NCBI GenBank assembly: GCA_947176505.1
Contig: CAMWQW010000001.1
Coordinates: 62,001 to 126,000 of the forward strand
Reading direction: 5' to 3'
Source: an uncultured Lachnospiraceae bacterium
GTDB lineage: Bacteria; Bacillota; Clostridia; Lachnospirales; Lachnospiraceae
DNA: 64,000 nucleotides
Under the pieces are notes generated by a model, which saw only the letters and a list, made by a program, of their open reading frames with translations, was not told where the DNA came from and searched no databases. Positions 1 to 64,000 of this stretch are shown here, piece after piece (the stretch's first letter is position 1; every line of letters begins with the position of its first letter). Both the position numbers and the translations under genes were made by a program.

Positions 1-557
1 ACAAAGCGGTCCACCGCCGCCGTCACATATCCTTCCCTAATGCCAATTACGCCAACGGCGTTAGTCGGGTCAGCGTGAAAACCCCAGATACATTCCACAT
101 CGTCCATCACATCAGTCTCAAGAATTTTCAATGCACCGTGCGATTCCTCTTCTGCTGGCTGGAATATAAATTTAACCGTTCCGCACAGATCTTCTCTGTG
201 TTCCTGCAAGAGTATAGCCGCTCCAATGCCTGCCGTAATATGAAAATCATGACCGCAGGCATGCATTTTGCCCGTCTCCTCCGACCGATAAGGGATATCC
301 GCTTCCTCCGTAATCGGAAGTGCATCGATATCACAACGCAGCGCAATCGTACGCCCGCCATTCTTCTGCCCTCGCACCACCGCCACCAGTCCCGTTTCAA
401 GCAGATACGGTAATATCTCTATCCCTGCCTCCGTAAGCATCCCGCGTATTTTCGCCGTAGTCTGCACTTCTTCATAAGGCAGCTCCGGGTGCCTGTGAAA
501 CCACTCAAAGTTCTCAATCAAATACCGTTCCAGCTTTTTATTATCTTCCGAAGCCAT
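1..557 (-). CDS. M20-family amidohydrolase/peptidase (partial, C-terminus off window)
   Basis: The N-terminal 185 residues of a metal-dependent amidohydrolase of the M20 (M20D-like) family are visible; the rest lies beyond base 1. The metal-site motif HACGHDFH and the following FIFQPAEE block, with its catalytic and ligand glutamates, are intact. ATG at 557 follows an AAAGGGAG ribosome site. Family members hydrolyse N-acyl amino acids, aminoacyl conjugates or dipeptides in the cytoplasm. It is the last visible gene of the peptide-transporter operon (27 bp after the permease), so it may process the imported peptide or acyl amino acid. The substrate cannot be told from sequence. Confidence 0.88.
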   Translation of the reverse strand, partial: MASEDNKKLERYLIENFEWFHRHPELPYEEVQTTAKIRGMLTEAGIEILPYLLETGLVAVVRGQKNGGRTIALRCDIDALPITEEADIPYRSEETGKMHACGHDFHITAGIGAAILLQEHREDLCGTVKFIFQPAEEESHGALKILETDVMDDVECIWGFHADPTNAVGVIGIREGYVTAAVDRF

Positions 558-583
558 TTCTTTCTCCCTTTATAGTCATCCTT

Positions 584-1501
584 TTATCTTCCGCTGTTCG
601 GATCCAGCGCATCTCTTAACGCATCGCCGATGAAGTTAATCGCCATAACGATTACGACAATCAATAACCCCGGCGGAATCCAAAGCCACGGCTGCGTCGT
701 GAGCACTGTCAGAGACTGTGCACCGTTTAACATATTCCCCAGACTTGCCTCAGGCGGCTGTACCCCTTGTCCGAGGAAACTAAGCGCCGCCTCATCCAGA
801 ATGGATAGCGCCAGCACCGAAGTAGCGTAGACCAGAATCGGTGCTACTGTATTAGGCAAAATCTCTGAGAATAAAATATGCCGAAGCGGCATACCCGCAA
901 CAATATTTCCTTTTATAAAATTTGTCTCTCTAAGATTCAGCACATTTCCCCGTACCAGTCTTGCAATGCCCGGCCAATCCACAAACCCCAGAATCAGTAT
1001 GATATTCCACAATCCCGGCTTAAAGATGGCTGCTGCCACCAACACCAGCAGTATATACGGAAATGACATAACCATATCGGTAAAGCGCATGATGATCATA
1101 TCCGCCACACCGCCGAAATATCCCGCAATCAAACCGAGAATCACACCGATTACCGTCGAAATTACTGTCGCCATGACACCAACCAGCAAAGAAATCCTCG
1201 TTGCATAAAGCAGCCTGCTCAAAACATCCCTGCCAATTTGGTCCGTACCCAGCCAGAACTCCTTAGAAGGCGCGCCGCCAAATGGTCCCGCAATCTCATT
1301 CGGGTCATAAGGCGCAATGACAGGCGCAAGCAAAGCAGCAAGAACAATCACACCCAGCACAATCAGACTGACAGCCGCAAGATGATGGCGTCTAAACCGT
1401 CTGATGACAGTCTGGATATAGCTCTCACTGGATATATCCGCCTTCCGGCGAAGTCCCTTAGCCTGCTTCATAAATTTTCTATCCGTATCATTCGATATCA
1501 T
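584..1501 (-). CDS. Oligopeptide/dipeptide ABC transporter permease (DppC/OppC type)
   Basis: A 305-residue inner-membrane permease with a cytoplasmic N-terminus, about six membrane spans and the BPD_transp_1 EAA-type loop (IKGNIVAGMPLRHI followed by EILPN) that contacts the ATPase. An N-terminal OppC-N region precedes the first span. I choose ATG at 1501, eight bases after AGGAGG; the TTG six bases upstream would sit too close to it. It pairs with the DppB-type permease directly upstream (12 bp gap) to form the pore of the importer. Assignment to peptide uptake is strong; the specific substrate is not known. Confidence 0.93.
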   Translation of the reverse strand: MISNDTDRKFMKQAKGLRRKADISSESYIQTVIRRFRRHHLAAVSLIVLGVIVLAALLAPVIAPYDPNEIAGPFGGAPSKEFWLGTDQIGRDVLSRLLYATRISLLVGVMATVISTVIGVILGLIAGYFGGVADMIIMRFTDMVMSFPYILLVLVAAAIFKPGLWNIILILGFVDWPGIARLVRGNVLNLRETNFIKGNIVAGMPLRHILFSEILPNTVAPILVYATSVLALSILDEAALSFLGQGVQPPEASLGNMLNGAQSLTVLTTQPWLWIPPGLLIVVIVMAINFIGDALRDALDPNSGR

Positions 1502-1513
1502 CCGCAAGCCCTC

Positions 1514-2461
1514 CTAATCAAGCTGAATGGTAGGGTCTACCAATGCATACATAATGTCTGTGATCAGATTCGCAATAAGCACAACAATTGCCGACAGCAG
1601 ACACACTCCCATAATTACGGGATAATCCCTGTTGCTGATAGCGCTCATAGTCATAAGTCCCAGCCCCGGCCATGAGAAAATCTGTTCTATAATCACCGCG
1701 CCGCCAAAAAGCACAGGAATCTCCATACCAATCACCGTAATAATCGGCACAAGCGCATTGCGCAGCGCATGTTTGTTGATCACTCTGAAATGTCCGATTC
1801 CTTTCGCCTTCGCCGTACGCAGATAATCCTGCTGTAGAATTTCCAACATCGCACTTCTGATATAGCGGATATTGCTTCCCGCCATAGAAAAAGCAAGTAC
1901 AATTACCGGCATTACCATATGTTTCGCCACATCGGCTGCACCGCCCTCCGTTCCCAGCGTTGTCATGCCGCTGGACGGCAGCCATCCAAGCCGCACCGTA
2001 AATAAGTAGATCAAAAGCAGCGATAGAAAGAAGCCCGGTACACTGCTCCCCAGAAAAGAAGCCGTCACCACTGCATAATCACCTTTGGAATATTGATGAA
2101 TCGCACTGTAAATGCCCGCGGGTATCGCCATGACAAGACTTACAAGCAGCGACACTCCCATCAGAAGAAGCGTCGGTCCTATATGACTTCCGATCATGGA
2201 ACTTACGGATTGATAAGACTTCATGGAATATCCCAGATTACCGCGCAGAAGCTGTCCCAGCCATACAAAATACTGTACATAAACAGGCTGATCCAAACCC
2301 AGCGCAATCTTCTTGGCTTCCACAGCCGCCTCCGATACGCGCGGACCTTGCAGCATCTCCAGCGGGCTGCCCGCCAGACACATAATCGCATAATCAATAA
2401 TCGTGATACCAATTAGCACCGGAATCGCAATCAGAATACGTTTCAATATATATTTACCCAT
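1514..2461 (-). CDS. Oligopeptide/dipeptide ABC transporter permease (DppB/OppB type)
   Basis: A 315-residue integral membrane protein starting with the typical [19 protein letters not shown] signal-anchor span of DppB proteins, followed by further spans and the permease coupling loop around TAKAKGIGHFRVINKHALRN. Its start overlaps the end of the upstream ATPase gene by 8 bp, pointing to translational coupling, and GGAGG lies nine bases before ATG. It forms the second half of the translocation channel with the DppC-type protein. Order in the operon (binding protein, two ATPases, then permeases) differs from the more common binding protein-permease-ATPase order. Confidence 0.94.
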   Translation of the reverse strand: MGKYILKRILIAIPVLIGITIIDYAIMCLAGSPLEMLQGPRVSEAAVEAKKIALGLDQPVYVQYFVWLGQLLRGNLGYSMKSYQSVSSMIGSHIGPTLLLMGVSLLVSLVMAIPAGIYSAIHQYSKGDYAVVTASFLGSSVPGFFLSLLLIYLFTVRLGWLPSSGMTTLGTEGGAADVAKHMVMPVIVLAFSMAGSNIRYIRSAMLEILQQDYLRTAKAKGIGHFRVINKHALRNALVPIITVIGMEIPVLFGGAVIIEQIFSWPGLGLMTMSAISNRDYPVIMGVCLLSAIVVLIANLITDIMYALVDPTIQLD

Positions 2462-3464
2462 GACTCGCTACCTCCGTACCTGATAAAACTACCGGACATG
2501 CCGTCATATGGACGCTGCCTTTTAAAACAGGCGCCTCCGTTTCACACCGCTCTGACGCGTATGGACAGCGGGGATGAAATCTACACCCCTCCGGCGGGTT
2601 CATACTGCTGCCGATTTCTCCCTGCAAAAGCTTACGTCCACGCTTTTTCTCCTTCGGATCCGGTACTGGAACCGCCTCCAGCAGCGCTCTGGTGTACGGA
2701 TGCTTCGGATGGTTAAAAATCTCCTTTGCTTCACCGTACTCGACAATCCTACCCAAATACATCACCGCAATTTTGTCGCTGACATAATTGACTGCTCCTA
2801 GTCCATGTCCCACAAATAATAGCGTCAATCCGAGTTCTTTCTGCAGATCTTTTAAAAGATTCAAAATCTGTGCCTGTATCGACACATCCAGCGCGCTGAC
2901 AGGTTCATCGCAGACAATAAATTCCGGATTAAGCGACAGCGCTTTCGCAATACCGATTCGCTGTCTTTGTCCACCCGAAAATTCATGCGGATACCTGCCC
3001 AATACCGTACGGGGCAGTCCTACCATATCTAAAATCTTTATAATATCCTGTTCCACAGTACTTTTCTCCGAAATATGATGATACAACATGGGTTGTGCCA
3101 GTATCTCATAAATGTGTTTTCTCGGATTCAGCGAAGAATACGGATCCTGAAATACCATCTGCAGCTTTGTCCTGATACGCTCCATCTCTTTCTTGTTCTT
3201 CCGTATCTCCTCCAACTCACATCCATTATAATATATCCTGCCTTCCGTCGGCGTCTCCAATCCTACGAGTTGTCTTCCGATTGTAGATTTGCCGCATCCC
3301 GATTCTCCTACGAGTCCCAGTGTCTCACCCCGCATGATCGAAAAACTGACGCCGTCCACCGCCTTGACATGTCCGGTCGTATGAGTAATGATGCCGCCTT
3401 TCACCGGATAATATTTCTTCATATCCTCCACTTGAATCAGTGGAACTTTATTTTCATCCAACAT
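2454..3464 (-). CDS. Oligopeptide ABC transporter ATP-binding protein (OppF/DppF type)
   Basis: A 336-residue ABC ATPase. The Walker A motif GESGCGKS lies near residues 53-60, the signature [15 protein letters not shown] in the middle, Walker [11 protein letters not shown] follows, and the C-terminal oligopeptide-transporter extension contains the Cys-rich [15 protein letters not shown] region, which in this family can bind a metal or an iron-sulfur cluster. It works as a heterodimer with the adjacent OppD-type ATPase to energise uptake. ATG follows GGAG at a seven-base distance. Confidence 0.94.
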
Positions 3465-3501
3465 AATTTAGCTCCATTTCTGCGCTGCTTACATCTCAAT
3501 T

Positions 3502-4500
3502 TCATTCAAGACTGCGCATGGACGAGTCTGTGCTTTCTTTCTTAGCCACAATACATCTGGCGGTATGCCCCTCTCCAAACGAATACGCCTCCTGCGGTTC
3601 ATCGCATATCTCACAGCGGTGGGGACATCGGTCCGCAAAACGGCAGCCCGAGATATCGTCATAGCTTTCCGGAACCATACCCGGAATCGCCTGCAGGCGC
3701 CTGCCCGTATCATCCCGAATGGTAGGTACGGTATTGAGAAGTGCCTGTGTATACGGATGCTTCGGATTCGCAAACAATTCTTCCGTCGACGCCTCTTCTA
3801 TAATCTGTCCGGCATACATAACCAGCACCCTGTCGGCAGTATTGGCAACCAAACCGATATCATGCGTGATCAGAATCATCGACATATTTTTTTCTTTTTG
3901 AAGTTCCTTTAACAATTTCATAATCTGCGCCTGAATCGTCACGTCAAGAGCCGTAGTCGGTTCATCCGCGATTAGCAGCTTCGGATTACAGGATAGCGCC
4001 ATGGCAATCATAACCCTCTGGCGCATTCCACCGGAAAGCGTATGCGGATATTTTCGCATTGTCTCCTCCGCCTCCGGCATCCCCACTTGAATAAGCAGCT
4101 CTATCGCTCGTTTCCTCGCCTCTTCTTTAGACACATGCATATGAGTCCGGATGCTCTCCATAATCTGACTGCCCACGTTAAATACAGGATTGAGTGATGT
4201 GAGCGGATCCTGAAAAATCATAGTCAGCTCATCTCCTCTGATACGGTCAAGCTCCTTCTCACTCATGTCAAGAAGATTCTTACCGTCAAAGAAGACAGAG
4301 CCGTCTGTGACAGCTCCGTCCCTTCTTAATAATCCCATAATAGACAATGATGTAACACTTTTCCCACAGCCGGATTCGCCCACAATGCAGACTACCTCTC
4401 CCTGATCCACGTGGAAACTGATATGATCAACACTGATATTTTGTCCGTAATCTCCGGCAAAGACTGTTGTTAAGTCTTTCACCACCAGTAAATGTGACAT
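3502..4500 (-). CDS. Oligopeptide ABC transporter ATP-binding protein (OppD/DppD type)
   Basis: A 332-residue ABC ATPase with Walker A GESGCGKS at residues 41-48, signature [15 protein letters not shown], Walker [13 protein letters not shown], and a C-terminal oligo_HPY region with [14 protein letters not shown]. It partners the OppF-type ATPase 37 bp downstream. The start has GGAGGG six bases upstream of ATG. Together with the binding protein gene 77 bp upstream and the two permeases, the transporter set is complete, with no broken component. Confidence 0.94.
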
Positions 4501-4577
4501 AGTATACCCTCCCTGCCCGCATGATATCCGTTTCTGTCATGCCGCAAAACACTACATCATTTCAAACTATTCTCTTA

Positions 4578-6275
4578 TCACTCCGCGACATCCCAGTTCT
4601 GTACATTGTTGAAGAATCCGTACACACTCGGCTCCGCACCAGATACACGATTGTTAACCGCTCCCTGTGCGCTGATTACATATACGGAAAACATCGCTAC
4701 ATCTTCCTGCATTTTCCTGTTAACAACAGAATAGAAATCTGTAATCTCAGCCACATCACTGGTCTGCTGTGTTTTGTCCAGCGCTGCTGCGACTTCTTCA
4801 TCATAGTATCCCGTCCAGCTTCCCTCTCCGCCTAACAACCATGTTACATCCGGATACGGATCCACCGGCGCATAGGTATACTGTACCGCCATAATATCAT
4901 AATCTGTTGTCCCTGCCACAGTCATAAGCGTTGCAAGATCTACCGTAGTAATTTCCACATTAATACCGACTGCTGCCCATTGTGCCGCAATGACCTGCAC
5001 ACCGTTGACAAACGTATTATCTCCAGAGTTCACATAAAAGCGAAGTGTCTGGGAACCATCCCATCCCGCTTCCGCCAAAAGTTCTTTAGCCTTCTCCGGA
5101 TTATATTCCATAGGTTCTACGGACGTATCAAAGAACGGACTCGCCGAAGAGAGGAAACCATCTATCACTTCGCCATGACCCTTCAACAACTGGTCTACCA
5201 GCTGCTGTCTGTCAATTGCATAGACAAGAGCCTGACGTACTCTGGCATCTGTAATGTTCGCCGTCTGGATAAACGCAGACTGGTTCGTCACAGGTGAGCC
5301 GTATACTACCTTCACATTAGTCAGCGCTTCAATACTCTCATAGTCTTCTTGCGGAATTGCCGTCATTGTATGCTGTGTAATATCTATCTCGCCGGACTGC
5401 AGTCCTGCATAAATCTGACTTCCGTCCACAATCCTAATATTCAGCTTATCAATTTTCGGCGCACCCTTCCAGTAATTGGTATTTGCCGTATATGATATAT
5501 AGTGATCCGCGTCATATCCCGTCATAAAATACGGTCCGCTAATGACATCCGGATGATTAAACCAGTCATTTGACGTCAATTCGCTCTCACTGAATTTCTC
5601 AATAATATGTTTCGGCAGCACATGCAGATATCTTGCATAACTATTCTGAAATGTTGTCAATGCCATAGGATATTTGGATGTAAACTGTATTGTCTTATCG
5701 TCTAAAACGGTAAGTCCCTCCATAGAAGAAGCGCCTTCCTCCACAAAACCGGTCGCATCGTCGGTTCCTTCAAAAGCATACAATAACAATGTCGTGTTCG
5801 CCACCACCGGACTGGCATAACGCATTACCGAGTACTCTACATCATATGCCGTAACCGGAGTTCCGTCAGACCATGTCGCATTGTCGTCCACATGTACAAC
5901 AAAGTGTATATTATCCTCCGTTGTGATGCTATCAGCTAACATTGCTTGAAAATTCAAATCCTTATCAAGCTCCATCAAGGGCAAAAACATCAAATCAAGT
6001 GCATGCTTATTAATCTCTGTCTGGTCAATTGCAAACGGATTCACTCCTCCGAGACTGTCCGTCACGCCGATATTGATAATTTTCTCTCCTTCTGCCGCTG
6101 TCGCCGGACCTGCAGATTCACCGTTCTGTTCAGTTCCTTCCCCACTTACAGCACTATCTGTACCAATGCCGTTGTCCGCTGTTGCTCCGCCGTTGTCTCC
6201 TCCGCACGCCGTAACAGCCATCATCATGGCAATTGCCAAAAACAGGCATGTTAATCTCCTTGTCAATTTTCTCAT
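4578..6275 (-). CDS. Extracellular peptide-binding lipoprotein (SBP_bac_5 / OppA-DppA type)
   Basis: A 565-residue solute-binding protein. A lipoprotein signal peptide ends in the lipobox AVTAC with the lipidated Cys at residue 24, followed by a low-complexity Gly/Glu/Ala tether to about residue 65. The rest is a class C (family 5) binding protein, including the typical WSDGTPVTAYDVEYSV block near residue 135. It captures oligopeptides or similar ligands outside the membrane and passes them to the permeases encoded downstream. A near-consensus sigma-A promoter lies about 100 bp upstream and GGAGGAGG precedes ATG, so this is the first gene of the operon. Confidence 0.94.
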   Translation of the reverse strand: MRKLTRRLTCLFLAIAMMMAVTACGGDNGGATADNGIGTDSAVSGEGTEQNGESAGPATAAEGEKIINIGVTDSLGGVNPFAIDQTEINKHALDLMFLPLMELDKDLNFQAMLADSITTEDNIHFVVHVDDNATWSDGTPVTAYDVEYSVMRYASPVVANTTLLLYAFEGTDDATGFVEEGASSMEGLTVLDDKTIQFTSKYPMALTTFQNSYARYLHVLPKHIIEKFSESELTSNDWFNHPDVISGPYFMTGYDADHYISYTANTNYWKGAPKIDKLNIRIVDGSQIYAGLQSGEIDITQHTMTAIPQEDYESIEALTNVKVVYGSPVTNQSAFIQTANITDARVRQALVYAIDRQQLVDQLLKGHGEVIDGFLSSASPFFDTSVEPMEYNPEKAKELLAEAGWDGSQTLRFYVNSGDNTFVNGVQVIAAQWAAVGINVEITTVDLATLMTVAGTTDYDIMAVQYTYAPVDPYPDVTWLLGGEGSWTGYYDEEVAAALDKTQQTSDVAEITDFYSVVNRKMQEDVAMFSVYVISAQGAVNNRVSGAEPSVYGFFNNVQNWDVAE

Positions 6276-6372
6276 ATTTCCTCCTCCATTTCTAACTTCT
6301 TATACCTGATATAGTATGCGGCTGGTTTATCCGGAAACCATTTTCCTACTAATCCGCTAGGTTTTATATGGA

Positions 6373-6401
6373 ATTATACTGTTACCCAATATCTTTGTCA
6401 A
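6373..6401 (-). promoter_or_regulatory. Sigma-A promoter of the peptide transporter operon
   Basis: On the minus strand, TTGACA and TATAAT are separated by 17 bp, a perfect consensus vegetative promoter. It sits about 100 bp before the binding-protein start, leaving a leader of roughly 90 nt in which I see no recognisable riboswitch. Confidence 0.85.
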
Positions 6402-6456
6402 TATTTTTTTATGAGAAATATCCTATAATTTCCAATCGACTTAGTATAGCATAACC

Positions 6457-6485
6457 TTGACAAAAAAAGCAATGAGATGTATATT
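6457..6485 (+). promoter_or_regulatory. Sigma-A promoter of the C39-like protease gene
   Basis: TTGACA, a 17-bp spacer and TATATT on the plus strand, ending 35 bp before the ATG at 6521. It is back to back with the transporter promoter in the same AT-rich gap. Confidence 0.75.
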
Positions 6486-6520
6486 TTCTACAATTACGAT
6501 AAATACGAAGGAAAACATAA

Positions 6521-7162
6521 ATGAAAAACTTACTTAATTACCAATCCAGTGAGTACGATTGCGGACCAGTCTCTCTCACCAATGCAATACGCTACCTATT
6601 TGACCGTGAAACTATCTATCCCGACATCATTAAATATATTATGCTGTATTGTCTGGATTCATACAATGAGGAAGGAGAAGTCGGCAAACGCGGCACTTCT
6701 GCCTCCGCCATGATGTTTTTAAGCAACTGGCTCAACCAGTTTGGACAAATGAAAAATTTCCCGATTACCTGCGAGTTTTTGTCCGGAGAAAATGTTTACC
6801 TGTCTCAAAGCAGCAAGATTGTGGAGGCGCTGCAGCAAGGAGGTGCCGTTGTCCTAAGACTCTTCTTGGATGTCGGGCACTATGTTCTGTTGACCGGAAT
6901 AAAAGATGAAAATATTTATCTCTTTGACCCCTACTACGAAGAATTGGACGATCCAGAACTAGATTCGGAGTATTTCGAGGATGGGATTTCTTTCGTTACC
7001 AATCAGCCGAAACGCGCTAATCGCATCGTTTCCATGCAGCGTCTCAACCGGCTGACAGAAGGCTATTATGAAATGGGACCCTACAATATCCGTGAGGCAG
7101 TCATCGTGTTCAATCAGGATACACGGCTGTCGCCCGAAAGCACCATTGATTATTTTATTTGA
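6521..7162 (+). CDS. Cytosolic C39-like cysteine peptidase
   Basis: A 213-residue protein with the layout of the papain-like C39 fold: Gln8 (oxyanion hole), Cys14 in YDCGPVSLTNA, His120 in VGHYVLLTG and Asp136 in YLFDPYYEE, so all four expected active-site residues are present. In known C39 proteins the family trims double-glycine leader peptides, usually fused to an ABC exporter; this one is free-standing, has no signal peptide or membrane span, and no bacteriocin exporter or leader peptide is nearby. It is transcribed alone from its own promoter. Its substrate is unknown; a role in peptide or conjugate processing is only inference. Confidence 0.7.
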   Translation: MKNLLNYQSSEYDCGPVSLTNAIRYLFDRETIYPDIIKYIMLYCLDSYNEEGEVGKRGTSASAMMFLSNWLNQFGQMKNFPITCEFLSGENVYLSQSSKIVEALQQGGAVVLRLFLDVGHYVLLTGIKDENIYLFDPYYEELDDPELDSEYFEDGISFVTNQPKRANRIVSMQRLNRLTEGYYEMGPYNIREAVIVFNQDTRLSPESTIDYFI

Positions 7163-7202
7163 TTACTTACATAAAAGTTAAGTATATTCGATATGTGATG
7201 TC

Positions 7203-7236
7203 AAAAACGGCGAGGTCAGAATCTTTCTGCCTCGCC
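7203..7236. terminator. Bidirectional rho-independent terminator
   Basis: A GGCGAGG/CCTCGCC stem extended by CAGA/TCTG with a five-base loop. On the minus strand it is followed by GTTTTTG, so it clearly ends spoVT; it also lies 40 bp after the convergent C39-like gene. The T-run is weaker on the plus side. Confidence 0.8.
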
Positions 7237-7245
7237 CTACTGTTG

Positions 7246-7788
7246 TCATTGTTCCATCTGTCTTCCCAGAAATCCGGCTGCGGATTGAATCAGTTTCTGC
7301 TCAACTTCTCCCATCTTGGACTTGTGGTCTGTCTCCAACAGCAGAACCGAACCGATTACATCGCCCTCACAAATAATCGGACTAATCGCCTCATGATGAA
7401 ATTCATCCTGATCGCTGCTAACCTGAATAAAATTCCGGTCTCCTTTCGCTGCCACCAAGCTCTCTCTGTGGTTAATCTTCTCTTCCAGCTCCCTGCTGAT
7501 GGACTTCCCAAGCATATTTTTCATACCGCCTGCTACCGCAATAAATTGGTCTCTGTCGGAAATCATTGCAATATGCCCGGACACTTGTGCCATACTCTCT
7601 GCATACTGCTTGGCAAAAGTTCCCATCTCACCAATAGGAGAATATTTCTTTAGAATAATTTCTCCCTCTCTGTCAGTGAATATTTCCAACGGGTCCGACT
7701 CCCTGATGCGCAATGTTCTCCGTATCTCTTTAGGAATCACAATTCGTCCAAGATCATCTATTCGTCTCACAATACCTGTTGCTTTCAT
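7246..7788 (-). CDS. spoVT: Stage V sporulation protein T (SpoVT)
   Basis: A 180-residue transcription factor close to the usual SpoVT length of 178. The N-terminal AbrB-type swapped-hairpin DNA-binding domain is textbook (MKATGIVRRIDDLGRIVIPK, then EIRRTLRIRESDPLEIF), and the C-terminal GAF-like domain covers about residues 55-178. I start at ATG 7788, nine bases after GGAGG; a frame opening further upstream has no ribosome site. In Bacillus and Clostridium, SpoVT acts in the forespore and modulates sigma-G-dependent genes. It is a single-gene unit with a terminator behind it. Confidence 0.95.
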   Translation of the reverse strand: MKATGIVRRIDDLGRIVIPKEIRRTLRIRESDPLEIFTDREGEIILKKYSPIGEMGTFAKQYAESMAQVSGHIAMISDRDQFIAVAGGMKNMLGKSISRELEEKINHRESLVAAKGDRNFIQVSSDQDEFHHEAISPIICEGDVIGSVLLLETDHKSKMGEVEQKLIQSAAGFLGRQMEQ

Positions 7789-7911
7789 ATCATATAACCT
7801 CCATCTGTAAATCATAGCCGTAGTGTAACTTATCTCCCGACGCCACCCTGAAAAGTGACTCGTCTATTTTCATTTATCTCTACGTTTTTACTATTATTTG
7901 TAAAGAAGGAA

Positions 7912-7943
7912 ATTATATGCATGAGAATATTGAATTTCATTCA
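7912..7943 (-). promoter_or_regulatory. Candidate sigma-G-like (or sigma-A) promoter of spoVT
   Basis: On the minus strand TGAATG, an 18-bp spacer and CATATAAT. This resembles the forespore sigma-G pattern (TGnATA, 17-18 bp, CATnnTA), which would fit a forespore gene, but TATAAT within it would also serve sigma-A. It lies about 120 bp upstream of the spoVT start. Confidence 0.45.
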
Positions 7944-7966
7944 CTGTTTTCTATTGACAGTTTTAT

Positions 7967-9148
7967 TTATTTTTTGACACCTTTGGTTCCCGACAGGTTT
8001 GCATTTTGCAATATATTGCTGTCAAAAGATGTAAGAACGCTCTTCTCTTCCCGTTCTCTCTTAAGGGCAAGATTCACCATATCATCCAATAACCGCGCAT
8101 ATGGTTTGCCCATTGCTTCCCATAAGTAAAATGCCAGTGAACCGGGAATCGGATTAATCTCATTGACATATACCTGATCGGTATCCTGATCAATCATAAA
8201 ATCAATTCTGGATACACCGCTGCAATTCAATACTTGAAAAGTCTTCACTGCCATCTGTCTGATTTCTTCCCGCTTCTGCGGTGTCAGATTCGCGGGTAGT
8301 TCTCTCTTAGCCGTTCGCATTCCCTCCGACCCACTCTTATTTCCTGCTACATATTTATCCTCATAGCTCAAAATCTCATCGCTGGATACCGGCTCTTCGC
8401 ATTCGGACGCAGAAGCTTCCTCGTAATCACCTAACACGGCACAATTAATTTCCCGCAGGTTCGTAATGGCATGCTCCACCAGAACTCTTGCACCAAATGT
8501 AAACGCATATTCTAACGCTTCTCGCAGACCCTCGCGATCTCTTGCTACCTTAATCCCTACGCTGGAACCAAGGTTAACCGGTTTTACGATGACAGGATAG
8601 CTGATTTTAGCTTCCACTTTATCATATGCCGCCTCTTCATCACGCTCGTATTCTTTCGCATTCAGCGTCACACAATCCAATACCGGAATATCGTTGTCCT
8701 TAAGCACCGTCTTCATCACATACTTATCCATCGTCACTGCCGATGCACCCACGTCGCAGCCCGCAAATGGAACATTATAATGACGAAGATACCCTTGCAG
8801 CGAACCGTCCTCCACATTAGCGCCATGGACTACTGGAAACGCCACATCAATCTGTGCCACTACCGAGCTGCCGAACTTCTTTACCGGGTATTGTATAAGC
8901 TGCATTTGTCCCTGCTCACACATGCAGAAAACTCTGGTGCTCTTTGCAAGCAGCGCAGGAATATTCTTATAATTGGAAATATCTCCGACTGCTTCTCCCG
9001 TATACAGCTCGTTATCTTTCGTAATATAAATCGGTGTAAGTTCATACTTATCCTTATCAAAAGAATTATACGCTTGTAACCCGGAAATTACGGACACCTC
9101 ATGTTCCACACTCTTACCGCCAAAAAACACTCCTACTCGAATCTTCAT
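7967..9148 (-). CDS. ddl: D-alanine--D-alanine ligase
   Basis: A 393-residue ATP-grasp ligase that joins two D-alanines for peptidoglycan. Visible family marks are the N-terminal VGVFFGGKSVEHEVSVISG (serine that binds the first D-Ala), the ATP-grasp KPVNLGSSVGI loop, LVEHAI, RIDFMID and the metal-binding NEINPIPGS near the C-terminus. The protein is a little longer than usual (about 350), with an Asp/Glu/Ser-rich insert near residues 245-262 and a polar C-terminal tail. It follows the MurF-like ligase gene, which consumes its product, so the two form a peptidoglycan precursor operon. ATG follows AGAGGAAAATAGG. Confidence 0.95.
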   Translation of the reverse strand: MKIRVGVFFGGKSVEHEVSVISGLQAYNSFDKDKYELTPIYITKDNELYTGEAVGDISNYKNIPALLAKSTRVFCMCEQGQMQLIQYPVKKFGSSVVAQIDVAFPVVHGANVEDGSLQGYLRHYNVPFAGCDVGASAVTMDKYVMKTVLKDNDIPVLDCVTLNAKEYERDEEAAYDKVEAKISYPVIVKPVNLGSSVGIKVARDREGLREALEYAFTFGARVLVEHAITNLREINCAVLGDYEEASASECEEPVSSDEILSYEDKYVAGNKSGSEGMRTAKRELPANLTPQKREEIRQMAVKTFQVLNCSGVSRIDFMIDQDTDQVYVNEINPIPGSLAFYLWEAMGKPYARLLDDMVNLALKREREEKSVLTSFDSNILQNANLSGTKGVKK

Positions 9149-9244
9149 CCTATTTTCCTCTGCTATTCTTTAATATACTACGCCTAAAATCATCCGGTGC
9201 CTCACCGTCAATCGTATGCATTAATACTGTGCCGCCATTCTGTG

Positions 9245-10813
9245 TTACGCATAATTATCCGGCAGGTCATTTTCAATCAAGACAACCTTCTGTTTCTCAT
9301 TCGGTATCGCATTAACCATCTGCAATGCCTCCTGCAATGTATCAACCACAATCATCCTGTTGTGAGCAAATCCGGCTTCGGTCAGCCCGTCTTGAATCGG
9401 TTTTGTCTGCTCCTTACCGACTAACACTGCATAATCACATTTATCTGCGGCGTATACGCCCACTTCTTTATTCTCAGCATATTGCTTTTCACCCAGTTCA
9501 ACCATACCGGGTGTCATAAGAATCCGCAGCTCCTTGAACATTGCAAGTGTGTCAAGCGCTGCCTCAAATCCGTTTTTATTAGAGTTATAGGCATCGTCCA
9601 GAACAATCCAATTTCCTTGCTTTCTAAGCTGTAACCGATGTTCCACGCTCTCAAGCTGCTTTACCGGATACCGTAGTTTCTCCATAGGGATCCCCAGTGT
9701 ATGCGCCACCGCAATGGCACCGGCTATATTCTGCACATTATGATTTCCTACCAGCCGCGTATGGAACTCATACTCGTCCCCTTTTTCATCTTTTATCTTA
9801 AAAGCGGAGCCTTGCGGTGAAACGCTTATATCGTATGCTTTAAATGCAAGCCCCTCTCCCGTCGTACCATAACTTACAACTTTCTTGTTAATTTTATGAT
9901 CCCGAATATATTCGTTGTCATAATTCAAGAATACCTTGCCGTCTGACGGTACTGCATCAGCCAGTTCAAATTTAGTGCCGATAATATTGTCAATCGTATG
10001 AAAACTCTGTAAATGCTGTGGTCCGATTGATGTGATAATCCCGTAATCAGGATGTACCAAATCACAGATTTCCTTGATATCTCCCACTTCTCTGGCACCC
10101 ATCTCACAGATAAAAATCTCATGGTACGGCTTCATCTGTTCCCTGATCGTCCTGACAACGCCAAGCGTCGTATTGTAATTCCCCGGCGTATGCAGCACAT
10201 TAAACTGACCGGATAATAACGTACTCAGAAAATATTTTACGCTGGTCTTGCCGTAGCTTCCGGTAACCCCGATTATTTTCAAATCCGGCATGTCTTTTAA
10301 AATACGAGCCGCGTCATTGATATAATAGCGGTCAATTCCCTGCTCAACCGGTTTGTTAATGAAATTTACCAGTAAAACCAAAAACGGCTGTAATAGAAAC
10401 AAAATCAGAAGAATACTCTCACATACCTGCCACTTATACCGTACCATACAAAGCGACACTACTATGCCAAGCACATAAATAATTATCGTAGTCATAAGCA
10501 TACGCTTCACACGCTTCGTATATACGAGCGGCTTTTTGGCTTGACGTGGTTTATTGACTATTACAGTCATTATGTTCATGATACATGCTGTGATCAGGCA
10601 TCCTACGCTACCAATCAGTACAAGTGGAAGTGAGATTACCGCATAGAGGCTCTTTCCGAGCAGTCTTCCCACATTGCTGTGTATCCTCATCCATTCTGCA
10701 TATTCCCGTGGTTTATAAGAATTCTGCTGGAACATATGCACAATATAAAGTTCATACAAGACTGCCCCCGCTAAATAAGTGGCAAACCAGATTATTGTCA
10801 ATGCAATATACAT
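9245..10813 (-). CDS. murF: MurF-like Mur ligase with N-terminal membrane domain
   Basis: A 522-residue protein. Residues 1-152 hold about four hydrophobic spans (near 3-25, 55-86, 105-127 and 130-152), which classical soluble MurF lacks. From about residue 170 a complete Mur ligase follows: P-loop GVTGSYGKTSVK (182-193), the central EMGAREVGDIKEI block, HNVQNIAGAIAVAH, and the C-terminal ligase domain with VLDDAYNSNKNGFEAAL. MurF adds D-Ala-D-Ala to the UDP-MurNAc peptide; the neighbour ddl makes that dipeptide. The membrane anchor would place the enzyme beside MraY-dependent steps. Whether it is the cell's only MurF cannot be seen here. Confidence 0.85.
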   Translation of the reverse strand: MYIALTIIWFATYLAGAVLYELYIVHMFQQNSYKPREYAEWMRIHSNVGRLLGKSLYAVISLPLVLIGSVGCLITACIMNIMTVIVNKPRQAKKPLVYTKRVKRMLMTTIIIYVLGIVVSLCMVRYKWQVCESILLILFLLQPFLVLLVNFINKPVEQGIDRYYINDAARILKDMPDLKIIGVTGSYGKTSVKYFLSTLLSGQFNVLHTPGNYNTTLGVVRTIREQMKPYHEIFICEMGAREVGDIKEICDLVHPDYGIITSIGPQHLQSFHTIDNIIGTKFELADAVPSDGKVFLNYDNEYIRDHKINKKVVSYGTTGEGLAFKAYDISVSPQGSAFKIKDEKGDEYEFHTRLVGNHNVQNIAGAIAVAHTLGIPMEKLRYPVKQLESVEHRLQLRKQGNWIVLDDAYNSNKNGFEAALDTLAMFKELRILMTPGMVELGEKQYAENKEVGVYAADKCDYAVLVGKEQTKPIQDGLTEAGFAHNRMIVVDTLQEALQMVNAIPNEKQKVVLIENDLPDNYA

Positions 10814-10836
10814 ATATACTTATTCCTATCTATTTT

Positions 10837-11643
10837 TTACGCAAAAAATGCCGTCAATGCGCCGTGCACCTTAGGCGCCTGCTGAGCAAAGGAAAAATGT
10901 CCCGCACCTTCACACACAACAAGCCCCGTATCCTGAATCAATTCTTCCATTCTCTTTGCATCAGATAACGGCGTTGCCGTATCCATATCTCCCCAGATTA
11001 ACAAAGTAGGGCATTTCACCAAATGCATGAGCGGCTCCAAATCTTCGTTTACTACTTTCACCAGAGTCGCACGCATCGTCGGCGTTGCATTGTTATAGTC
11101 CGCAGAGCCGCGTTTACGCCTCATATCGTCCACCGCATCGGGATACAGAAAATGTAAAACCTTCGTGCTCATGACCGCGCGTCCAATTTTATAACACTTC
11201 AGACTCACTTTCTGCTTGAAGCTCTTCTTCGGAAGAATGCCCGCACTGTCAATCAGAACAGCCTTCTCTATCGTAAAGGAAAGATTCTGCCGCGCATTCA
11301 TCTTAAAGAACACTCTTCCGCCAAAAGAATGCACCACGATGCTGAATTTGGTTATCTCAAAAGATTCTATAAACTTTATGACAAAATTAACATAGTCATC
11401 CACACACCACGGTTCGGACGGCTCCGGCGTTTTGCCGAACCCCGGCATGTCAAGCGCAATTACCCTGTGCTTTTCCGACAGCACCTGAATGATACCCGCA
11501 TAAAGAGTAATATTCGCTCCCCATCCATGCAGCAGCAATATAACATCACCCGCACCTTCATCTATATAGTTGACTGTTATTTCATCAATCTTCTTAACCA
11601 CTATTCTCTCCATGTACGAGCAGTTTACTGCAATGACCCGCAT
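10837..11643 (-). CDS. Alpha/beta-hydrolase fold protein
   Basis: A serine hydrolase of up to 268 residues. The oxyanion segment LLHGWGAN, the nucleophile elbow VVHSFGGR (Ser), Asp in LIWGDMDTATP and the catalytic His in GAGHFSFAQQ give a full catalytic triad. The start is uncertain: ATG at 11643 or at 11613 (MERIVVKK), neither with a good ribosome site. It is the first gene of the operon continuing into murF (23 bp gap) and ddl, from a promoter at 11707-11735. The substrate is unknown; the context suggests a cell-envelope link, but this is inference. Confidence 0.85.
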   Translation of the reverse strand: MRVIAVNCSYMERIVVKKIDEITVNYIDEGAGDVILLLHGWGANITLYAGIIQVLSEKHRVIALDMPGFGKTPEPSEPWCVDDYVNFVIKFIESFEITKFSIVVHSFGGRVFFKMNARQNLSFTIEKAVLIDSAGILPKKSFKQKVSLKCYKIGRAVMSTKVLHFLYPDAVDDMRRKRGSADYNNATPTMRATLVKVVNEDLEPLMHLVKCPTLLIWGDMDTATPLSDAKRMEELIQDTGLVVCEGAGHFSFAQQAPKVHGALTAFFA

Positions 11644-11706
11644 ACAAAATCCAATATTTCAGGCTATTTACAAGGCAGATTCTCCCGCCTAAGTCAAACA
11701 ATTACT

Positions 11707-11735
11707 ATCATATACCTATGCCCGGCATTTGGCAA
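11707..11735 (-). promoter_or_regulatory. Sigma-A promoter of the hydrolase-murF-ddl operon
   Basis: TTGCCA, a 17-bp spacer and TATGAT on the minus strand, about 65 bp before the first possible start codon and downstream of the GH5 gene. Confidence 0.65.
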
Positions 11736-11774
11736 TTATGTTTCTGCCTCACACTGTGCAAAAAATGCTCAAAG

Positions 11775-13112
11775 CTACTCGCAAGCCTTCATCATACCTT
11801 CCACCAAATCCGGATAAAGGAACTGACACACCATTCTACGGAAAATACCGAAATTCTCTCCGTTTCCCGTAAAAGCATTATTATCCCACCAGCAGCACGT
11901 GATACCTCTCTTACGTGCAGCCTCTACATAATATGCCGCAAACTCGCATCTTGCTTCGATATTGCCGCCTTTATCCCTTGCTCCGAACTCGTCAATTACC
12001 ACGCCGATACCGTTCTGCACATATTTCTCATAGAGAGTATCCATCATATCGTCAATTTCCGAAGTATCGGAATCATTGTCTACGCTCCACTGGTCAGTGC
12101 TTCCGCTCTCACTGGCAGCCTCCAGCGCAAAATGATAGGGTATATAGGCATGTACTTCCACCATAATCTTATTACTGTTACCCTCTATATCTTGCGGCAG
12201 TACGAAATATTCATTGGTAGCCCCCTGTAAAGAAGCCGCATATCCCGGCACGAGCAGATAGCGCTCTTTATTATATCCGTCCGAAGCGCGCACAGCATCC
12301 ACAAACACTTGGTTTAACTCGTTAATACACTGCACAGCCTCCACGCACTGTTGGTTATTCAAATCCAGCCACCATTCATTACTCGTACCGACCAAACGAG
12401 GCTCATTTAATCCTTCCATAATCAGGTGCTCATCATAGTCTGCAAACCGTTGGGCTACCTGTGTCCAGACCGCTGAAACATATGCTTTCGACTGCTCCAA
12501 GTATTCCCGCGACGGATACATATAGTCTGTCGAGTTATCATGATGAATATTAATGATGACAAACATATCATTATCAATCGCATAATCCACCACTTCCTGT
12601 ACGCGGTTCATCCATACTTCACTGATTGTATAACTGCCGTCCTGTGACACATGATTATGCCATGATACCGGAATGCGCATCGTCTGAAATCCTGCTGCCT
12701 TGACCGCATCAACCATCTCCTTAGTCGTAACGATTCCGCACCAGTCCGACTCATAAGCCAGTTCGTCTTCTTTATTCTGGTCGGAAGATGCGTCTAAAGT
12801 ATTGCCAAGATTCCAGCCGATTTTCATGCTGCGCACAAATTCACCCGCATCAGACAGCATTGACTCGTTAATCTCCGTATCGCGTTCCTCTTCTTTTACT
12901 TCTGTCATCTGTGCATTATCTGTCACCGTACTCATATCGTCCGCGCTCCCACTGTCCACCATCGCTTCTTCTGTTTTTTCTTTCGTTCTTTCTTCAATTT
13001 CTTCTGCGGTTTCAGAAACTACGGTTTCTTTCTGCTCCGCCTTATCTGTGCACCCCATTACCATCATTGTCATAATAATCATCAGACTCAAAACCATTAC
13101 CTGTTTTCTCAT
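11775..13112 (-). CDS. GH5-family endoglucanase-like lipoprotein
   Basis: A 445-residue secreted glycosidase. The signal peptide ends in VMGC (lipid Cys21); residues 22-85 are a Glu/Thr/Ser-rich tether; the catalytic TIM barrel follows. GH5 marks are MKIGWNLGNTLDA (97-108), MRIPVSWHNH, INIHHD, the acid/base Glu237 in GLNEPRLVG and the nucleophile Glu375 in VVIDEFGARDKG. It should cut beta-1,4-glucan or related plant polysaccharide at the cell surface. ATG follows GGAAGGGAG. It lies 66 bp after a 33-aa gene and has no carbohydrate-binding module or dockerin. Confidence 0.92.
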   Translation of the reverse strand: MRKQVMVLSLMIIMTMMVMGCTDKAEQKETVVSETAEEIEERTKEKTEEAMVDSGSADDMSTVTDNAQMTEVKEEERDTEINESMLSDAGEFVRSMKIGWNLGNTLDASSDQNKEDELAYESDWCGIVTTKEMVDAVKAAGFQTMRIPVSWHNHVSQDGSYTISEVWMNRVQEVVDYAIDNDMFVIINIHHDNSTDYMYPSREYLEQSKAYVSAVWTQVAQRFADYDEHLIMEGLNEPRLVGTSNEWWLDLNNQQCVEAVQCINELNQVFVDAVRASDGYNKERYLLVPGYAASLQGATNEYFVLPQDIEGNSNKIMVEVHAYIPYHFALEAASESGSTDQWSVDNDSDTSEIDDMMDTLYEKYVQNGIGVVIDEFGARDKGGNIEARCEFAAYYVEAARKRGITCCWWDNNAFTGNGENFGIFRRMVCQFLYPDLVEGMMKACE

Positions 13113-13178
13113 AGTCTGCTCCCTTCCGTAAAATATTCACGATTCTATTTTACTGTATAAAGGGTAATGACCGCAACA

Positions 13179-13280
13179 TCATTTCTCCATATAATCTTCG
13201 TAATCCGTCTCGCTCGCAAACAGCATGTATTCACCATTAACATATCCCATATAGCCGCTTTCTACCGTATAACCTTTCAT
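13179..13280 (-). CDS. Small 33-residue protein of unknown function
   Basis: A short frame with an excellent ribosome site (GGAGG seven bases before ATG). The product, beginning MKGYTVESGYMGYVNGEYML and ending in DYEDYMEK, is acidic and rich in Tyr and Gly, with no signal peptide or membrane span. The repeated GY(M/V)xG pattern suggests a small beta-rich or amphipathic peptide. It sits between a terminator behind the cysteine desulfurase gene and the GH5 gene, 66 bp upstream of the latter. I do not recognise a characterised family; the start signal and codon use are my evidence that it is real. Confidence 0.6.
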   Translation of the reverse strand: MKGYTVESGYMGYVNGEYMLFASETDYEDYMEK

Positions 13281-13332
13281 ATCCTTACCTCCATTCAAGC
13301 AGTCTCGAACTTTTGTTCTGTCATAAGGATAC

Positions 13333-13363
13333 AAAAAATAGAGTCCAATATTCCGGACTCTAT
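13333..13363 (-). terminator. Terminator of the pth-mfd-cysteine desulfurase operon
   Basis: Minus-strand stem ATAGAGTCC/GGACTCTAT with an eight-base loop, followed by TTTTTTG. It overlaps the stop codon of the cysteine desulfurase gene. Confidence 0.85.
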
Positions 13364-14508
13364 CTATCTTCTCTCATTCCTCTTAACTTTGCTACAATCT
13401 TCGCCAATTCCTCCACCACGATATCTATTTCTTCTTTCGTATTATCCTCACTCAGCGTCAGGCGTATAGACGCACGCGCCAGCTCCGGAGACAATCCGAT
13501 TGCCAGAAGCACATGGGAGGGATCAAGTGAGCCTGTTGTACACGCCGAACCGCCAGACGCACAAATTCCCTGCATGTCCAGCATGATGAGAGCCGACTCA
13601 CTCTCCACCGCTTCAAAGCTGAAATTGACATTACCCGGAAGTCTCTTTGTGCGGTGTCCGTTCAGCCGGATGTGCGAAATCTCTTGTTCAATCCGCGTAA
13701 TCAAATAATCTCTTAATTCTATCTCTTTCTTCGTCTTTTCCCCCATAATGTGGAAGGCGCGCTTCACCGCCGCCGCAAGTCCCGCGATGGCAGGAATATT
13801 CTCCGTCCCGGCACGTCTGCCTCTCTCCTGCCGTCCACCGTGCACGAAAGAATGCATACGGACTTTTCTATTGATATAAAGAAATCCCACTCCCTTAGGT
13901 CCGTTAAATTTATGACCGCTGGCAGATAGCAAATCAATATGACACTCAGATACGTTGATCGGAATCTGTCCGTATGCCTGAACGGCATCCGTGTGAAAAA
14001 GAACTCCATGTTCAGCCGCAATTTCCCCTATTTCCCTGATTGGCTGAAGTGTGCCAATCTCGTTGTTGGCATACATTACGGAAATAAGAATCGTATCCGG
14101 TCGTATCGCCTTTTTAAGCTGCTCTACATCAACCACACCGTTCTCGTCCACATTCAGATACGTGACCTGCGCCCCTCTTTTTTCCAGATACTCACAAGTG
14201 TGCAGCACCGCATGATGTTCAATCTTTGTAGTGATAATATGTCTGCCTTTATCCTGATACGCCTCATACACTGCTTTCAGCGCCCAGTTGTCTGATTCCG
14301 TACCTCCTGCCGTAATATAAATCTCGTTCGCATCCGTTCCAAGCGTTTCCGCAATCACCTCTTTTGCATTGATGATTACTTTCTTACTCCTACTCCCCAA
14401 TCCGTAAATGCTTCCTGCATTGCCGTAATATTCCGTAAAATACGGCAGCATCGCCTCCACGACTTCCGGTGCGGTTTTTGTAGTCGCCGCATTATCCAAA
14501 TAGATCAT
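13360..14508 (-). CDS. Cysteine desulfurase (NifS/IscS family)
   Basis: A 382-residue PLP enzyme that takes sulfur from cysteine for Fe-S clusters, thiolated tRNA or other uses. The start MIYLDNAATTKTAP, PLP-lysine Lys200 in SASGHKFNGPKG, and the active-site loop with Cys323 in GGSACTTGSLDPSHVL are intact. Ala-Cys-Thr followed by Thr-Gly-Ser is typical of the IscS/NifS group. No iscU-like scaffold or thiI gene follows, so its partner is elsewhere. It is 18 bp downstream of mfd, with GGAGGGG before ATG. Confidence 0.93.
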   Translation of the reverse strand: MIYLDNAATTKTAPEVVEAMLPYFTEYYGNAGSIYGLGSRSKKVIINAKEVIAETLGTDANEIYITAGGTESDNWALKAVYEAYQDKGRHIITTKIEHHAVLHTCEYLEKRGAQVTYLNVDENGVVDVEQLKKAIRPDTILISVMYANNEIGTLQPIREIGEIAAEHGVLFHTDAVQAYGQIPINVSECHIDLLSASGHKFNGPKGVGFLYINRKVRMHSFVHGGRQERGRRAGTENIPAIAGLAAAVKRAFHIMGEKTKKEIELRDYLITRIEQEISHIRLNGHRTKRLPGNVNFSFEAVESESALIMLDMQGICASGGSACTTGSLDPSHVLLAIGLSPELARASIRLTLSEDNTKEEIDIVVEELAKIVAKLRGMREDR

Positions 14509-14526
14509 TATATCCCCTCCGCCCTA

Positions 14527-17500
14527 CTATAGCAGCATCTCTTCCATATCCTTAAGTACCGCTTCTGTCAGCGCCAGCAGCGTCTCCTCATCTTTTTCAA
14601 TCACTCCGCACTTCTTATATCGCAGACGGAATACGGGAGTCCCCTTCGGGTCGAAAGTCATTCTGCCATTATAAGCCTGCAGCAGAAACGGAATATTTTC
14701 GACTTTGATCGGTGCGTCCACACGCATCAGAAAACGGATTACCTCATTCTTGCCTTTCACTTCCGGCATATATAATCTGTGCGCATGAGAACGAATCAAG
14801 GCTATTCGCAGCAGGTTCTCGGCAGACTTCGGTATCTCGCCGAAACGGTCCAAAAGCTCCTCACGCATATCCTCGCACTCTCTTTCATTGTCAATCCCTG
14901 CAATACGTTTGTAAATATCTAATTTCTGCACTTCATTTACAATATAAGTAGGTGGAATATACGCATCCGCATCTAGGTCAATGCTTGTGTTAAAATCTTC
15001 TATCGTAGATATACCTTTAATATTTTTCACTGCTTCATTTAACATCTTGCAGTATAAATCATATCCGACTGCCTGCATATGACCGTGCTGCCTTGCTCCC
15101 AGCAGGTTACCCGCACCGCGGATTTCCAAATCCCTCATGGCAATCTTGAAACCGCTTCCTAAATCGGTAAATTCTTTGATTGCCTGCAGTCTTTTCTCCG
15201 CCACTTCCTTGAGCATTTTATCCCTTTTATACATCAGGAAAGCGTAAGCTGTCCTGTTGGAACGTCCTACACGTCCTCTTAACTGGTATAACTGCGACAA
15301 CCCCATCTGATCAGAATCATGAATAATCATCGTATTGACATTGGAGATATCCAATCCGGTCTCAATAATCGTCGTAGAAACCAGCACGTCTATCTCTCCG
15401 TCGATAAAATCATACATGATACGTTCCAGTTCACTCTCTTTCATCTGTCCGTGCGCAAAAGCCACATTTGCCTCCGGTACCAGCTTACGGATTACCGCCG
15501 CAATATCCGCTATATTATTGACTCTGTTGTAAACATAGTACACCTGTCCCTCTCTGGACAATTCTCTGACAATCGCTTCCCGCACCAGCTCTTCGCTGTA
15601 TTCGCACACAAAAGTCTGAATCGGCTGCCTGTCCCCCGGCGCTTCCTCCAACACGCTCATATCCCGAATCCCAATCAAGCTCATATGCAGTGTTCTCGGA
15701 ATCGGTGTCGCCGTCAAAGTCAGTACGTCCACATTTTCTTTCAGCTTCTTAATTTTCTCCTTATGCGCCACGCCAAAACGCTGCTCCTCGTCAATAATCA
15801 GCAGACCCAAATCTTTGTACTGCACGTCTGCAGATAAGACGCGATGTGTACCAATCACGATATCGACCATGCCTTTTTGTAAATCTGCAACCGTCTTTTT
15901 CTGTTCGGAAGGAGTTCTGAATCTGGACAGCAAATCAATCCTCACCGGGTAATCTTTCATCCTCTGCACAAAAGTATTATAATGCTGCTGCGCCAGAATA
16001 GTCGTGGGCACAAGATAGACTACCTGTTTTCCCTCTTGAACCGCTTTAAATGCAGCCCGGATAGCAATCTCTGTCTTGCCGTATCCCACATCACCACAGA
16101 TTAAGCGGTCCATGATTTTGCTGCTTTCCATATCTTCTTTTGTCGCCGCAATCGCAGTAATCTGGTCTTCCGTCTCCTCAAAAGGAAACATTTCCTCAAA
16201 TTCCTTCTGCCATACCGTATCCGCACCATACTTAAACCCTTGACTCTGCTGTCTGACCGCATATAGCTCCACCAAGTCCTGCGCAACTTCATCCACTGCG
16301 GTACGCACTTTTGACTTGGTCTTATTCCATTCCTGTGTCCCCAGCTTATTGAGTTTAGGCTTGCTGCCTGACTCGGCGGACGCGTATTTCTGAATCACAT
16401 CGAGTCCTGTAGCGAGCACATAAAGGATTCCACCATCCCGGTAAGATATCTTGATATAATCTTTGACGATTCTCTCCACTTCCACCTTCTCTATGCCTTG
16501 GTAAATACCAAGACCGTGGCTCTCATGCACGACATAATCGCCGACTCTCAGTTCATTGAAATCATTGATTTTCTGTCCCTGATAGATTTTTTTCTTTTTC
16601 TTTTTTTTCTCCGCTCCGAAAATGTCGCTCTCCGATATGACGATAAACTTGATAAGCGGATATTCAAAGCCTTTGAGGACTCTGCCATAATATGTCATAA
16701 CCTCTCCGGGCTGCACTTCCCTCATAGGGTCTTCACTGTAAAAAGCACTGATTTCCTGTTCTCTTAAGTCCTCCGCCAGTCGTTTTGCCCTCGTTCTGGA
16801 TCCGGAGAGCAAAAGAATCCGATATCCCCTCCGCTTAAAGCTGTTCAAATCCTTGACCAACGCTTCGAAGCTATTATTGTATGAAGACAGACTTCTCGCC
16901 TGAATATCAAATTTCTTGTCTGTCTTGAAAAGAGAGTTTTTACCATCCATCATGGAAAGCGCAACCACTCTTCCCCTCATAATTTTCGCCGCCGTCTCCT
17001 CCATACTGTACAGAATGTCCATCTGTCCCGGCAGAATATAACCCTTCTCTACGCGGTGCATCATACTTTCTCTAAATTCCAGTTCAATCGCCGAAGCATG
17101 TTCCTTGACCCGCATCGGTTCTTCTATAAAAATACAGCTTGCGCCTTGTTTTACAGACTGCGTCGAAGAATCCCCAAGACAATCTAAAAAAGTCGACAGT
17201 GTCGGATAGAAATATCTCACATAGCTCTCCAGATTCACCGCATTGCGTGACAATCCCAGCTCCAACAGCTGCTCTGCCAGCTCCTTCACCTGAGTCTCAA
17301 TGCGATGCGCTTCCTCAGTCTTCATTTCTTCGCGTAATTTTGCTGCATGCTGTTTGCATTCCGCTTGAATTTTCGCAAGACCGCTACGCAGTTCATTTTC
17401 TGACAAAATTAGTTCTGTTGCAGGATAGATAGTAACTGACTCCAGTTTCTCTATGGACCGCTGACTCAAAATATCAAAGCTACGAATCGACTCTACATCT

Positions 17501-18087
17501 TCTCCCCACAGTTCAATACGATAAGGATTGTCCTCCGTGAGATCAAAAATATCTACGATACCGCCACGAACACTGAATTGTCCCGGTGCCTCCACCTGAT
17601 AATTTTTCTCATAGCCCAGCTCCACAAGGCGTGCAGCCAGCACACTCTCTTCTATGCTGCTACGCTTATCAATGTGTATCACATGCTTTTTCCATGCTTC
17701 TACCGGCGTCTGGGGCGCCATCAGGGCGTCGTATGTCGTAATCACCGTGACCGGCTTTCCCTCCATCAATTTACGCAGGCATCTGATTCGCTCCATTGTC
17801 AATTGATTTCCATGGATGTCTGCCTGAAAAAAAATCAAGTCCTTTGCCGGATACAGCATGACATTTCTGTCATAGAATTTGTAATCTTCGTACAATTCTT
17901 TTGCTCTAAGATCACTGAAAGTTACAATAACCTTATATCGGATTCCCTCACTAAGTCCGTATATCATATGCAGCTTCTGTGAATCCACACATCCGCTTAG
18001 TGCGATAGAAACCTGACTTTTAGTAAGCATTTTTTTAATTTCTTCGTATTCTCCCAACTCTTCCAAGGGAGCAAGTAAAGCCCTCAC
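14527..18087 (-). CDS. mfd: Transcription-repair coupling factor Mfd
   Basis: A full-length 1186-residue Mfd. It contains the N-terminal UvrB-like domains (about 1-350), the RNA-polymerase-interacting CarD-like domain (after a Lys-rich stretch of seven lysines, around GDYVVHESHGLGIYQG), and RecG-like translocase motors with Walker A CGDVGYGKTEIAIR, DEEQRFGV, TATPIPRTL and QLRGRVGRS, then the TRCF C-terminal domain. It removes RNA polymerase stalled at lesions and recruits nucleotide excision repair. The start is GTG at 18087, sharing four bases with the pth stop, with GGAGG upstream: translational coupling to pth as in many Firmicutes. Confidence 0.97.
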   Translation of the reverse strand: MRALLAPLEELGEYEEIKKMLTKSQVSIALSGCVDSQKLHMIYGLSEGIRYKVIVTFSDLRAKELYEDYKFYDRNVMLYPAKDLIFFQADIHGNQLTMERIRCLRKLMEGKPVTVITTYDALMAPQTPVEAWKKHVIHIDKRSSIEESVLAARLVELGYEKNYQVEAPGQFSVRGGIVDIFDLTEDNPYRIELWGEDVESIRSFDILSQRSIEKLESVTIYPATELILSENELRSGLAKIQAECKQHAAKLREEMKTEEAHRIETQVKELAEQLLELGLSRNAVNLESYVRYFYPTLSTFLDCLGDSSTQSVKQGASCIFIEEPMRVKEHASAIELEFRESMMHRVEKGYILPGQMDILYSMEETAAKIMRGRVVALSMMDGKNSLFKTDKKFDIQARSLSSYNNSFEALVKDLNSFKRRGYRILLLSGSRTRAKRLAEDLREQEISAFYSEDPMREVQPGEVMTYYGRVLKGFEYPLIKFIVISESDIFGAEKKKKKKKIYQGQKINDFNELRVGDYVVHESHGLGIYQGIEKVEVERIVKDYIKISYRDGGILYVLATGLDVIQKYASAESGSKPKLNKLGTQEWNKTKSKVRTAVDEVAQDLVELYAVRQQSQGFKYGADTVWQKEFEEMFPFEETEDQITAIAATKEDMESSKIMDRLICGDVGYGKTEIAIRAAFKAVQEGKQVVYLVPTTILAQQHYNTFVQRMKDYPVRIDLLSRFRTPSEQKKTVADLQKGMVDIVIGTHRVLSADVQYKDLGLLIIDEEQRFGVAHKEKIKKLKENVDVLTLTATPIPRTLHMSLIGIRDMSVLEEAPGDRQPIQTFVCEYSEELVREAIVRELSREGQVYYVYNRVNNIADIAAVIRKLVPEANVAFAHGQMKESELERIMYDFIDGEIDVLVSTTIIETGLDISNVNTMIIHDSDQMGLSQLYQLRGRVGRSNRTAYAFLMYKRDKMLKEVAEKRLQAIKEFTDLGSGFKIAMRDLEIRGAGNLLGARQHGHMQAVGYDLYCKMLNEAVKNIKGISTIEDFNTSIDLDADAYIPPTYIVNEVQKLDIYKRIAGIDNERECEDMREELLDRFGEIPKSAENLLRIALIRSHAHRLYMPEVKGKNEVIRFLMRVDAPIKVENIPFLLQAYNGRMTFDPKGTPVFRLRYKKCGVIEKDEETLLALTEAVLKDMEEMLL

Positions 18088-18665
18088 ATCGAACCTCCAC
18101 TCTTCTTATTATATAAGTTCATCGCCGCATCCGCGCTATCCGTAATCATAATTCCAACTGCATCCGCCGCGCGTTTCGCGCTCTCATCCATTATCTCCCG
18201 TTCTTCCTTGGTGAAATGTCCCAACACATAATCCGCCAAATCATACCCTCTCGGTTTCTCTCCGACGCCCATCTTGACCCGTTGAAACTCATCATGTCCC
18301 AAATGCAGTATAATATTTTTTAGACCGTTATGCCCGCCTGCACTGCCTTTTTTTCGAATGCGAATCTGTCCCACATCAAGGCTGACATCGTCTGAAATCA
18401 CGATAAGTTCACTCTTCTCGTCTATCTTATAAAAGTCTATGACTTCTCTGACACTTTCACCACTCAAATTCATATAGGTCTGCGGTTTCACCAAGACCAC
18501 TTTCTCTCCGCCCACAAAGCCCTTGCCGATAAGTGCCTTGTGCTTTCTCTCGCCCACCGCAATATTATTCTTAGACGCAATGACATCGACCACGTCAAAG
18601 CCAATGTTATGTCGCGTATTTTGATATTGTCTATCCGGATTTCCAAGCCCTACAATAATGTACAT
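18084..18665 (-). CDS. pth: Peptidyl-tRNA hydrolase
   Basis: A 193-residue enzyme that recycles peptidyl-tRNA released from ribosomes. The N-terminus VGLGNPDRQYQNTRHNIGFD holds the conserved Asn and the catalytic His, and KPQTYMNLSGESV and the GHNGLKN block follow. The pth-mfd order is common in Firmicutes. ATG is preceded by GAGG at five bases. It is the first gene of the pth-mfd-cysteine desulfurase unit. Confidence 0.96.
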   Translation of the reverse strand: MYIIVGLGNPDRQYQNTRHNIGFDVVDVIASKNNIAVGERKHKALIGKGFVGGEKVVLVKPQTYMNLSGESVREVIDFYKIDEKSELIVISDDVSLDVGQIRIRKKGSAGGHNGLKNIILHLGHDEFQRVKMGVGEKPRGYDLADYVLGHFTKEEREIMDESAKRAADAVGIMITDSADAAMNLYNKKSGGSM

Positions 18666-18794
18666 AGTTACCTCGATTCTATACGTTCACTTATCTTCTT
18701 CTGTTTTCTCTATGTTTAGCATAGACTGTCACACAAAATATACTGTCCAGCAAACTCACATATCAGTCTACCACAATCTTCTGTTACATGCAAA

Positions 18795-19100
18795 GAGCGC
18801 ATAGATTTGTTAATTCTTTGTGGTTCAAAATATCTTTTGAATCAATATCATTACACTCAACGCCTTAAATCGGCACACGCCGGCAAGCCAATTCTGAAAT
18901 TCCGACTTTGTCGGATCAAAACTGTCAATATTGTCCCACACAGCTAACAATGTATCGTTCATGCAGTCATCTCATAGATGCGGCAGTGTTCCCATCTGTC
19001 TTTTGACAACGGTTTTTTGAACCCAGCCGTAATGGTCAATGACATGAAGCAGAGCCTGTTCGTTTTTCTTCTTTAGCTGTCTGACAAAATTTTTTTCCAT
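18795..19100 (-). pseudogene. Broken sigma-70 family (ECF-like) sigma factor gene
   Basis: Reading from ATG at 19100 gives MEKNFVRQLKKKNEQALLH, then VIDHYGWVQKTVVKRQM, a TGA stop at 18974-18972, and in the same frame DDCMNDTLLAVWDNIDSF and PTKSEFQNWLAGVCRFKA, after which the frame is lost. This is clearly sigma region 2 (linker, then the WDNIDSF and NWLAGVCRFKA helices of -10 recognition). An internal stop, a frameshift after RFKA and the lack of any region 4 mark a decayed gene. The start codon sits immediately behind the spoVG terminator. Confidence 0.75.
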
Positions 19101-19131
19101 AAGAAAAGGACGCTTTTCGCGTCCTTTTCTT
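19101..19131 (-). terminator. Terminator of spoVG
   Basis: Stem of 13 bp, AAGAAAAGGACGC against GCGTCCTTTTCTT, with a five-base loop. The U-rich 3' arm on the minus strand follows the spoVG stop by 17 bp. Confidence 0.85.
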
Positions 19132-19148
19132 TCCACACTATGCATATG

Positions 19149-19421
19149 TTACTCATCATCAGGTTCTGAAAGTGCTCTTTCATAGCTTTCCAGAATAATG
19201 GTCTGTATTCTGTCACGGGTTTCTGAGTTAATTGGATGTGCAATATCCCGATACTCACCGTCATTAGCTTTCTTGCTTGGCATTGCAATGAAAAGCCCCT
19301 TCTCACCTTCAATTACTTTAATGTCATGAACTACGAACTCATCGTCTATGGTAATTGAGACGATTGCTTTCATTTTGCTGTCTTGAGTCATTTTACGCAC
19401 GCGGACATCAGTAATTCTCAT
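19149..19421 (-). CDS. spoVG: SpoVG RNA/DNA-binding regulator
   Basis: A 90-residue SpoVG, the usual size. It starts [11 protein letters not shown], nine bases after AAGGAGG; a longer upstream frame has no start signal. The core [20 protein letters not shown] and [20 protein letters not shown] motifs and the C-terminal helix are all present. SpoVG binds RNA and DNA, and influences septation, sporulation and virulence traits in Firmicutes. It is monocistronic, with a small hairpin in the leader (ACCGACAG/CTGTTCGGT) and a strong terminator behind. Confidence 0.96.
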
Positions 19422-19601
19422 GAAAATCAGCCTCCTTATCATATGATACCGAACAGGAACCTGTCGGTTTTCACAAGCTTTTCCACACAAGTCATACCCA
19501 TCAAGCCACGTAGCTTGTAATAAACATTTAATTAATAGCGTTCATGCCTCTTACACAATAAAAATTTTACCGATAATAGCAACCGCCTTTCCATCATATC
19601 A

Positions 19602-20720
19602 TTAAATTACAAATCTGTCATTATGTTCTACAACAATTTCTATTCCATTTTCTCCTTTATGGTAGGAATTGGCGCGTATCGTTCCCCTGCTTTCTACGAT
19701 ACAGTTCTCAATATGTGTATTATCCCCAATATACACATCATTGAGGATGATGGAATTTTTAATATAGCAGTTGTTACCGATATATGTTTTCTTAAAGATT
19801 ACTGAATCCTCAACTTTACCATTTACAATACAGCCGCTGGAAATCAAACTGTTCTTTATATTTGCCCCTGCATTGTATTTAGCCGGCGGAAGGTCATCCA
19901 CTTTGGAATAAATATCCGGATACTGCCTAAAGAAGTAATTTCTAATCTCCGGATGAAGGAAATCCATATTCGTCTTGTAATAATCTTCCACTGTCGCTAT
20001 ATTGCTCCAGTAATCCTTAATCTTATAGCCGTAGATTCTCTTCATATTCTTATAGCGGATTAAGATGTCCTTCACGAAATCATATCTGTCTTCTTCTGCA
20101 CATTTCTCAATCATCTCAATCAGCTGACGTCTTCTGACTACATAGATACCACATGAAATCGTATTGGACTTAGCCACTACCGGCTTTTCCTCAAATTCCT
20201 CAATGCGGCAGTCCTCATTCATCTTAATCGTACCAAATCGGTCTACATTGACATCCGGCGCCATATCTTTACATACCACTGTAATATCAGCTTTCTTATC
20301 AATATGGTACTCAAGAATTTTATTATAATCCATCTTGTACACGCAGTCACCGGATGATATTACCACATACGGTTCATGGCAGTTCCTTAACCATGACAGA
20401 TTCTGTGCAATAGCATCTGCTGTTCCGCGATACCATGCACTGCTCTCCGCCGTTACCGCCGGCGTAAATACGAACAAACCACCCTGCTTACGGCCAAAGT
20501 CCCACCATTTAGAGGAACTCAGGTGCTCATTCAGGCTTCCTGCATTATACTGTGTAAATACAGCCACCTTGTTGATGTGGGAGTTGGACATATTACTCAG
20601 TGCAAAATCGATACTGCGGTAGCTGCCCGCAATGGGCATCGCACAGACTGCACGTTTCTGTGTCAGTTCCTTAATTCTATGATTATTACCACCTGCCAAG
20701 ACAATTCCAATCGCTCTCAC
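19602..20720 (-). CDS. glgD: Glucose-1-phosphate adenylyltransferase regulatory-type subunit GlgD
   Basis: A 372-residue GlgC paralogue. The catalytic N-terminal signature is altered: GlgC's GGQGSRL is GGNNHRI here and the following Lys/Pro pattern is poorly kept, as known for GlgD, which tunes or activates GlgC. The C-terminus has the left-handed beta-helix hexapeptide repeats (SSGCIVNGKVEDSVI, IGNNCYIKNSI, IGDNTHIENCI). The start is GTG at 20720, whose G is the last base of the glgC stop TAG, so the two subunits are translationally coupled. Role: ADP-glucose supply for glycogen. Confidence 0.94.
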   Translation of the reverse strand: MRAIGIVLAGGNNHRIKELTQKRAVCAMPIAGSYRSIDFALSNMSNSHINKVAVFTQYNAGSLNEHLSSSKWWDFGRKQGGLFVFTPAVTAESSAWYRGTADAIAQNLSWLRNCHEPYVVISSGDCVYKMDYNKILEYHIDKKADITVVCKDMAPDVNVDRFGTIKMNEDCRIEEFEEKPVVAKSNTISCGIYVVRRRQLIEMIEKCAEEDRYDFVKDILIRYKNMKRIYGYKIKDYWSNIATVEDYYKTNMDFLHPEIRNYFFRQYPDIYSKVDDLPPAKYNAGANIKNSLISSGCIVNGKVEDSVIFKKTYIGNNCYIKNSIILNDVYIGDNTHIENCIVESRGTIRANSYHKGENGIEIVVEHNDRFVI

Positions 20721-21994
20721 TATTTATCACCTGCCTTAATCAAAGTTTTGCCGCTCGCAAGCGCTCCGTTTCCGTAATCCTCTGCGCTCGTCACGCCAAA
20801 TATTACCGAATTCTTTCCAACGGAAACTCCTTGCGGAATCACGCTCTTCTCTCCGACAGCCACGATACCGTGATTATAAATATGAGGATCCGTCTCGTTC
20901 TCGGCTTCTTCACCGACACCCAGCTTCACATCGTCTTCAATCACAACATTTTCCGCGATGATTGCTTTATATAGCTCACAGTTATTGCCGATATGCGCTT
21001 CGTTCATGATAATGGAGTCACGCACTACCGTGTCGGCGCCTATCGTAACGCCACACCCGATTACCGAATTATAGACCTTACCGTAAATCTCCGATCCTTC
21101 ACCGATAATACTTCTCTCCACTACACTGTTATCTGCTAAATATTGCGGCGGTAGGATTTCGCTTCTCGTATAAATTTTCCAATATTCTTCATACAAGTTA
21201 AATTCCGGAACAATATCAATCAGTTCCATATTTGCTTCCCAGTATGAGTTCAGCGTTCCCACATCTTTCCAATAACCATTAAATTCATAAGCATAAAGAG
21301 GTGCACCTTTTGCATGGCAATACGGAATAACATGCTTACCGAAATCCAGCCCCGGCTGTTCGGCATTGGTAAGCAGAGCCTCTTTCAGTGTCTTCCAGTT
21401 AAATATGTAGATACCCATAGAGGCGAGATTACTTCTGGGATTTGCCGGCTTCTCCTCGAAATCAATAATCTTTCGATCCTTGTCCGTAATCATAATGCCG
21501 AAACGTTTTGCTTCTTCCATCGGCACAGGCATAACCGCAATCGTCACTTCAGCGCCGTTCTGCTTGTGGAAATCCAGCATCACTTCGTAATCCATCTTAT
21601 AAATATGGTCACCCGACAGGATTAACACATATTCCGGATTAAAGCTCTCCATATAATCCAAATTCTGATAAATTGCGTTCGCAGTACCTGTATACCATTC
21701 ACTGTTAGCGCTCTTCTCATACGGAGGCAGTACCGTAACACCGCCGATATTCCTGTCAAGATCCCACGGAATACCAATCCCGATATGTGTATTGAGCCGT
21801 AACGGTTGGTACTGAGTCAATACACCCACGGTATCAACGCCCGAGTTGATGCAGTTACTGAGCGGAAAGTCGATAATTCTATATTTACTGCCAAAAGATA
21901 CAGCAGGTTTTGCAACCTTTGACGTAAACACTCCTAATCTGCTTCCCTGACCGCCAGCCAAAAGCATGGCAATCATTTCCTTCTTTACCATCAT
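20720..21994 (-). CDS. glgC: Glucose-1-phosphate adenylyltransferase GlgC
   Basis: A 424-residue enzyme making ADP-glucose from ATP and glucose 1-phosphate, the committed step of glycogen synthesis. Motifs: [39 protein letters not shown] (catalytic Asp), FEEKP and the C-terminal beta-helix. ATG at 21994 or the next codon, after GAGGTGAT. No glycogen synthase or branching enzyme lies nearby, so the remaining pathway genes are elsewhere. Two minus-strand promoters are visible upstream. Confidence 0.96.
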
Positions 21995-22064
21995 ATCACC
22001 TCTTACTTCATAAGATTTTTATATATATTAAATAAATTTAGTACCTATTTTGTTTTGCTCGTTA

Positions 22065-22093
22065 ATTATATCATAGTCCGCTGGGAAAGTGAA
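22065..22093 (-). promoter_or_regulatory. Proximal glgC promoter
   Basis: TTCACT, a 17-bp spacer and TATAAT on the minus strand, about 70 bp before the glgC start. Confidence 0.65.
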
Positions 22094-22140
22094 TATTATT
22101 TACGAAATTATTCATGTAACATTCCCTTTCTTGTGTTAAT

Positions 22141-22169
22141 AATATACAATATTTTATTTTGTTTTTCAA
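22141..22169 (-). promoter_or_regulatory. Distal glgC promoter candidate
   Basis: TTGAAA, a 17-bp spacer and TATATT on the minus strand. The AT-rich surroundings lower confidence. Confidence 0.45.
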
Positions 22170-22278
22170 TATATTTGTTTATTTTTAACATTTCATATTT
22201 CGCCAAAATAAAATGTTCAAATATATTGTATAAATTATATCCAAAAAAAGTTTGCAATGACGCTTTTCTAAATTCCTA

Positions 22279-22307
22279 TTGGTTTTTTTATATGAAATGA
22301 GTATAAT
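22279..22307 (+). promoter_or_regulatory. murC promoter
   Basis: TTGGTT, a 17-bp spacer and TATAAT, ending 31 bp before the murC start. Confidence 0.7.
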
Positions 22308-22338
22308 ACTAATAAATATGTAATATAGGGAGATATCC

Positions 22339-23718
22339 ATGTATCAAATTAATTTTAAAGATCCGATTCATATATATTTTATTGGCATTGGCGGCATCAG
22401 CATGAGCGGTCTCGCTGAAATCCTTCTGTCCGAAGGTTTTCGCATATCCGGCTCCGACAGAACCAAATCACCGCTTACCTGTCGGCTGGAAGAACAGGGC
22501 GCCGTTATATATTATGGTCAATGCGAAGAAAACCTTTCCTCTGAAATTGACCTTGTGGTATATACCAGCGCCATCAAACCGGATAATCCTGAGATGATTG
22601 CCACAAACAAATTAAATCTTCCGTCGCTTACCCGCGCACAGCTTTTGGGGCAAATGATGAAGAATTATAAGACTCCCATTGCCGTCAGCGGTACTCACGG
22701 TAAGACAACCACCACTTCCATGATATCTCAGATACTGTTAGAGAATGACAACGACCCGACTTTGTCTATTGGCGGAATCTATAAACCTATCGGAGGCAAT
22801 ATCCGCGTAGGCTCCTCTGATTGTTTTGTCACGGAAGCCTGCGAATATACCAATAGCTTCTTAAGTTTTTATCCCAAAATCAGCATTATCCTTAATATAG
22901 AAGAAGATCATTTAGATTTTTTCAAAGATATTGAGGATATTCGCAACTCATTTCATGAGTTTGCCCGCCTGCTGCCGCCTGACGGAACACTGATCATTAA
23001 CGGTGATATCTGTCACTGCGAGGAACTCACCGCCGACCTTCCTTGTAAGGTTATCACTTACGGCTCTACTCCCGGCTCCGACTACTATCCGAAAGATATC
23101 ACCTACGATGCCTCTGGTTGTCCCTCTTTTCATCTTATGCGGCGGAATGGTAAAGAAGAATCATTTTCTTTACATGTTCCCGGTGAACACAATGTGTATA
23201 ATGCCATCGCTGCCATCGCACTGGCTGATCTTCTGGGCATCTCCGATGCTGTGACCGCCAAAGCGCTGCTTCACTATGGAGGCACAGACAGAAGATTTGA
23301 ATTCAAAGGCAAGGTGAACGGCTTCACCATCATAGACGATTATGCACATCATCCGACAGAAATCAGAGCAACGCTCCATGCTGCCGCAAACTATCCGCAT
23401 CATACACTTTGGTGTGTGTTCCAGCCTCACACTTATACACGGACCAAAACTTTCCTTACCGATTTTGCAAAAGCGCTCTCCCTCTCAGACGAAATTGTTC
23501 TTACGGATATCTATGCCGCCCGGGAGAAAGACACGCTCGGTATCAGCTCTCAGACCTTGCAGGCTGAAATCGAAAAGCTCGGACACCGCTGCTACTATTT
23601 TTCTTCTTTTGAAGAAACGGAAACCTTTCTTTTAAAAAATTGCACAAAGGATGATTTGTTGATAACTATGGGGGCGGGCGATGTCGTAAAAATCGGCGAG
23701 AACCTGCTGCAAAAATAA
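22339..23718 (+). CDS. murC: UDP-N-acetylmuramate--L-alanine ligase
   Basis: A 459-residue MurC that adds L-Ala to UDP-MurNAc, the first peptide step of peptidoglycan. It has the N-terminal FIGIGGISMSGLAEIL nucleotide fold, the P-loop AVSGTHGKTTTTSMI (near 115-129), the EACEY block, NIEEDHLDFF, and the C-terminal IIDDYAHHPTEI and FQPHTYTRTK motifs, all diagnostic for MurC. Its start follows AGGGAGA. It stands alone with its own promoter and terminator. Confidence 0.97.
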   Translation: MYQINFKDPIHIYFIGIGGISMSGLAEILLSEGFRISGSDRTKSPLTCRLEEQGAVIYYGQCEENLSSEIDLVVYTSAIKPDNPEMIATNKLNLPSLTRAQLLGQMMKNYKTPIAVSGTHGKTTTTSMISQILLENDNDPTLSIGGIYKPIGGNIRVGSSDCFVTEACEYTNSFLSFYPKISIILNIEEDHLDFFKDIEDIRNSFHEFARLLPPDGTLIINGDICHCEELTADLPCKVITYGSTPGSDYYPKDITYDASGCPSFHLMRRNGKEESFSLHVPGEHNVYNAIAAIALADLLGISDAVTAKALLHYGGTDRRFEFKGKVNGFTIIDDYAHHPTEIRATLHAAANYPHHTLWCVFQPHTYTRTKTFLTDFAKALSLSDEIVLTDIYAAREKDTLGISSQTLQAEIEKLGHRCYYFSSFEETETFLLKNCTKDDLLITMGAGDVVKIGENLLQK

Positions 23719-23834
23719 TTATTCACAATATCCACAGAAAATAGGCGAAATATCCTTCTGTTTCCTGTGGATATTTTTGTGTATAATATCCGCCGTTTTA
23801 TGGGTGGTTCCATGCATCATCCACATTATCCACA
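23719..23834. promoter_or_regulatory. Cluster of six DnaA-box-like 9-mers
   Basis: Against the consensus TTATNCACA, three sites are perfect: TTATTCACA (23719-23727), TTATACACA on the minus strand (23778-23786) and TTATCCACA (23826-23834). Three have one mismatch: ATATCCACA (23728-23736), its minus-strand copy (23766-23774) and TCATCCACA (23817-23825). The plus-strand sites form two head-to-tail abutting pairs. They lie just upstream of a DnaD-like gene and a helicase-loader gene. DnaA control of that operon, or DnaA titration, is inferred. Part of the cluster doubles as the murC terminator stem. Confidence 0.6.
23728..23778 (+). terminator. murC terminator
   Basis: ATATCCACAG pairs with CTGTGGATAT, followed by TTTTT; the 27-nt loop can fold further (ACAGAA with TTCTGT). 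It begins 10 bp after the murC stop. Confidence 0.65.
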
Positions 23835-23879
23835 TTTGATGAACCTTTGTTCTGATTACGTTTAGGGCGTTTTGCCTAT

Positions 23880-23907
23880 TTCATTTTGAAAAACCCTATG
23901 CTATAAT
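23880..23907 (+). promoter_or_regulatory. Promoter of the DnaD-like/dnaI/prs operon
   Basis: TATAAT at 23902-23907 is clear; the -35 (TTCATT, 16-bp spacer) is weak, which would suit a regulated promoter just downstream of the DnaA-box cluster. Confidence 0.5.
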
Positions 23908-23967
23908 TCACCATGTACCTTCGTGGGTATTTATTACGTTCCGGTTCGGAACAGGGGTGGTGTAAGA

Positions 23968-25056
23968 ATGGGTCATTTAACAATTTATCAAGATAATTAT
24001 ACAAATTCTACGGTTATTTCCAATCGTTTTATTGATGAATATATGCATGCTGCCAACGATGCGCAGCTCAAAATCTATTTATATCTTATTCGCATGGTGA
24101 GTGCCAGACTTTCCACCAGTATTTCCGATATTGCGGATAAATTCAATTATACTGAAAAAGACGTTATGCGTGCGCTTAAATATTGGGAAAAGAGCTGTCT
24201 TTTATCGTTGGAATATGATGATAATAAGAATGTCACCGGTATTCATCTGATGGATTTCGCGCCGCTTCCGACTACTCCTGTCATTGCTCCAGTTCCCGCG
24301 GTATCAGTACCGGCGCCAACCGTTGCTCCGTTTGCTTCCGTTGTGCCCATCTCCGCTAAGGTAAATACGGCAGATACTGCTCCCGCTCAAAACGAGGATG
24401 TCTATGTCAAGCCGAACTACACGTTGGACGAGCTGAAGGCATTTAAATCCAACGAAGCGACTTCCAGACTTCTCTTCGTCGCGGAACAATATCTCAAGAA
24501 AACATTGAGCGCAAATGAAGTGCGCACCATACTTTTTATTTCTGATAAACTTGGCTTTTCTGAAGATTTGATTGATTATTTGATTCAATATTGCGTAGAT
24601 CGAGGTAAAAAAGACCTTCGGTACATAGAGAAAGTAGCTATCAGTTGGGCGCAGCAAGGTATATCTACCCCCAAGCAGGCTGCCCGTCTTGCCGGTAAAT
24701 ATGACAAGGCTGTCTATGCAATCATGAAAGCATTAGGCAAAAACGATACGCCGACCCAGACGGAAGTCTCCTACATTACGCGCTGGACAAAGGAATATGG
24801 TTTCACAATGGATATTATTTTTGCTGCCTGCGAACGCACCGTACTTGCTACGGATAAGCATCGTTTTGAATATGCCGACAGTATTTTGAGCAATTGGTTC
24901 AAAGCAAATGTCCACCACAAAGGCGACATTCAATCATTAGACGAACACTATCATAAAACAAGAGCGGCAAAAACCGTTTCCGGCAATAAATTTAATCAAT
25001 TTAAACAGAACAATTATGATTTTGATATCTTGGAGCAGGAACTACTGAGCAACTAA
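23968..25056 (+). CDS. DnaD-domain replication/primosome protein
   Basis: A 362-residue protein starting MGHLTIYQDNYTNST, ATG at 23968 with AGGGGTGGTG upstream; an earlier GTG has no ribosome site. Residues 1-100 form a winged-helix region (IYLYLIRMVSARLSTSISDI, KDVMRALKYWEKSCLLSLEY). A Pro/Ala/Val-rich linker (about 105-150) leads to a C-terminal half with two DnaD-type (DnaB_2) segments, including IEKVAISWAQQGI and YADSILSNWFKANVHHKGDI. Such proteins help load the replicative helicase and recruit the loader at origins or restart sites. The next gene is the loader, which supports this role. Confidence 0.85.
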   Translation: MGHLTIYQDNYTNSTVISNRFIDEYMHAANDAQLKIYLYLIRMVSARLSTSISDIADKFNYTEKDVMRALKYWEKSCLLSLEYDDNKNVTGIHLMDFAPLPTTPVIAPVPAVSVPAPTVAPFASVVPISAKVNTADTAPAQNEDVYVKPNYTLDELKAFKSNEATSRLLFVAEQYLKKTLSANEVRTILFISDKLGFSEDLIDYLIQYCVDRGKKDLRYIEKVAISWAQQGISTPKQAARLAGKYDKAVYAIMKALGKNDTPTQTEVSYITRWTKEYGFTMDIIFAACERTVLATDKHRFEYADSILSNWFKANVHHKGDIQSLDEHYHKTRAAKTVSGNKFNQFKQNNYDFDILEQELLSN

Positions 25057-25084
25057 TTATCAGCAAGCAAAAAGGAGTGTCATT

Positions 25085-26056
25085 GTGTCATTGACGAACA
25101 CCCAATACGATACGATTCTTCATCAATATGAGCTGAAACAGCTAAAGAGCAGACGCGATGCGGAGCGCAGATTGGCATATGTCTATGACCACATTCCTGC
25201 CTATCGTGATCTGGAAGATGCCGTGGCGAGCGTTTCTGTTGCGCAGGGTAAGAAAATGCTTGACGGCGACCCTGATGCCATGGAAGATTTGCGAGATTTA
25301 CTTGCCGAATTATCGGGACGTAAAGCACAGCTCCTTGAAGATGCCGGACTTGCCCCCGATTATCTGGAACCTGTTTATGAATGTCCGGATTGCATGGATA
25401 CCGGTTACGCGGACGGACAGAAATGTCACTGTTTTAAACAGGCAATGATTACTCTTCTCTACGAGCAGTCTAACATTCGTGAAATGCTCCGGACAGAGAA
25501 TTTTGACTCTCTTTCTTATGAATACTATGAAGGTGAGGACTTATCCCGTTTCAGAAACGCCGTTAATACTTGCCGTAATTTTGTCAAAAATTTCAATTCT
25601 GACTACCATAATCTGTTTTTTTATGGTACAGTGGGTACTGGAAAATCATTTCTTTCCGGCTGCGTTGCCAAGGAATTGATTGAGAGCGGACACTCCGTAA
25701 TCTATTTTAGCGCGACCGGTCTGTTTGATTTACTTTCTAAAAATTCTTTTGATTATAAGAATCGAGAAGAACTACGTGATATTTATGCGGACTTATATCA
25801 GTGTGATCTGCTGATTATTGACGATTTAGGCACGGAACTGACAAACCAGTTTGTGACTTCCCAATTGTTTTCACTCCTAAATGAACGTCATATGGGCAAG
25901 AAGGCGACTGTAATCTCCACAAATTTATCATTGGAGGAATTAAGAAACAGATATTCGGATCGTATCTTCTCCCGCATAACCAGTCACTATGAAATCTGTA
26001 AACTGTCCGGACCGGACATACGTATGTACAAGAAAAGAATGATGAACAGAAAGTGA
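25085..26056 (+). CDS. dnaI: Helicase loader, DnaI/DnaC-type AAA+ ATPase
   Basis: A 323-residue protein with an N-terminal helical region, a zinc-binding cluster (Cys100, Cys103, Cys114, Cys116 in ECPDCMDTG and KCHCF), and a AAA+ domain with Walker A FYGTVGTGKSFLSG (187-188 Lys-Ser), Walker B LLIIDDLGTE and a C-terminal SDRIFSRI arginine-finger region. It loads the hexameric DnaB helicase, whose gene lies at 61.5 kb. The start is GTG at 25085, seven bases after AAAGGAG. The gene is 28 bp after the DnaD-like gene and its stop overlaps the ribosome site of prs. Confidence 0.93.
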   Translation: MSLTNTQYDTILHQYELKQLKSRRDAERRLAYVYDHIPAYRDLEDAVASVSVAQGKKMLDGDPDAMEDLRDLLAELSGRKAQLLEDAGLAPDYLEPVYECPDCMDTGYADGQKCHCFKQAMITLLYEQSNIREMLRTENFDSLSYEYYEGEDLSRFRNAVNTCRNFVKNFNSDYHNLFFYGTVGTGKSFLSGCVAKELIESGHSVIYFSATGLFDLLSKNSFDYKNREELRDIYADLYQCDLLIIDDLGTELTNQFVTSQLFSLLNERHMGKKATVISTNLSLEELRNRYSDRIFSRITSHYEICKLSGPDIRMYKKRMMNRK

Positions 26057-26064
26057 GGTTCTTA

Positions 26065-27252
26065 ATGACCAGACGTGAAGAAAAGAGAAATCTGGAAACT
26101 ATTCCCGTGGGCTCCCTCGGAATTATCCCCTTAGAAGGCTGTAAGTCTTTGGGCGAAAAGGTTGATTACTATCTTGTGAAATGGAGAACAGAACGCGAAA
26201 GCGAACATAAGGATTCCCTTGCGTTCTCCGGTTATCAGAGGGATAGCTATATTCTGAAAGCCATTGTTCCGAGATTTGGTTCAGGCGAAGCTAAAGGTGT
26301 TATCAAACAATCCGTGCGTGGTTCAGACCTTTATCTTTTGGTGGATGTAGCCAACTACAGTCTGACCTATTCTCTCTGCGGTCATGAAAACCATATGTCA
26401 CCTGATGATCATTATCAGGACTTAAAACGTATTATTGCCGCCGTAGGCGGTAAAGCAAGACGAATCACAGTCATTATGCCCTACCTTTATGAAAGCAGAC
26501 AGCACAAAAGAACTGCCAGAGAGTCGCTCGACTGTGCTCTTGCACTGCAGGAGATGGTCAACATGGGTGTAGACAACATTATTACCTTTGATGCCCACGA
26601 CCCTCGTGTACAAAATGCAATTCCGCTTCATGGATTTGAGACGGTACAACCCGCTTACCAGTTCGTCAAAGGGCTTCTGACACATGTGAAAGATTTGACG
26701 ATAGATAATGACCATATGATGGTGATCAGCCCCGATGAGGGCGGTATGAGCCGCGCAATCTACATTGCCAATGTACTCGGACTGGATATGGGTATGTTTT
26801 ATAAGAGAAGAGACTACACCCGTGTCGTAAACGGCAGAAATCCTATCGTAGCACACGAATTCTTAGGATCCAGCGTAGAAGGTAAAGATATGATCATTAT
26901 TGATGACATGATTTCCTCTGGTGAAAGCGTACTGGAAGTTGCTTCCGCTTTAAAAGAGCGTAAAGCCAACAGAATTTTTGTATTTTCCACCTTTGGTCTC
27001 TTTACGGCAGGATTGGAACGTTTTGACGCAGCATACAGTGACGGCACAATCTGTCGGGTGTTGACCACCAACCTGATTTATCAGACGCCTGAGCTGCTTG
27101 CCCGCGAATGGTATATCGACTGCGACATGAGCAAGTATATTGCTTATATCATTGATACATTGAACCATGATACCTCTATCAGCGACCTGCTCAATCCTGT
27201 GGAGCGTATCCAGTCAATCGTTGCAAGGTACAATACCGGTGAATTAGAATAA
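26065..27252 (+). CDS. prs: Ribose-phosphate pyrophosphokinase (PRPP synthetase)
   Basis: A 395-residue PRPP synthetase, longer than the usual 310-320 residues because of an N-terminal extension of some 60 residues and a longer middle. The PRPP-binding loop IIIDDMISSGESVLEVA, the pyrophosphate-side RRITVIMPYLYESRQHKRT region and the D-rich flag VVISPDEGGMSRA are present. It supplies PRPP for nucleotides, His and Trp. ATG at 26065 follows GAGG by seven bases, inside and just past the dnaI stop, so prs is coupled to the replication genes. A strong terminator follows. Confidence 0.92.
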   Translation: MTRREEKRNLETIPVGSLGIIPLEGCKSLGEKVDYYLVKWRTERESEHKDSLAFSGYQRDSYILKAIVPRFGSGEAKGVIKQSVRGSDLYLLVDVANYSLTYSLCGHENHMSPDDHYQDLKRIIAAVGGKARRITVIMPYLYESRQHKRTARESLDCALALQEMVNMGVDNIITFDAHDPRVQNAIPLHGFETVQPAYQFVKGLLTHVKDLTIDNDHMMVISPDEGGMSRAIYIANVLGLDMGMFYKRRDYTRVVNGRNPIVAHEFLGSSVEGKDMIIIDDMISSGESVLEVASALKERKANRIFVFSTFGLFTAGLERFDAAYSDGTICRVLTTNLIYQTPELLAREWYIDCDMSKYIAYIIDTLNHDTSISDLLNPVERIQSIVARYNTGELE

Positions 27253-27253
27253 T

Positions 27254-27298
27254 CAAAAAGCTCCTGCGGGGGAAAAGGCTCCTGCGGGAGCTTTTTTT
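27254..27298 (+). terminator. Terminator of the replication-prs operon
   Basis: AAAAAGCTCC pairs with GGGAGCTTTTTTT around an inner CTCCTGCGGGAG hairpin; two direct copies of GCTCCTGCGGG are visible. Confidence 0.85.
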
Positions 27299-27300
27299 GA

Positions 27301-27328
27301 TTGACATTCCTTCAAATTTCCGTATAAT
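27301..27328 (+). promoter_or_regulatory. queT promoter
   Basis: TTGACA, a 16-bp spacer and TATAAT, right behind the prs terminator. It gives a leader of about 120 nt before queT. Confidence 0.85.
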
Positions 27329-27407
27329 AAGATTTTGGAGAAAATCTATCGGCGCCATCGGAAAGCATATCTTCCGCTTGCACCGTCCGGATTCTTCAAA
27401 TAAACAA

Positions 27408-27450
27408 CGTCAGTTCGAGACCTTCCTGACGTAAAACAAAACTAAAGGAG
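27408..27450 (+). promoter_or_regulatory. preQ1-I-type riboswitch in the queT leader
   Basis: A stem CGTCAG/CTGACG (27408-27413, 27426-27431) encloses the loop TTCGAGACCTTC, which matches the UUCnAG...C-rich loop of class I preQ1 aptamers. The A-rich tail (27432-27449), ending in AAAACTAAAGGAG, matches the pseudoknot-forming 3' segment and contains the ribosome site, so control of translation is expected. The gene behind is a queuosine-precursor transporter, the expected target. Confidence 0.75.
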
Positions 27451-27454
27451 ACAA

Positions 27455-28015
27455 ATGAATATGAAGAAACAATCTTACAGCGAGGCTGTTCCCGCAGGGG
27501 TTACATCCTCCATCTCACTGACCACCATGGTTCAGGCAGCTATGATTGCTGCCATTTACGTTGTGCTGACATTTATTGCCAACGCATTCGGACTTGCCAA
27601 TTACGCAGTGCAGGTTCGATTCTCTGAAGCACTTACAATCCTGCCATTTTTTACCCCCGCCGCAATCCCCGGTCTTTTTATTGGCTGTCTAATCAGCAAT
27701 ATTCTGACAGGCTGTGCTCTGCCCGATATCATCTTCGGCAGTCTTGCAACACTGATTGGCGCATTCGGAACTTATGCGCTCCGTAAATGGAAATGGTGTG
27801 CTCCTATCTGCCCGATTATCGCTAATACTCTCATCGTACCTCTTGTACTGATATACGGTTACGGTTTGCTGATAGAAGGAATGTCTGTTGTGCAGTGTTA
27901 CGGATACTACTGTCTGACCGTAGGCGCCGGCGAAGTTATCTCGTGTGGCATCTTAGGCATGATACTGCTGTTTGCATTGCAGAAATATCAACATATCTTA
28001 TTTAAGAAAAATTAG
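27455..28015 (+). CDS. queT: QueT family queuosine-precursor transporter
   Basis: A 186-residue hydrophobic protein with about five or six spans and the family pattern VRFSEALTILPFFTPAAIPGL and GCLISNILTG, as in QueT (COG4708). Members import preQ1 or related deazapurines for tRNA queuosine. The preQ1-type aptamer just upstream strongly supports this. The start is ATG 27455 or ATG 27461; the ribosome site ends at 27450, four or ten bases away, so the choice is open. No queuosine synthesis genes are adjacent. Confidence 0.9.
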   Translation: MNMKKQSYSEAVPAGVTSSISLTTMVQAAMIAAIYVVLTFIANAFGLANYAVQVRFSEALTILPFFTPAAIPGLFIGCLISNILTGCALPDIIFGSLATLIGAFGTYALRKWKWCAPICPIIANTLIVPLVLIYGYGLLIEGMSVVQCYGYYCLTVGAGEVISCGILGMILLFALQKYQHILFKKN

Positions 28016-28030
28016 AAATATATCACATGC

Positions 28031-28071
28031 CCCCGCGTGCCAGATATTCATCAGCGTGCGGGGTCAATTTC
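28031..28071 (+). terminator. Probable queT terminator
   Basis: CCCCGC pairs with GCGGGG across a 21-nt loop, then TCAATTTCTATC. The U-tract is weak, and the hairpin sits between two convergent genes. Confidence 0.4.
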
Positions 28072-28940
28072 TATCTATCCTTTTCTTCTACATCCGTATC
28101 CTTCGTATATGTCCGAACAAAATAACCCGCAAGTGAATAATAAATCGGAATCGTCAGAAATACCACCCACGCCGGATGCCAAATACTGTGAACCAATCCT
28201 ACATACAGAAACACGGTCGCAGCCAATACCGGATACGCAAAAAGATTCGGATTGTGCCGGCGTACCGCATCAATCAACGAGCTGATAATCGGTACAAGCA
28301 GGAAAATCAGCCAGCCGGGATGCCACAATTCGAAGCATACACCTATAATAATATAAAAAACAATAGCAATAATACCAAGGGGCAAATCCGCTTCGTTCCC
28401 CCGTGCAAATATATGCCCCTTCACATCGTCGCCGTTCACTCGGATTCCGTTCTTATCAATATGTACCTCATTCTCATTTTTCTGGTCGTGCACATGTATT
28501 CCCCGCCAGCTCACATGGACTTCACTTCCATCCTTATCCTTCACATGAATACCGTCAAACCCTACATGTACATCTTCTTCTTTGTCATCCGCCCTGCTCT
28601 GTTGATCTGTTTCGTCTTCTCCCGCTCCGCGTTCTGCATTTTTCTTTGTCGCTTCCTCTCCGGACTCTACGCTTACCGCTGTTTCAATCTGCATCTGCTT
28701 CTTATCCGAACTATCTGCCGTCTCATCCTCTTCATCGTCATGTATCTTCAATAGATCATCCAAGGAAACATGATACAGCTTAGCCAAGGCTATCAGATTA
28801 TCTGTATCCGGAGATGCTTCAGCTCTTTCCCATTTACTGACAGCCTGTCTGCTGATACCAAGCTTTTCCGCCAGCATTTCCTGTGATAAACTGTTTTCCT
28901 TGCGCAGCGCTACCAGCCTGTTTGCAATTTCAAGATTCAT
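28071..28940 (-). CDS. XRE-family regulator with beta-repeat and membrane domain
   Basis: A 289-residue protein. Residues 5-65 are a Cro/C1-type helix-turn-helix (LSQEMLAEKLGISRQAVSKWERA). Residues 68-122 are a highly charged linker. Three near-repeats follow about every 17-18 residues: VHVGFDGIHVK (124-134), VHVSWRGIHVH (141-151) and VHIDKNGIRVN (159-169). About four membrane spans fill residues 186-275. The layout is a membrane-tethered DNA-binding protein. The HTH side must be cytosolic; what the repeats sense is unknown. ATG follows GGAGG. A TATGAT/ATCATA palindrome upstream may be its own operator. Confidence 0.8.
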   Translation of the reverse strand: MNLEIANRLVALRKENSLSQEMLAEKLGISRQAVSKWERAEASPDTDNLIALAKLYHVSLDDLLKIHDDEEDETADSSDKKQMQIETAVSVESGEEATKKNAERGAGEDETDQQSRADDKEEDVHVGFDGIHVKDKDGSEVHVSWRGIHVHDQKNENEVHIDKNGIRVNGDDVKGHIFARGNEADLPLGIIAIVFYIIIGVCFELWHPGWLIFLLVPIISSLIDAVRRHNPNLFAYPVLAATVFLYVGLVHSIWHPAWVVFLTIPIYYSLAGYFVRTYTKDTDVEEKDR

Positions 28941-29007
28941 ATCTTCCTCCGTTCCGAAGCTCTGCTATATTCTATACTTAGACACCTAACGCTTCTTCGT
29001 AAATTAG

Positions 29008-29022
29008 TATGATCTAATCATA
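29008..29022. promoter_or_regulatory. Possible operator of the XRE regulator
   Basis: The 15-bp inverted repeat TATGAT-CTA-ATCATA lies about 70 bp upstream of the HTH gene, downstream of its likely promoter. Autoregulation is an inference. Confidence 0.35.
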
Positions 29023-29062
29023 TAGAAAAAAAACTTTTTTCGCCACAATCTCCGCTTTCCAA

Positions 29063-29152
29063 TTAGGGAAATATCGGTTGCCCGGGCTCTGTCACTCCCG
29101 CAACTATAGGTTTCCCTTCCCATAAATACGCCGTTTCGCTGCCGTATGTCAA
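29063..29152 (-). other. Unassigned protein-like 29-codon frame in the XRE leader
   Basis: From TTG at 29152 this frame reads LTYGSETAYLWEGKPIVAGV then TEPGQPIFP and a stop. The residue mix looks like real protein, but there is no ATG and no ribosome site, and the TTG overlaps the -35 box of a promoter candidate. It is in the same frame as, and just after, the HAD gene's two stop codons. It may be a gene remnant, a small protein with a poor start, or chance. Confidence 0.25.
29123..29152 (-). promoter_or_regulatory. Promoter candidate of the XRE regulator
   Basis: TTGACA, an 18-bp spacer and TATTTA on the minus strand, some 180 bp upstream of the regulator, behind the HAD gene. The predicted leader contains a GGGAAA/TTTCCC outer stem and a GTTGC/GCAAC inner stem that I cannot match to a known riboswitch. 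Confidence 0.5.
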
Positions 29153-29167
29153 GCTTTTATAATGTTA

Positions 29168-29827
29168 TCATTCAGCATTTTCAAACCATCTTCTAACCTG
29201 CAGCAGATCTTCCAACACCACCACACTTTTCTTTCTCATTTCTTCCGTTGCCGGGAGAAGATCCGGAACCATAATCGGGCTCATGCCTGCACTGTATGCC
29301 GACCGGATGCCATTGTGGGAATCCTCTATTGCATATGCGCGCGCAGGCAAAACCCCCAGTTTATCACAAGTCATCAGATAGATATCCGGTTCAGGCTTGC
29401 TTCGCTTTAGCTGATCGCCGCCCATCACTACCTGAAAATAATTATATAATCCTGCCTGCTGCAATTCCCGGGAAACGGTTTCCAATCTTGTAGATGATGC
29501 CACGGCAATCGGAACTTTACACTCCTTTAGATAGTCCAATAAATCCCGCAGACCACGCTTTACAGGTAAGCCATCCCTATCTGACATCTCATGGAATAAT
29601 ACCGATGCTTCTTTTCTAAGTTCGTCGTAAGGAAAATCTTTTCCGTAACAGTCAAATATAATTTCCTGTGTCTTTACTTCGTTCGTTCCGATGCATGCGG
29701 TCATCGCCTCGGTAATTCCATCTAAATGATGCTTTTGGGCAACTCTCTCCCAACACTCTAATATAAGTCTCTCGCTGTCAAATATCACACCGTCCATATC
29801 AAAAATCACTGCATCACATTTTCTCAT
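29168..29827 (-). CDS. HAD-superfamily phosphatase/phosphomutase-like protein
   Basis: A 219-residue HAD subfamily I hydrolase. Motif I FDMDGVIFDS (both Asp present), motif II VASST, the motif III Lys in KRSKPEPDIY and motif IV AIEDSHNGIRSAYSAGM are intact, with the helical cap after motif I as in beta-phosphoglucomutase and phosphoglycolate phosphatase relatives. The substrate is probably a small sugar phosphate but cannot be fixed. It begins two bases after the stop of the 847-aa gene. Confidence 0.9.
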   Translation of the reverse strand: MRKCDAVIFDMDGVIFDSERLILECWERVAQKHHLDGITEAMTACIGTNEVKTQEIIFDCYGKDFPYDELRKEASVLFHEMSDRDGLPVKRGLRDLLDYLKECKVPIAVASSTRLETVSRELQQAGLYNYFQVVMGGDQLKRSKPEPDIYLMTCDKLGVLPARAYAIEDSHNGIRSAYSAGMSPIMVPDLLPATEEMRKKSVVVLEDLLQVRRWFENAE

Positions 29828-29829
29828 TT

Positions 29830-32373
29830 CTACTCACCTTTTCTCATATAAGTAATAAAGCGATTCCCATTCTCTTTCAACCACTCGGTAGAATCATTCA
29901 TCCCTTTCTTATATAACGTGCCTGTAACCGGATCCATCACTACAATATTTAACTCGTTAAATCCTACAATCAGCACTGCGTTCCCGTCATCTAACATCGC
30001 GAGAACCGGAATATCCTGATTCACATAATACAACACGGCATCCAAGCTGCATCCTGACAGATCAAGTATCGTACATTCCTGTAAATCCGATTTTAAAATA
30101 GAAAACACCGTGTCGCCTCTATTCAATAAGCGCTCCGTATTTCGCGACGTGCCTTCAAATTTTAAGATTGTATCTAGGCATACCGCCAGAGAGCTCCTTG
30201 TCTCCGTCGCTTCGTCCTCCGTGATTGCCATAATCTGATTACGTGTACTTCTGGTTACCCGCCTCCAAACATACTCTCCGTCATCATCTACCACAACCCC
30301 GGATAAGCGATACGCAAGATCCACCGCTTTGCCAGAATTGACATATATGCCTTCTATGCCATTTTTTGCATATACATAGTATCGCGCTTCTTCCGTTTCC
30401 GTATCTGCTACCGCTATTGTGCGATCGCCTTCAAAGAGTACCTCCTTCGGAGATAAATACTGCAGTCCCTTGCTATCTATCTCATTTTTTACTGCAATCT
30501 GACATATCGTCTCATAGTTCTCGGTGACAACATAACCAATTGTATTGCTGCCTTCCTTAATCTGCTCCGTACTCATAATCTGATCGTCCACCGTAGGTTC
30601 ATAACTCTCGCTTTCTTCATTCCACACTACTCTGGACAGTGTAATCTGGTTCTCTTCTATAGCACTGTCTACCACATACACATCATTTTTATGATATGTC
30701 TTCAGCACACTGCCATCGTCGCTTTGTATTCTCACGCAATACATGGGAAAGGTGGTGATTCCGGCACTGTTTACAGCGATGTCTCCTTTTTTAGTTAATC
30801 CGTAAATCAAATCCTCTTCCATAAATCCTAATACGGAAATATATTCATTGACACCTGCACGAATCTGGGTCTGTTTCTGTGTATTCAAATTCATCAACGT
30901 AAGGCTGTTGCTCGAATACAAGTCATCACCTTCCTGCCAGACGAGCATCTTGTTGGAATCCGACACATGATAACCGTCTTCTCTCAGACCGGACACCAGA
31001 ACCTGACATGTATGCTTTTGCAAGTTTACCGCATATACGTTGCCTTCCAGTATAAAATAATAAATGCCCAGTCTATTTACATAAGATAAACGCTCAATAT
31101 CTGTTTTCAGTAGTTCATATGATTTATCATACGGGATATAAAGCAGCTCCTCCGTCGTATTGGTCATGCTGCTGTAATAATAAACTACCACTCCAACATT
31201 ACCTTCATGCCGCCCTCTATTCATGTAGCCGTACACCACAAACATTACGTTACCGGTTTCATCGACAGTCAAAATCTGAAGGTCGTGCCTGTCATATACG
31301 TTTCTTGCATCGCTCAAGCCCTCAATATTTCCGTAAAAGCTGAACAACCTTATCAATTTATTATCCGTTACATTATAACTGTACAACTTGTCCGCCGCAC
31401 TAAACGCAAATATATTACCGCCGTCACTTTCAACCAGCTTCACATCGTCTCCGGCAATTCCCAGCACAATCTTATCATTAATACAGGCATTGCCCTCTTC
31501 ATCGAATATCTGATCCATCGTACGTTCATAATCCAGCAGATACATTCTCTCCGGCGTATACCGAATACGGTAGTACTCACTAATTCGATAATGATTCGTA
31601 TTTCTTCCGTCTCTGACAGATGCAAGATACTCCATTCGAAAAGCCCCTGTCTGTTCCGTCAGGTCTTTGATTAAAATATCCGGCTCCGTAACTCTATTAA
31701 CCGTCAAGTCACCCCATGTTATCTGATTAAAGCTGCTGTGTATCGTCACTTTATGAAAAGTAGTATTGTCACCTTCAGAATTGGATTCCAGATATTTTGT
31801 CAGCTCTGCCGCCGCTTCTTTATCGAATGTTCTCTCATGAAAATCTACGATATAATCGAGTTTCTCCCGAATATACAGCATATCACTTAAAACAATGCGC
31901 GTATAATAGCGTATTGGCTCAGCCTCTTCCGGCGTGATTAAAAAGACGAGCATATACTCTGTGTCATACTCAATCAAATCTTTCAATGTAATGGTAAAGT
32001 CAATCGCTTCATCATCCTGCTCATACACTTCCACAGCGGTACTTTCTACCAGCCTGTTCCCGTTCAGACTCCGCACCTCAAAAGCAATCTGGGAAATACT
32101 GCGTCCATAAGTATCCAAATGAACTTCCAGCTTCCTGTCACTTCCGACAGGCTGTACCGTATCACGCAAGTATGCGCTGTCCATACTCATAGAATAACCG
32201 TGCAGACTGTTGACCCGGTGCCCTTCCGTGGACATGGATACAATGGGATATGATGCTTCTCCCATTTCTGTTGTCATATCGGTATTTCCCTGATTCATTA
32301 TCGCGCTGATCAGCATAAGCGCTGCCGCAAAGATAAGTCCCAATAAAATACCCTTAAAGATTGCTTTTTTCAT
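29830..32373 (-). CDS. Large membrane-anchored surface protein with degenerate C39-like C-terminus
   Basis: An 847-residue protein I cannot assign. A single N-terminal hydrophobic span (about residues 7-28) anchors it, with the rest probably outside. Residues about 300-720 contain repeated beta-rich segments of the type VYAVNLQKHTCQVLVSGL, suggesting a beta-propeller. Residues 727-847 resemble a C39 papain-like domain (SLAVCLDTILKFEG; NAVLIVGFNELNIVVMDPVTG), but the catalytic His is Asn798 and the catalytic Cys is absent, so it should be a binding domain, not a protease. Its ATG overlaps the methyltransferase stop by four bases, giving an operon with the HAD gene behind it. Confidence 0.65.
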   Translation of the reverse strand: MKKAIFKGILLGLIFAAALMLISAIMNQGNTDMTTEMGEASYPIVSMSTEGHRVNSLHGYSMSMDSAYLRDTVQPVGSDRKLEVHLDTYGRSISQIAFEVRSLNGNRLVESTAVEVYEQDDEAIDFTITLKDLIEYDTEYMLVFLITPEEAEPIRYYTRIVLSDMLYIREKLDYIVDFHERTFDKEAAAELTKYLESNSEGDNTTFHKVTIHSSFNQITWGDLTVNRVTEPDILIKDLTEQTGAFRMEYLASVRDGRNTNHYRISEYYRIRYTPERMYLLDYERTMDQIFDEEGNACINDKIVLGIAGDDVKLVESDGGNIFAFSAADKLYSYNVTDNKLIRLFSFYGNIEGLSDARNVYDRHDLQILTVDETGNVMFVVYGYMNRGRHEGNVGVVVYYYSSMTNTTEELLYIPYDKSYELLKTDIERLSYVNRLGIYYFILEGNVYAVNLQKHTCQVLVSGLREDGYHVSDSNKMLVWQEGDDLYSSNSLTLMNLNTQKQTQIRAGVNEYISVLGFMEEDLIYGLTKKGDIAVNSAGITTFPMYCVRIQSDDGSVLKTYHKNDVYVVDSAIEENQITLSRVVWNEESESYEPTVDDQIMSTEQIKEGSNTIGYVVTENYETICQIAVKNEIDSKGLQYLSPKEVLFEGDRTIAVADTETEEARYYVYAKNGIEGIYVNSGKAVDLAYRLSGVVVDDDGEYVWRRVTRSTRNQIMAITEDEATETRSSLAVCLDTILKFEGTSRNTERLLNRGDTVFSILKSDLQECTILDLSGCSLDAVLYYVNQDIPVLAMLDDGNAVLIVGFNELNIVVMDPVTGTLYKKGMNDSTEWLKENGNRFITYMRKGE

Positions 32374-33554
32374 ACTAACCTCTTTAAAGTAGGGTCAATG
32401 TGCAGAAACTCTGTAACATCATCAACCTTCTGTCTTGCTTTCTGCCGCCTCTGTTCATTAACATCAGCTTTTTTCACTGCGCGTATCAACAGATTCTTCG
32501 GTGTATGTTCCATATCAATAAACTCCAATATACTTGTCTCATACCCCTGTGCTTCCAATATATTAGCCCTGACAGCATCGGTGACAAGCGCGGCAATCCG
32601 CTCCTTGATAATTCCGTATTGAAAAAGTGAAGATAATTCTTCGTTGTATATCTGTTTATTTACCTCATGCTGGCAGCACGGAACCGACAGGATTACTTTC
32701 GCGCCCCATCTGACAGCTTTAGAAAGCGCATAATCCGTAGCCGTATCACAAGCATGCAGCGTCACTACCATGTCCACGCTGTCCTGACCGTCATATTCAG
32801 CAATATCCCCTTTAAGAAAACGCAGTTTATCATAACCGTATTTCCTGCTCAGGTCATTACAATGCGCGATAACATCCTCTTTCAAATCCAGCCCTGTGAT
32901 TTCCACATCGTAACCATTCAAATCATGTAGATAATAGTACATGGCAAATGTCAGATATGATTTACCGCACCCAAAGTCTATAATGTGTATCGTTCTCTCT
33001 TTTGAGAGTGTTGGCAGAATATCCTCAATAAATTCCAAAAAACGGTTAATCTGCTTAAACTTATCATAACGGGCGTGTACGATTCTGCCTTCTTTTGTCT
33101 GCACTCCGAGATCTATCAAAAACGGAACCGGTATCTTTTCATCCAAAATATATTTCTTAATCCGGTTATGCATCATCTGTATCCTTCTGTCTGTCCCCGA
33201 TTCCGTTCCGCTATTTTCTATCCGCTTTCTGTTAATAGTCATCTTTCCCTTTTTGCTGACCAGAACTGTCGCTCTGTACTCCCTATGCTCCACTTCGCAC
33301 TGTTTAAAATCATTTGTGAGCAACTGTTCTATCCGGTCGGTCATGGCAGCGGCATCTTTATTACTATGAAATACCTTCGTTCCCTCATATACTGTTTCCT
33401 GAAAAAGAATCGTATTCTTTACAATAACAGGTCTTATTTTAATCTTAAACGCTCTGTCTTTTTCTCTGGGATTACTGAGAATAATCTGATAAAGTCCATC
33501 ATTCACCACCATCGCCAAAAGCTCTTTAAGCTGTTCTTTCATTATCCTGCACAC
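32370..33554 (-). CDS. Class I SAM-dependent methyltransferase (Methyltransf_32-like)
   Basis: A 394-residue protein. Residues 1-185 form an N-terminal region with no clear assignment. The Rossmann fold begins with HIIDFGCGKSYLTFA (motif I, near 190-204), then ITGLDLKEDVI, LRFLKGDI and the VVTLHACDTATDYAL segment followed by SVPCCQHE; this HACDTA/PCCQHE pair is typical of the Methyltransf_32 group, related to eukaryotic METTL25/GSTCD-type proteins. The substrate, RNA or protein, is unknown. The start is GTG 33554 or ATG 33542; neither has a well-placed ribosome site. Confidence 0.8.
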   Translation of the reverse strand: MCRIMKEQLKELLAMVVNDGLYQIILSNPREKDRAFKIKIRPVIVKNTILFQETVYEGTKVFHSNKDAAAMTDRIEQLLTNDFKQCEVEHREYRATVLVSKKGKMTINRKRIENSGTESGTDRRIQMMHNRIKKYILDEKIPVPFLIDLGVQTKEGRIVHARYDKFKQINRFLEFIEDILPTLSKERTIHIIDFGCGKSYLTFAMYYYLHDLNGYDVEITGLDLKEDVIAHCNDLSRKYGYDKLRFLKGDIAEYDGQDSVDMVVTLHACDTATDYALSKAVRWGAKVILSVPCCQHEVNKQIYNEELSSLFQYGIIKERIAALVTDAVRANILEAQGYETSILEFIDMEHTPKNLLIRAVKKADVNEQRRQKARQKVDDVTEFLHIDPTLKRLV

Positions 33555-33582
33555 TTTCCAAACATGTCCTAAATCTATTTCG

Positions 33583-33608
33583 GAAGAATCGCCATAAGAC
33601 GATTCTTC
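33583..33608 (-). terminator. Weak terminator-like hairpin
   Basis: GAAGAATCG pairs with CGATTCTTC around an eight-base loop, 52 bp after the 124-aa gene. No real T-run follows, so it may be an attenuator or RNA-stability element before the methyltransferase operon. Confidence 0.35.
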
Positions 33609-33660
33609 TGGAAAATTTTATCTCCTTTTCTATTTTAATAAGATTACAGAAAAACCACAA

Positions 33661-34035
33661 CTAAAATTTTAAAATTCCGTTTCGATTAGAATGGCGTTTT
33701 CTGTATATTTCGTATGATAAAAGCACTTGAACAAATTCTGTGGTCCGCCCCCAGTCTGCATCAGGCGCCTGTTCTCCATCTGTCTTCTTAATCTTGTCTA
33801 CAATCATCTGTGTTAATCTGTAAATCTGCCATTTATCCGGATACTCATCGTAAATCATACTGCCTTCATAATCGATATGATCCAACGTTTCTGATATAAT
33901 TTTCTGATATTTTTTCGCTTCAGTCGGGTACATCTGCTGTAAATACTCCAAGTCCCGTGTCACACTGTCTTCCTGCTGATAGTACATCGGAAGCGGATAA
34001 GCCATATAAAACGGCAATATTCTGGATTGATTCAT
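33661..34035 (-). CDS. Hypothetical 124-residue protein
   Basis: An uncharacterised protein with a Pro/Tyr/Met-rich N-terminus (FYMAYPLPMYYQQED), a helical middle (DLEYLQQMYPTEAKKYQKII, then a YEGSMIYDEYPDKWQI block) and a basic C-terminus. It has no signal peptide or membrane span. Its ribosome site is weak. A candidate promoter (TTGTAT, 16 bp, TAGAAT) lies upstream. The Tyr/Met/Pro-rich start resembles small clostridial spore-associated proteins, but that is a loose impression, not an assignment. Confidence 0.7.
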   Translation of the reverse strand: MNQSRILPFYMAYPLPMYYQQEDSVTRDLEYLQQMYPTEAKKYQKIISETLDHIDYEGSMIYDEYPDKWQIYRLTQMIVDKIKKTDGEQAPDADWGRTTEFVQVLLSYEIYRKRHSNRNGILKF

Positions 34036-34121
34036 ACCGCACCAACTTATTTTCTTTTTATTCTATCATATGCATTTTAACATACAACGCGAATATTCAT
34101 TTTGGAAAGAACCTTACATGG

Positions 34122-34147
34122 AAAAAGGGCAGATAAAATATCTGCCC
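34122..34147 (-). terminator. Terminator of the atp operon
   Basis: A GGGCAGATA/TATCTGCCC stem with a three-base loop, then TTTTT on the minus strand, 32 bp after atpC. Strong rho-independent terminator. Confidence 0.92.
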
Positions 34148-34178
34148 AAATAACACTTGTTTTAATTACATGCGATAT

Positions 34179-34589
34179 TTAATTGCGCACAGTTTCAATT
34201 CTTGCCACGGCACGTTTTAACGCCAACTCTGCCCTATTTAAATCTGTTCCCGGGGCATGTTCCTTAATCCGCTCTTCTGCACGTGACCTTGCCTCCTCGG
34301 CACGTGTCACATCAATCTCCGAAGGCCACTCTATGATTTCGGCAAGAATGGTAACTTTGTCCGGCAGAACCTCGGTAAATCCGGCATGAAGCGCTGCTTC
34401 TTTGACTTCATCCCCTCTGGTAATCGTAAGGATTCCGGGTGCGATAATCATCGTCATAGGAAGATGGTCCTTATAAATGCCGACCTCGCCTTCTACCGTA
34501 TTAAATTCCACCATGGACACTTCTTCTTCATAGAAGACTCTGTCCGGCGTAATAATTTTTAATATGAAATTTCTATTATCATCAGCCAT
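34179..34589 (-). CDS. atpC: ATP synthase epsilon subunit
   Basis: A 136-residue epsilon subunit. The N-terminal ten-stranded beta-sandwich (FILKIITPDRVFYEEEVSMV, GEVGIYKDHLPMTMII) and the C-terminal helical hairpin (TRAEEARSRAEERIKEH onward) are intact. It belongs to the central stalk, linking gamma to the c-ring and inhibiting ATP hydrolysis. It is the last gene of the atp operon, 48 bp after atpD, with the operon terminator behind it. Confidence 0.96.
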   Translation of the reverse strand: MADDNRNFILKIITPDRVFYEEEVSMVEFNTVEGEVGIYKDHLPMTMIIAPGILTITRGDEVKEAALHAGFTEVLPDKVTILAEIIEWPSEIDVTRAEEARSRAEERIKEHAPGTDLNRAELALKRAVARIETVRN

Positions 34590-34637
34590 ATATTACCTAC
34601 TCTCCAATTACGCTACTTTACATGCATTCGTGCCGTA

Positions 34638-36053
<1,416 letters not shown>

Positions 36054-36107
36054 TCACTCATGTCATTTATGCGCGAATCCAATTATAAGCCCTCGTCTCA
36101 ATCCGAA

Positions 36108-36193
36108 AGAATGCACGCTTTTTGCATTCTTCCAGACATGACTTAGTTGTTCTTGGACTGCCTACTTTGCAGTCCTAGTACAACTTCATGTCT
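36108..36193 (-). repeat. Intercistronic structured repeat, copy A (atpG-atpD)
   Basis: Two adjacent hairpins. A short one, AGAATGCA/TGCATTCT (36108-36130), abuts a long one (36134-36193) with outer arms AGACATGA/TCATGTCT and inner arms GGACTGC/GCAGTCC. Copy B near 39.9 kb has the same plan. Paired differences between the copies keep the stems intact, so the folded form appears to be selected. In gene orientation the long hairpin comes first. Confidence 0.8.
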
Positions 36194-36195
36194 TA

Positions 36196-37059
36196 TTATG
36201 AGATCGCATTCGCACCTGCAATAATCTCTGTTAATTCCTGCGTAATAGATCCCTGACGTGCTCTATTGTACATCAGTGATAAGTGATCTATCATTTCCTC
36301 AGCATTGCTTGTCGCGGAATCCATTGCCTGCATTCTTGCACCGTTCTCACTTGCACACGCCTCCACTAAGCCGCCATAGATCAGACTGGTAACATATTTC
36401 GGGATAATCATATCAAGCGCTTCGTCATCCTCAGGCTCAAAATTCATCATCGCTTTACTGTCGCTCTCCTGCGTCTCACCTATATGTTCCGTTGCTTCAA
36501 CAGGAAGAAGCTTCAAGAGTTTCGGTTCGTGTACAACCGTGTTCTTAAATCCCGTGTATGCAAGATAAATTTCGCCAATCTCACCTGCTGCATAGGCGTC
36601 CAACAGTTTTTTGCCGATTGCCATAGCATCTACATAGGAAGGTTCTTCTATAATATCCGCATTTTCTTCCATAATATGATACCCGTAGCGTTGCAATGCA
36701 TCCTTGCCTTTCTTACCGATTGCATAGATTTCCAAGTCTTCCTTCTTAAATTCACCCTTTGTAATCAGCTTGATAATATTTGAATTATATCCGCCCGCAA
36801 GACCTCTGTTAGAAGTGATTACAATCACAGCCTTCTTCTCAGACTCGCCTGCTTTTAAATATGGATGATTTAAATTGCCGGTTTTCGCCAGCATGGAAGT
36901 TACTGTTTCATACATACAGTTAAAATATGCTTTTGACTGCTCCGCACGCTGTTTCGCTCTTTGCAGTTTAACGGTAGAAACAAGTTTCATGGCTTTTGTA
37001 ATCTGCTGAGTACTCTGTATACTGCCCTTACGCCTTTTTATGTCTCTCATTGAGGCCAT
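36196..37059 (-). CDS. atpG: ATP synthase gamma subunit
   Basis: A 287-residue gamma subunit, the rotating shaft of F1. The N-terminal coiled-coil helix (MRDIKRRKGSIQSTQQITKA), the SNRGLAGGYNSNI Rossmann-like core and the conserved C-terminal helix (ATSNAEEMIDHLSLMYNRAR, then QGSITQELTEIIAGANA) are complete. It lies 18 bp after atpA. Confidence 0.97.
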   Translation of the reverse strand: MASMRDIKRRKGSIQSTQQITKAMKLVSTVKLQRAKQRAEQSKAYFNCMYETVTSMLAKTGNLNHPYLKAGESEKKAVIVITSNRGLAGGYNSNIIKLITKGEFKKEDLEIYAIGKKGKDALQRYGYHIMEENADIIEEPSYVDAMAIGKKLLDAYAAGEIGEIYLAYTGFKNTVVHEPKLLKLLPVEATEHIGETQESDSKAMMNFEPEDDEALDMIIPKYVTSLIYGGLVEACASENGARMQAMDSATSNAEEMIDHLSLMYNRARQGSITQELTEIIAGANAIS

Positions 37060-37077
37060 AGCGTCACCTTCTTCTTT

Positions 37078-38586
<1,509 letters not shown>

Positions 38587-38655
38587 TCATACGCACCTTT
38601 CTTTTTATTTTTATTCTCTGAATGTAAACTTTTGCATCTCTCCAGCCTAAACGGT

Positions 38656-39201
38656 CTAGAGCTGAACTTTCAATAATTCCTTTTGCAGTTCATTCAGTTT
38701 TGTTTTGATACTGCTGTCAACTACTCTGTCACCGATACGCACTACCATACCTCCGATCAGAGATTCATCCAGATTATAATGCATCTCCATCTTCTTATAT
38801 TCCGTCGTATCAAGTAACCTCTGTTCTATCTTCCTGCACTGTTCTTCCTTAAGCGGAACCGCTGTTGTCACCATAGCGACACCAATACCTTTATAGCGTT
38901 TTACCTCTGCAATAAAGTAATCCAAAATCGCGTCAATATCCTTATAACGATCCTTAGAAATAATAATCGTAATAAATCCCAACAATTCTTCGGATATTCT
39001 TCCCTCAAACACGCTCTTTGCAACCTGAATCTTTTCTTCCTTAATAATCTTAGGATGATTCATCAGTCTGCCAAATTCGGCATTGTCCGAGAGCACACTC
39101 CGAAGCTGTTCGGTTTCCTCAGATAATACATCAATTTTGTTTTTCTCCACAGCAAGTTCAAACAATGCATCACCGTATGTCTTTGAAATTAGCTTAGCCA
39201 T
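38656..39201 (-). CDS. atpH: ATP synthase delta subunit
   Basis: A 181-residue peripheral-stalk delta (OSCP) subunit: an N-terminal six-helix domain (YGDALFELAVEKNKIDVL) and the C-terminal signature SLIGGMVVRIGDRVVDSSI. It clamps alpha to the b dimer. The start overlaps the atpF end by 13 bp, so the two peripheral-stalk subunits are translationally coupled. Confidence 0.96.
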   Translation of the reverse strand: MAKLISKTYGDALFELAVEKNKIDVLSEETEQLRSVLSDNAEFGRLMNHPKIIKEEKIQVAKSVFEGRISEELLGFITIIISKDRYKDIDAILDYFIAEVKRYKGIGVAMVTTAVPLKEEQCRKIEQRLLDTTEYKKMEMHYNLDESLIGGMVVRIGDRVVDSSIKTKLNELQKELLKVQL

Positions 39202-39749
39202 GTGCCCTCACCTATTTCTTTCAACGTTTCTTCAATTAAGCTGTCCTGAACGGTTGTATCAATTGCCGCATTCACGACTTTACCTGCCATCAGGGACGCC
39301 AGAACCACCATCTCACGCTTCACTTCATCAACTGCTTTGCTCTTCTCTAATTCAGCTTCCACGCCGGCTCTCTCGATGATCCTTGCCGCCTCTTCTTTTG
39401 CATCCGATACAATCTTGTTCTCATTGGCTAGCGCCTTCTTTCTGGCTTCACCAAGAATCGCCTCAGCCTCTTTATCTATATCTTTCAGCTTGGCTTCGTA
39501 CTCTTCTTTCAGCGCCCGCGCATTTTCCATGTCAGCCGCAGCATTCTCGAGTTCACTCTTAATCCTGTTTTGTCTGTTCTGCATCATATCTCTTACAGGA
39601 TTAAACAAAAAATGGGATGCAATCAAGAACAAAGTAAATACAGCAATGATCATCAAAACGGAATCGGCGATCAGCTGCAGATCCAAGTCAAAAAGCCTCG
39701 GCTCCATCTCTGCAGATGCCAGTACCATATGTGCTGCTAATGTACTCAA
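39189..39749 (-). CDS. atpF: ATP synthase b subunit
   Basis: A 186-residue b subunit. One membrane span (about 28-48, VLMIIAVFTLFLIASHFLF) is followed by a long Ala/Glu/Lys coiled coil (FNPVRDMMQNRQNRIKSELE onward) that forms the stator. The preferred start is TTG at 39749, eight bases after GGAGG; an ATG seven codons later (39728) lacks a ribosome site. Confidence 0.95.
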   Translation of the reverse strand: MSTLAAHMVLASAEMEPRLFDLDLQLIADSVLMIIAVFTLFLIASHFLFNPVRDMMQNRQNRIKSELENAAADMENARALKEEYEAKLKDIDKEAEAILGEARKKALANENKIVSDAKEEAARIIERAGVEAELEKSKAVDEVKREMVVLASLMAGKVVNAAIDTTVQDSLIEETLKEIGEGTWLS

Positions 39750-39838
39750 GCTCTTATCCTCCTTTCTTTACACGATTTTGTACCTTTCGCAAGCAGGAAT
39801 ACCTTTCATAATATTTCTAAGTTCTTCTCTGCTCACAG

Positions 39839-39924
39839 AGAATGCATCTTTACGCATTCTCTTAGACATAACTATAGTTGTACTTAGGCTGTGTCCTATA
39901 CAGCCTTAGTATAACTTTATGTCT
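39839..39924 (-). repeat. Intercistronic structured repeat, copy B (atpE-atpF)
   Basis: The same two-hairpin plan as copy A: AGAATGC/GCATTCT (39839-39860) next to a long hairpin (39864-39924) with outer arms AGACATAA and TTATGTCT and inner arms AGGCTGT/ACAGCCT. Relative to copy A, a G-C pair has become A-T in the outer arm, and inner-arm bases change in matching pairs. It fills most of the 177-bp gap between atpE and atpF. Confidence 0.8.
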
Positions 39925-39926
39925 TT

Positions 39927-40199
<273 letters not shown>

Positions 40200-40217
40200 T
40201 TAGTCTTATAAAAAATT

Positions 40218-40285
40218 GAGCTCCGCTCAGTTGTGAGCTTCATTCAATTGTGAGCTTCGCTCAATTACAAGCTTTGCTTCGCAAA
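40218..40285 (-). repeat. Tandem 17-bp mini-hairpin repeats (atpB-atpE)
   Basis: Three tandem 17-bp units (40218-40234, 40235-40251, 40252-40268) each begin GAGCT and contain a short palindrome with a three-base loop. A fourth hairpin, TTTGC-TTC-GCAAA (40273-40285), follows. On the minus (mRNA) strand the third and fourth hairpins contain GCGAAGC, a heptamer known in DNA to make an unusually stable mini-hairpin. Location: the 129-bp gap between atpB and atpE. Confidence 0.75.
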
Positions 40286-40313
40286 CTCATAAATACTGTA
40301 ATATCTGGTTTAC

Positions 40314-41036
40314 CTACTCCTCTGTTGTGCAGGCATCTGTGATGTATGTCATCGTCAACATACAGAATACATATGTCTGGATTGCTCCGGAGAACAGATC
40401 AAAGTACACATGCAACGCTGCCGGCCACACAAGCGCTATTTTAGAGAGTAGTCCATATACGAGCGCCGTCATAACAGTGCCCGATAAGACATTCGCAAAC
40501 AAACGCAATGACAACGAAACCGGAACTGCCACATCACCGATAATATTAATCGGCGCCCATATAGGCCACGGGTCACACAGTCCTGCGATAACTCCCTTTA
40601 CCTTCTGGTATTTAAACTTGTTGAAATGAATCAACGTAAACGTCATAATACCCATGGCAAACGTCACACCGTAATCTGCTGTCGGCGGTCTAAGCCCAAA
40701 CAGTCCCGAGATATTACTGAGCAGAATAAAAATAAAGATGGTTCCAATATAATTACGGAATTTCGGACTAAATTTACCCATAACTCCGCCGATCATATTG
40801 TCTAACATCTCTACCACAAGTTCTGCGATATTCTGGAAAGTACCCGGAACGTCCGACGCATGTTTGACAGCGCGGTTTGCCGCAATGCAGAAGCCGATGA
40901 TTACAAGCATGACAATCAGCACACATACATGCGTTGTCGTAATCCATACAGTTTGCCCGAACAGTTCGTACGAAAAAACTCCATGAATCATAAAGTCAAT
41001 ATCAGCACCTGCAGATAGAAGAATTCCCTGTCCCAT
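40314..41036 (-). CDS. atpB: ATP synthase a subunit
   Basis: A 240-residue a subunit with about five to six spans. The essential stator Arg is in SLRLFANVLSGTVMTAL, and NIIGDVAVPVSLSLRL and the C-terminal AIQTYVFCMLTMTYI helix are normal. It forms the ion half-channels beside the c-ring. AGGAGGTGATAGC precedes ATG. Confidence 0.97.
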   Translation of the reverse strand: MGQGILLSAGADIDFMIHGVFSYELFGQTVWITTTHVCVLIVMLVIIGFCIAANRAVKHASDVPGTFQNIAELVVEMLDNMIGGVMGKFSPKFRNYIGTIFIFILLSNISGLFGLRPPTADYGVTFAMGIMTFTLIHFNKFKYQKVKGVIAGLCDPWPIWAPINIIGDVAVPVSLSLRLFANVLSGTVMTALVYGLLSKIALVWPAALHVYFDLFSGAIQTYVFCMLTMTYITDACTTEE

Positions 41037-41061
41037 GCTATCACCTCCTCATTCTATTATG

Positions 41062-41451
41062 CTATATTTTGAATACTTTCTCACTAATCTTGTGCAGCCA
41101 TGGGTTCAAGTACGCTGATACTTTCATCCCCATATAACCGCAAAACATCAATATCGGATTCGCAAAATCCGTATAAATCAACACGAACATAACAAGCACA
41201 AGCACAAAATACCTGATCAGGTTGTTTGTTCCGATTGTCTTTGCCGCCTGCTTGGATGCCTGTTCCATTCCCCTGTCTAAAGACCACCACATATGTACGG
41301 AACCAGCAATGGCAAGTACAACTCCTATCCAAAGTCCTAAACTGTAAGAAACTTCTCTCGAAAAAAATAATAACACTACTTGAAACACAATGCCGTACAG
41401 AAAAATGCCCAGACACAGATTAAACAACGTCGGATCAATTTTCTTCTTCAT
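41062..41451 (-). CDS. atpI: ATP synthase I-like membrane protein (AtpI)
   Basis: A 129-residue protein with four predicted spans (about 10-30, 36-54, 78-93 and 97-112). In other bacteria AtpI-type proteins help assemble the c-ring or take up Mg2+. Its position just before atpB is the standard one. Sequence conservation in this family is poor, so context weighs heavily. The start is four bases after the atpZ stop. Confidence 0.8.
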   Translation of the reverse strand: MKKKIDPTLFNLCLGIFLYGIVFQVVLLFFSREVSYSLGLWIGVVLAIAGSVHMWWSLDRGMEQASKQAAKTIGTNNLIRYFVLVLVMFVLIYTDFANPILMFCGYMGMKVSAYLNPWLHKISEKVFKI

Positions 41452-41454
41452 AGC

Positions 41455-41724
41455 TCACTCTTCTTCCTTTTTGTCATCCTGTTTCTTCGTGCTGCGCCTA
41501 CGCGTTACCGCAGGCGTCTCATATATTTTCTTAGCAAATTTGAATACGTTGGTAAACCCTGCCAGCGCACCAATAAAAAAGAGCAGTACAGTCCAATATG
41601 ACGTTCCGAATCTCCGATCAAGAAACATTCCCACAAAAGAACATATAAAAATGGGAACCAGCATGTTGATCGCAAACTGACTTATCATCATAAGAGCCTG
41701 ATAAACGTTTTTGTTATACTTCAC
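41455..41724 (-). CDS. AtpZ/AtpI-family membrane protein
   Basis: An 89-residue protein with two spans (SQFAINMLVPIFICSFVGMF and YWTVLLFFIGALAGFTNVFK) separated by the LDRRFGTSYW loop typical of AtpZ, and a charged tail rich in Lys and Glu. The chosen start is GTG at 41724, with AAGGGAAAGG upstream; a TTG six codons earlier has no ribosome site. First gene of the atp operon. Confidence 0.85.
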   Translation of the reverse strand: MKYNKNVYQALMMISQFAINMLVPIFICSFVGMFLDRRFGTSYWTVLLFFIGALAGFTNVFKFAKKIYETPAVTRRRSTKKQDDKKEEE

Positions 41725-41768
41725 TGCCTTTCCCTTCTTCAACTTGGAAAATATCGCCTACGTATAAA

Positions 41769-41797
41769 ATTATACTCACTTAAAGTGCTTATGTCCA
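41769..41797 (-). promoter_or_regulatory. atp operon promoter
   Basis: TGGACA, a 17-bp spacer and TATAAT on the minus strand. The spacer contains the perfect 11-bp palindrome CACTT-T-AAGTG, which could be a repressor site. Confidence 0.8.
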
Positions 41798-41818
41798 GTA
41801 AAATTGACATAAATGACA

Positions 41819-41847
41819 TTGACTTTTTTGCATTGTCAGTGTAACGT
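41819..41847 (+). promoter_or_regulatory. Promoter of the DUF402 gene
   Basis: TTGACT, a 17-bp spacer and TAACGT. The -10 is weak. It is back to back with the atp promoter. Confidence 0.4.
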
Positions 41848-41896
41848 AACGTGTAAGAACAACAATACGTAACTTTCGCTATCCACAGGAGGTACT

Positions 41897-42385
41897 ATGG
41901 CAGATCCGATTTTATATCGCAAAAGACTGATTCCGGAAGAATGTATCTTATTAAAAGATGACACAGTGCTATACAGAGACGAGCAAATCATTGTGACCGG
42001 CTGGAATTCCTTAAAACCTCGCAAAGACCTGCATCATGGTTTCTCATGTTACTATCTGTCAGATGGCATCAAAGTAAGCCGATTCTATAAAGAAGATAAT
42101 TCTCTGCTCTTCTGGTACTGCGATATTGTTGATTACGATTATGACCGGTCTGCCGATACATATATCGTTACGGATCTTCTGGCGGACGTCGTTGTGTATC
42201 CTGACGGTTTTGTGAAAGTTGTCGATTTAGACGAACTGGTTACCGCCAGAGAATCCGGCATTCTGTCTGAACATATGCTGAAAAAAGCTCTGCTCCGTCT
42301 GGATTATCTACTCAATATAATCTACGCCGGTGATTTTCCTGCACTGCAGAAACCTACTGAAGACTATATCAGCTCTTGTCAATAG
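41897..42385 (+). CDS. DUF402 family protein
   Basis: A 162-residue protein with the DUF402 core (FWYCDIVDYDY and TDLLADVVVYPDGFVKVVDLDEL), a beta-barrel fold with acidic metal-ligand residues. Characterised relatives (Ntdp-like and FomD) are nucleoside di- or triphosphate or nucleotidyl hydrolases, so a metal-dependent phosphohydrolase is likely, but the substrate is not known. AGGAGG precedes ATG. Its 3' end overlaps the convergent SleB-type gene by 7 bp. Confidence 0.85.
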   Translation: MADPILYRKRLIPEECILLKDDTVLYRDEQIIVTGWNSLKPRKDLHHGFSCYYLSDGIKVSRFYKEDNSLLFWYCDIVDYDYDRSADTYIVTDLLADVVVYPDGFVKVVDLDELVTARESGILSEHMLKKALLRLDYLLNIIYAGDFPALQKPTEDYISSCQ

Positions 42386-43578
42386 AAAATATGACCGCCG
42401 ATTGTATATTTGGGCGTAATGCCTTCAACCGGAGTTCTGAAGTAAACACAGTTCCCCACGGTTGTAGTGCCGCTCATGACCTCATCTGCCGCCCTGTAGC
42501 AGTCCGCATTCGCTCTTCCCTCTGACAGTGCCAGCGCTAATCTTCCGCTCGCCACAGGGGAAAATTGTTTATTTTGATATATAACACCCGTTACCGTGTC
42601 CGGATAAACTGAGCTCAACACTCTGTTAATCACTACAGAACCTACTGCAACTTTTCCGACATAGGGTTCTGCTCCCGCTTCACAATAAATCAGGTTCGCC
42701 AGCAAATATCTGTCTCCCTCTGCAAAAGTCACCTCTGAAATATCCCGCCAGCTCGATTGCGCCGCCAGTTCAGCCATACGGATTTCTTCTGCCAGCTTAG
42801 CCCGCAGTGCCGTAAGATTCTCTTCCTGCTCTTTAATCCTCTGCTCATAAGCGAGAGCTTCCGCCTCCGCTTCCGAAATCTGTGCCGCCGTTGCATTGAT
42901 GGAGCTGGATGTCTGATTCACCAGTCCCGTCACACGGTTCTGCTCCGCAACCACCTGCGTTTTATACTCATCCAGTTCTACTTTATCTTTTTCCAATTCT
43001 TCCAAGGCAAGCTGCAGTTCCGCCTCCTTAGCCTCCATCTTTGCCTGCGCGTCCTTATAGTCTTGTAATACTTTCTGCTGATAAGCTGATAATTGTTCAA
43101 TATAATTATTTCTGTTTAAGAAATCAGAGAAGCTTCCTGCCGACAAGAACATTTCCAGATACAGATAATCGCTTCTCTCATACATGAACTGAATCTGCAG
43201 CTTCATCGTTTCATACTGATCGTCTTTGAGCTGAATCGCCTCTTCCAGTTCACTCTGCACCTGCAAAATCTTATCGTTCATCGTTTCTATCTCGGTTTCT
43301 TTATCGTCAATCTTAGCTTCCAGATCGCTCAAATTATTACTCACCTGAGAAAGCTCGGTATTTAAAGTTGACAATGTGCCTTGCAGGGAATCTTTCTGCT
43401 CATTTAATCCTTCCAGCCTGTCCTCCGTCTGATCCAGCTTGGATTCCGTATCCTTCTTCTCCTGTTCAGCCTGATTAATCTTCTGACGAGTCTCCTCCGT
43501 CGCTTGAACGGTGACGGTTGCAAGTCCCAGCAACAGAACCATCGTCATTAAGACAGCCGCCTTCCGCTTACCTCTCAT
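42379..43578 (-). CDS. Secreted coiled-coil cell wall hydrolase (SleB/Hydrolase_2 domain)
   Basis: A 399-residue secreted protein. A signal peptide (about 1-27, AVLMTMVLLLGLATVTVQA) is followed by a long coiled coil (about 28-255, like PcsB/CwlO hydrolases) and a C-terminal Hydrolase_2 domain with catalytic Glu in NLIYCEAGAEPYVGKVAVGS, the family of the spore cortex-lytic enzyme SleB. The coiled coil suggests control by an FtsEX-like partner. ATG at 43578 is six bases after GGAGG. It is in an operon after rpiB. Confidence 0.9.
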   Translation of the reverse strand: MRGKRKAAVLMTMVLLLGLATVTVQATEETRQKINQAEQEKKDTESKLDQTEDRLEGLNEQKDSLQGTLSTLNTELSQVSNNLSDLEAKIDDKETEIETMNDKILQVQSELEEAIQLKDDQYETMKLQIQFMYERSDYLYLEMFLSAGSFSDFLNRNNYIEQLSAYQQKVLQDYKDAQAKMEAKEAELQLALEELEKDKVELDEYKTQVVAEQNRVTGLVNQTSSSINATAAQISEAEAEALAYEQRIKEQEENLTALRAKLAEEIRMAELAAQSSWRDISEVTFAEGDRYLLANLIYCEAGAEPYVGKVAVGSVVINRVLSSVYPDTVTGVIYQNKQFSPVASGRLALALSEGRANADCYRAADEVMSGTTTVGNCVYFRTPVEGITPKYTIGGHIFY

Positions 43579-43604
43579 AAGTTTCCTCCGTATTACCACC
43601 GTAA

Positions 43605-44033
43605 CTATTGTTCAATCAATCCCACTCTTCTTTCATGCTTCTCTTCCGCGGAAAATTCCGTATTAAGAAAAGCATCTACAATGCTGATTGCAAGATTGGG
43701 ACCGACAATTCCGCCTCCCATGGCAAGAACATTCGCATCATTATGCAGTCTTGTCATCTGTGCAGTCAATGTATCCGCACACAATGCACAACGAATCCCC
43801 TTGACCTTATTTGCCGTAATAGAAATGCCTATACCTGTTGTACAGATAACAATACCTTTCTCGCACTCGCCACTTGCTACCGCCTCAGCGACAGCTCGTC
43901 CATAAATAGGATAATCGCAGGAACTTTTATCTGCACATCCATAGTCTTTGCATTCGATTCCCTGTTCTTTAAGATGAGAGATAATCACCTCTTTCAAATC
44001 ATATCCGCCGTGGTCGCTGCCTATTGCTATCAT
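43605..44033 (-). CDS. rpiB: Ribose-5-phosphate isomerase B
   Basis: A 142-residue RpiB/LacAB-family isomerase, interconverting ribose 5-phosphate and ribulose 5-phosphate. It begins MIAIGSDHGGYDLKEVI. The phosphate-loop region VICTTGIGISITANKVKGIR is present, with Thr where Gly is usual (ICGTGIG), and the ARLHNDANVLAMGG-like block follows. ATG at 44033 is seven bases from GGAGG; an ATG two codons upstream is too close to it. Confidence 0.93.
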   Translation of the reverse strand: MIAIGSDHGGYDLKEVIISHLKEQGIECKDYGCADKSSCDYPIYGRAVAEAVASGECEKGIVICTTGIGISITANKVKGIRCALCADTLTAQMTRLHNDANVLAMGGGIVGPNLAISIVDAFLNTEFSAEEKHERRVGLIEQ

Positions 44034-44065
44034 AGTCATTCCTCCATTCTTTCACTTTACATCTT

Positions 44066-44094
44066 ATTCTATTACATTGCGGGCAGCAATGCAA
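44066..44094 (-). promoter_or_regulatory. Promoter of rpiB and the SleB-type hydrolase
   Basis: TTGCAT, a 17-bp spacer and TAGAAT on the minus strand, 33 bp before the rpiB start. Confidence 0.6.
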
Positions 44095-44134
44095 ACATTT
44101 ACGTTCCATATTAAAACACCCGTTATTATTTAAG

Positions 44135-45184
44135 TTAAACGGAAATCACTTTATGCCCTGCCGCTTTTAAGAGCCGGTTCATAATTGCCTGCCCGATACC
44201 GGATGTGCCAAACGACTCCGCATATATGATTTCCACGTCCTCATCATCCATCTCTCTCAAAACACTGTACAGTTTTCTCGCAATCATCTTTTCATCATCC
44301 GCTTTACCGACGCTCTTGCATATATCCGCACGGTATACCGCTATGTTGTCATCCGTTCCTATAACACCCGTTTTTTTATTTTGTTTTTTGAAAAAATCGA
44401 TTTGTTCATTGATATATTCTGCCACCCGTCCGGCGTCTCCCGACACAAGTGTCATGTCTCCCTTCGGGGCGTAATGCCTGTACTTCATTCCCGGCGCCTT
44501 AGGTGCCTGTCCTGTATCCGCACGCATCATCGTTTTGTCTTCTTCCACTTCATGAAGAACTTCTTCCAACATCTGCTTCGTGATATATCCCGGGCGAAGT
44601 ATCGTCGGTTCTTCTGTTGTCAAATCTACGATAGTAGATTCCAGTCCGATTTCCACGTCTCCGCTATCTATGATCATATCGATTCTTCCGTCCATATCCT
44701 CCGTCACATATTTCGCCAGCGTAGGACTTGGTCTCCCCGAACGATTCGCACTGGGCGCGGCTATAAAGCCGCCTGCTGCCCGAATCAACTCTCTCGCCAC
44801 CGGATGCATCGGCATACGCACTGCCACCGTATCCAGACCCCCCGTCGTCTCATAGGGAACCCGATTGGACTTCTGAAATATCATTGTGAGCGGTCCCGGC
44901 CAGAATGTCTTGGCAAGTTTCTCCGCATTCTCCGGTATCTCACGTACAATAACCCCCAAATCATCCATATCAGCAATATGCACAATTAGCGGATTATCGG
45001 ATGGTCTTCCTTTTGCTCTGTAAATCTTCTCGGAAGATAACGGATTTAAAGCATCCCCTCCCAGACCATACACCGTCTCTGTGGGAAATGCAACCAGACC
45101 GCCCTCTTTAATGATATTTCCCGCCTCTCTCATAAGCGACGCATCGATATGTTGGTCATTCACTCGGATCAGCTTCGTCTTCAC
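44135..45184 (-). CDS. ywlC: Threonylcarbamoyl-AMP synthase (Sua5/YwlC type)
   Basis: A 349-residue enzyme making threonylcarbamoyl-adenylate for tRNA t6A37. The YrdC/TsaC domain has FPTETVYGLGGDAL, KGRPSDNPLIVHI, GPLTMIF, PSANRSGRPSPT and the SxVDLT-type loop. A C-terminal Sua5 domain (about 235-349) is joined by the PGMKYRHYAP linker. This is the long two-domain form. It lies 16 bp after cwlD, in the same operon. Confidence 0.95.
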   Translation of the reverse strand: MKTKLIRVNDQHIDASLMREAGNIIKEGGLVAFPTETVYGLGGDALNPLSSEKIYRAKGRPSDNPLIVHIADMDDLGVIVREIPENAEKLAKTFWPGPLTMIFQKSNRVPYETTGGLDTVAVRMPMHPVARELIRAAGGFIAAPSANRSGRPSPTLAKYVTEDMDGRIDMIIDSGDVEIGLESTIVDLTTEEPTILRPGYITKQMLEEVLHEVEEDKTMMRADTGQAPKAPGMKYRHYAPKGDMTLVSGDAGRVAEYINEQIDFFKKQNKKTGVIGTDDNIAVYRADICKSVGKADDEKMIARKLYSVLREMDDEDVEIIYAESFGTSGIGQAIMNRLLKAAGHKVISV

Positions 45185-45200
45185 CAGTTTATCCTTCCTA

Positions 45201-45938
45201 CTACAAAATGCTATTCAAATACTGCACGATTGCCATATGGATTGCCCATGCCACTTTCTCCTGATAAAGCTCTGACGATAATTTCTGCGCTTCCTCATAA
45301 TTAGAAAGAAATCCGCACTCCACAATCACAATCGGCGTGGATGTCTTCTTGAGCAGATAATAGCTGTCGTTCGCTTTCGCCTGTCTTGCATTATCTCTAT
45401 CCAGTTCCAGTGCCATAACACGCTGTATCCGTTCCGCCAGCTCCTTACTCTTATCGCTGTTCGCATAATAAAATGCCTGTGCACCGTGCACATATTCCTC
45501 ATGATAGCTGTTCTGATGTATGCTCACGGTCAGCTCCGGCTGGCGCTCTTCAATGATTGCCACCCGGTTTTTCATATCCTGTACCTTCTTATTAGATGCA
45601 TTCTCATCATACAGTCCGGCATCTGATTCTCTTGTCAATATAACATCAATATCCTGCATCTCCAAAAATTTCTGTAATTTTAGTGCGATCTGCAGATTGA
45701 TATCTTTCTCCAGACTCCCGTCTACACTGACTTTGCCCGGATCCGCTCCTCCATGACCGGCATCAATCACTACACACGGACGCTCTTCGCGTTCCTTACG
45801 TATCTCCACATCTCCCGAAGATACCTTCGCCGCCATCCTGCTGCCGCCTCTTACAATAAAGAATGCTGCTACAAGCATCAGCGCAAATAATATGGTTCTG
45901 ACAATTTTTTCATAATCTTCCGGCTTCTTTTCCCTCAT
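45201..45938 (-). CDS. cwlD: N-acetylmuramoyl-L-alanine amidase (CwlD-like)
   Basis: A 245-residue protein with an N-terminal membrane anchor (about 12-26) and an Amidase_3 zinc domain: VIDAGHGGADPG (first His ligand), the KDINLQIALKLQKFL helix with Glu upstream, SIHQNS (second His), and the catalytic Glu in IVIVECGFLSNYEEA. CwlD makes muramic-delta-lactam in spore cortex together with PdaA. The anchor, small size and spore-type neighbour support CwlD; a vegetative amidase is possible. Confidence 0.88.
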   Translation of the reverse strand: MREKKPEDYEKIVRTILFALMLVAAFFIVRGGSRMAAKVSSGDVEIRKEREERPCVVIDAGHGGADPGKVSVDGSLEKDINLQIALKLQKFLEMQDIDVILTRESDAGLYDENASNKKVQDMKNRVAIIEERQPELTVSIHQNSYHEEYVHGAQAFYYANSDKSKELAERIQRVMALELDRDNARQAKANDSYYLLKKTSTPIVIVECGFLSNYEEAQKLSSELYQEKVAWAIHMAIVQYLNSIL

Positions 45939-46015
45939 ATTTCATTCCTAACATTACCGCCTTTATAAATGCATATGAAGAAATCCCATGAAAAATGCTG
46001 ATGCATCAAAGTACT

Positions 46016-47716
46016 CTATGGTTGATTCATATATTCCTCGATTACATCCCAGATAGAAGCTGTCTCAAATCCAAGCTTCCACTCCGCCACTCCTGCAATC
46101 CCGTATTTGCTCATAATATTAAGTTTTACGCGGATAGAATCCGCATCCTCCAGCCATAGCTGATAATAGCTGCTGCCCGACTGATATTCACCATAATTCT
46201 GACATGTTACCTCATCCCACGAAATATCAATGCCATGGTCAGAAATATATTGTTGTGCCAGTTCCATGCCTACCGCCTGACTGCTTACCGTAGTGCCATT
46301 TGTTTCCCATATTCTTGTATAAAACGGAATCGCATTGATCACCTTATTAGCCGGAACTTCCGCGACTGTATCTGCAATGCCTTTCTCCACAAAGTTAATG
46401 GATGCAACAGACCCTGCTGTTTCACTGCCATTATAGTGCTCGTCATATCCCATGATAATAACATAATCCGCTACAACGCCCTGTTCTTTCCTATTATAAT
46501 GGCTGGTATAGCCCATTGGGACATAATTATCCACCGACAGTACAAGCCCATGCTGTCTACAGGGGATTGACAGTTCTCTGATAAATTCTATAAAAGGTTC
46601 CCCGGCATCCAGACTGATATTCTCAAAGTCAACATTAATACCGTCCAAATCATACGCCAGTGCGGTATCAATAAGCCCGTTTATCAGATAAGTTCTGGTG
46701 CTCGTCCCCGCAAGGACTTCATAAGTATCTACACCTTCATTGGTGAAATTATCTACTAATCCCCATACTTCCAACCCCATATTATGCGCCTGCGTCACAT
46801 ATTCCGTCGTCGCATTGCTTGTAAAATTCCCCGCATTATCACTTAAAGCAAACCATGTGGGTGATATCACATTAATGCTTTTTGTCTGCGACATAACTTC
46901 CGAAAGGGTGTCGTTACCTGCCACACCCGCCACCGCATGCCATGCAAGATTAATCTTATGGTCGCGCGTGTTGGATTCATATACCGGTTCTACATAATCC
47001 GTCACCGGACTGGGCGTATCCGTAAACGGCTCGCTCAATTTCTTATTCTCCACATATCCGATGAAGGCATCCCCGGTCTTCACCTTCGTCCATGTCTCCA
47101 TCTTCTCTAATATGATAACCTTCTCTCCCTCAGAAACATCTGTCAGGATATCGCTCTTGACACCACCCTGATAACGCACTTGCGTGTCTTTGGTAATCGT
47201 CGCCACCTGACGCTCATCCCACTGAGTATAAATCTGCATATGATTCGGTTCTGTGTATAATGCATAAGAGAAATTAGCGTATTCCTTCACAAAATCTGCC
47301 GCCACATACAACGTATCCCCTTCATATCTGGCAATAATATACGCTCTGCTTCCCTCTGCGTCTTCCGTTGACACTTTCACCGTCGTTGAACCTATCGGCA
47401 CACTGACGATTGCATTCGGCAATGTATACAACAGCAAATTCTCTTTCCTGTCTTCATAAAATCTATCGTTAAAGTATTTGTGTACCGTCGCAAAATCAAA
47501 ATAGCACACCCCGTCCCAAAGTTTGGCATGTTCTTCAATCTGCTCGTCCTGTAAAATAATCGGGACATCATCGCTGCCCATAATTCCAAAATATTCCGTC
47601 AGATCCGCTCGTTCCTTAGAATAAGAATATCTCTCTGCTAATTTGGCTCCAAAGCCTATCCCCGCAACCACGATAATAAGGACGATCGCGATTAGTACCG
47701 GCATTATTTTCTTCAT
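46016..47716 (-). CDS. GH18-family glycosidase with SH3-like domain
   Basis: A 566-residue protein with an N-terminal anchor span (about 4-23), a beta-rich region (50-160), a bacterial SH3-like domain (about 170-230; VRYQGGVKSDILTDVSEGEK) and a GH18 TIM barrel (250-566). The chitinase-type motif is DGINVDFENIS with catalytic Glu365. Spore proteins YaaH/SleL combine similar catalytic domains with LysM units; here SH3 replaces LysM. It probably cleaves cortex or wall glycan. First gene of the operon with cwlD and ywlC. Confidence 0.88.
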   Translation of the reverse strand: MKKIMPVLIAIVLIIVVAGIGFGAKLAERYSYSKERADLTEYFGIMGSDDVPIILQDEQIEEHAKLWDGVCYFDFATVHKYFNDRFYEDRKENLLLYTLPNAIVSVPIGSTTVKVSTEDAEGSRAYIIARYEGDTLYVAADFVKEYANFSYALYTEPNHMQIYTQWDERQVATITKDTQVRYQGGVKSDILTDVSEGEKVIILEKMETWTKVKTGDAFIGYVENKKLSEPFTDTPSPVTDYVEPVYESNTRDHKINLAWHAVAGVAGNDTLSEVMSQTKSINVISPTWFALSDNAGNFTSNATTEYVTQAHNMGLEVWGLVDNFTNEGVDTYEVLAGTSTRTYLINGLIDTALAYDLDGINVDFENISLDAGEPFIEFIRELSIPCRQHGLVLSVDNYVPMGYTSHYNRKEQGVVADYVIIMGYDEHYNGSETAGSVASINFVEKGIADTVAEVPANKVINAIPFYTRIWETNGTTVSSQAVGMELAQQYISDHGIDISWDEVTCQNYGEYQSGSSYYQLWLEDADSIRVKLNIMSKYGIAGVAEWKLGFETASIWDVIEEYMNQP

Positions 47717-47743
47717 GTATCCAGCTCCTTTCTGACCGTCCTC

Positions 47744-47772
47744 ATTATAACAAACTATTCCCTTTCAGTCAT
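47744..47772 (-). promoter_or_regulatory. Promoter of the GH18-cwlD-ywlC operon
   Basis: ATGACT, a 17-bp spacer and TATAAT on the minus strand, 28 bp before the GH18 start. Confidence 0.65.
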
Positions 47773-48304
47773 TATTATTTTGACATTTTTCGGCAGGAAA
47801 AATATTTGCCCAAGAAATTTCTTAATATAATCTGCCAAATCTCTAAAAGCTGCCTCTTATTTCCTTATATCTATCGGCTACAATTTATACACAGTGCGCA
47901 TAAAGCGGGAACTTCTCGATAGTCTGCTGCGTTCCGTGAATAAATAATGTATTTCATACATATGTTTTCATATATTTTTGCATTCTAACCGATTTCATCC
48001 TAAAATTTAGTCTGCCAAAAAGAGTATTGTGATATACTAACGGCATAAGATATATAAGACGCTGAATAGTTTAAAGATATCCCCGACATGCAAAAATGAA
48101 AAATAACTGTATAACCTACTCATTCCTTGTGAATTATAATTGTGAAATATAGAAAGAAATAAGATATGGTCTATGATCAGGCACACTGCCTATAAGACTC
48201 TCCCCGTCGCATATTCCCTGTTTCGGAGAAATAGATGTTATTTTATGAAATTAACGCACGCTGCCTCCTTCCGCTGCCGACTATCGGAGACATCTTGTAG
48301 TACG

Positions 48305-48333
48305 ATTATAGCCATAATATGACAAAAAAGCAA
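48305..48333 (-). promoter_or_regulatory. Orphan minus-strand promoter candidate
   Basis: TTGCTT, a 17-bp spacer and TATAAT on the minus strand. The nearest minus-strand gene starts 590 bp downstream, so it may drive a non-coding RNA or be chance. Confidence 0.35.
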
Positions 48334-48380
48334 GTATATTCTAAAATTCTTAAAATTTTTTAAACACTTTATGCACACTA

Positions 48381-48409
48381 TTGACTAAAATTGGCGTAAA
48401 GTATAAGAT
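48381..48409 (+). promoter_or_regulatory. mecA promoter
   Basis: TTGACT, a 17-bp spacer and TAAGAT, 65 bp before mecA. Confidence 0.55.
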
Positions 48410-48474
48410 ACTTGTATCATTTAGCGGTTGCAGATATTTTGAACTGATTATGATTAAGAAGGATGTGAACATCA

Positions 48475-49245
48475 ATGAAAATAGAAAAAGTAAATGAGCA
48501 CCAGATTCGGTGCACTCTTACAAGAGAAGACTTGGCAAACAGAGAATTAAAAATCAGCGAACTCGCCTATGGCACAGAAAAAGCCAAAAGCCTTTTTCGC
48601 GATATGATGCGTCAGGCAGCTTTTGAATGCGGTTTTGAAGCGGAGGATATTCCTCTGATGATCGAGGCAATTCCTTTAAATTCCGAATGTATTGTACTGA
48701 TTATCACCAAAGTAGAGGATCCGGAAGAACTGGATACCCGTTTTTCCAAGTTTGCTCCGTCTGTGCACGAAGACGACGATTATGATGATTCGGACGAATT
48801 GATGGAAGCTCTTTCTGACGGTGCCGACGAAGTACTGAATATGCTCCGTAAAATGAGCAATTCCGACACTTCAGACATGCCGGCTAAAGCAGTCTCCTCG
48901 ATTTCGGCGGAATCTGCAAAGCCAGCACCTTCCAAAGAGAATTCTTCTCCTCAGTCTTCCAACAGACTTTTCTCCTTTGCCACCTTGCACGATGTGACGA
49001 GACTGGCTCATGTAGCTGCTTTTTACAAAGGAATGAACACCTTGTACAAAGACGAAGCCACCGGCAGCTATCTGCTGTTAATCAATGCCGATAAGCAAAG
49101 CGCTTCTGATTTCAACCGTATCTGCAACTTGATTTCGGAATATGGCAGACCGGAGAAAACCGTTCTCTCCGCTAAGGCTTATCTGGAGGAGCATTATGAA
49201 CCTTTGATTAAGGACCACGCAATCGAAGCTCTGGCTCAGATTTAA
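48475..49245 (+). CDS. mecA: MecA-type adaptor protein for ClpC
   Basis: A 256-residue MecA. The N-terminal substrate-binding domain (MKIEKVNEHQIRCTLTREDL, ELAYGTEKAKSLFRDMM) and the C-terminal ClpC-binding domain (LFSFATLHDVTRLAHVA, GSYLLLINADKQSASDFNRI) flank an Asp/Glu- then Ser/Pro-rich linker (about 95-165). It delivers proteins to the ClpCP protease; in Bacillus it controls competence. It is monocistronic with a very strong terminator. Confidence 0.94.
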   Translation: MKIEKVNEHQIRCTLTREDLANRELKISELAYGTEKAKSLFRDMMRQAAFECGFEAEDIPLMIEAIPLNSECIVLIITKVEDPEELDTRFSKFAPSVHEDDDYDDSDELMEALSDGADEVLNMLRKMSNSDTSDMPAKAVSSISAESAKPAPSKENSSPQSSNRLFSFATLHDVTRLAHVAAFYKGMNTLYKDEATGSYLLLINADKQSASDFNRICNLISEYGRPEKTVLSAKAYLEEHYEPLIKDHAIEALAQI

Positions 49246-49287
49246 GAGCACTTTACTTTATATATGAATTATAGCTCCGAACAAATT

Positions 49288-49349
49288 CCGACAGCATCAT
49301 AAGTGTATTTGCTAAATTCACACTTACGATGCCGTCGGTTTTTCTTTTC
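49288..49349. terminator. Strong terminator behind mecA
   Basis: A 19-bp stem with one mismatch (arms start CCGACAGCATC and end GATGCCGTCGG), then TTTTTCTTTT on the plus strand. It may also stop the convergent GH51 transcript. Confidence 0.9.
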
Positions 49350-49352
49350 ATT

Positions 49353-50804
49353 TCATTGTCTTTCTTTCTCAACCATAATCAAGCAGATACTGCCTGCCGG
49401 AATCTTGATATCCTGTCCTGTCGTTTGTATCCTTGTCTCTCTAATGCAGCTTACCTCCCTGCTGCATACTGCATCCGGTGCACTTCCAGTTAAAATCGTT
49501 ATATTTACCGACTCTCGTATTTCTTCATCTCTGTCAGACAATCTTACGAAATAAAATTGTCCAAAATCTCTGTTTACTACCGCCACGCAGATTTTGTCAT
49601 CCTTGCATACCGCTGCAATACTAAGTGCATTGATCCCTCCGGCATCCTCAATCACTGGAGAACAAAAGTTGACCAAAACACGACTGCCCGTCATTAACTT
49701 CCTGTAATAGATAAATGGGTATGCCGTGGTTTGCATCCATGTACCTTTCTCATCTACCATAATCGGCGCAAGCACATTGACCATCTGTGCCATATTAGCC
49801 ATTCCGATGGACGGGGTCTCTATAAACAGGTTTAACATACTGGCACTCCACAGTGCATCACGCCAGCAATATGTAGTTTTCAACCCATATGTACCATTAT
49901 TTTCAAAGTTCCAGATATTCCACTCATCAACGGCTATTTTGACAATATCTTTTCTCGGTGAAAACCGATACCACGGGTTAAATCCATGCACCGTATCTGA
50001 GTACCCATTAATTACCTCTGTGATTTCTTGCAATGTTTCCCTAAGTCTCTTTTCCCCTTCAAACGGCTCATAAAGTCTACCATTTTTTGTAGAAGCATAA
50101 TAATGCAATGAAAAATAATCCGTCACCGGATGAAGAGCCTTTAAAACCGCATCATTCCATTGTTTATTATCGGATCCAACCACAACTGTCATAATAGAAT
50201 CATCCGTCAACTTCATTCTTTTAATGAATTCCATGGCATCCCGAATATAATCATCTACATTATGATGAATTCCCATATCCGGTTCCGAGTAACTCTCATT
50301 GCCGATACACCAGTACTTTACACCAAAAGGTTCCTCATAACCGTGTTTTTTTCGAAGTTGTGCATAATAGCTATTGCCCGTTCCGTTACAGTACTCCACC
50401 CAATTTCCTGCCTCTTCAGCCGTTCCGCTTACCATATTTACACAAATCATCGGTTCTGCCCCTACCCTACGGCACAGGGCTACAAACTCCGCCGTTCCGA
50501 ATTCAGGATTCAGTTCCCCACCCCAAATTAAATTTTTTCGCCATATTCGGCTTGCTTTTGATCCTACCGCGTCTTCCCAATGGTACTGACATATAATTGT
50601 TCCACCCGGAAAACGAATCACAGAAGGCGCAAGCTTACGAATCATTTCTACCGTATCCTGACGAATGCCGCTGCTATCAGCAAACACGCTCTGCGGATCA
50701 TAAATTCCTCCTTCAATACAGTCCAGTGCGTGTTCCACGAACTGACCATATATATTTTCACTGACCTGCCCGTTTTTTTCTCCCAAGTTTACCTCTATCG
50801 TCAT
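49353..50804 (-). CDS. GH51 alpha-L-arabinofuranosidase
   Basis: A 483-residue enzyme of clan GH-A with acid/base Glu170 in KYWCIGNESYSEP and nucleophile Glu294 in IAVDEWNIWNF, plus the early NIYGQFVEHA and VIRFPGGT motifs. It has no signal peptide, so it acts inside the cell, removing arabinose from imported arabinan or arabinoxylan oligosaccharides. It follows the ABC importer genes (binding protein, two permeases), which makes that importer a likely arabino-oligosaccharide carrier. GGAGG is six bases before ATG. Confidence 0.93.
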   Translation of the reverse strand: MTIEVNLGEKNGQVSENIYGQFVEHALDCIEGGIYDPQSVFADSSGIRQDTVEMIRKLAPSVIRFPGGTIICQYHWEDAVGSKASRIWRKNLIWGGELNPEFGTAEFVALCRRVGAEPMICVNMVSGTAEEAGNWVEYCNGTGNSYYAQLRKKHGYEEPFGVKYWCIGNESYSEPDMGIHHNVDDYIRDAMEFIKRMKLTDDSIMTVVVGSDNKQWNDAVLKALHPVTDYFSLHYYASTKNGRLYEPFEGEKRLRETLQEITEVINGYSDTVHGFNPWYRFSPRKDIVKIAVDEWNIWNFENNGTYGLKTTYCWRDALWSASMLNLFIETPSIGMANMAQMVNVLAPIMVDEKGTWMQTTAYPFIYYRKLMTGSRVLVNFCSPVIEDAGGINALSIAAVCKDDKICVAVVNRDFGQFYFVRLSDRDEEIRESVNITILTGSAPDAVCSREVSCIRETRIQTTGQDIKIPAGSICLIMVEKERQ

Positions 50805-50864
50805 ATCAATCCTCCACGTCGGGAAATTCGTGTCTCCGTTATCTCCCTTTTTGTTTTTTTGCTT

Positions 50865-51710
50865 TTATCCCTTCACAGCTCCGTCCGAGAATCCTTTGTA
50901 AATTTGCTTCTGCGCAAATATAAATCCTATAAATACCGGTATAGTCACTACAATAATGCCTGCTGCAATCACACACCACTGCGAAGAATACGGTCCGATA
51001 AATCGATATAATACAGTTGACATGACCCCCTTCTCTTTAGCCGGCAAATATAAGAACGCTGTATAAAAATCATTGTAGATATATGTAATCTTGATGATAC
51101 ATGCTGTTGTAATTGCAGGGCGCACCATGGGCAGCAAAATATTCCAATACACCCTGAAATAAGAGCAACCATCCATAATCGCTGACTCATCAACAGAAAC
51201 CGATATCTGACCAAAATATTGTTTATACAAATAAAGTGTAACAATATCCACACCTGTATAAAGGATAATAATGCTGATTAGATTATTGACCAACCCTGCC
51301 GCTGCAAAATCCTTAAATATAATCAAATGGACTATGATTGACGGGACAAAGGATGCCGCCATATAAAATCTGTCCAACAAATTTTTGCCTTTAAAATCAA
51401 ACCGGGTAAGACAAAAGGCTACCATCGTATTTAAAAGAGTCGATGTAACACAGGCTGCCACCGTAATAACCGCCGTGTTCAGAAATCCGGTCACCACGTT
51501 TCCCCGTACAAACACAAGATAAAAATTGCTAAAATTCGCCCAGTCCTCTGGTGGCTGCATGCTCGACGTGGACAGATACTCCGCCTGCGTTTTAAATGAA
51601 GCATAAAATACTCCCAGCATAGGATATAATACAATAAACACCATGCTGCATAAAATAGCATACTTACATATGGCATAAATACGTTTCCTACCGTTATCTG
51701 TTATAGCCAT
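50865..51710 (-). CDS. Sugar ABC transporter permease (MalG/AraQ type)
   Basis: A 281-residue permease with about six spans and the coupling loop DGCSYFRVYWNILLPMVRPA. The chosen start, ATG at 51710 (MAITDNGRKR), is nine bases after GGAGG; this overlaps the end of the upstream permease gene by 17 bp. It forms the channel with that permease. No ATPase gene is present, as is usual for CUT1 carbohydrate systems that share a MsmK/MsiK-type ATPase. Confidence 0.93.
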   Translation of the reverse strand: MAITDNGRKRIYAICKYAILCSMVFIVLYPMLGVFYASFKTQAEYLSTSSMQPPEDWANFSNFYLVFVRGNVVTGFLNTAVITVAACVTSTLLNTMVAFCLTRFDFKGKNLLDRFYMAASFVPSIIVHLIIFKDFAAAGLVNNLISIIILYTGVDIVTLYLYKQYFGQISVSVDESAIMDGCSYFRVYWNILLPMVRPAITTACIIKITYIYNDFYTAFLYLPAKEKGVMSTVLYRFIGPYSSQWCVIAAGIIVVTIPVFIGFIFAQKQIYKGFSDGAVKG

Positions 51711-52599
51711 TATCATTCTCCTCCTTAAACACCATGTTTTTAAATACCATGACAATAGCTGCCAAGAGCAGCATGATAATCGCCATTGCACAGGCAAGCC
51801 CATACCGGCTATAGGTAAATGCCGTCTCTACCAATGTTGTTGCAAAAGAATTCGTACTGTTCTTGCCGTTTGTAAGGACATACGGAATATCAAAAACAGA
51901 AATAGATCCTACAATAGACAGCGTGACCATCATCCCTATGATCATCTTGATTGCCGGAAATGTGATTTCTTTAAACTGCATCCACATTCCTGCTCCGTCA
52001 ATTGCCGCAGCATCATAATATTCCCCCGGCACAGACTGCATCGTCCCTAAATAAATCAAGAAACTGTATCCAACATTTTTCCACAGATAAATAAACGCCA
52101 GACATATATTGGAAGTAACAGGGTTCGTCATCCAAACTCTAATACATTGTTCCATCCCTATGGCTTTTAGCAGGACATCTAGTCCACCACCAATCTGGTA
52201 AAACATTCTAAACACCATAGAAACCGCTACCCCGTTCATGATAAAAGGGAAAAAAATGAATCCCTTAAATATACCGCTGCCACGCAGCGCTTTGCCCATA
52301 ATGACCGCAAGAAATAATGAAATCAGCTGTTGAACAATTCCTGCAACAAGATAATATGATGCCGTCTTAAAAATATTGCGATATGTATCAGTAGTAAAAA
52401 TTTCTACGTAATTCTTAACCCCCAGCACTGAAAAGGGAGTCGCCGACCCCTTCCAGTCAGTAAAGCTGTATAAAAGCATTGTCACCACAGGATACACTGT
52501 AAAGTAAAGCAAAAATAAAAGTGGAACAATCAGAAAAGCAATTATAATTTTGTTTTTCTCTCGCTGTCTTTTAGCTGCCAAACGATTCATTTTAGCCAT
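51694..52599 (-). CDS. Sugar ABC transporter permease (MalF/UgpA type)
   Basis: A 301-residue permease with a basic N-terminus, six spans and the EAA loop region DAAAIDGAGMWMQFKEITFP, typical of the CUT1 carbohydrate family. AAAGGGG precedes ATG. A hairpin in the 121-bp gap after the binding-protein gene may lower its expression relative to that protein. Confidence 0.94.
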   Translation of the reverse strand: MAKMNRLAAKRQREKNKIIIAFLIVPLLFLLYFTVYPVVTMLLYSFTDWKGSATPFSVLGVKNYVEIFTTDTYRNIFKTASYYLVAGIVQQLISLFLAVIMGKALRGSGIFKGFIFFPFIMNGVAVSMVFRMFYQIGGGLDVLLKAIGMEQCIRVWMTNPVTSNICLAFIYLWKNVGYSFLIYLGTMQSVPGEYYDAAAIDGAGMWMQFKEITFPAIKMIIGMMVTLSIVGSISVFDIPYVLTNGKNSTNSFATTLVETAFTYSRYGLACAMAIIMLLLAAIVMVFKNMVFKEENDNGYNR

Positions 52600-52652
52600 T
52601 CTATACCCCTTTCTTTATGATTATCTAAACACAAAAAATAAAATATGTTATT

Positions 52653-52690
52653 TAAAAATGAACGGAGAACGCCTTAGCAGAACGTCCTCC
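52653..52690 (-). terminator. Attenuator-like hairpin, binding protein to permeases
   Basis: GGAGGACG pairs with CGTTCTCC (one G-U) on the minus strand, followed by GTTCATTTTT. A partial terminator or RNA-stability hairpin here would give more binding protein than permease. A second small stem, ATCTTA/TAAGAT, lies just upstream. Confidence 0.6.
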
Positions 52691-52720
52691 ACCCATCAAG
52701 AAAATATCTTATGTAAGATA

Positions 52721-54079
52721 CTAGAAGTTCTTTTTCCATGCTTCATTTAACTTATCGTACTCCGGTTCACCACCGTTTAATACAGGCAGAATCACGTAAT
52801 CAAGCAAAAATCCGTCAAAGTTATACACATCGATGCCCGCAATGCCTGCCATTTCTGCAATTTTACTGTCCCTTGCCGGAGAAGTGTAAGTCTGGACGTA
52901 ATCTAATTCCTGTAAGAATGCCAAATCAGGTTGGTTTTTACCGCCATCAATCATGATTTCATTCATACCCATAGCCAACGAAACCCTTTCACAGAAGAAA
53001 GCACAAAATTCTTTTGCCAAATCCAAATTCTCGGAATTTTTATTTACTCCAAGGAATACATCCTGTGCTACCCGCAAATTTAATTTATTATCGGCGTTGA
53101 CATCATTCTTATACGGAAATGGCGCAAACCCAATATCATCTGCCGAAAACCCTGCTTCAACGGCATGATCCTGCGCCTGTGAAAGTGCCCATGTTCCTGT
53201 AAACATAAAAGCTGTCTGTCCGCTTCCCAAAGATGTCAATGAAATATCCCACTGATCCGCCGTAACTACATCCGGCTCAAGATAGCCACCAGATGCAAGC
53301 CGCGCCAACAGGTCTGCCGAATCACGAAGCGAGCTGCCTTCCGCCCAAGGTTCCTGTGTGTCTACAATCTTATTTGCATAATCCGGGTCATCCGACATGG
53401 TAATGGCAAGATTATCCCAATAGCGCATCGTCCATATTGAACCGGCATTTGTGTAAAAACCAATTACGCCGTTTTCCTGCAATTTTGCACAGTCATCCAA
53501 CAACTCGTCCAATGTTTTCGGAACATTACCATCACAATACTGCTCCAACACCTTTTTATTATAGAGCAGACCCTCATACACAACTCCTATCGGAATGCCA
53601 TAGCTCTGACCCTCATACTGCATATAATCTCCATAGTAGTATTTTTCCGCCATTTCCGACGCATCACCGAGTGGTGCGAAATAATTGCTCCACTCACTTG
53701 CCAGTAAAATAGTCGGTACAAGTACAATGTCCTCATACTGCCCGCCGGTAAGTCTGGTCACCTGTTGTTCATCCCCCATGCCACTAAGCGTCGTATATGT
53801 AATATCCTTAACTTCCGGATGAATCTGCTTAAACTCTTCTACAATCGGAACAATACTTTCTTCATAGAATTCTTCCGTATTATGAAAAGCCATACTCAGC
53901 GTTATGGTACCCTCTGAAGCCGTCTCTTCAGTGTTTTCTGCTGCGTTATCAACTATTGTTTCATCTGAAATGCTTTCTTCTCCCGCATCCGCCTGACCTG
54001 TACTTGTATTCCCGCAGCCGAATAACATAGACACTGTAAGTGTAGCGGCAAGTACCAGTGATAAAATTTTCTTATTCAT
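52721..54079 (-). CDS. Sugar-binding lipoprotein (SBP_bac_1, CUT1 type)
   Basis: A 452-residue extracellular binding protein. The signal peptide ends in MLFGC (Cys22), then a Glu/Asp/Thr-rich tether runs to about residue 55, and a family 1 binding fold follows (ITLSMAFHNTEEF start; GQTAFMFTGTWALSQAQDH hinge region; C-terminal LNEAWKKNF). ATG at 54079 is nine bases after AGGAGG. With the permeases and GH51 enzyme it forms an arabino-oligosaccharide uptake and breakdown operon; the AraC-type regulator is divergent. Confidence 0.94.
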   Translation of the reverse strand: MNKKILSLVLAATLTVSMLFGCGNTSTGQADAGEESISDETIVDNAAENTEETASEGTITLSMAFHNTEEFYEESIVPIVEEFKQIHPEVKDITYTTLSGMGDEQQVTRLTGGQYEDIVLVPTILLASEWSNYFAPLGDASEMAEKYYYGDYMQYEGQSYGIPIGVVYEGLLYNKKVLEQYCDGNVPKTLDELLDDCAKLQENGVIGFYTNAGSIWTMRYWDNLAITMSDDPDYANKIVDTQEPWAEGSSLRDSADLLARLASGGYLEPDVVTADQWDISLTSLGSGQTAFMFTGTWALSQAQDHAVEAGFSADDIGFAPFPYKNDVNADNKLNLRVAQDVFLGVNKNSENLDLAKEFCAFFCERVSLAMGMNEIMIDGGKNQPDLAFLQELDYVQTYTSPARDSKIAEMAGIAGIDVYNFDGFLLDYVILPVLNGGEPEYDKLNEAWKKNF

Positions 54080-54138
54080 AAACTCAATCCTCCTATCATA
54101 CTTTTTCAAATCATCTGTTTAGCGCCAACAATTTTACA

Positions 54139-54153
54139 AATCAAAATTTGATT
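54139..54153. promoter_or_regulatory. Palindromic operator candidate in the araC/binding-protein gap
   Basis: AATCAAA-A-TTTGATT is a perfect 15-bp inverted repeat in the 196-bp divergent region. It could bind a regulator of the sugar operon. AraC proteins usually prefer direct repeats, so the partner is uncertain. Confidence 0.35.
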
Positions 54154-54262
54154 GATTACATCTTATTCTGTCACATACTGTTTGTCCTCTTTTAAATCAT
54201 CTTATTTCTATGCTATATTGATATTTTCCAATAACTACAATTTACAAGCACTTTTTCTGCGA

Positions 54263-54268
54263 TATAAT
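54263..54268 (+). promoter_or_regulatory. -10 box of the AraC-type gene
   Basis: TATAAT lies only seven bases before the ATG at 54276, with a poor -35. Transcription would start at or next to the start codon, giving a leaderless or nearly leaderless mRNA. Confidence 0.4.
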
Positions 54269-54275
54269 TAATATT

Positions 54276-55112
54276 ATGAAACCTATATGCATTGAATTTC
54301 CAAGAGAAGAAAAAGAATTCGGACCTCATACCGTATACCATGAAAGCGTTGCAGAGACTTTTCCCCTCCACACTCACACATTTTATGAAACGTTTTTGGT
54401 CGTCGGCGGTAAAGCTATACACGAAATAAACGACACAAGTCAGTTATTGTCCAAAGGTTCCCTTGTATATATACGTCCAAATGACATACATTGCTTTAAG
54501 GCTTTTAACTATTTCGATTTCAAATTGTTTAATGTAGGATATCTCCCTGAAGATTTTATCCCTATACTTCGATATCTTGAAATTCCACTCTCGGTCATCA
54601 CTGAGCCTGAACTACCCATTCATCTGGAAATAACGGGAGATGAGTTTGAATATCTGGTCGCCCAGCTCAGTAAACTCTCAAAACTGTTTCCAAATCGAAA
54701 ATGCCGCATGCTCTTCCGTTCTTTTGTGTCGGCTATTTACTATCCGTTAGTTATGGACGGAAATCCGTCAATCCGCCTGCAGTCACAGAGGATACCCCCA
54801 TGGATGATTCACTTAGATAAACAGATGAGCGTCCGGGACAATTATATTAGTGGCACAAAACGTATTTATGAACTGTGCAATTACTCGCAACCGCATATTA
54901 TACGTTCTTTCCAGAAATATTTTCAAATGTCTCCAACAGAATATGTTAATAGCAAACGGATGAATTATGTCTGTGAATTGTTGTTATCACAACAGCACTC
55001 CGTCTCTGAAATCTGCTATATTGCCGGATTTAATAATTTAAGCTATTTCTATTCCGTTTTTCATAAAATGTACAATTGCACGCCAACTGAATTTTTAAAG
55101 CAAAATATTTAA
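54276..55112 (+). CDS. AraC-family transcriptional regulator
   Basis: A 278-residue regulator. The N-terminal cupin-like sugar-sensing domain (FPLHTHTFYETFLVVGGKAI, SKGSLVYIRPNDIHCF) is followed by two helix-turn-helix units (IYELCNYSQPHIIRSFQKYF; VSEICYIAGFNNLSYFYSVF) with the closing CTPTEF signature. It is divergent from the arabino-oligosaccharide operon and likely controls it. No ribosome site precedes its ATG. The GRE-like gene follows after 16 bp, so the two are probably cotranscribed. Confidence 0.92.
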   Translation: MKPICIEFPREEKEFGPHTVYHESVAETFPLHTHTFYETFLVVGGKAIHEINDTSQLLSKGSLVYIRPNDIHCFKAFNYFDFKLFNVGYLPEDFIPILRYLEIPLSVITEPELPIHLEITGDEFEYLVAQLSKLSKLFPNRKCRMLFRSFVSAIYYPLVMDGNPSIRLQSQRIPPWMIHLDKQMSVRDNYISGTKRIYELCNYSQPHIIRSFQKYFQMSPTEYVNSKRMNYVCELLLSQQHSVSEICYIAGFNNLSYFYSVFHKMYNCTPTEFLKQNI

Positions 55113-55128
55113 TAGGAGTATCCATGCT

Positions 55129-55911
55129 ATGAAAGCATCAATATTTGACAATCTGTTCGGATATTTTCTGACTTTTACAAAGATTTTTCGCTCTTCCGGA
55201 GATACATTGCTAAGAGATGCAAATATACTGAATTTACAATCGAATCACTCCTTGATTCCCCCGGACAAAGATGATATTATTGTTGGAAAAATGTCCCCTT
55301 CGGTAGTTATGTTTAATCCGCAAAAGTCTGACGGATGCCCCTATCTCTGTGATATCCCCGCTATCGAACAGCTTCTTGCCATGCATAAGGATCATCTATC
55401 AACAGAACAACTTACAAAGGTTACCAATGCTGTTAGCTTCTGGAAAAACTTTTTTTTGCTCCCCATATGCCGGAATACTGTCCCGGTTCATTCCTCCTGT
55501 GAACTTCTTCCCGATGTAGATGTTCTTATAAATGAGGGATTATACCGAGCGAAAGAACTGGTTAACGAAGGCTTCGCCCCCTCATCCCTCAAGCAGGCAA
55601 AACTATTAACTTTTACTACAATTAATCAATCGCTGGATTTTTATAAATATCACACTTGCCTCCTAATGACTAAATATCCTAATAACAGAAATATTCATAC
55701 TATTTTTGATATACTGAACTGGATTAAGTACCGACCACCTAGAACGTTCCACGCAAAGGTACAATTATATTGGCTTTATGCAACCATTGCCTGTTCTGAT
55801 CATGCACAGATTACGGCACAGTTAAAAAAATTTCAATCTGAAACCTGCGACAGATTTCCTGCGATTGAAGCAATTTATGAACAGATAGAAGCACTTATCA
55901 CTCTGAAATAG
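55129..55911 (+). CDS. Orphan N-terminal-only glycyl radical enzyme-like protein
   Basis: A 260-residue protein whose whole length follows the N-terminal part of PFL-like glycyl radical enzymes: IIVGK (50-54), FWKNF (104-108), a Pro-Asp-rich VHSSCELLPDVDVLINEGL segment, then FYKYH, and finally RPPRTFHAKVQLYWLYA (202-218), the family's PPRTFxEAxQxxW block. It stops there, before the active-site Cys and the glycyl loop, so it cannot be an enzyme alone. The frame is clean and a terminator follows, so it may be a kept, repurposed domain or an old truncation. No signal peptide. The family match is by eye. Confidence 0.6.
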   Translation: MKASIFDNLFGYFLTFTKIFRSSGDTLLRDANILNLQSNHSLIPPDKDDIIVGKMSPSVVMFNPQKSDGCPYLCDIPAIEQLLAMHKDHLSTEQLTKVTNAVSFWKNFFLLPICRNTVPVHSSCELLPDVDVLINEGLYRAKELVNEGFAPSSLKQAKLLTFTTINQSLDFYKYHTCLLMTKYPNNRNIHTIFDILNWIKYRPPRTFHAKVQLYWLYATIACSDHAQITAQLKKFQSETCDRFPAIEAIYEQIEALITLK

Positions 55912-55929
55912 TTTTCTATAAGCCCAAAG

Positions 55930-55965
55930 AAAAAGAGTTCGTCTGACGACAAACTCTTTACTTTA
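55930..55965. terminator. Bidirectional terminator
   Basis: AAAGAGTT-(C)-GTC pairs with GAC-AAACTCTTT around TGAC. On the minus strand TTTTTCTTT follows, ending the DUF1858 gene; on the plus strand it ends the GRE-like gene. Confidence 0.8.
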
Positions 55966-55998
55966 ATAATTATGATATTTCCATTCCGCTATAGCCCA

Positions 55999-56193
55999 TT
56001 ATCCAACCGCCGCAATCTTAGCCATCAGATCGTCCACTGCGATACCGTGCACCATAGCCGCTTCTTCCAGTGTCTCTCCCTGAGCGGAAGGGCAACCGAG
56101 ACAATGCATTCCAATCTCCATGAGTACAGGCGCAATGTCCGGATTGGTTCTTAACGCTTCGCCTATTGTTGTTTCTTTTGTGATATCTGCCAT
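55999..56193 (-). CDS. DUF1858 domain protein
   Basis: A 64-residue protein that is almost entirely a DUF1858 domain: [20 protein letters not shown], then [18 protein letters not shown], with the conserved CxxC pair. Such small proteins often accompany redox or hybrid-cluster proteins and may bind metal or act in thiol chemistry. ATG at 56193 is six bases after GGAGG; a longer upstream frame is unsupported. It is divergent from the PFL operon, 432 bp away. Confidence 0.88.
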
Positions 56194-56625
56194 AATATAC
56201 CTCCGTTCATTCGTCTCCCGCACACCGGTTTCTTTTGACAACATAGCTTCAAAATCCAGCGGTGTCCGATTGAATATATCATTTAATTTATCTCTTCCGA
56301 CATGTATTATCCCACATGTCCTTACATTTTAACAGTATAATCCGAAATAAAGATTCCTGCAAGTCATATCTTACTCTCTCCGTTCGTTCTACTTCAACGC
56401 TTTACCCTAATTTTGCTTTTGTTTAAACAATATCTTTTTTGCATACAATTTTCACAAATTTTTCATAAAATAATGCTAAATGTATGAGAAAAAGTACAAA
56501 GCCCGACTTGACTCTTCTACTTGCTATAACATATAATATGTGTACTGGATAACTATTTTTTCGGCATTTTAATAAAAATGTCAAAAAATTAACAAAATAA
56601 TCATTGAATAGGAGGCTATTTCAAA
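56194..56625. other. AT-rich promoter region upstream of the PFL operon
   Basis: This 432-bp gap holds the PFL promoter, its 85-bp leader, and AT-rich upstream sequence. I saw no riboswitch, repeat or RNA gene, and no clear Rex-type (TTGTGA-6-TCACAA) redox operator. Confidence 0.5.
56508..56537 (+). promoter_or_regulatory. PFL operon promoter
   Basis: TTGACT, an 18-bp spacer and TATAAT, 88 bp before pflB. Confidence 0.75.
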
Positions 56626-58662
56626 ATGAGACCAGAATGGAAAGATTTTGTAGGCGGCAAGTGGGACAAAGAAGTTAACGTTCGTGACTTCATCCAGAGA
56701 AACTATCATCCTTATGATGGTGACGAGTCCTTCTTGGCAGAACCTACACAGAACACAAAAGACTTATGGGCACAGGTTCTTGACTTACAGAAGCAGGAAC
56801 GTGAGGCAGGCGGTGTACTTGATATGGATACCAAAGTTGTATCTACTATTACATCTCATGGTCCCGGCTATTTAGACAAGAGCAAAGAGACAATCGTAGG
56901 TTTCCAGACAGATAAGCCTTTCAAACGTTCCTTACAGCCTTACGGCGGTATTAGAATGGCAGAGAAAGCTTGTACAGACAACGGTTATGAGGTTGATCCC
57001 GAAATCAGCGAGTTCTTCTCTACACATAGAAAAACTCACAATGCAGGTTGTTTTGATGCATATAATGCAGAGATGAGAGCATGTCGTTCTTCTCATATCA
57101 TCACGGGTCTTCCGGATGCATATGGTCGTGGACGTATCATCGGCGACTACAGACGTGTTGCTCTGTACGGTATCGACAGACTGATCGAAGACAAGCAGGC
57201 ACAGAAGGATTCTACCGGTCGTGTTATGACTGACGATGTAATCCGTCTTCGCGAAGAATTATCCGAGCAGATGGTTGCACTGAAGTTAATGAAAGAAATG
57301 GCTGCTTCTTACGGTTGTGATATTTCCAAGCCCGCTACAAATGTACAGGAAGCTATTCAGGCTACTTACTTCGGTTATCTGTGTTCTGTTAAAGAGCAGA
57401 ACGGTGCTGCTATGTCTCTTGGACGTACATCTACATTCCTTGATATCTACGCTGAGAGAGACCTTGCTAACGGCACATTCACAGAGCAGCAGATTCAGGA
57501 GTTCGTTGATCACTTCATTATGAAGTTAAGACTGATTAAATTTGCTCGTACACCTGAGTACAATCAGATTTTCGCAGGCGATCCGGTATGGGTAACAGAG
57601 TCCCTCGGTGGTGTTGGCGTTGACGGTCGTCCGATGGTAACGAAGATGAGCTTCCGTTATCTGCACACTCTGACCAACTTAGGACCTTCTCCGGAGCCGA
57701 ACTTAACAGTTCTCTGGTCTACAAGGCTTCCTGAAGCTTGGAAGAAATACTGTGCTAAGATGTCCATCCAGACTTCTTCCATCCAGTATGAGAACGATGA
57801 TCTGATGAGAGTAACACACGGTGATGACTACGGTATCGCTTGCTGTGTATCTTCCATGGTTATCGGTAAGGAAATGCAGTTCTTCGGCGCTCGTGCTAAT
57901 GTTGCTAAGTGTCTGTTATATGCATTAAACGGTGGTGTTGACGAAGTTACCAAGAAACAGGTTGGACCTAAGTATCGTCCTGTTTCCGGTGATGTACTGG
58001 ATTATGACGACGTTATGGATAAATTCATCGACATGTTAGAGTGGCAGGCAGATGTATATGTAAATACTCTGAACATTATCCACTATATGCATGATAAATA
58101 CTGCTATGAGAGAGCAGAGATGGCTCTTCATGACAGAGATGTTAAGCGTTACTTCGCAACAGGTGTTGCAGGTCTTTCCATCGTGGCTGACTCCTTATCT
58201 GCTATCAAGTATGCTAAGGTTGAGCCGATTAGAGATGAGGACGGCATCATCGTTGACTTTAAGACAACAGGTGATTTCCCGAAATATGGTAATGACGATG
58301 ACCGTGTAGATGAGATTGCTCAGGAAATTGTTCATAAATTCATGACAGCAATCAGAAGACACCACACCTACAGAAACGGTGTTCCTACAACCTCTATCCT
58401 TACCATTACTTCCAATGTAACTTACGGTAAGGCTACAGGTAACACACCTGACGGACGTAAGAAAGGTCAGCCTTTTGCTCCGGGTGCTAACCCGATGCAC
58501 GGACGTGATACTCACGGTGCAGTAGCTTCCTTATCTTCCGTATCCAAGCTTCCGTTCAATGATGCACAGGATGGTATTTCTAATACCTTCACCATCATTC
58601 CGGGTGCCCTTGGTAAAGAGGCACAGGTATTTGCAGGCGATATCGAGCTTGATTTGAAATAA
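56626..58662 (+). CDS. pflB: Pyruvate formate-lyase catalytic part lacking the glycyl radical domain
   Basis: A 678-residue protein closely matching PFL from its N-terminus onward, including [13 protein letters not shown], the active-site pair Cys406-Cys407 in [11 protein letters not shown], and the late [20 protein letters not shown] and [23 protein letters not shown] segments. A normal PFL (about 750-760 residues) continues into a glycyl radical domain ending RVSGYAV; this one stops after AGDIELDLK. The missing part is a separate gene at 59021. The enzyme turns pyruvate and CoA into acetyl-CoA and formate. AGGAGG lies ten bases before ATG. Codon use looks like that of a highly expressed gene. 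Confidence 0.93.
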
Positions 58663-58706
58663 ATTCCTTCAAAAACTCGAAGCGGCTTCATATAGGAGTT
58701 AAAAAT

Positions 58707-58910
58707 ATGGATAACAATCAGATGATTGAAGACTTTGTCAAAATGATGGATTCCGGCATGGCGCAGGGCGTCGGGCATGTGAATGTAGATGTTGATGACA
58801 AAGCGGATAATTCCAAAAATGTTCAGACAATGGGGTGCACGGATTGCTCCCGTACCCCGTTGGCTTGCAGTGTTCCGACTCTCCATGAGGGTTTGGACGA
58901 CTACAAATAA
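58707..58910 (+). CDS. Small Cys-tail protein resembling the start of the glycyl domain
   Basis: A 67-residue protein with AGGAG eight bases before ATG. Residues 7-29 ([15 protein letters not shown] then VGHVNVDV) align without gaps to residues 8-30 of the 80-aa glycyl protein ([15 protein letters not shown] then GHHLNVNV): 7 identities plus many conservative changes. The glycyl loop is absent; instead the C-terminus is [20 protein letters not shown] with Cys44, Cys47 and Cys54. It lies exactly between the two halves of the split PFL. Function unknown; a docking competitor, assembly factor or metal/redox peptide are possibilities only. Confidence 0.75.
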
Positions 58911-58912
58911 CA

Positions 58913-58976
58913 AATCGTCGCCCGGCGGCGACGATTCAAAGAATGCTTCGCATTCTCCCTGATTCGCTTTGCGAAC
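58913..58976 (+). repeat. Three consecutive hairpins between the split PFL genes
   Basis: A perfect 10-bp stem AATCGTCGCC/GGCGACGATT with loop CGGC (58913-58936) begins two bases after the 67-aa gene's stop. AGAATGC-TTC-GCATTCT (58940-58956) shares its arms with the short hairpins in the atp operon repeats. TTCGC-TTT-GCGAA (58963-58975) follows. No T-run, so not a terminator; likely an RNA-processing or stability element setting subunit ratios. Confidence 0.75.
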
Positions 58977-59020
58977 TCGAAACAGAATCAAAATGTATTA
59001 ATCACAAGGAGGACAAAACA

Positions 59021-59263
59021 ATGGCAGCAGCAAATGCTCAGGTAGATAACTTAGTTTCTTTATTAGATGGCTATGCAACCAAAGGCGGTCATCACCTTAA
59101 TGTAAACGTACTCAACAGAGATACTTTATTAGATGCTCAGAAGCATCCTGAGAACTATCCTCAGTTGACAATCCGTGTATCCGGTTATGCAGTTAACTTC
59201 ATTAAGTTAACACCGGAACAGCAGGCTGACGTTATTTCTCGTACATTCCACGAGTCAGTTTAA
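59021..59263 (+). CDS. Stand-alone glycyl radical domain of the split PFL (GrcA/YfiD-like)
   Basis: An 80-residue protein starting [20 protein letters not shown] at 59021 with AAGGAGG seven to eight bases upstream. It is the C-terminal part of [21 protein letters not shown], then [12 protein letters not shown] with radical-forming Gly55, ending SRTFHESV 25 residues later as in intact PFL. Unlike E. coli GrcA (YfiD), a spare part for a damaged full PFL, here the large partner lacks this domain altogether, so this protein should be essential for activity. The activase PflA follows. Confidence 0.93.
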
Positions 59264-59281
59264 TCAAACGTCAATAATGCA

Positions 59282-59312
59282 GGAGCCTTGCAATAGCGAG
59301 GCTCCTTTTTTT
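59282..59312 (+). terminator. Terminator behind the glycyl-domain gene
   Basis: GGAGCCTTGC/GCGAGGCTCC stem with an AATA loop (one T-G wobble), then TTTTTTT. Confidence 0.9.
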
Positions 59313-59390
59313 CACGATAAATACTAGTTTTTTCCCAATATACGGGTTATACTATATTAAATATATTGTAGTAGAAAGAAGGTTGAACTT

Positions 59391-60161
59391 ATGCAGGGAA
59401 GAATCCACTCTTTAGAAAGTTTTGGTACGGTAGACGGACCGGGAACACGTTTTGTAGTTTTTGTACAGGGGTGTCCCATGCGCTGTGCTTACTGCCACAA
59501 TCCCGATACTTGGTCTATGACCGGCGGAACAATGATGGAGCCGGAAGAAATTTTTGAACAATATAAGCGCAACGAAGCCTTTTACAAAGGCGGCGGTATC
59601 ACGGTTACCGGTGGCGAACCGTTAATGCAGGTAGACTTTTTAATCGACTTGTTTACAATCGCTAAGGCAAACAATGTGCACACATGCATAGACTCTTCCG
59701 GAATCGCATATAAGAAAAATGCTAATCCGGAATGGCTTGCTAAACTTGACAAATTAATGACAATGACAGACCTTGTCATGCTAGACATTAAGCATATTGA
59801 CCCCGAAAAGCATAAGGAACTGACCTCACAGCCTAACGACGGCATTCTTGCTTTTGCAGAATATTTGTCTGAAAAACATGTAGATGTATGGATTCGCCAT
59901 GTTATTGTTCCGGGCATTACCGATGATGACAAGTTCTTGTACCAGCTTGGTTACTTTATTGGCGGCTTAACTAATTTGAAGGCTTTGGATGCCCTTCCTT
60001 ATCACACGATGGGTAAGCCCAAATACGAGAAACTGGGGATGGAATATAAACTTGACGGCGTAGAACCCATGGACAAAAATAAATTGCTTGAGAAAAAGCA
60101 AGTAATTCTGGACGGCATCCGCAAACGCCGCGAGGAATTAGCGATTCATTCAGAAGGCTGA
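59391..60161 (+). CDS. pflA: Pyruvate formate-lyase activating enzyme
   Basis: A 256-residue radical SAM enzyme that abstracts H from the PFL glycine. The 4Fe-4S motif CxxxCxxC is Cys28, Cys32, Cys35 in VQGCPMRCAYCHNPDTW; the SAM-binding GGEPL, DSSG and LDIKHID segments follow. Normal length. It must recognise a glycyl loop that sits on a separate small protein. AAGAAGG lies eight bases before ATG; a weak promoter (-10 TATACT at 59348) is possible between the terminator and this gene. Confidence 0.96.
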   Translation: MQGRIHSLESFGTVDGPGTRFVVFVQGCPMRCAYCHNPDTWSMTGGTMMEPEEIFEQYKRNEAFYKGGGITVTGGEPLMQVDFLIDLFTIAKANNVHTCIDSSGIAYKKNANPEWLAKLDKLMTMTDLVMLDIKHIDPEKHKELTSQPNDGILAFAEYLSEKHVDVWIRHVIVPGITDDDKFLYQLGYFIGGLTNLKALDALPYHTMGKPKYEKLGMEYKLDGVEPMDKNKLLEKKQVILDGIRKRREELAIHSEG

Positions 60162-60295
60162 ACTTAGTAAGTTTCCAAAAAAGCTATACTTTGCCACTTG
60201 TATATTACTTGCTTTTATATTAAAATAAAGGCGTAGTGGATTGATAAATTCATATCAATTTCGCGTAGTCTTACAACGTAAGGAGGGTATAGATC

Positions 60296-60466
60296 ATGGC
60301 ATTTGTAATTAACGATGGATGCGTATCATGCGGTGCTTGCGAGGCTCAGTGTCCTGTTGGCGCTATCAGCATGGGTGACGGCAAATTTGAGATTGATGCA
60401 TCTAAATGTATCGATTGTGGTTCATGTGCAGGCGCATGTCCTACAAGCTCTATCTCACAGGGTTAA
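60296..60466 (+). CDS. 2[4Fe-4S] bacterial ferredoxin
   Basis: A 56-residue clostridial ferredoxin: MAFVINDGCVSCGACEAQCP and KCIDCGSCAGACPTSSISQG give two CxxCxxCxxxCP motifs for two 4Fe-4S clusters. GGAGGG stands eight bases before ATG. It carries low-potential electrons; in clostridia the main users are hydrogenases, pyruvate:ferredoxin oxidoreductase and similar enzymes. It follows pflA by 134 bp, so one inferred role is feeding electrons to the PFL activase, which needs a reduced cluster. A clear terminator follows. Confidence 0.95.
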   Translation: MAFVINDGCVSCGACEAQCPVGAISMGDGKFEIDASKCIDCGSCAGACPTSSISQG

Positions 60467-60483
60467 TAAAGAACATAAAATAA

Positions 60484-60532
60484 GGCTGCTTCAGATATCG
60501 GAACTTGATATCTGGAGCAGCTCTATTTTTTC
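60484..60532. terminator. Bidirectional terminator, ferredoxin/MerR
   Basis: Long stem (GGCTGCTTCAGATATC against GATATCTGGAGCAGC) with loop GGAACTT, then CTATTTTTT on the plus strand and CTTATTTTAT on the minus strand. Confidence 0.88.
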
Positions 60533-60540
60533 CAAATAAT

Positions 60541-61374
60541 TTATAGTCTCTTTTTCCCTTTTCCCAGCTTTTCTTTCGGCTTATGCCGTTCTCTGATCAT
60601 CTCGTCTATCTTGCGATAATGCTCCTCCTCTATTTTCCATCGCTCGTCATCCCGCTCTTCCTGCATTCTGAATTGATAATCCAGCTCTTTTAAAATACTG
60701 TCTTTTACCTCCATACACAGTTCACGGTTTGCCGAACGAACCGCTTCCGTTATCATCTGTTGCAGCAGATATTGCAGTCTTGCCGATTTCTGGCTTTTCT
60801 CCGCATCGTCATAATCGCTTTTCTGCTCCACACCAGTAGCTTTACTCTTATCACCGGACAAAGCTACCACATACTTATGCGCCTTATTCGCACTCACTTC
60901 TTCTGTTTTCTCATCCACGCGCTCTTTGACCATATCCATCAGCTTGTCCCTCTGCATTTCCGTTCTGTTTTCCAATGCTACATATTCTTTGCACCCTGCT
61001 TTGTCTGACATGTTATTTAACATATTATCTGATGTGTTGTTTGGCATCTCACTTAACGCCTCGCTTCTTAATTGATCTGCTTTTATTTCTACTGTCTTTT
61101 CCGCCTCCTGTTCAGACAGATTTCTTTTATCACCGTCTGATATTGCGGGCATTTTGAATAAGACTGTACGAATCGCCTTCAACTGCAGTCCCTGCTCTTT
61201 TAGCAGTTTAATCTCCTGTAACTGCTTTACATCCTGTTCCGTGTAATAGCGGTGTCCCATTTCATTACGTTTGATGGGAAGCTGTAATTCCTCCTCCCAG
61301 TAACGCAGCACGTGATTCTCTACCTGAACTTTCTTCGCTGCCTCCGATATGTAATAGATTGTTTTTTCTTCCAT
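60541..61374 (-). CDS. MerR-type transcriptional regulator with coiled-coil C-terminus
   Basis: A 277-residue protein starting MEEKTIYYISEAAKKV at ATG 61374 after AAAGGGG. Residues 5-75 are a MerR helix-turn-helix with wing (HVLRYWEEELQLPIKRNEMG, YYTEQDVKQLQEIKLLKEQG). The middle is charged and poorly conserved (100-190); the C-terminus (about 195-277) is a long coiled coil rich in Glu/Arg, ending in a Lys/Arg tail. Similar MerR-coiled-coil proteins in Firmicutes are of unknown role. It is convergent with the ferredoxin gene. Confidence 0.82.
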   Translation of the reverse strand: MEEKTIYYISEAAKKVQVENHVLRYWEEELQLPIKRNEMGHRYYTEQDVKQLQEIKLLKEQGLQLKAIRTVLFKMPAISDGDKRNLSEQEAEKTVEIKADQLRSEALSEMPNNTSDNMLNNMSDKAGCKEYVALENRTEMQRDKLMDMVKERVDEKTEEVSANKAHKYVVALSGDKSKATGVEQKSDYDDAEKSQKSARLQYLLQQMITEAVRSANRELCMEVKDSILKELDYQFRMQEERDDERWKIEEEHYRKIDEMIRERHKPKEKLGKGKKRL

Positions 61375-61453
61375 CCGCTTCCCCTTTCTTATATGTGTTC
61401 CTATAGCTTCTAAGTTCGCACTTCCGTATAAAAACTGAGCTTCGATTAATCTC

Positions 61454-61473
61454 GAGATTTGCTTCACAAACTC
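61454..61473 (-). repeat. Single mini-hairpin of the TTTGC family
   Basis: GAG-A-TTTGC-TTC-ACAAA-CTC, with one mismatch in the stem. Its 16-bp core differs by one base from the hairpin at 40273-40288 between atpB and atpE. Confidence 0.5.
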
Positions 61474-61480
61474 TAAAACA

Positions 61481-61514
61481 GAAAAAGAGACCCCCCTCAG
61501 GATTGTCTCTTTTG
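61481..61514 (-). terminator. Terminator of dnaB
   Basis: AAAAGAGAC pairs with GTCTCTTTT across a 13-base loop, followed by T on the minus strand, 13 bp after the dnaB stop. Confidence 0.8.
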
Positions 61515-61526
61515 TAAAATCAACTC

Positions 61527-62858
61527 TTATTTTTGTAAATTAGCAAATTTTGTGAAATCGGGCAGCCATGCCAACTCTATTGTGCCAATCGGACCGTTTC
61601 TCTGCTTGGCAATGATAATTTCCACGATTCCTTTTTTCTCTGTATCTTTATTATAATAATCATCGCGATAAATAAACATCACCACATCGGCATCCTGCTC
61701 AATCGCACCGGATTCACGCAAGTCTGACAGCATCGGTCTGTGATCCGGTCTCTGTTCTACGGCACGGCTAAGCTGCGACAACGCAATCACGGGTACATGC
61801 AGTTCTCTTGCTAAAGCCTTAAGCGAACGAGAGATATCCGATATTTCCTGCTGTCTGGAATCCGTCGATCTACCGCTTCCGGACATCAACTGTAAATAGT
61901 CTATAATAATCATTTCCAGATTATGTTCAAGCTTATACTTACGACATTTGGAGCGCATCTCCGATATGCTGATGCCCGGCGTGTCATCAATAATCAAATT
62001 AGATTTCCCGATTACACCGGCACTTTCAATTAGTTTCTCCCACTCTACATCAGACAGATTACCTGTACGCAGATGCTGGGAATCTACTCTTGACTCCATA
62101 GAAAAGAGACGATTGACTAACTGTTCCTTCGACATTTCCAGACTGAAAATAGCCACTGTTTTATTCTGCCTAAAAGCCACATATTCAGCGATATTTAAGA
62201 CAAACGCGGTTTTTCCCATGGAAGGTCTTGCAGCCACCAAAATGAGGTCAGAAGGCTGCATACCAGCCGTTCGATAGTCTAGGTCAAGAAATCCCGTGGC
62301 AACACCTGTCACATTCCCTTTGTTATGAGAAGCCCTCTCAATGTTATCCATGGCATTCATGACAATCTGTCTGATTGGTACAAATTCTCCTGCATTCTTG
62401 CGCTGTACCAAATCAAAAACACGCTTTTCCGTATCCGAAAGAATATCCTCTAGGCTGTCTTTCCCCACATAACAGGTATTGGCAATCTCTTCATTTAAAC
62501 GAATCAGCTTTCTAAGGGTGGCTTTCTCTGCCACAATATTCGCATAATATTTAATGTTAGCCGATGTCGGAACTGCTGTGATAAGATCACGGATAAACTC
62601 TAAGCTGCTTACCTCCGGCGGCACATCCTTTTCCTTTAGGCGATCCTGCAGCGTGACAAGATCCACTGGTTTACCCTCATCGTTTAATTCCACCATCGCA
62701 TCAAAAACAACGCCGTATTGCTTGTTATAGAAATCTTCTCCGAGAACAATTTCTGACGCAACCACAATCGCTTCTCTGTCCATAATCATAGAACCGATGA
62801 CTGACTGTTCCGCCTCTATGCTGTGCGGTAATATTCTTTTGAGTAATGCTTCCTCCAA
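61527..62858 (-). CDS. dnaB: Replicative DNA helicase DnaB
   Basis: A 443-residue hexameric fork helicase, without intein. It has the N-terminal PHSIEAEQSVIGSMI domain (20-120), a linker helix, and the RecA-like motor with Walker A VAARPSMGKTAFVLN, Walker B MIIIDYLQLM, and the LSQLSRAVEQRPDHRPMLSDLRESGAIEQDAD block cut here only in wording as family motifs H3 and H4. The loader-type gene dnaI is at 25 kb in this window. Order gdpP-rplI-dnaB is the common Firmicutes arrangement. Confidence 0.97.
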   Translation of the reverse strand: MEEALLKRILPHSIEAEQSVIGSMIMDREAIVVASEIVLGEDFYNKQYGVVFDAMVELNDEGKPVDLVTLQDRLKEKDVPPEVSSLEFIRDLITAVPTSANIKYYANIVAEKATLRKLIRLNEEIANTCYVGKDSLEDILSDTEKRVFDLVQRKNAGEFVPIRQIVMNAMDNIERASHNKGNVTGVATGFLDLDYRTAGMQPSDLILVAARPSMGKTAFVLNIAEYVAFRQNKTVAIFSLEMSKEQLVNRLFSMESRVDSQHLRTGNLSDVEWEKLIESAGVIGKSNLIIDDTPGISISEMRSKCRKYKLEHNLEMIIIDYLQLMSGSGRSTDSRQQEISDISRSLKALARELHVPVIALSQLSRAVEQRPDHRPMLSDLRESGAIEQDADVVMFIYRDDYYNKDTEKKGIVEIIIAKQRNGPIGTIELAWLPDFTKFANLQK

Positions 62859-62874
62859 TGTCCGTCACCTGCCC

Positions 62875-63324
62875 CTATTGGTCCTCAACCACTTTCACTT
62901 TCAGTTTTCCGGTAACCTTAGGATGAAGTTTTACACTCACCTCATAAGCGCCAAGCGCTTTAATCGCCTCCGGCAGTTGAATTTTCTTCTTATCCAGTTC
63001 TAATCCGCACTGTGTTTTCGCTGCTGACGCAATCTCTTTAGATGAAACCGAGCCAAAAGCTCTGCCTCCTTCGCCAGATTTCATCTTGAGAGTCACTTCT
63101 TTTGTCTCAAGCTCCTTAGCAAGCTCCTGTGCTGCTTCCAGCTGCTCCTGAGCCACTTTGTCCGCATTTGCTCTCTGTAATTTTAAATCGTTCAAATTCG
63201 CAGAATTGGCTTCTAATCCCAGTTTCTTGGGAAGTACATAGTTTCTGGCATATCCGTCGCTTACGTTTACAATCTCGCCCTTCTTACCCAGCGACTTCAC
63301 ATCTTCCAACAAAATAACTTTCAT
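62875..63324 (-). CDS. rplI: Ribosomal protein L9
   Basis: A 149-residue L9 with the N-terminal [20 protein letters not shown] and [12 protein letters not shown] rRNA-binding domain, a long helix (about 40-75), and the C-terminal domain ([17 protein letters not shown]). ATG at 63324 gives the usual MKVIL start; a GTG four codons upstream is not supported by homology. It lies 16 bp before dnaB. Confidence 0.97.
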
Positions 63325-63388
63325 CTTTATAACCACGCCTCTCTTTCTCTACATCTATATGCCTGCAAAACAAATCATACAGACGTCT

Positions 63389-64000
63389 TTAGCCGTCCAA
63401 TTCGCCTTCTGCTATCATTGCATCCAGCGTTCTCTTGATTGTTGCAATTCCTTCTTCAAGCGAACCGTCTTCTATCTGAGCACCAGCAATATTCAAATGT
63501 CCGCCTCCGCCCATTCGTTCCATGACTACCTGCACGTTAACCTCATCAATAGAACGTGCACTAATGTAAATGATACCGTTATATGGCGTCAATATAAAGC
63601 TCGCCTTAATTCCTTTAATATTCAATAATTCATTTGCCGCCTGTGCACCTACCACAGTAGGGCTCGCTACATCATCACCGGTACATATGGATATAGCGTA
63701 AGACTGTCTGTATATCTCTGCCTGACTAACGGCATCCGCCTTCGCTTTGTATTCCGCCGCATCGTCCCTGAACAATTTCCTGACGCGGGTCACGTCCGCA
63801 CCGTTTCTTCGCAAAAATGCTGCCGCTTCAAAAGTTCTGACTCCCGTTTTCGTCATAAAATTATTCGTATCAATCATAATTCCCGAATACATGCAGTCCG
63901 CTTCTTCCGGTCTAAGGCGAAGATTATCGCTGATGTATTGCAGGATTTCAGATACCATCTCACATGCAGATGAAGCATATGCCTCTATATAGGAAAGTGT
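63389..64000 (-). CDS. gdpP: Cyclic-di-AMP phosphodiesterase GdpP (C-terminal part; start off window)
   Basis: The last 203 residues of a DHH/DHHA1 phosphoesterase are visible; the frame is open at the window edge with LSYIEAYASSACEM before SEILQYI. DHH-domain ligands (SGIMIDTNNFMTKTG) and the DHHA1 GGGGHLNIAGAQ motif near the end are intact. GdpP degrades the second messenger c-di-AMP, which controls K+ and turgor. The membrane, PAS and GGDEF-like domains lie outside the window. It precedes rplI by 64 bp. Confidence 0.9.
   Translation of the reverse strand, partial: TLSYIEAYASSACEMVSEILQYISDNLRLRPEEADCMYSGIMIDTNNFMTKTGVRTFEAAAFLRRNGADVTRVRKLFRDDAAEYKAKADAVSQAEIYRQSYAISICTGDDVASPTVVGAQAANELLNIKGIKASFILTPYNGIIYISARSIDEVNVQVVMERMGGGGHLNIAGAQIEDGSLEEGIATIKRTLDAMIAEGELDG

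Follow-up and report, generated by a model that had tools for sequence, protein, structure and literature searches.

Pyruvate formate-lyase (PFL) is a central enzyme of fermentation, and the textbook case of a protein destroyed by oxygen via its own radical. In the window, by which we mean the whole stretch of 64,000 nucleotides that was analysed, from an uncultured Lachnospiraceae bacterium, the enzyme is divided between a large and a small gene, with a further gene between them. The question raised by this locus is whether a PFL divided in this way can be a functional enzyme. The features of the locus are:

56508..56537, + strand: possible sigma-70-type promoter of the operon (TTGACT-18-TATAAT, 11 of 12 consensus matches)
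56626..58662, + strand: PFL catalytic chain, 678 aa, radical-bearing region absent (TIGR01255, Pfam PFL-like)
58707..58910, + strand: middle gene, 67 aa, with a glycyl-domain-like N-terminal half and a cysteine tail
58913..58990, + strand: three predicted RNA hairpins between the middle and small genes (RNA fold)
59021..59263, + strand: radical subunit, 80 aa, NCBIfam GrcA3 (NF038360), start at 59021 behind AGGAGG
59281..59306, + strand: intrinsic terminator-like stem-loop 3′ of the radical subunit gene (11-pair stem, T run)
59391..60161, + strand: PFL-activating enzyme (radical SAM), 256 aa (TIGR02493, 292.3 bits, cut-off 231.75)

The original prediction described the large and small genes as parts of 678 and 80 residues (758 together) lying 358 bp apart (58663-59020), and re-reading the sequence gave the same coordinates and lengths. 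Each of the three genes has its own Shine-Dalgarno-like site, as predicted (AGGAGG, AGGAG and AGGAGG for the large, middle and small genes respectively). The promoter call carries little weight, because shuffled sequences yield nearly as many promoter-like sites as the region itself (10.3 expected, 11 found). The three hairpins are indeed predicted to fold (-30.2 kcal/mol; z = -3.46 for 58900-59020), but they appear to be local: of the 51 loci that share this gene order, only 9 have more than 80 nt between the middle and small genes. The hairpins were therefore dropped as a key feature.

The large chain passes the PFL model TIGR01255 with 1094.6 bits against a cut-off of 994.2, over profile positions 2-665 of 744, and has a Pfam PFL-like match with E 7e-219. 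Residues C406-C407, R170, W322 and R423 are invariant in the 33 sequences, of 97, used for the alignment (A2). Mapped by hand, they correspond to E. coli PFL residues 418-419, 176, 333 and 435; we take Arg176, Trp333 and Arg435 of the E. coli enzyme to be its substrate-binding residues. The radical glycine is not on the large chain, where the TIGR01255 match ends at 665 of 744, and is found instead as Gly55 of the 80-aa protein, within the motif RVSGYAV and aligned with E. coli PFL Gly734. The cysteine pair and the glycine are thus where the original prediction had placed them. The small protein scores 161.2 bits with the GrcA3 model NF038360 (cut-off 158), and lies under the cut-offs for GrcA (100.5 versus 170) and GrcA2 (107.6 versus 145); 45 of 90 sequences were used in the GrcA3 alignment (A3). 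Its residues 9-79 align with E. coli PFL residues 683-758, and as the PFL match begins at residue 9, the protein has no long disordered N-terminal half of the YfiD 1-60 type. The break had been described as falling cleanly at the glycyl domain. The genes are split there, but the Pfam Gly_radical model is itself divided, the large chain matching its positions 1-49 and the small chain its positions 50-106. Substitutions in the large, middle and small genes are mostly synonymous, with low dN/dS. The same gene order in other assemblies, together with low dN/dS and the failure to find a full-length PFL, led us to reject a frameshift (already doubted in the prediction), an assembly error or a pseudogene.

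The genome is estimated to be 100% complete and contains a single PF02901 match; the search for a full-length PFL elsewhere in it, proposed with the original prediction, found none. Outside the locus PF01228 matches the genome once, in a frame of 724 codons on contig C4 that, from its length, is probably an anaerobic ribonucleotide reductase. PFOR models have no match in the genome, the lone PF01855 match being IorA. A PDH E1 was not recognised; the best of three matches, the one that was scanned, reads as a transketolase. Because no other PFL, PFOR or PDH E1 was recognised, the locus looks like the genome's only known pyruvate-to-acetyl-CoA enzyme, and on this reasoning its PFL should be active.

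Of the 200 Lachnospiraceae genomes sampled, 80 or more contain a stand-alone GrcA3, counted by hand among the matches listed; because these end at about 2e-32, weaker stand-alone forms could be missed. In all 80 genomes a GrcA3 copy adjoins a PFL gene that lacks the glycyl region, which is the outcome of the family survey that had been suggested. Split loci were also read in six other families of the class (a PFL neighbour was sought for 12 of the 23 stand-alone loci in the class sample, 11 of them outside Lachnospiraceae); the split PFL is not peculiar to this genome, nor to its family. Three of the 80 genomes carry a full-length PFL alongside the split form (E <= 1e-200). In the other 77 none was found at this threshold, so that GrcA3 there is no spare for one, and the distinction from the GrcA/YfiD repair part drawn in the prediction holds. 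That GrcA3 is an ordinary spare part, the truncated PFL gene decaying or regulatory and the true PFL elsewhere, is very improbable: 9 of the 80 genomes do have a further GrcA3 gene with no PFL next to it, but against this stand the 77 genomes and a large-chain dN/dS of about 0.02-0.08 relative to eight relatives, and in this genome, where no full-length PFL was found, we reject a spare-part role. Some of the extra GrcA3 genes lie near thioredoxin, rubrerythrin or Crp/Fnr-like genes (neighbours named by eye). We found no description of a natural split PFL among the matches listed from the open-licence literature, a scope that leaves most subscription papers and bioRxiv outside, and the accessible portions of PMC12288474, PMC6325248 and PMC12338860 do not describe one.

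The middle gene is kept in the same place in 51 of 80 split loci; this count, with 29 loci lacking the gene, leaves out nine loci where GrcA3 stands alone with no PFL beside it, as well as the contig-end locus L255. Residues 3-33 of the 67-aa protein match the GrcA3 profile (probability 95.6%, E 1.1e-8). Its N-terminal half has no radical glycine and is a possible docking mimic of the glycyl domain, and its C-terminal tail reads C-x2-C-x6-C-x-V-P-T. D15, G23, C47, A53, C54 and P57 are invariant in 49 aligned proteins of the 51; the two left out, L154 and L179, end before the second conserved cysteine. Where the middle gene is present, the large chain has no cysteine beyond the ALGK segment (51 of 51), and where it is absent, 27 of 29 large chains end in a tail bearing two or three cysteines. 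A loose C...C...P pattern occurs in 24 of the 29 type B tails versus 48 of the 51 middle proteins, and a PTLxxGLD-like pattern in 13 of the 29. Because these patterns are found in only part of the type B tails, homology of the cis and trans forms rests on short motifs; the spacing between the cysteines is variable. No cysteine element was found at L169. L195 lacks one at the PFL locus and has a middle gene elsewhere in its genome (G002), and L258 and L262, from other families, have neither form at the locus.

Searches of Pfam, PHROGs, NCBIfam and PDB assigned the middle gene to no known family: it has no Pfam or PHROGs match, no significant PDB sequence match, and in NCBIfam merely a sub-threshold match to GrcA3. 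The only candidate paralogue elsewhere in the genome was a weak match with E 0.04. Judged from sequence conservation, the gene between the halves is a third part of the split PFL, and most split loci have a cysteine element, whether in cis or in trans. The two-subunit enzyme of the original prediction is therefore right about the split, but incomplete, since a conserved third piece or a cysteine tail on the large chain goes with it.

Among 22 fused PFLs, only one (L233, genome G096) has a cysteine-bearing insert between the barrel and the glycyl domain; no such insert was seen in the other 21, although L241 has a single cysteine inside the glycyl helix. The scattered fused PFLs within the split clade could reflect repeated, independent splitting at one site instead of a single split with later re-fusions. 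In a 47-row mixture-model tree, six fused PFLs fall inside the starred split clade, and a single clade of split rows without fused PFLs was rejected (p 0.009, for a group tested after the tree was seen). These rows are a chosen subset of a 98-row LG tree, which omits four type A large chains that are shorter than 550 aa and lie at the ends of contigs (L202, L216, L231, L232). An AU test on the LG tree did not reject a single split clade without fused members (p 0.27), so that the nesting is model-dependent; the same tree carries a long-branch warning. L233 retains a cysteine insert, as expected of a re-fusion. With the nesting and this insert against them, independent splits seem to us rather unlikely.

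The two window chains jointly match nearly the entire full-length PflB (TIGR01255, E. coli 1h16), and share with it the cysteine pair, the Arg and Trp positions, the RVSGYAV motif and a neighbouring activase. They differ from it in that the radical glycine and the cysteine pair are on separate proteins, and in the added cysteine element. GrcA/YfiD (TIGR04365), T4 Y06I and GrcA3 (NF038360) are likewise small stand-alone glycyl domains. In the sections of PMC8683613 available, YfiD is a 127-aa protein with a disordered N-terminal half that repairs oxygen-cleaved full-length PFL, whereas the window protein is 80 aa long and was found together with no PFL other than the one devoid of the glycyl region. 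The same sections report that E. coli PFL 1-695 with YfiD 61-127 reached a kcat of 204 per s once activated (Andorfer 2021, PMC8683613). They also report that radical installation on tPFL:YfiD was 32-fold lower than on cPFL:YfiD, that binding of YfiD to tPFL was not seen by calorimetry, and that truncation of E. coli PFL prevents rescue. This engineered pair has a similar two-chain make-up, cut about 13 residues further on, and is competent once activated, but it is man-made and poorly activated; in the natural system, by contrast, the partner is encoded alongside and a cysteine element is added. The closest solved chains by sequence, 38la_A (687 aa) and 38lb_A (739 aa), both named 'Formate acetyltransferase', match up to the LGK segment and may be natural split chains or truncated constructs. 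Sequence comparison recognised no glycyl domain in either, and GrcA3 matches no chain of 38la or 38lb at E <= 0.001.

We consider it likely that the locus encodes a functional PFL of separate chains, with an exchangeable radical chain and a cysteine element. The split genes, the active-site residues, the gene order, the mostly synonymous change and the lack of a full-length PFL are read directly from sequence; what we infer is complex formation, catalysis, GrcA3 exchange and every function of the cysteine element. The 678-aa chain would bear the barrel, the substrate and CoA sites and Cys406-Cys407, and the 80-aa GrcA3 would supply the glycyl radical loop, docking as the barrel's missing strand. 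The adjacent activase would give the radical to Gly55, which would then be placed beside the cysteine pair. With the radical on an 80-aa chain that can be exchanged, a radical chain cut by oxygen could in principle give way to a fresh one, and the catalytic chain would not have to be made anew. Cheap repair of this kind is plausible, and agrees with the spare-part work on E. coli as far as the available text of PMC8683613 describes it. The cysteine element is carried in trans here by the 67-aa protein, the first half of which looks like the beginning of the glycyl domain. Our best guess is that the element would share with GrcA3 its docking face on the catalytic chain, and mark or guard the empty radical site and its cysteines. 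It may also help GrcA3 and the activase to load, and would in all this stand in for residues 696-733 of oxygen-cleaved E. coli PFL. Should the N-terminal half dock at the GrcA3 site, the middle protein and GrcA3 would compete. This competition, the weak acceptance of the spare part by cut E. coli PFL, the patchy occurrence of the cysteine element and the three genomes with a full-length PFL count against our reading.

The cysteine element might instead bind a metal or Fe-S centre and gate the radical domain in the manner of BSS beta or MASS delta. Its cysteine content is high (6.4% in type B tails and 3.9% in middle proteins versus 1.0% in the PFL core), and Cys-ligated small subunits of BSS and MASS have been proposed to gate the glycyl domain, according to the accessible part of PMC12358834. 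As described there, the accessory subunits of BSS, HPAD and MASS are also small cysteine-containing partners of a glycyl radical enzyme, but in these enzymes, unlike the window PFL, the large chain retains the glycyl domain. No sequence relation of the middle protein to these subunits was found in Pfam, NCBIfam or PDB, where it has no family over cut-off and no significant match. A partner of the BSS beta or gamma, HPAD gamma or MASS kind would be expected to have enough conserved cysteines for a 4Fe-4S or 4-Cys site, whereas only two cysteines are invariant in the 49 aligned proteins. The cysteines (two in 16 middle proteins, three in 34 and four in one) are mostly too few for a 4-Cys site in one chain. 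A metal centre is therefore doubtful.

Alternatively, the cysteine pair could form a redox cap, the tail covering or disulfide-bonding Cys406-Cys407 when GrcA3 is missing or in air, and so shielding the catalytic chain while it waits for a fresh radical subunit. Two invariant cysteines on an element whose N-terminal half resembles the domain replaced would suit such a cap, as would the absence of the insert from 21 of 22 fused PFLs, whose site is never empty. The varying cysteine spacing speaks against it, and we would not expect this proposal to be correct. Also tentative, and less likely than not, is a cartridge enzyme in which a single docking face of the barrel is occupied by turns by GrcA3 and by a radical-less mimic carrying a cysteine pair, the mimic being either the 67-aa middle protein or the cysteine tail in cis; the mimic would cap and mark the empty site and the catalytic cysteines, and GrcA3 would be the disposable radical carrier.

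On the reading of a functional PFL of separate chains, many gut Clostridia carry the oxygen-sensitive radical on a small separate protein, joined by a new cysteine element. Annotation that relies on models for full-length PFL and for spare parts may mistake such loci for a truncated gene accompanied by a repair protein. A natural split glycyl radical enzyme is now at hand for biochemistry and engineering, and subunit exchange as a standing strategy, as opposed to emergency repair, becomes testable. Should the middle protein turn out to serve in loading or guarding, PFL would join the few glycyl radical enzymes with accessory subunits. If the radical carrier and the cysteine mimic do alternate as a cartridge, the PFL of a large group of gut anaerobes would be an enzyme of three components, repairable after oxygen damage and equipped with a loading factor of its own.

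The pyruvate formate-lyase (PFL) genes of the window form an operon on one strand, in which a third reading frame, the middle gene, separates the two halves of the enzyme:

56626–58662, + strand, PFL catalytic chain (large chain), 678 aa; TIGR01255, 1094.6 bits (cut-off 994.2)
58707–58910, + strand, middle gene, 67 aa, between the PFL halves
59021–59263, + strand, glycyl radical protein (small chain), 80 aa; NF038360 (GrcA3), 161.2 (cut-off 158)
59281–59306, + strand, terminator-like stem
59391–60161, + strand, PFL activase

The TIGR01255 match of the catalytic chain stops at profile position 665 of 744. The original prediction placed the Cys406-Cys407 pair on the 678-aa chain and the radical residue Gly55 on the 80-aa chain, and these positions were borne out on checking the sequences; Gly55 aligns with E. 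coli Gly734. Counterparts of E. coli Arg176, Trp333 and Arg435, which we take to be substrate-binding residues, are kept in the large chain, as mapped by hand on the alignment. Shine-Dalgarno-like sites precede all three genes. Against eight relatives, dN was 0.02–0.09 over a dS of 0.8–1.9 for the large chain, 0.04–0.10 over 0.6–2.0 for the small chain (dS saturated in one comparison), and 0.08–0.28 over 0.9–3.1 for the middle protein (dS saturated in four); dN/dS is low in the three genes alike. The operon is flanked at 55999–56244 (− strand) by what is presumably a small DUF1858-like protein, and directly 3′ of the activase, from 60297 onward (+ strand), lies a ferredoxin-like gene whose product has a CxxCxxC motif.

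NF038360 matched 171 of 200 Lachnospiraceae genomes (E ≤ 0.001), a count that includes fused PFLs, which carry both parts on one chain. Short stand-alone frames (80–159 codons) were present in at least 80 of the 200 by hand count of the matches listed, among which were at least 90 stand-alone matches. The loci of 89 stand-alone matches outside the window were compared, together with 22 fused PFLs. A PFL catalytic chain adjoins 80 of 90 stand-alone GrcA3 genes, one per genome; nine others are additional copies with no PFL next to them, and one locus lies at a contig end. Three of the 80 split genomes (G085, G119 and G132) encode a full-length PFL as well (E ≤ 1e-200); contig ends truncate the split large chain in four genomes, where it falls short of this threshold. 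In a class sample of 391 genomes the stand-alone form was found in 23 (E ≤ 1e-41), and eight families other than Lachnospiraceae account for 17 of these. Twelve of these 23 loci were read, 11 of them outside Lachnospiraceae (six families), and all 12 had a split PFL beside GrcA3. A phylum sample of 398 genomes gave only two matches (E ≤ 1e-43), both in Lachnospiraceae.

With the 67-aa protein as query, matches were obtained in 56 of 200 genomes (E ≤ 0.1; a few are weak), and the middle gene was located between the PFL halves in 51 of the 80 split loci. Eighty named loci retrieved with the middle gene all had the large chain nearby, and 78 had GrcA3 nearby. The middle gene is a conserved third part of the split PFL. 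Its product gave no match in Pfam or PHROGs, and in NCBIfam only a sub-threshold match to GrcA3. Residues 3–33 match the GrcA3 profile (probability 95.6%, E 1.1e-8) over the stretch that precedes the radical loop, and the C-terminal half forms a cysteine tail. In an alignment of 49 of these proteins, with two shortened ones omitted, D15, G23, C47, A53, C54 and P57 do not vary. The proteins of loci L154 and L179 end directly after the first cysteines, without the second invariant cysteine.

The middle gene was not found in 29 of the 80 split loci, and in 27 of these the large chain itself ends in a tail with two or three cysteines, usually acidic and frequently bearing a C-x-I-P-N motif. No cysteine occurs C-terminal to the ALGK segment in any of the 51 large chains adjoining a middle gene. 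In one of the two exceptions (L195, genome G002) the middle gene is not on the contig of the PFL but on C64; in the other (L169, genome G130) no cysteine element was found. L169 also has an altered gene order, with the activase between the large chain and GrcA3. Outside Lachnospiraceae, 9 of the 11 loci read had a cysteine tail or a middle gene, and L258 and L262 had neither at the locus. Cysteines between the barrel and the glycyl domain were absent from 20 of the 22 fused PFLs; L241 has a single cysteine, inside the glycyl helix, and L233 has a cysteine-bearing insert between the two domains. A loose C...C...P pattern is found in 24 of 29 cis tails and 48 of 51 middle proteins. The likeness of the cis and trans tails consists of short motifs, so their common descent is likely but short of proof.

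The split PFLs group together in a 98-row tree, and six fused PFLs fall within the group, with a long-branch warning for the distant fused rows. A single clade of split PFLs that excludes the fused ones was not rejected under LG (p 0.27) and was rejected under a mixture model with 47 rows (p 0.009), the group having been tested post hoc with the tree already seen. We lean to one early split followed by re-fusions. L233 (genome G096), a 774-codon fused PFL with a cysteine-rich insert, is probably a re-fused split PFL. Strongly supported branches force at least three to five changes of the separate-middle label, so the separate-middle and cis-tail forms have interchanged more than once.

The nine PFL-free second GrcA3 genes are at L172, L188, L194, L209, L211, L215, L217, L227 and L230. 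Neighbours named by eye include thioredoxin (L211, L230), a rubrerythrin-like gene (L230), Crp/Fnr-like regulators (L172, L211, L227) and sporulation stage III-like genes (L188, L194, L209). It is as if some of these copies were retained as an oxygen-stress spare. Autonomous glycyl radical cofactors of the T4 type are known. GrcA3 matches were found in 1539 of 50,697 phage-collection records, mostly named for enterobacterial hosts, and at least one of them is annotated as a full PFL. The scaffold L273 (GenBank MT838895.1), from human faeces and deposited as Bacteriophage sp., carries a split PFL operon with cysteine tail, GrcA3 and activase; it is probably bacterial DNA.

GrcA3 already has a family name in NCBIfam, and the role of GrcA as a spare part is established. 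Among the literature matches listed, none described a naturally split PFL or the middle protein, and both seem to be undescribed. The catalytic chain is matched by two PDB chains named 'formate acetyltransferase' (38la_A and 38lb_A) in which no glycyl domain is recognisable; 38la_A stops at the LGKED segment and 38lb_A extends about 50 residues beyond. GrcA3 as query matched no chain of either entry. Others may therefore be studying split-type enzymes.

Andorfer and co-workers (PMC8683613) showed that E. coli PFL cut at residue 695 and supplied with the YfiD glycyl domain reaches wild-type activity after activation (tPFL:truncYfiD, kcat 204 per s). Activation itself was 32-fold lower for tPFL:YfiD than for cPFL:YfiD, which retains residues 696–733, a segment that they term a recognition element. 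The natural small chain aligns to E. coli PFL from residue 683, and the natural cut therefore lies about 13 residues earlier than the engineered one. Mapped through GrcA3, the N-terminal half of the middle protein is equivalent to about residues 683–713 of E. coli PFL and overlaps the recognition element. In view of this overlap and of the cysteine tail, we propose that the cysteine element would act, in trans or in cis, as a recognition or guarding part for GrcA3 loading. Two alternatives are live: the element may bind metal, by analogy with BSS beta or MASS delta of other glycyl radical enzymes (PMC12358834), or it may be a redox cap.

The original prediction proposed a search for a full-length PFL elsewhere in the genome; none was found, and the whole assembly of 4.17 Mb (completeness 100, contamination 1.97) has a single PF02901 match. 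The PFOR model TIGR02176 and the AceE-type model PF17831 had no matches in this genome; indolepyruvate ferredoxin oxidoreductase alpha accounts for the sole PF01855 match, and the top PF00676 match looks like transketolase, with two weaker ones below the cut-off. As judged by these models, the split PFL is the sole known pyruvate-to-acetyl-CoA enzyme recognised in the genome, which argues that it is functional in the cell. Since neither PFOR nor PDH E1 was recognised, the split PFL looks central to the metabolism of this organism.
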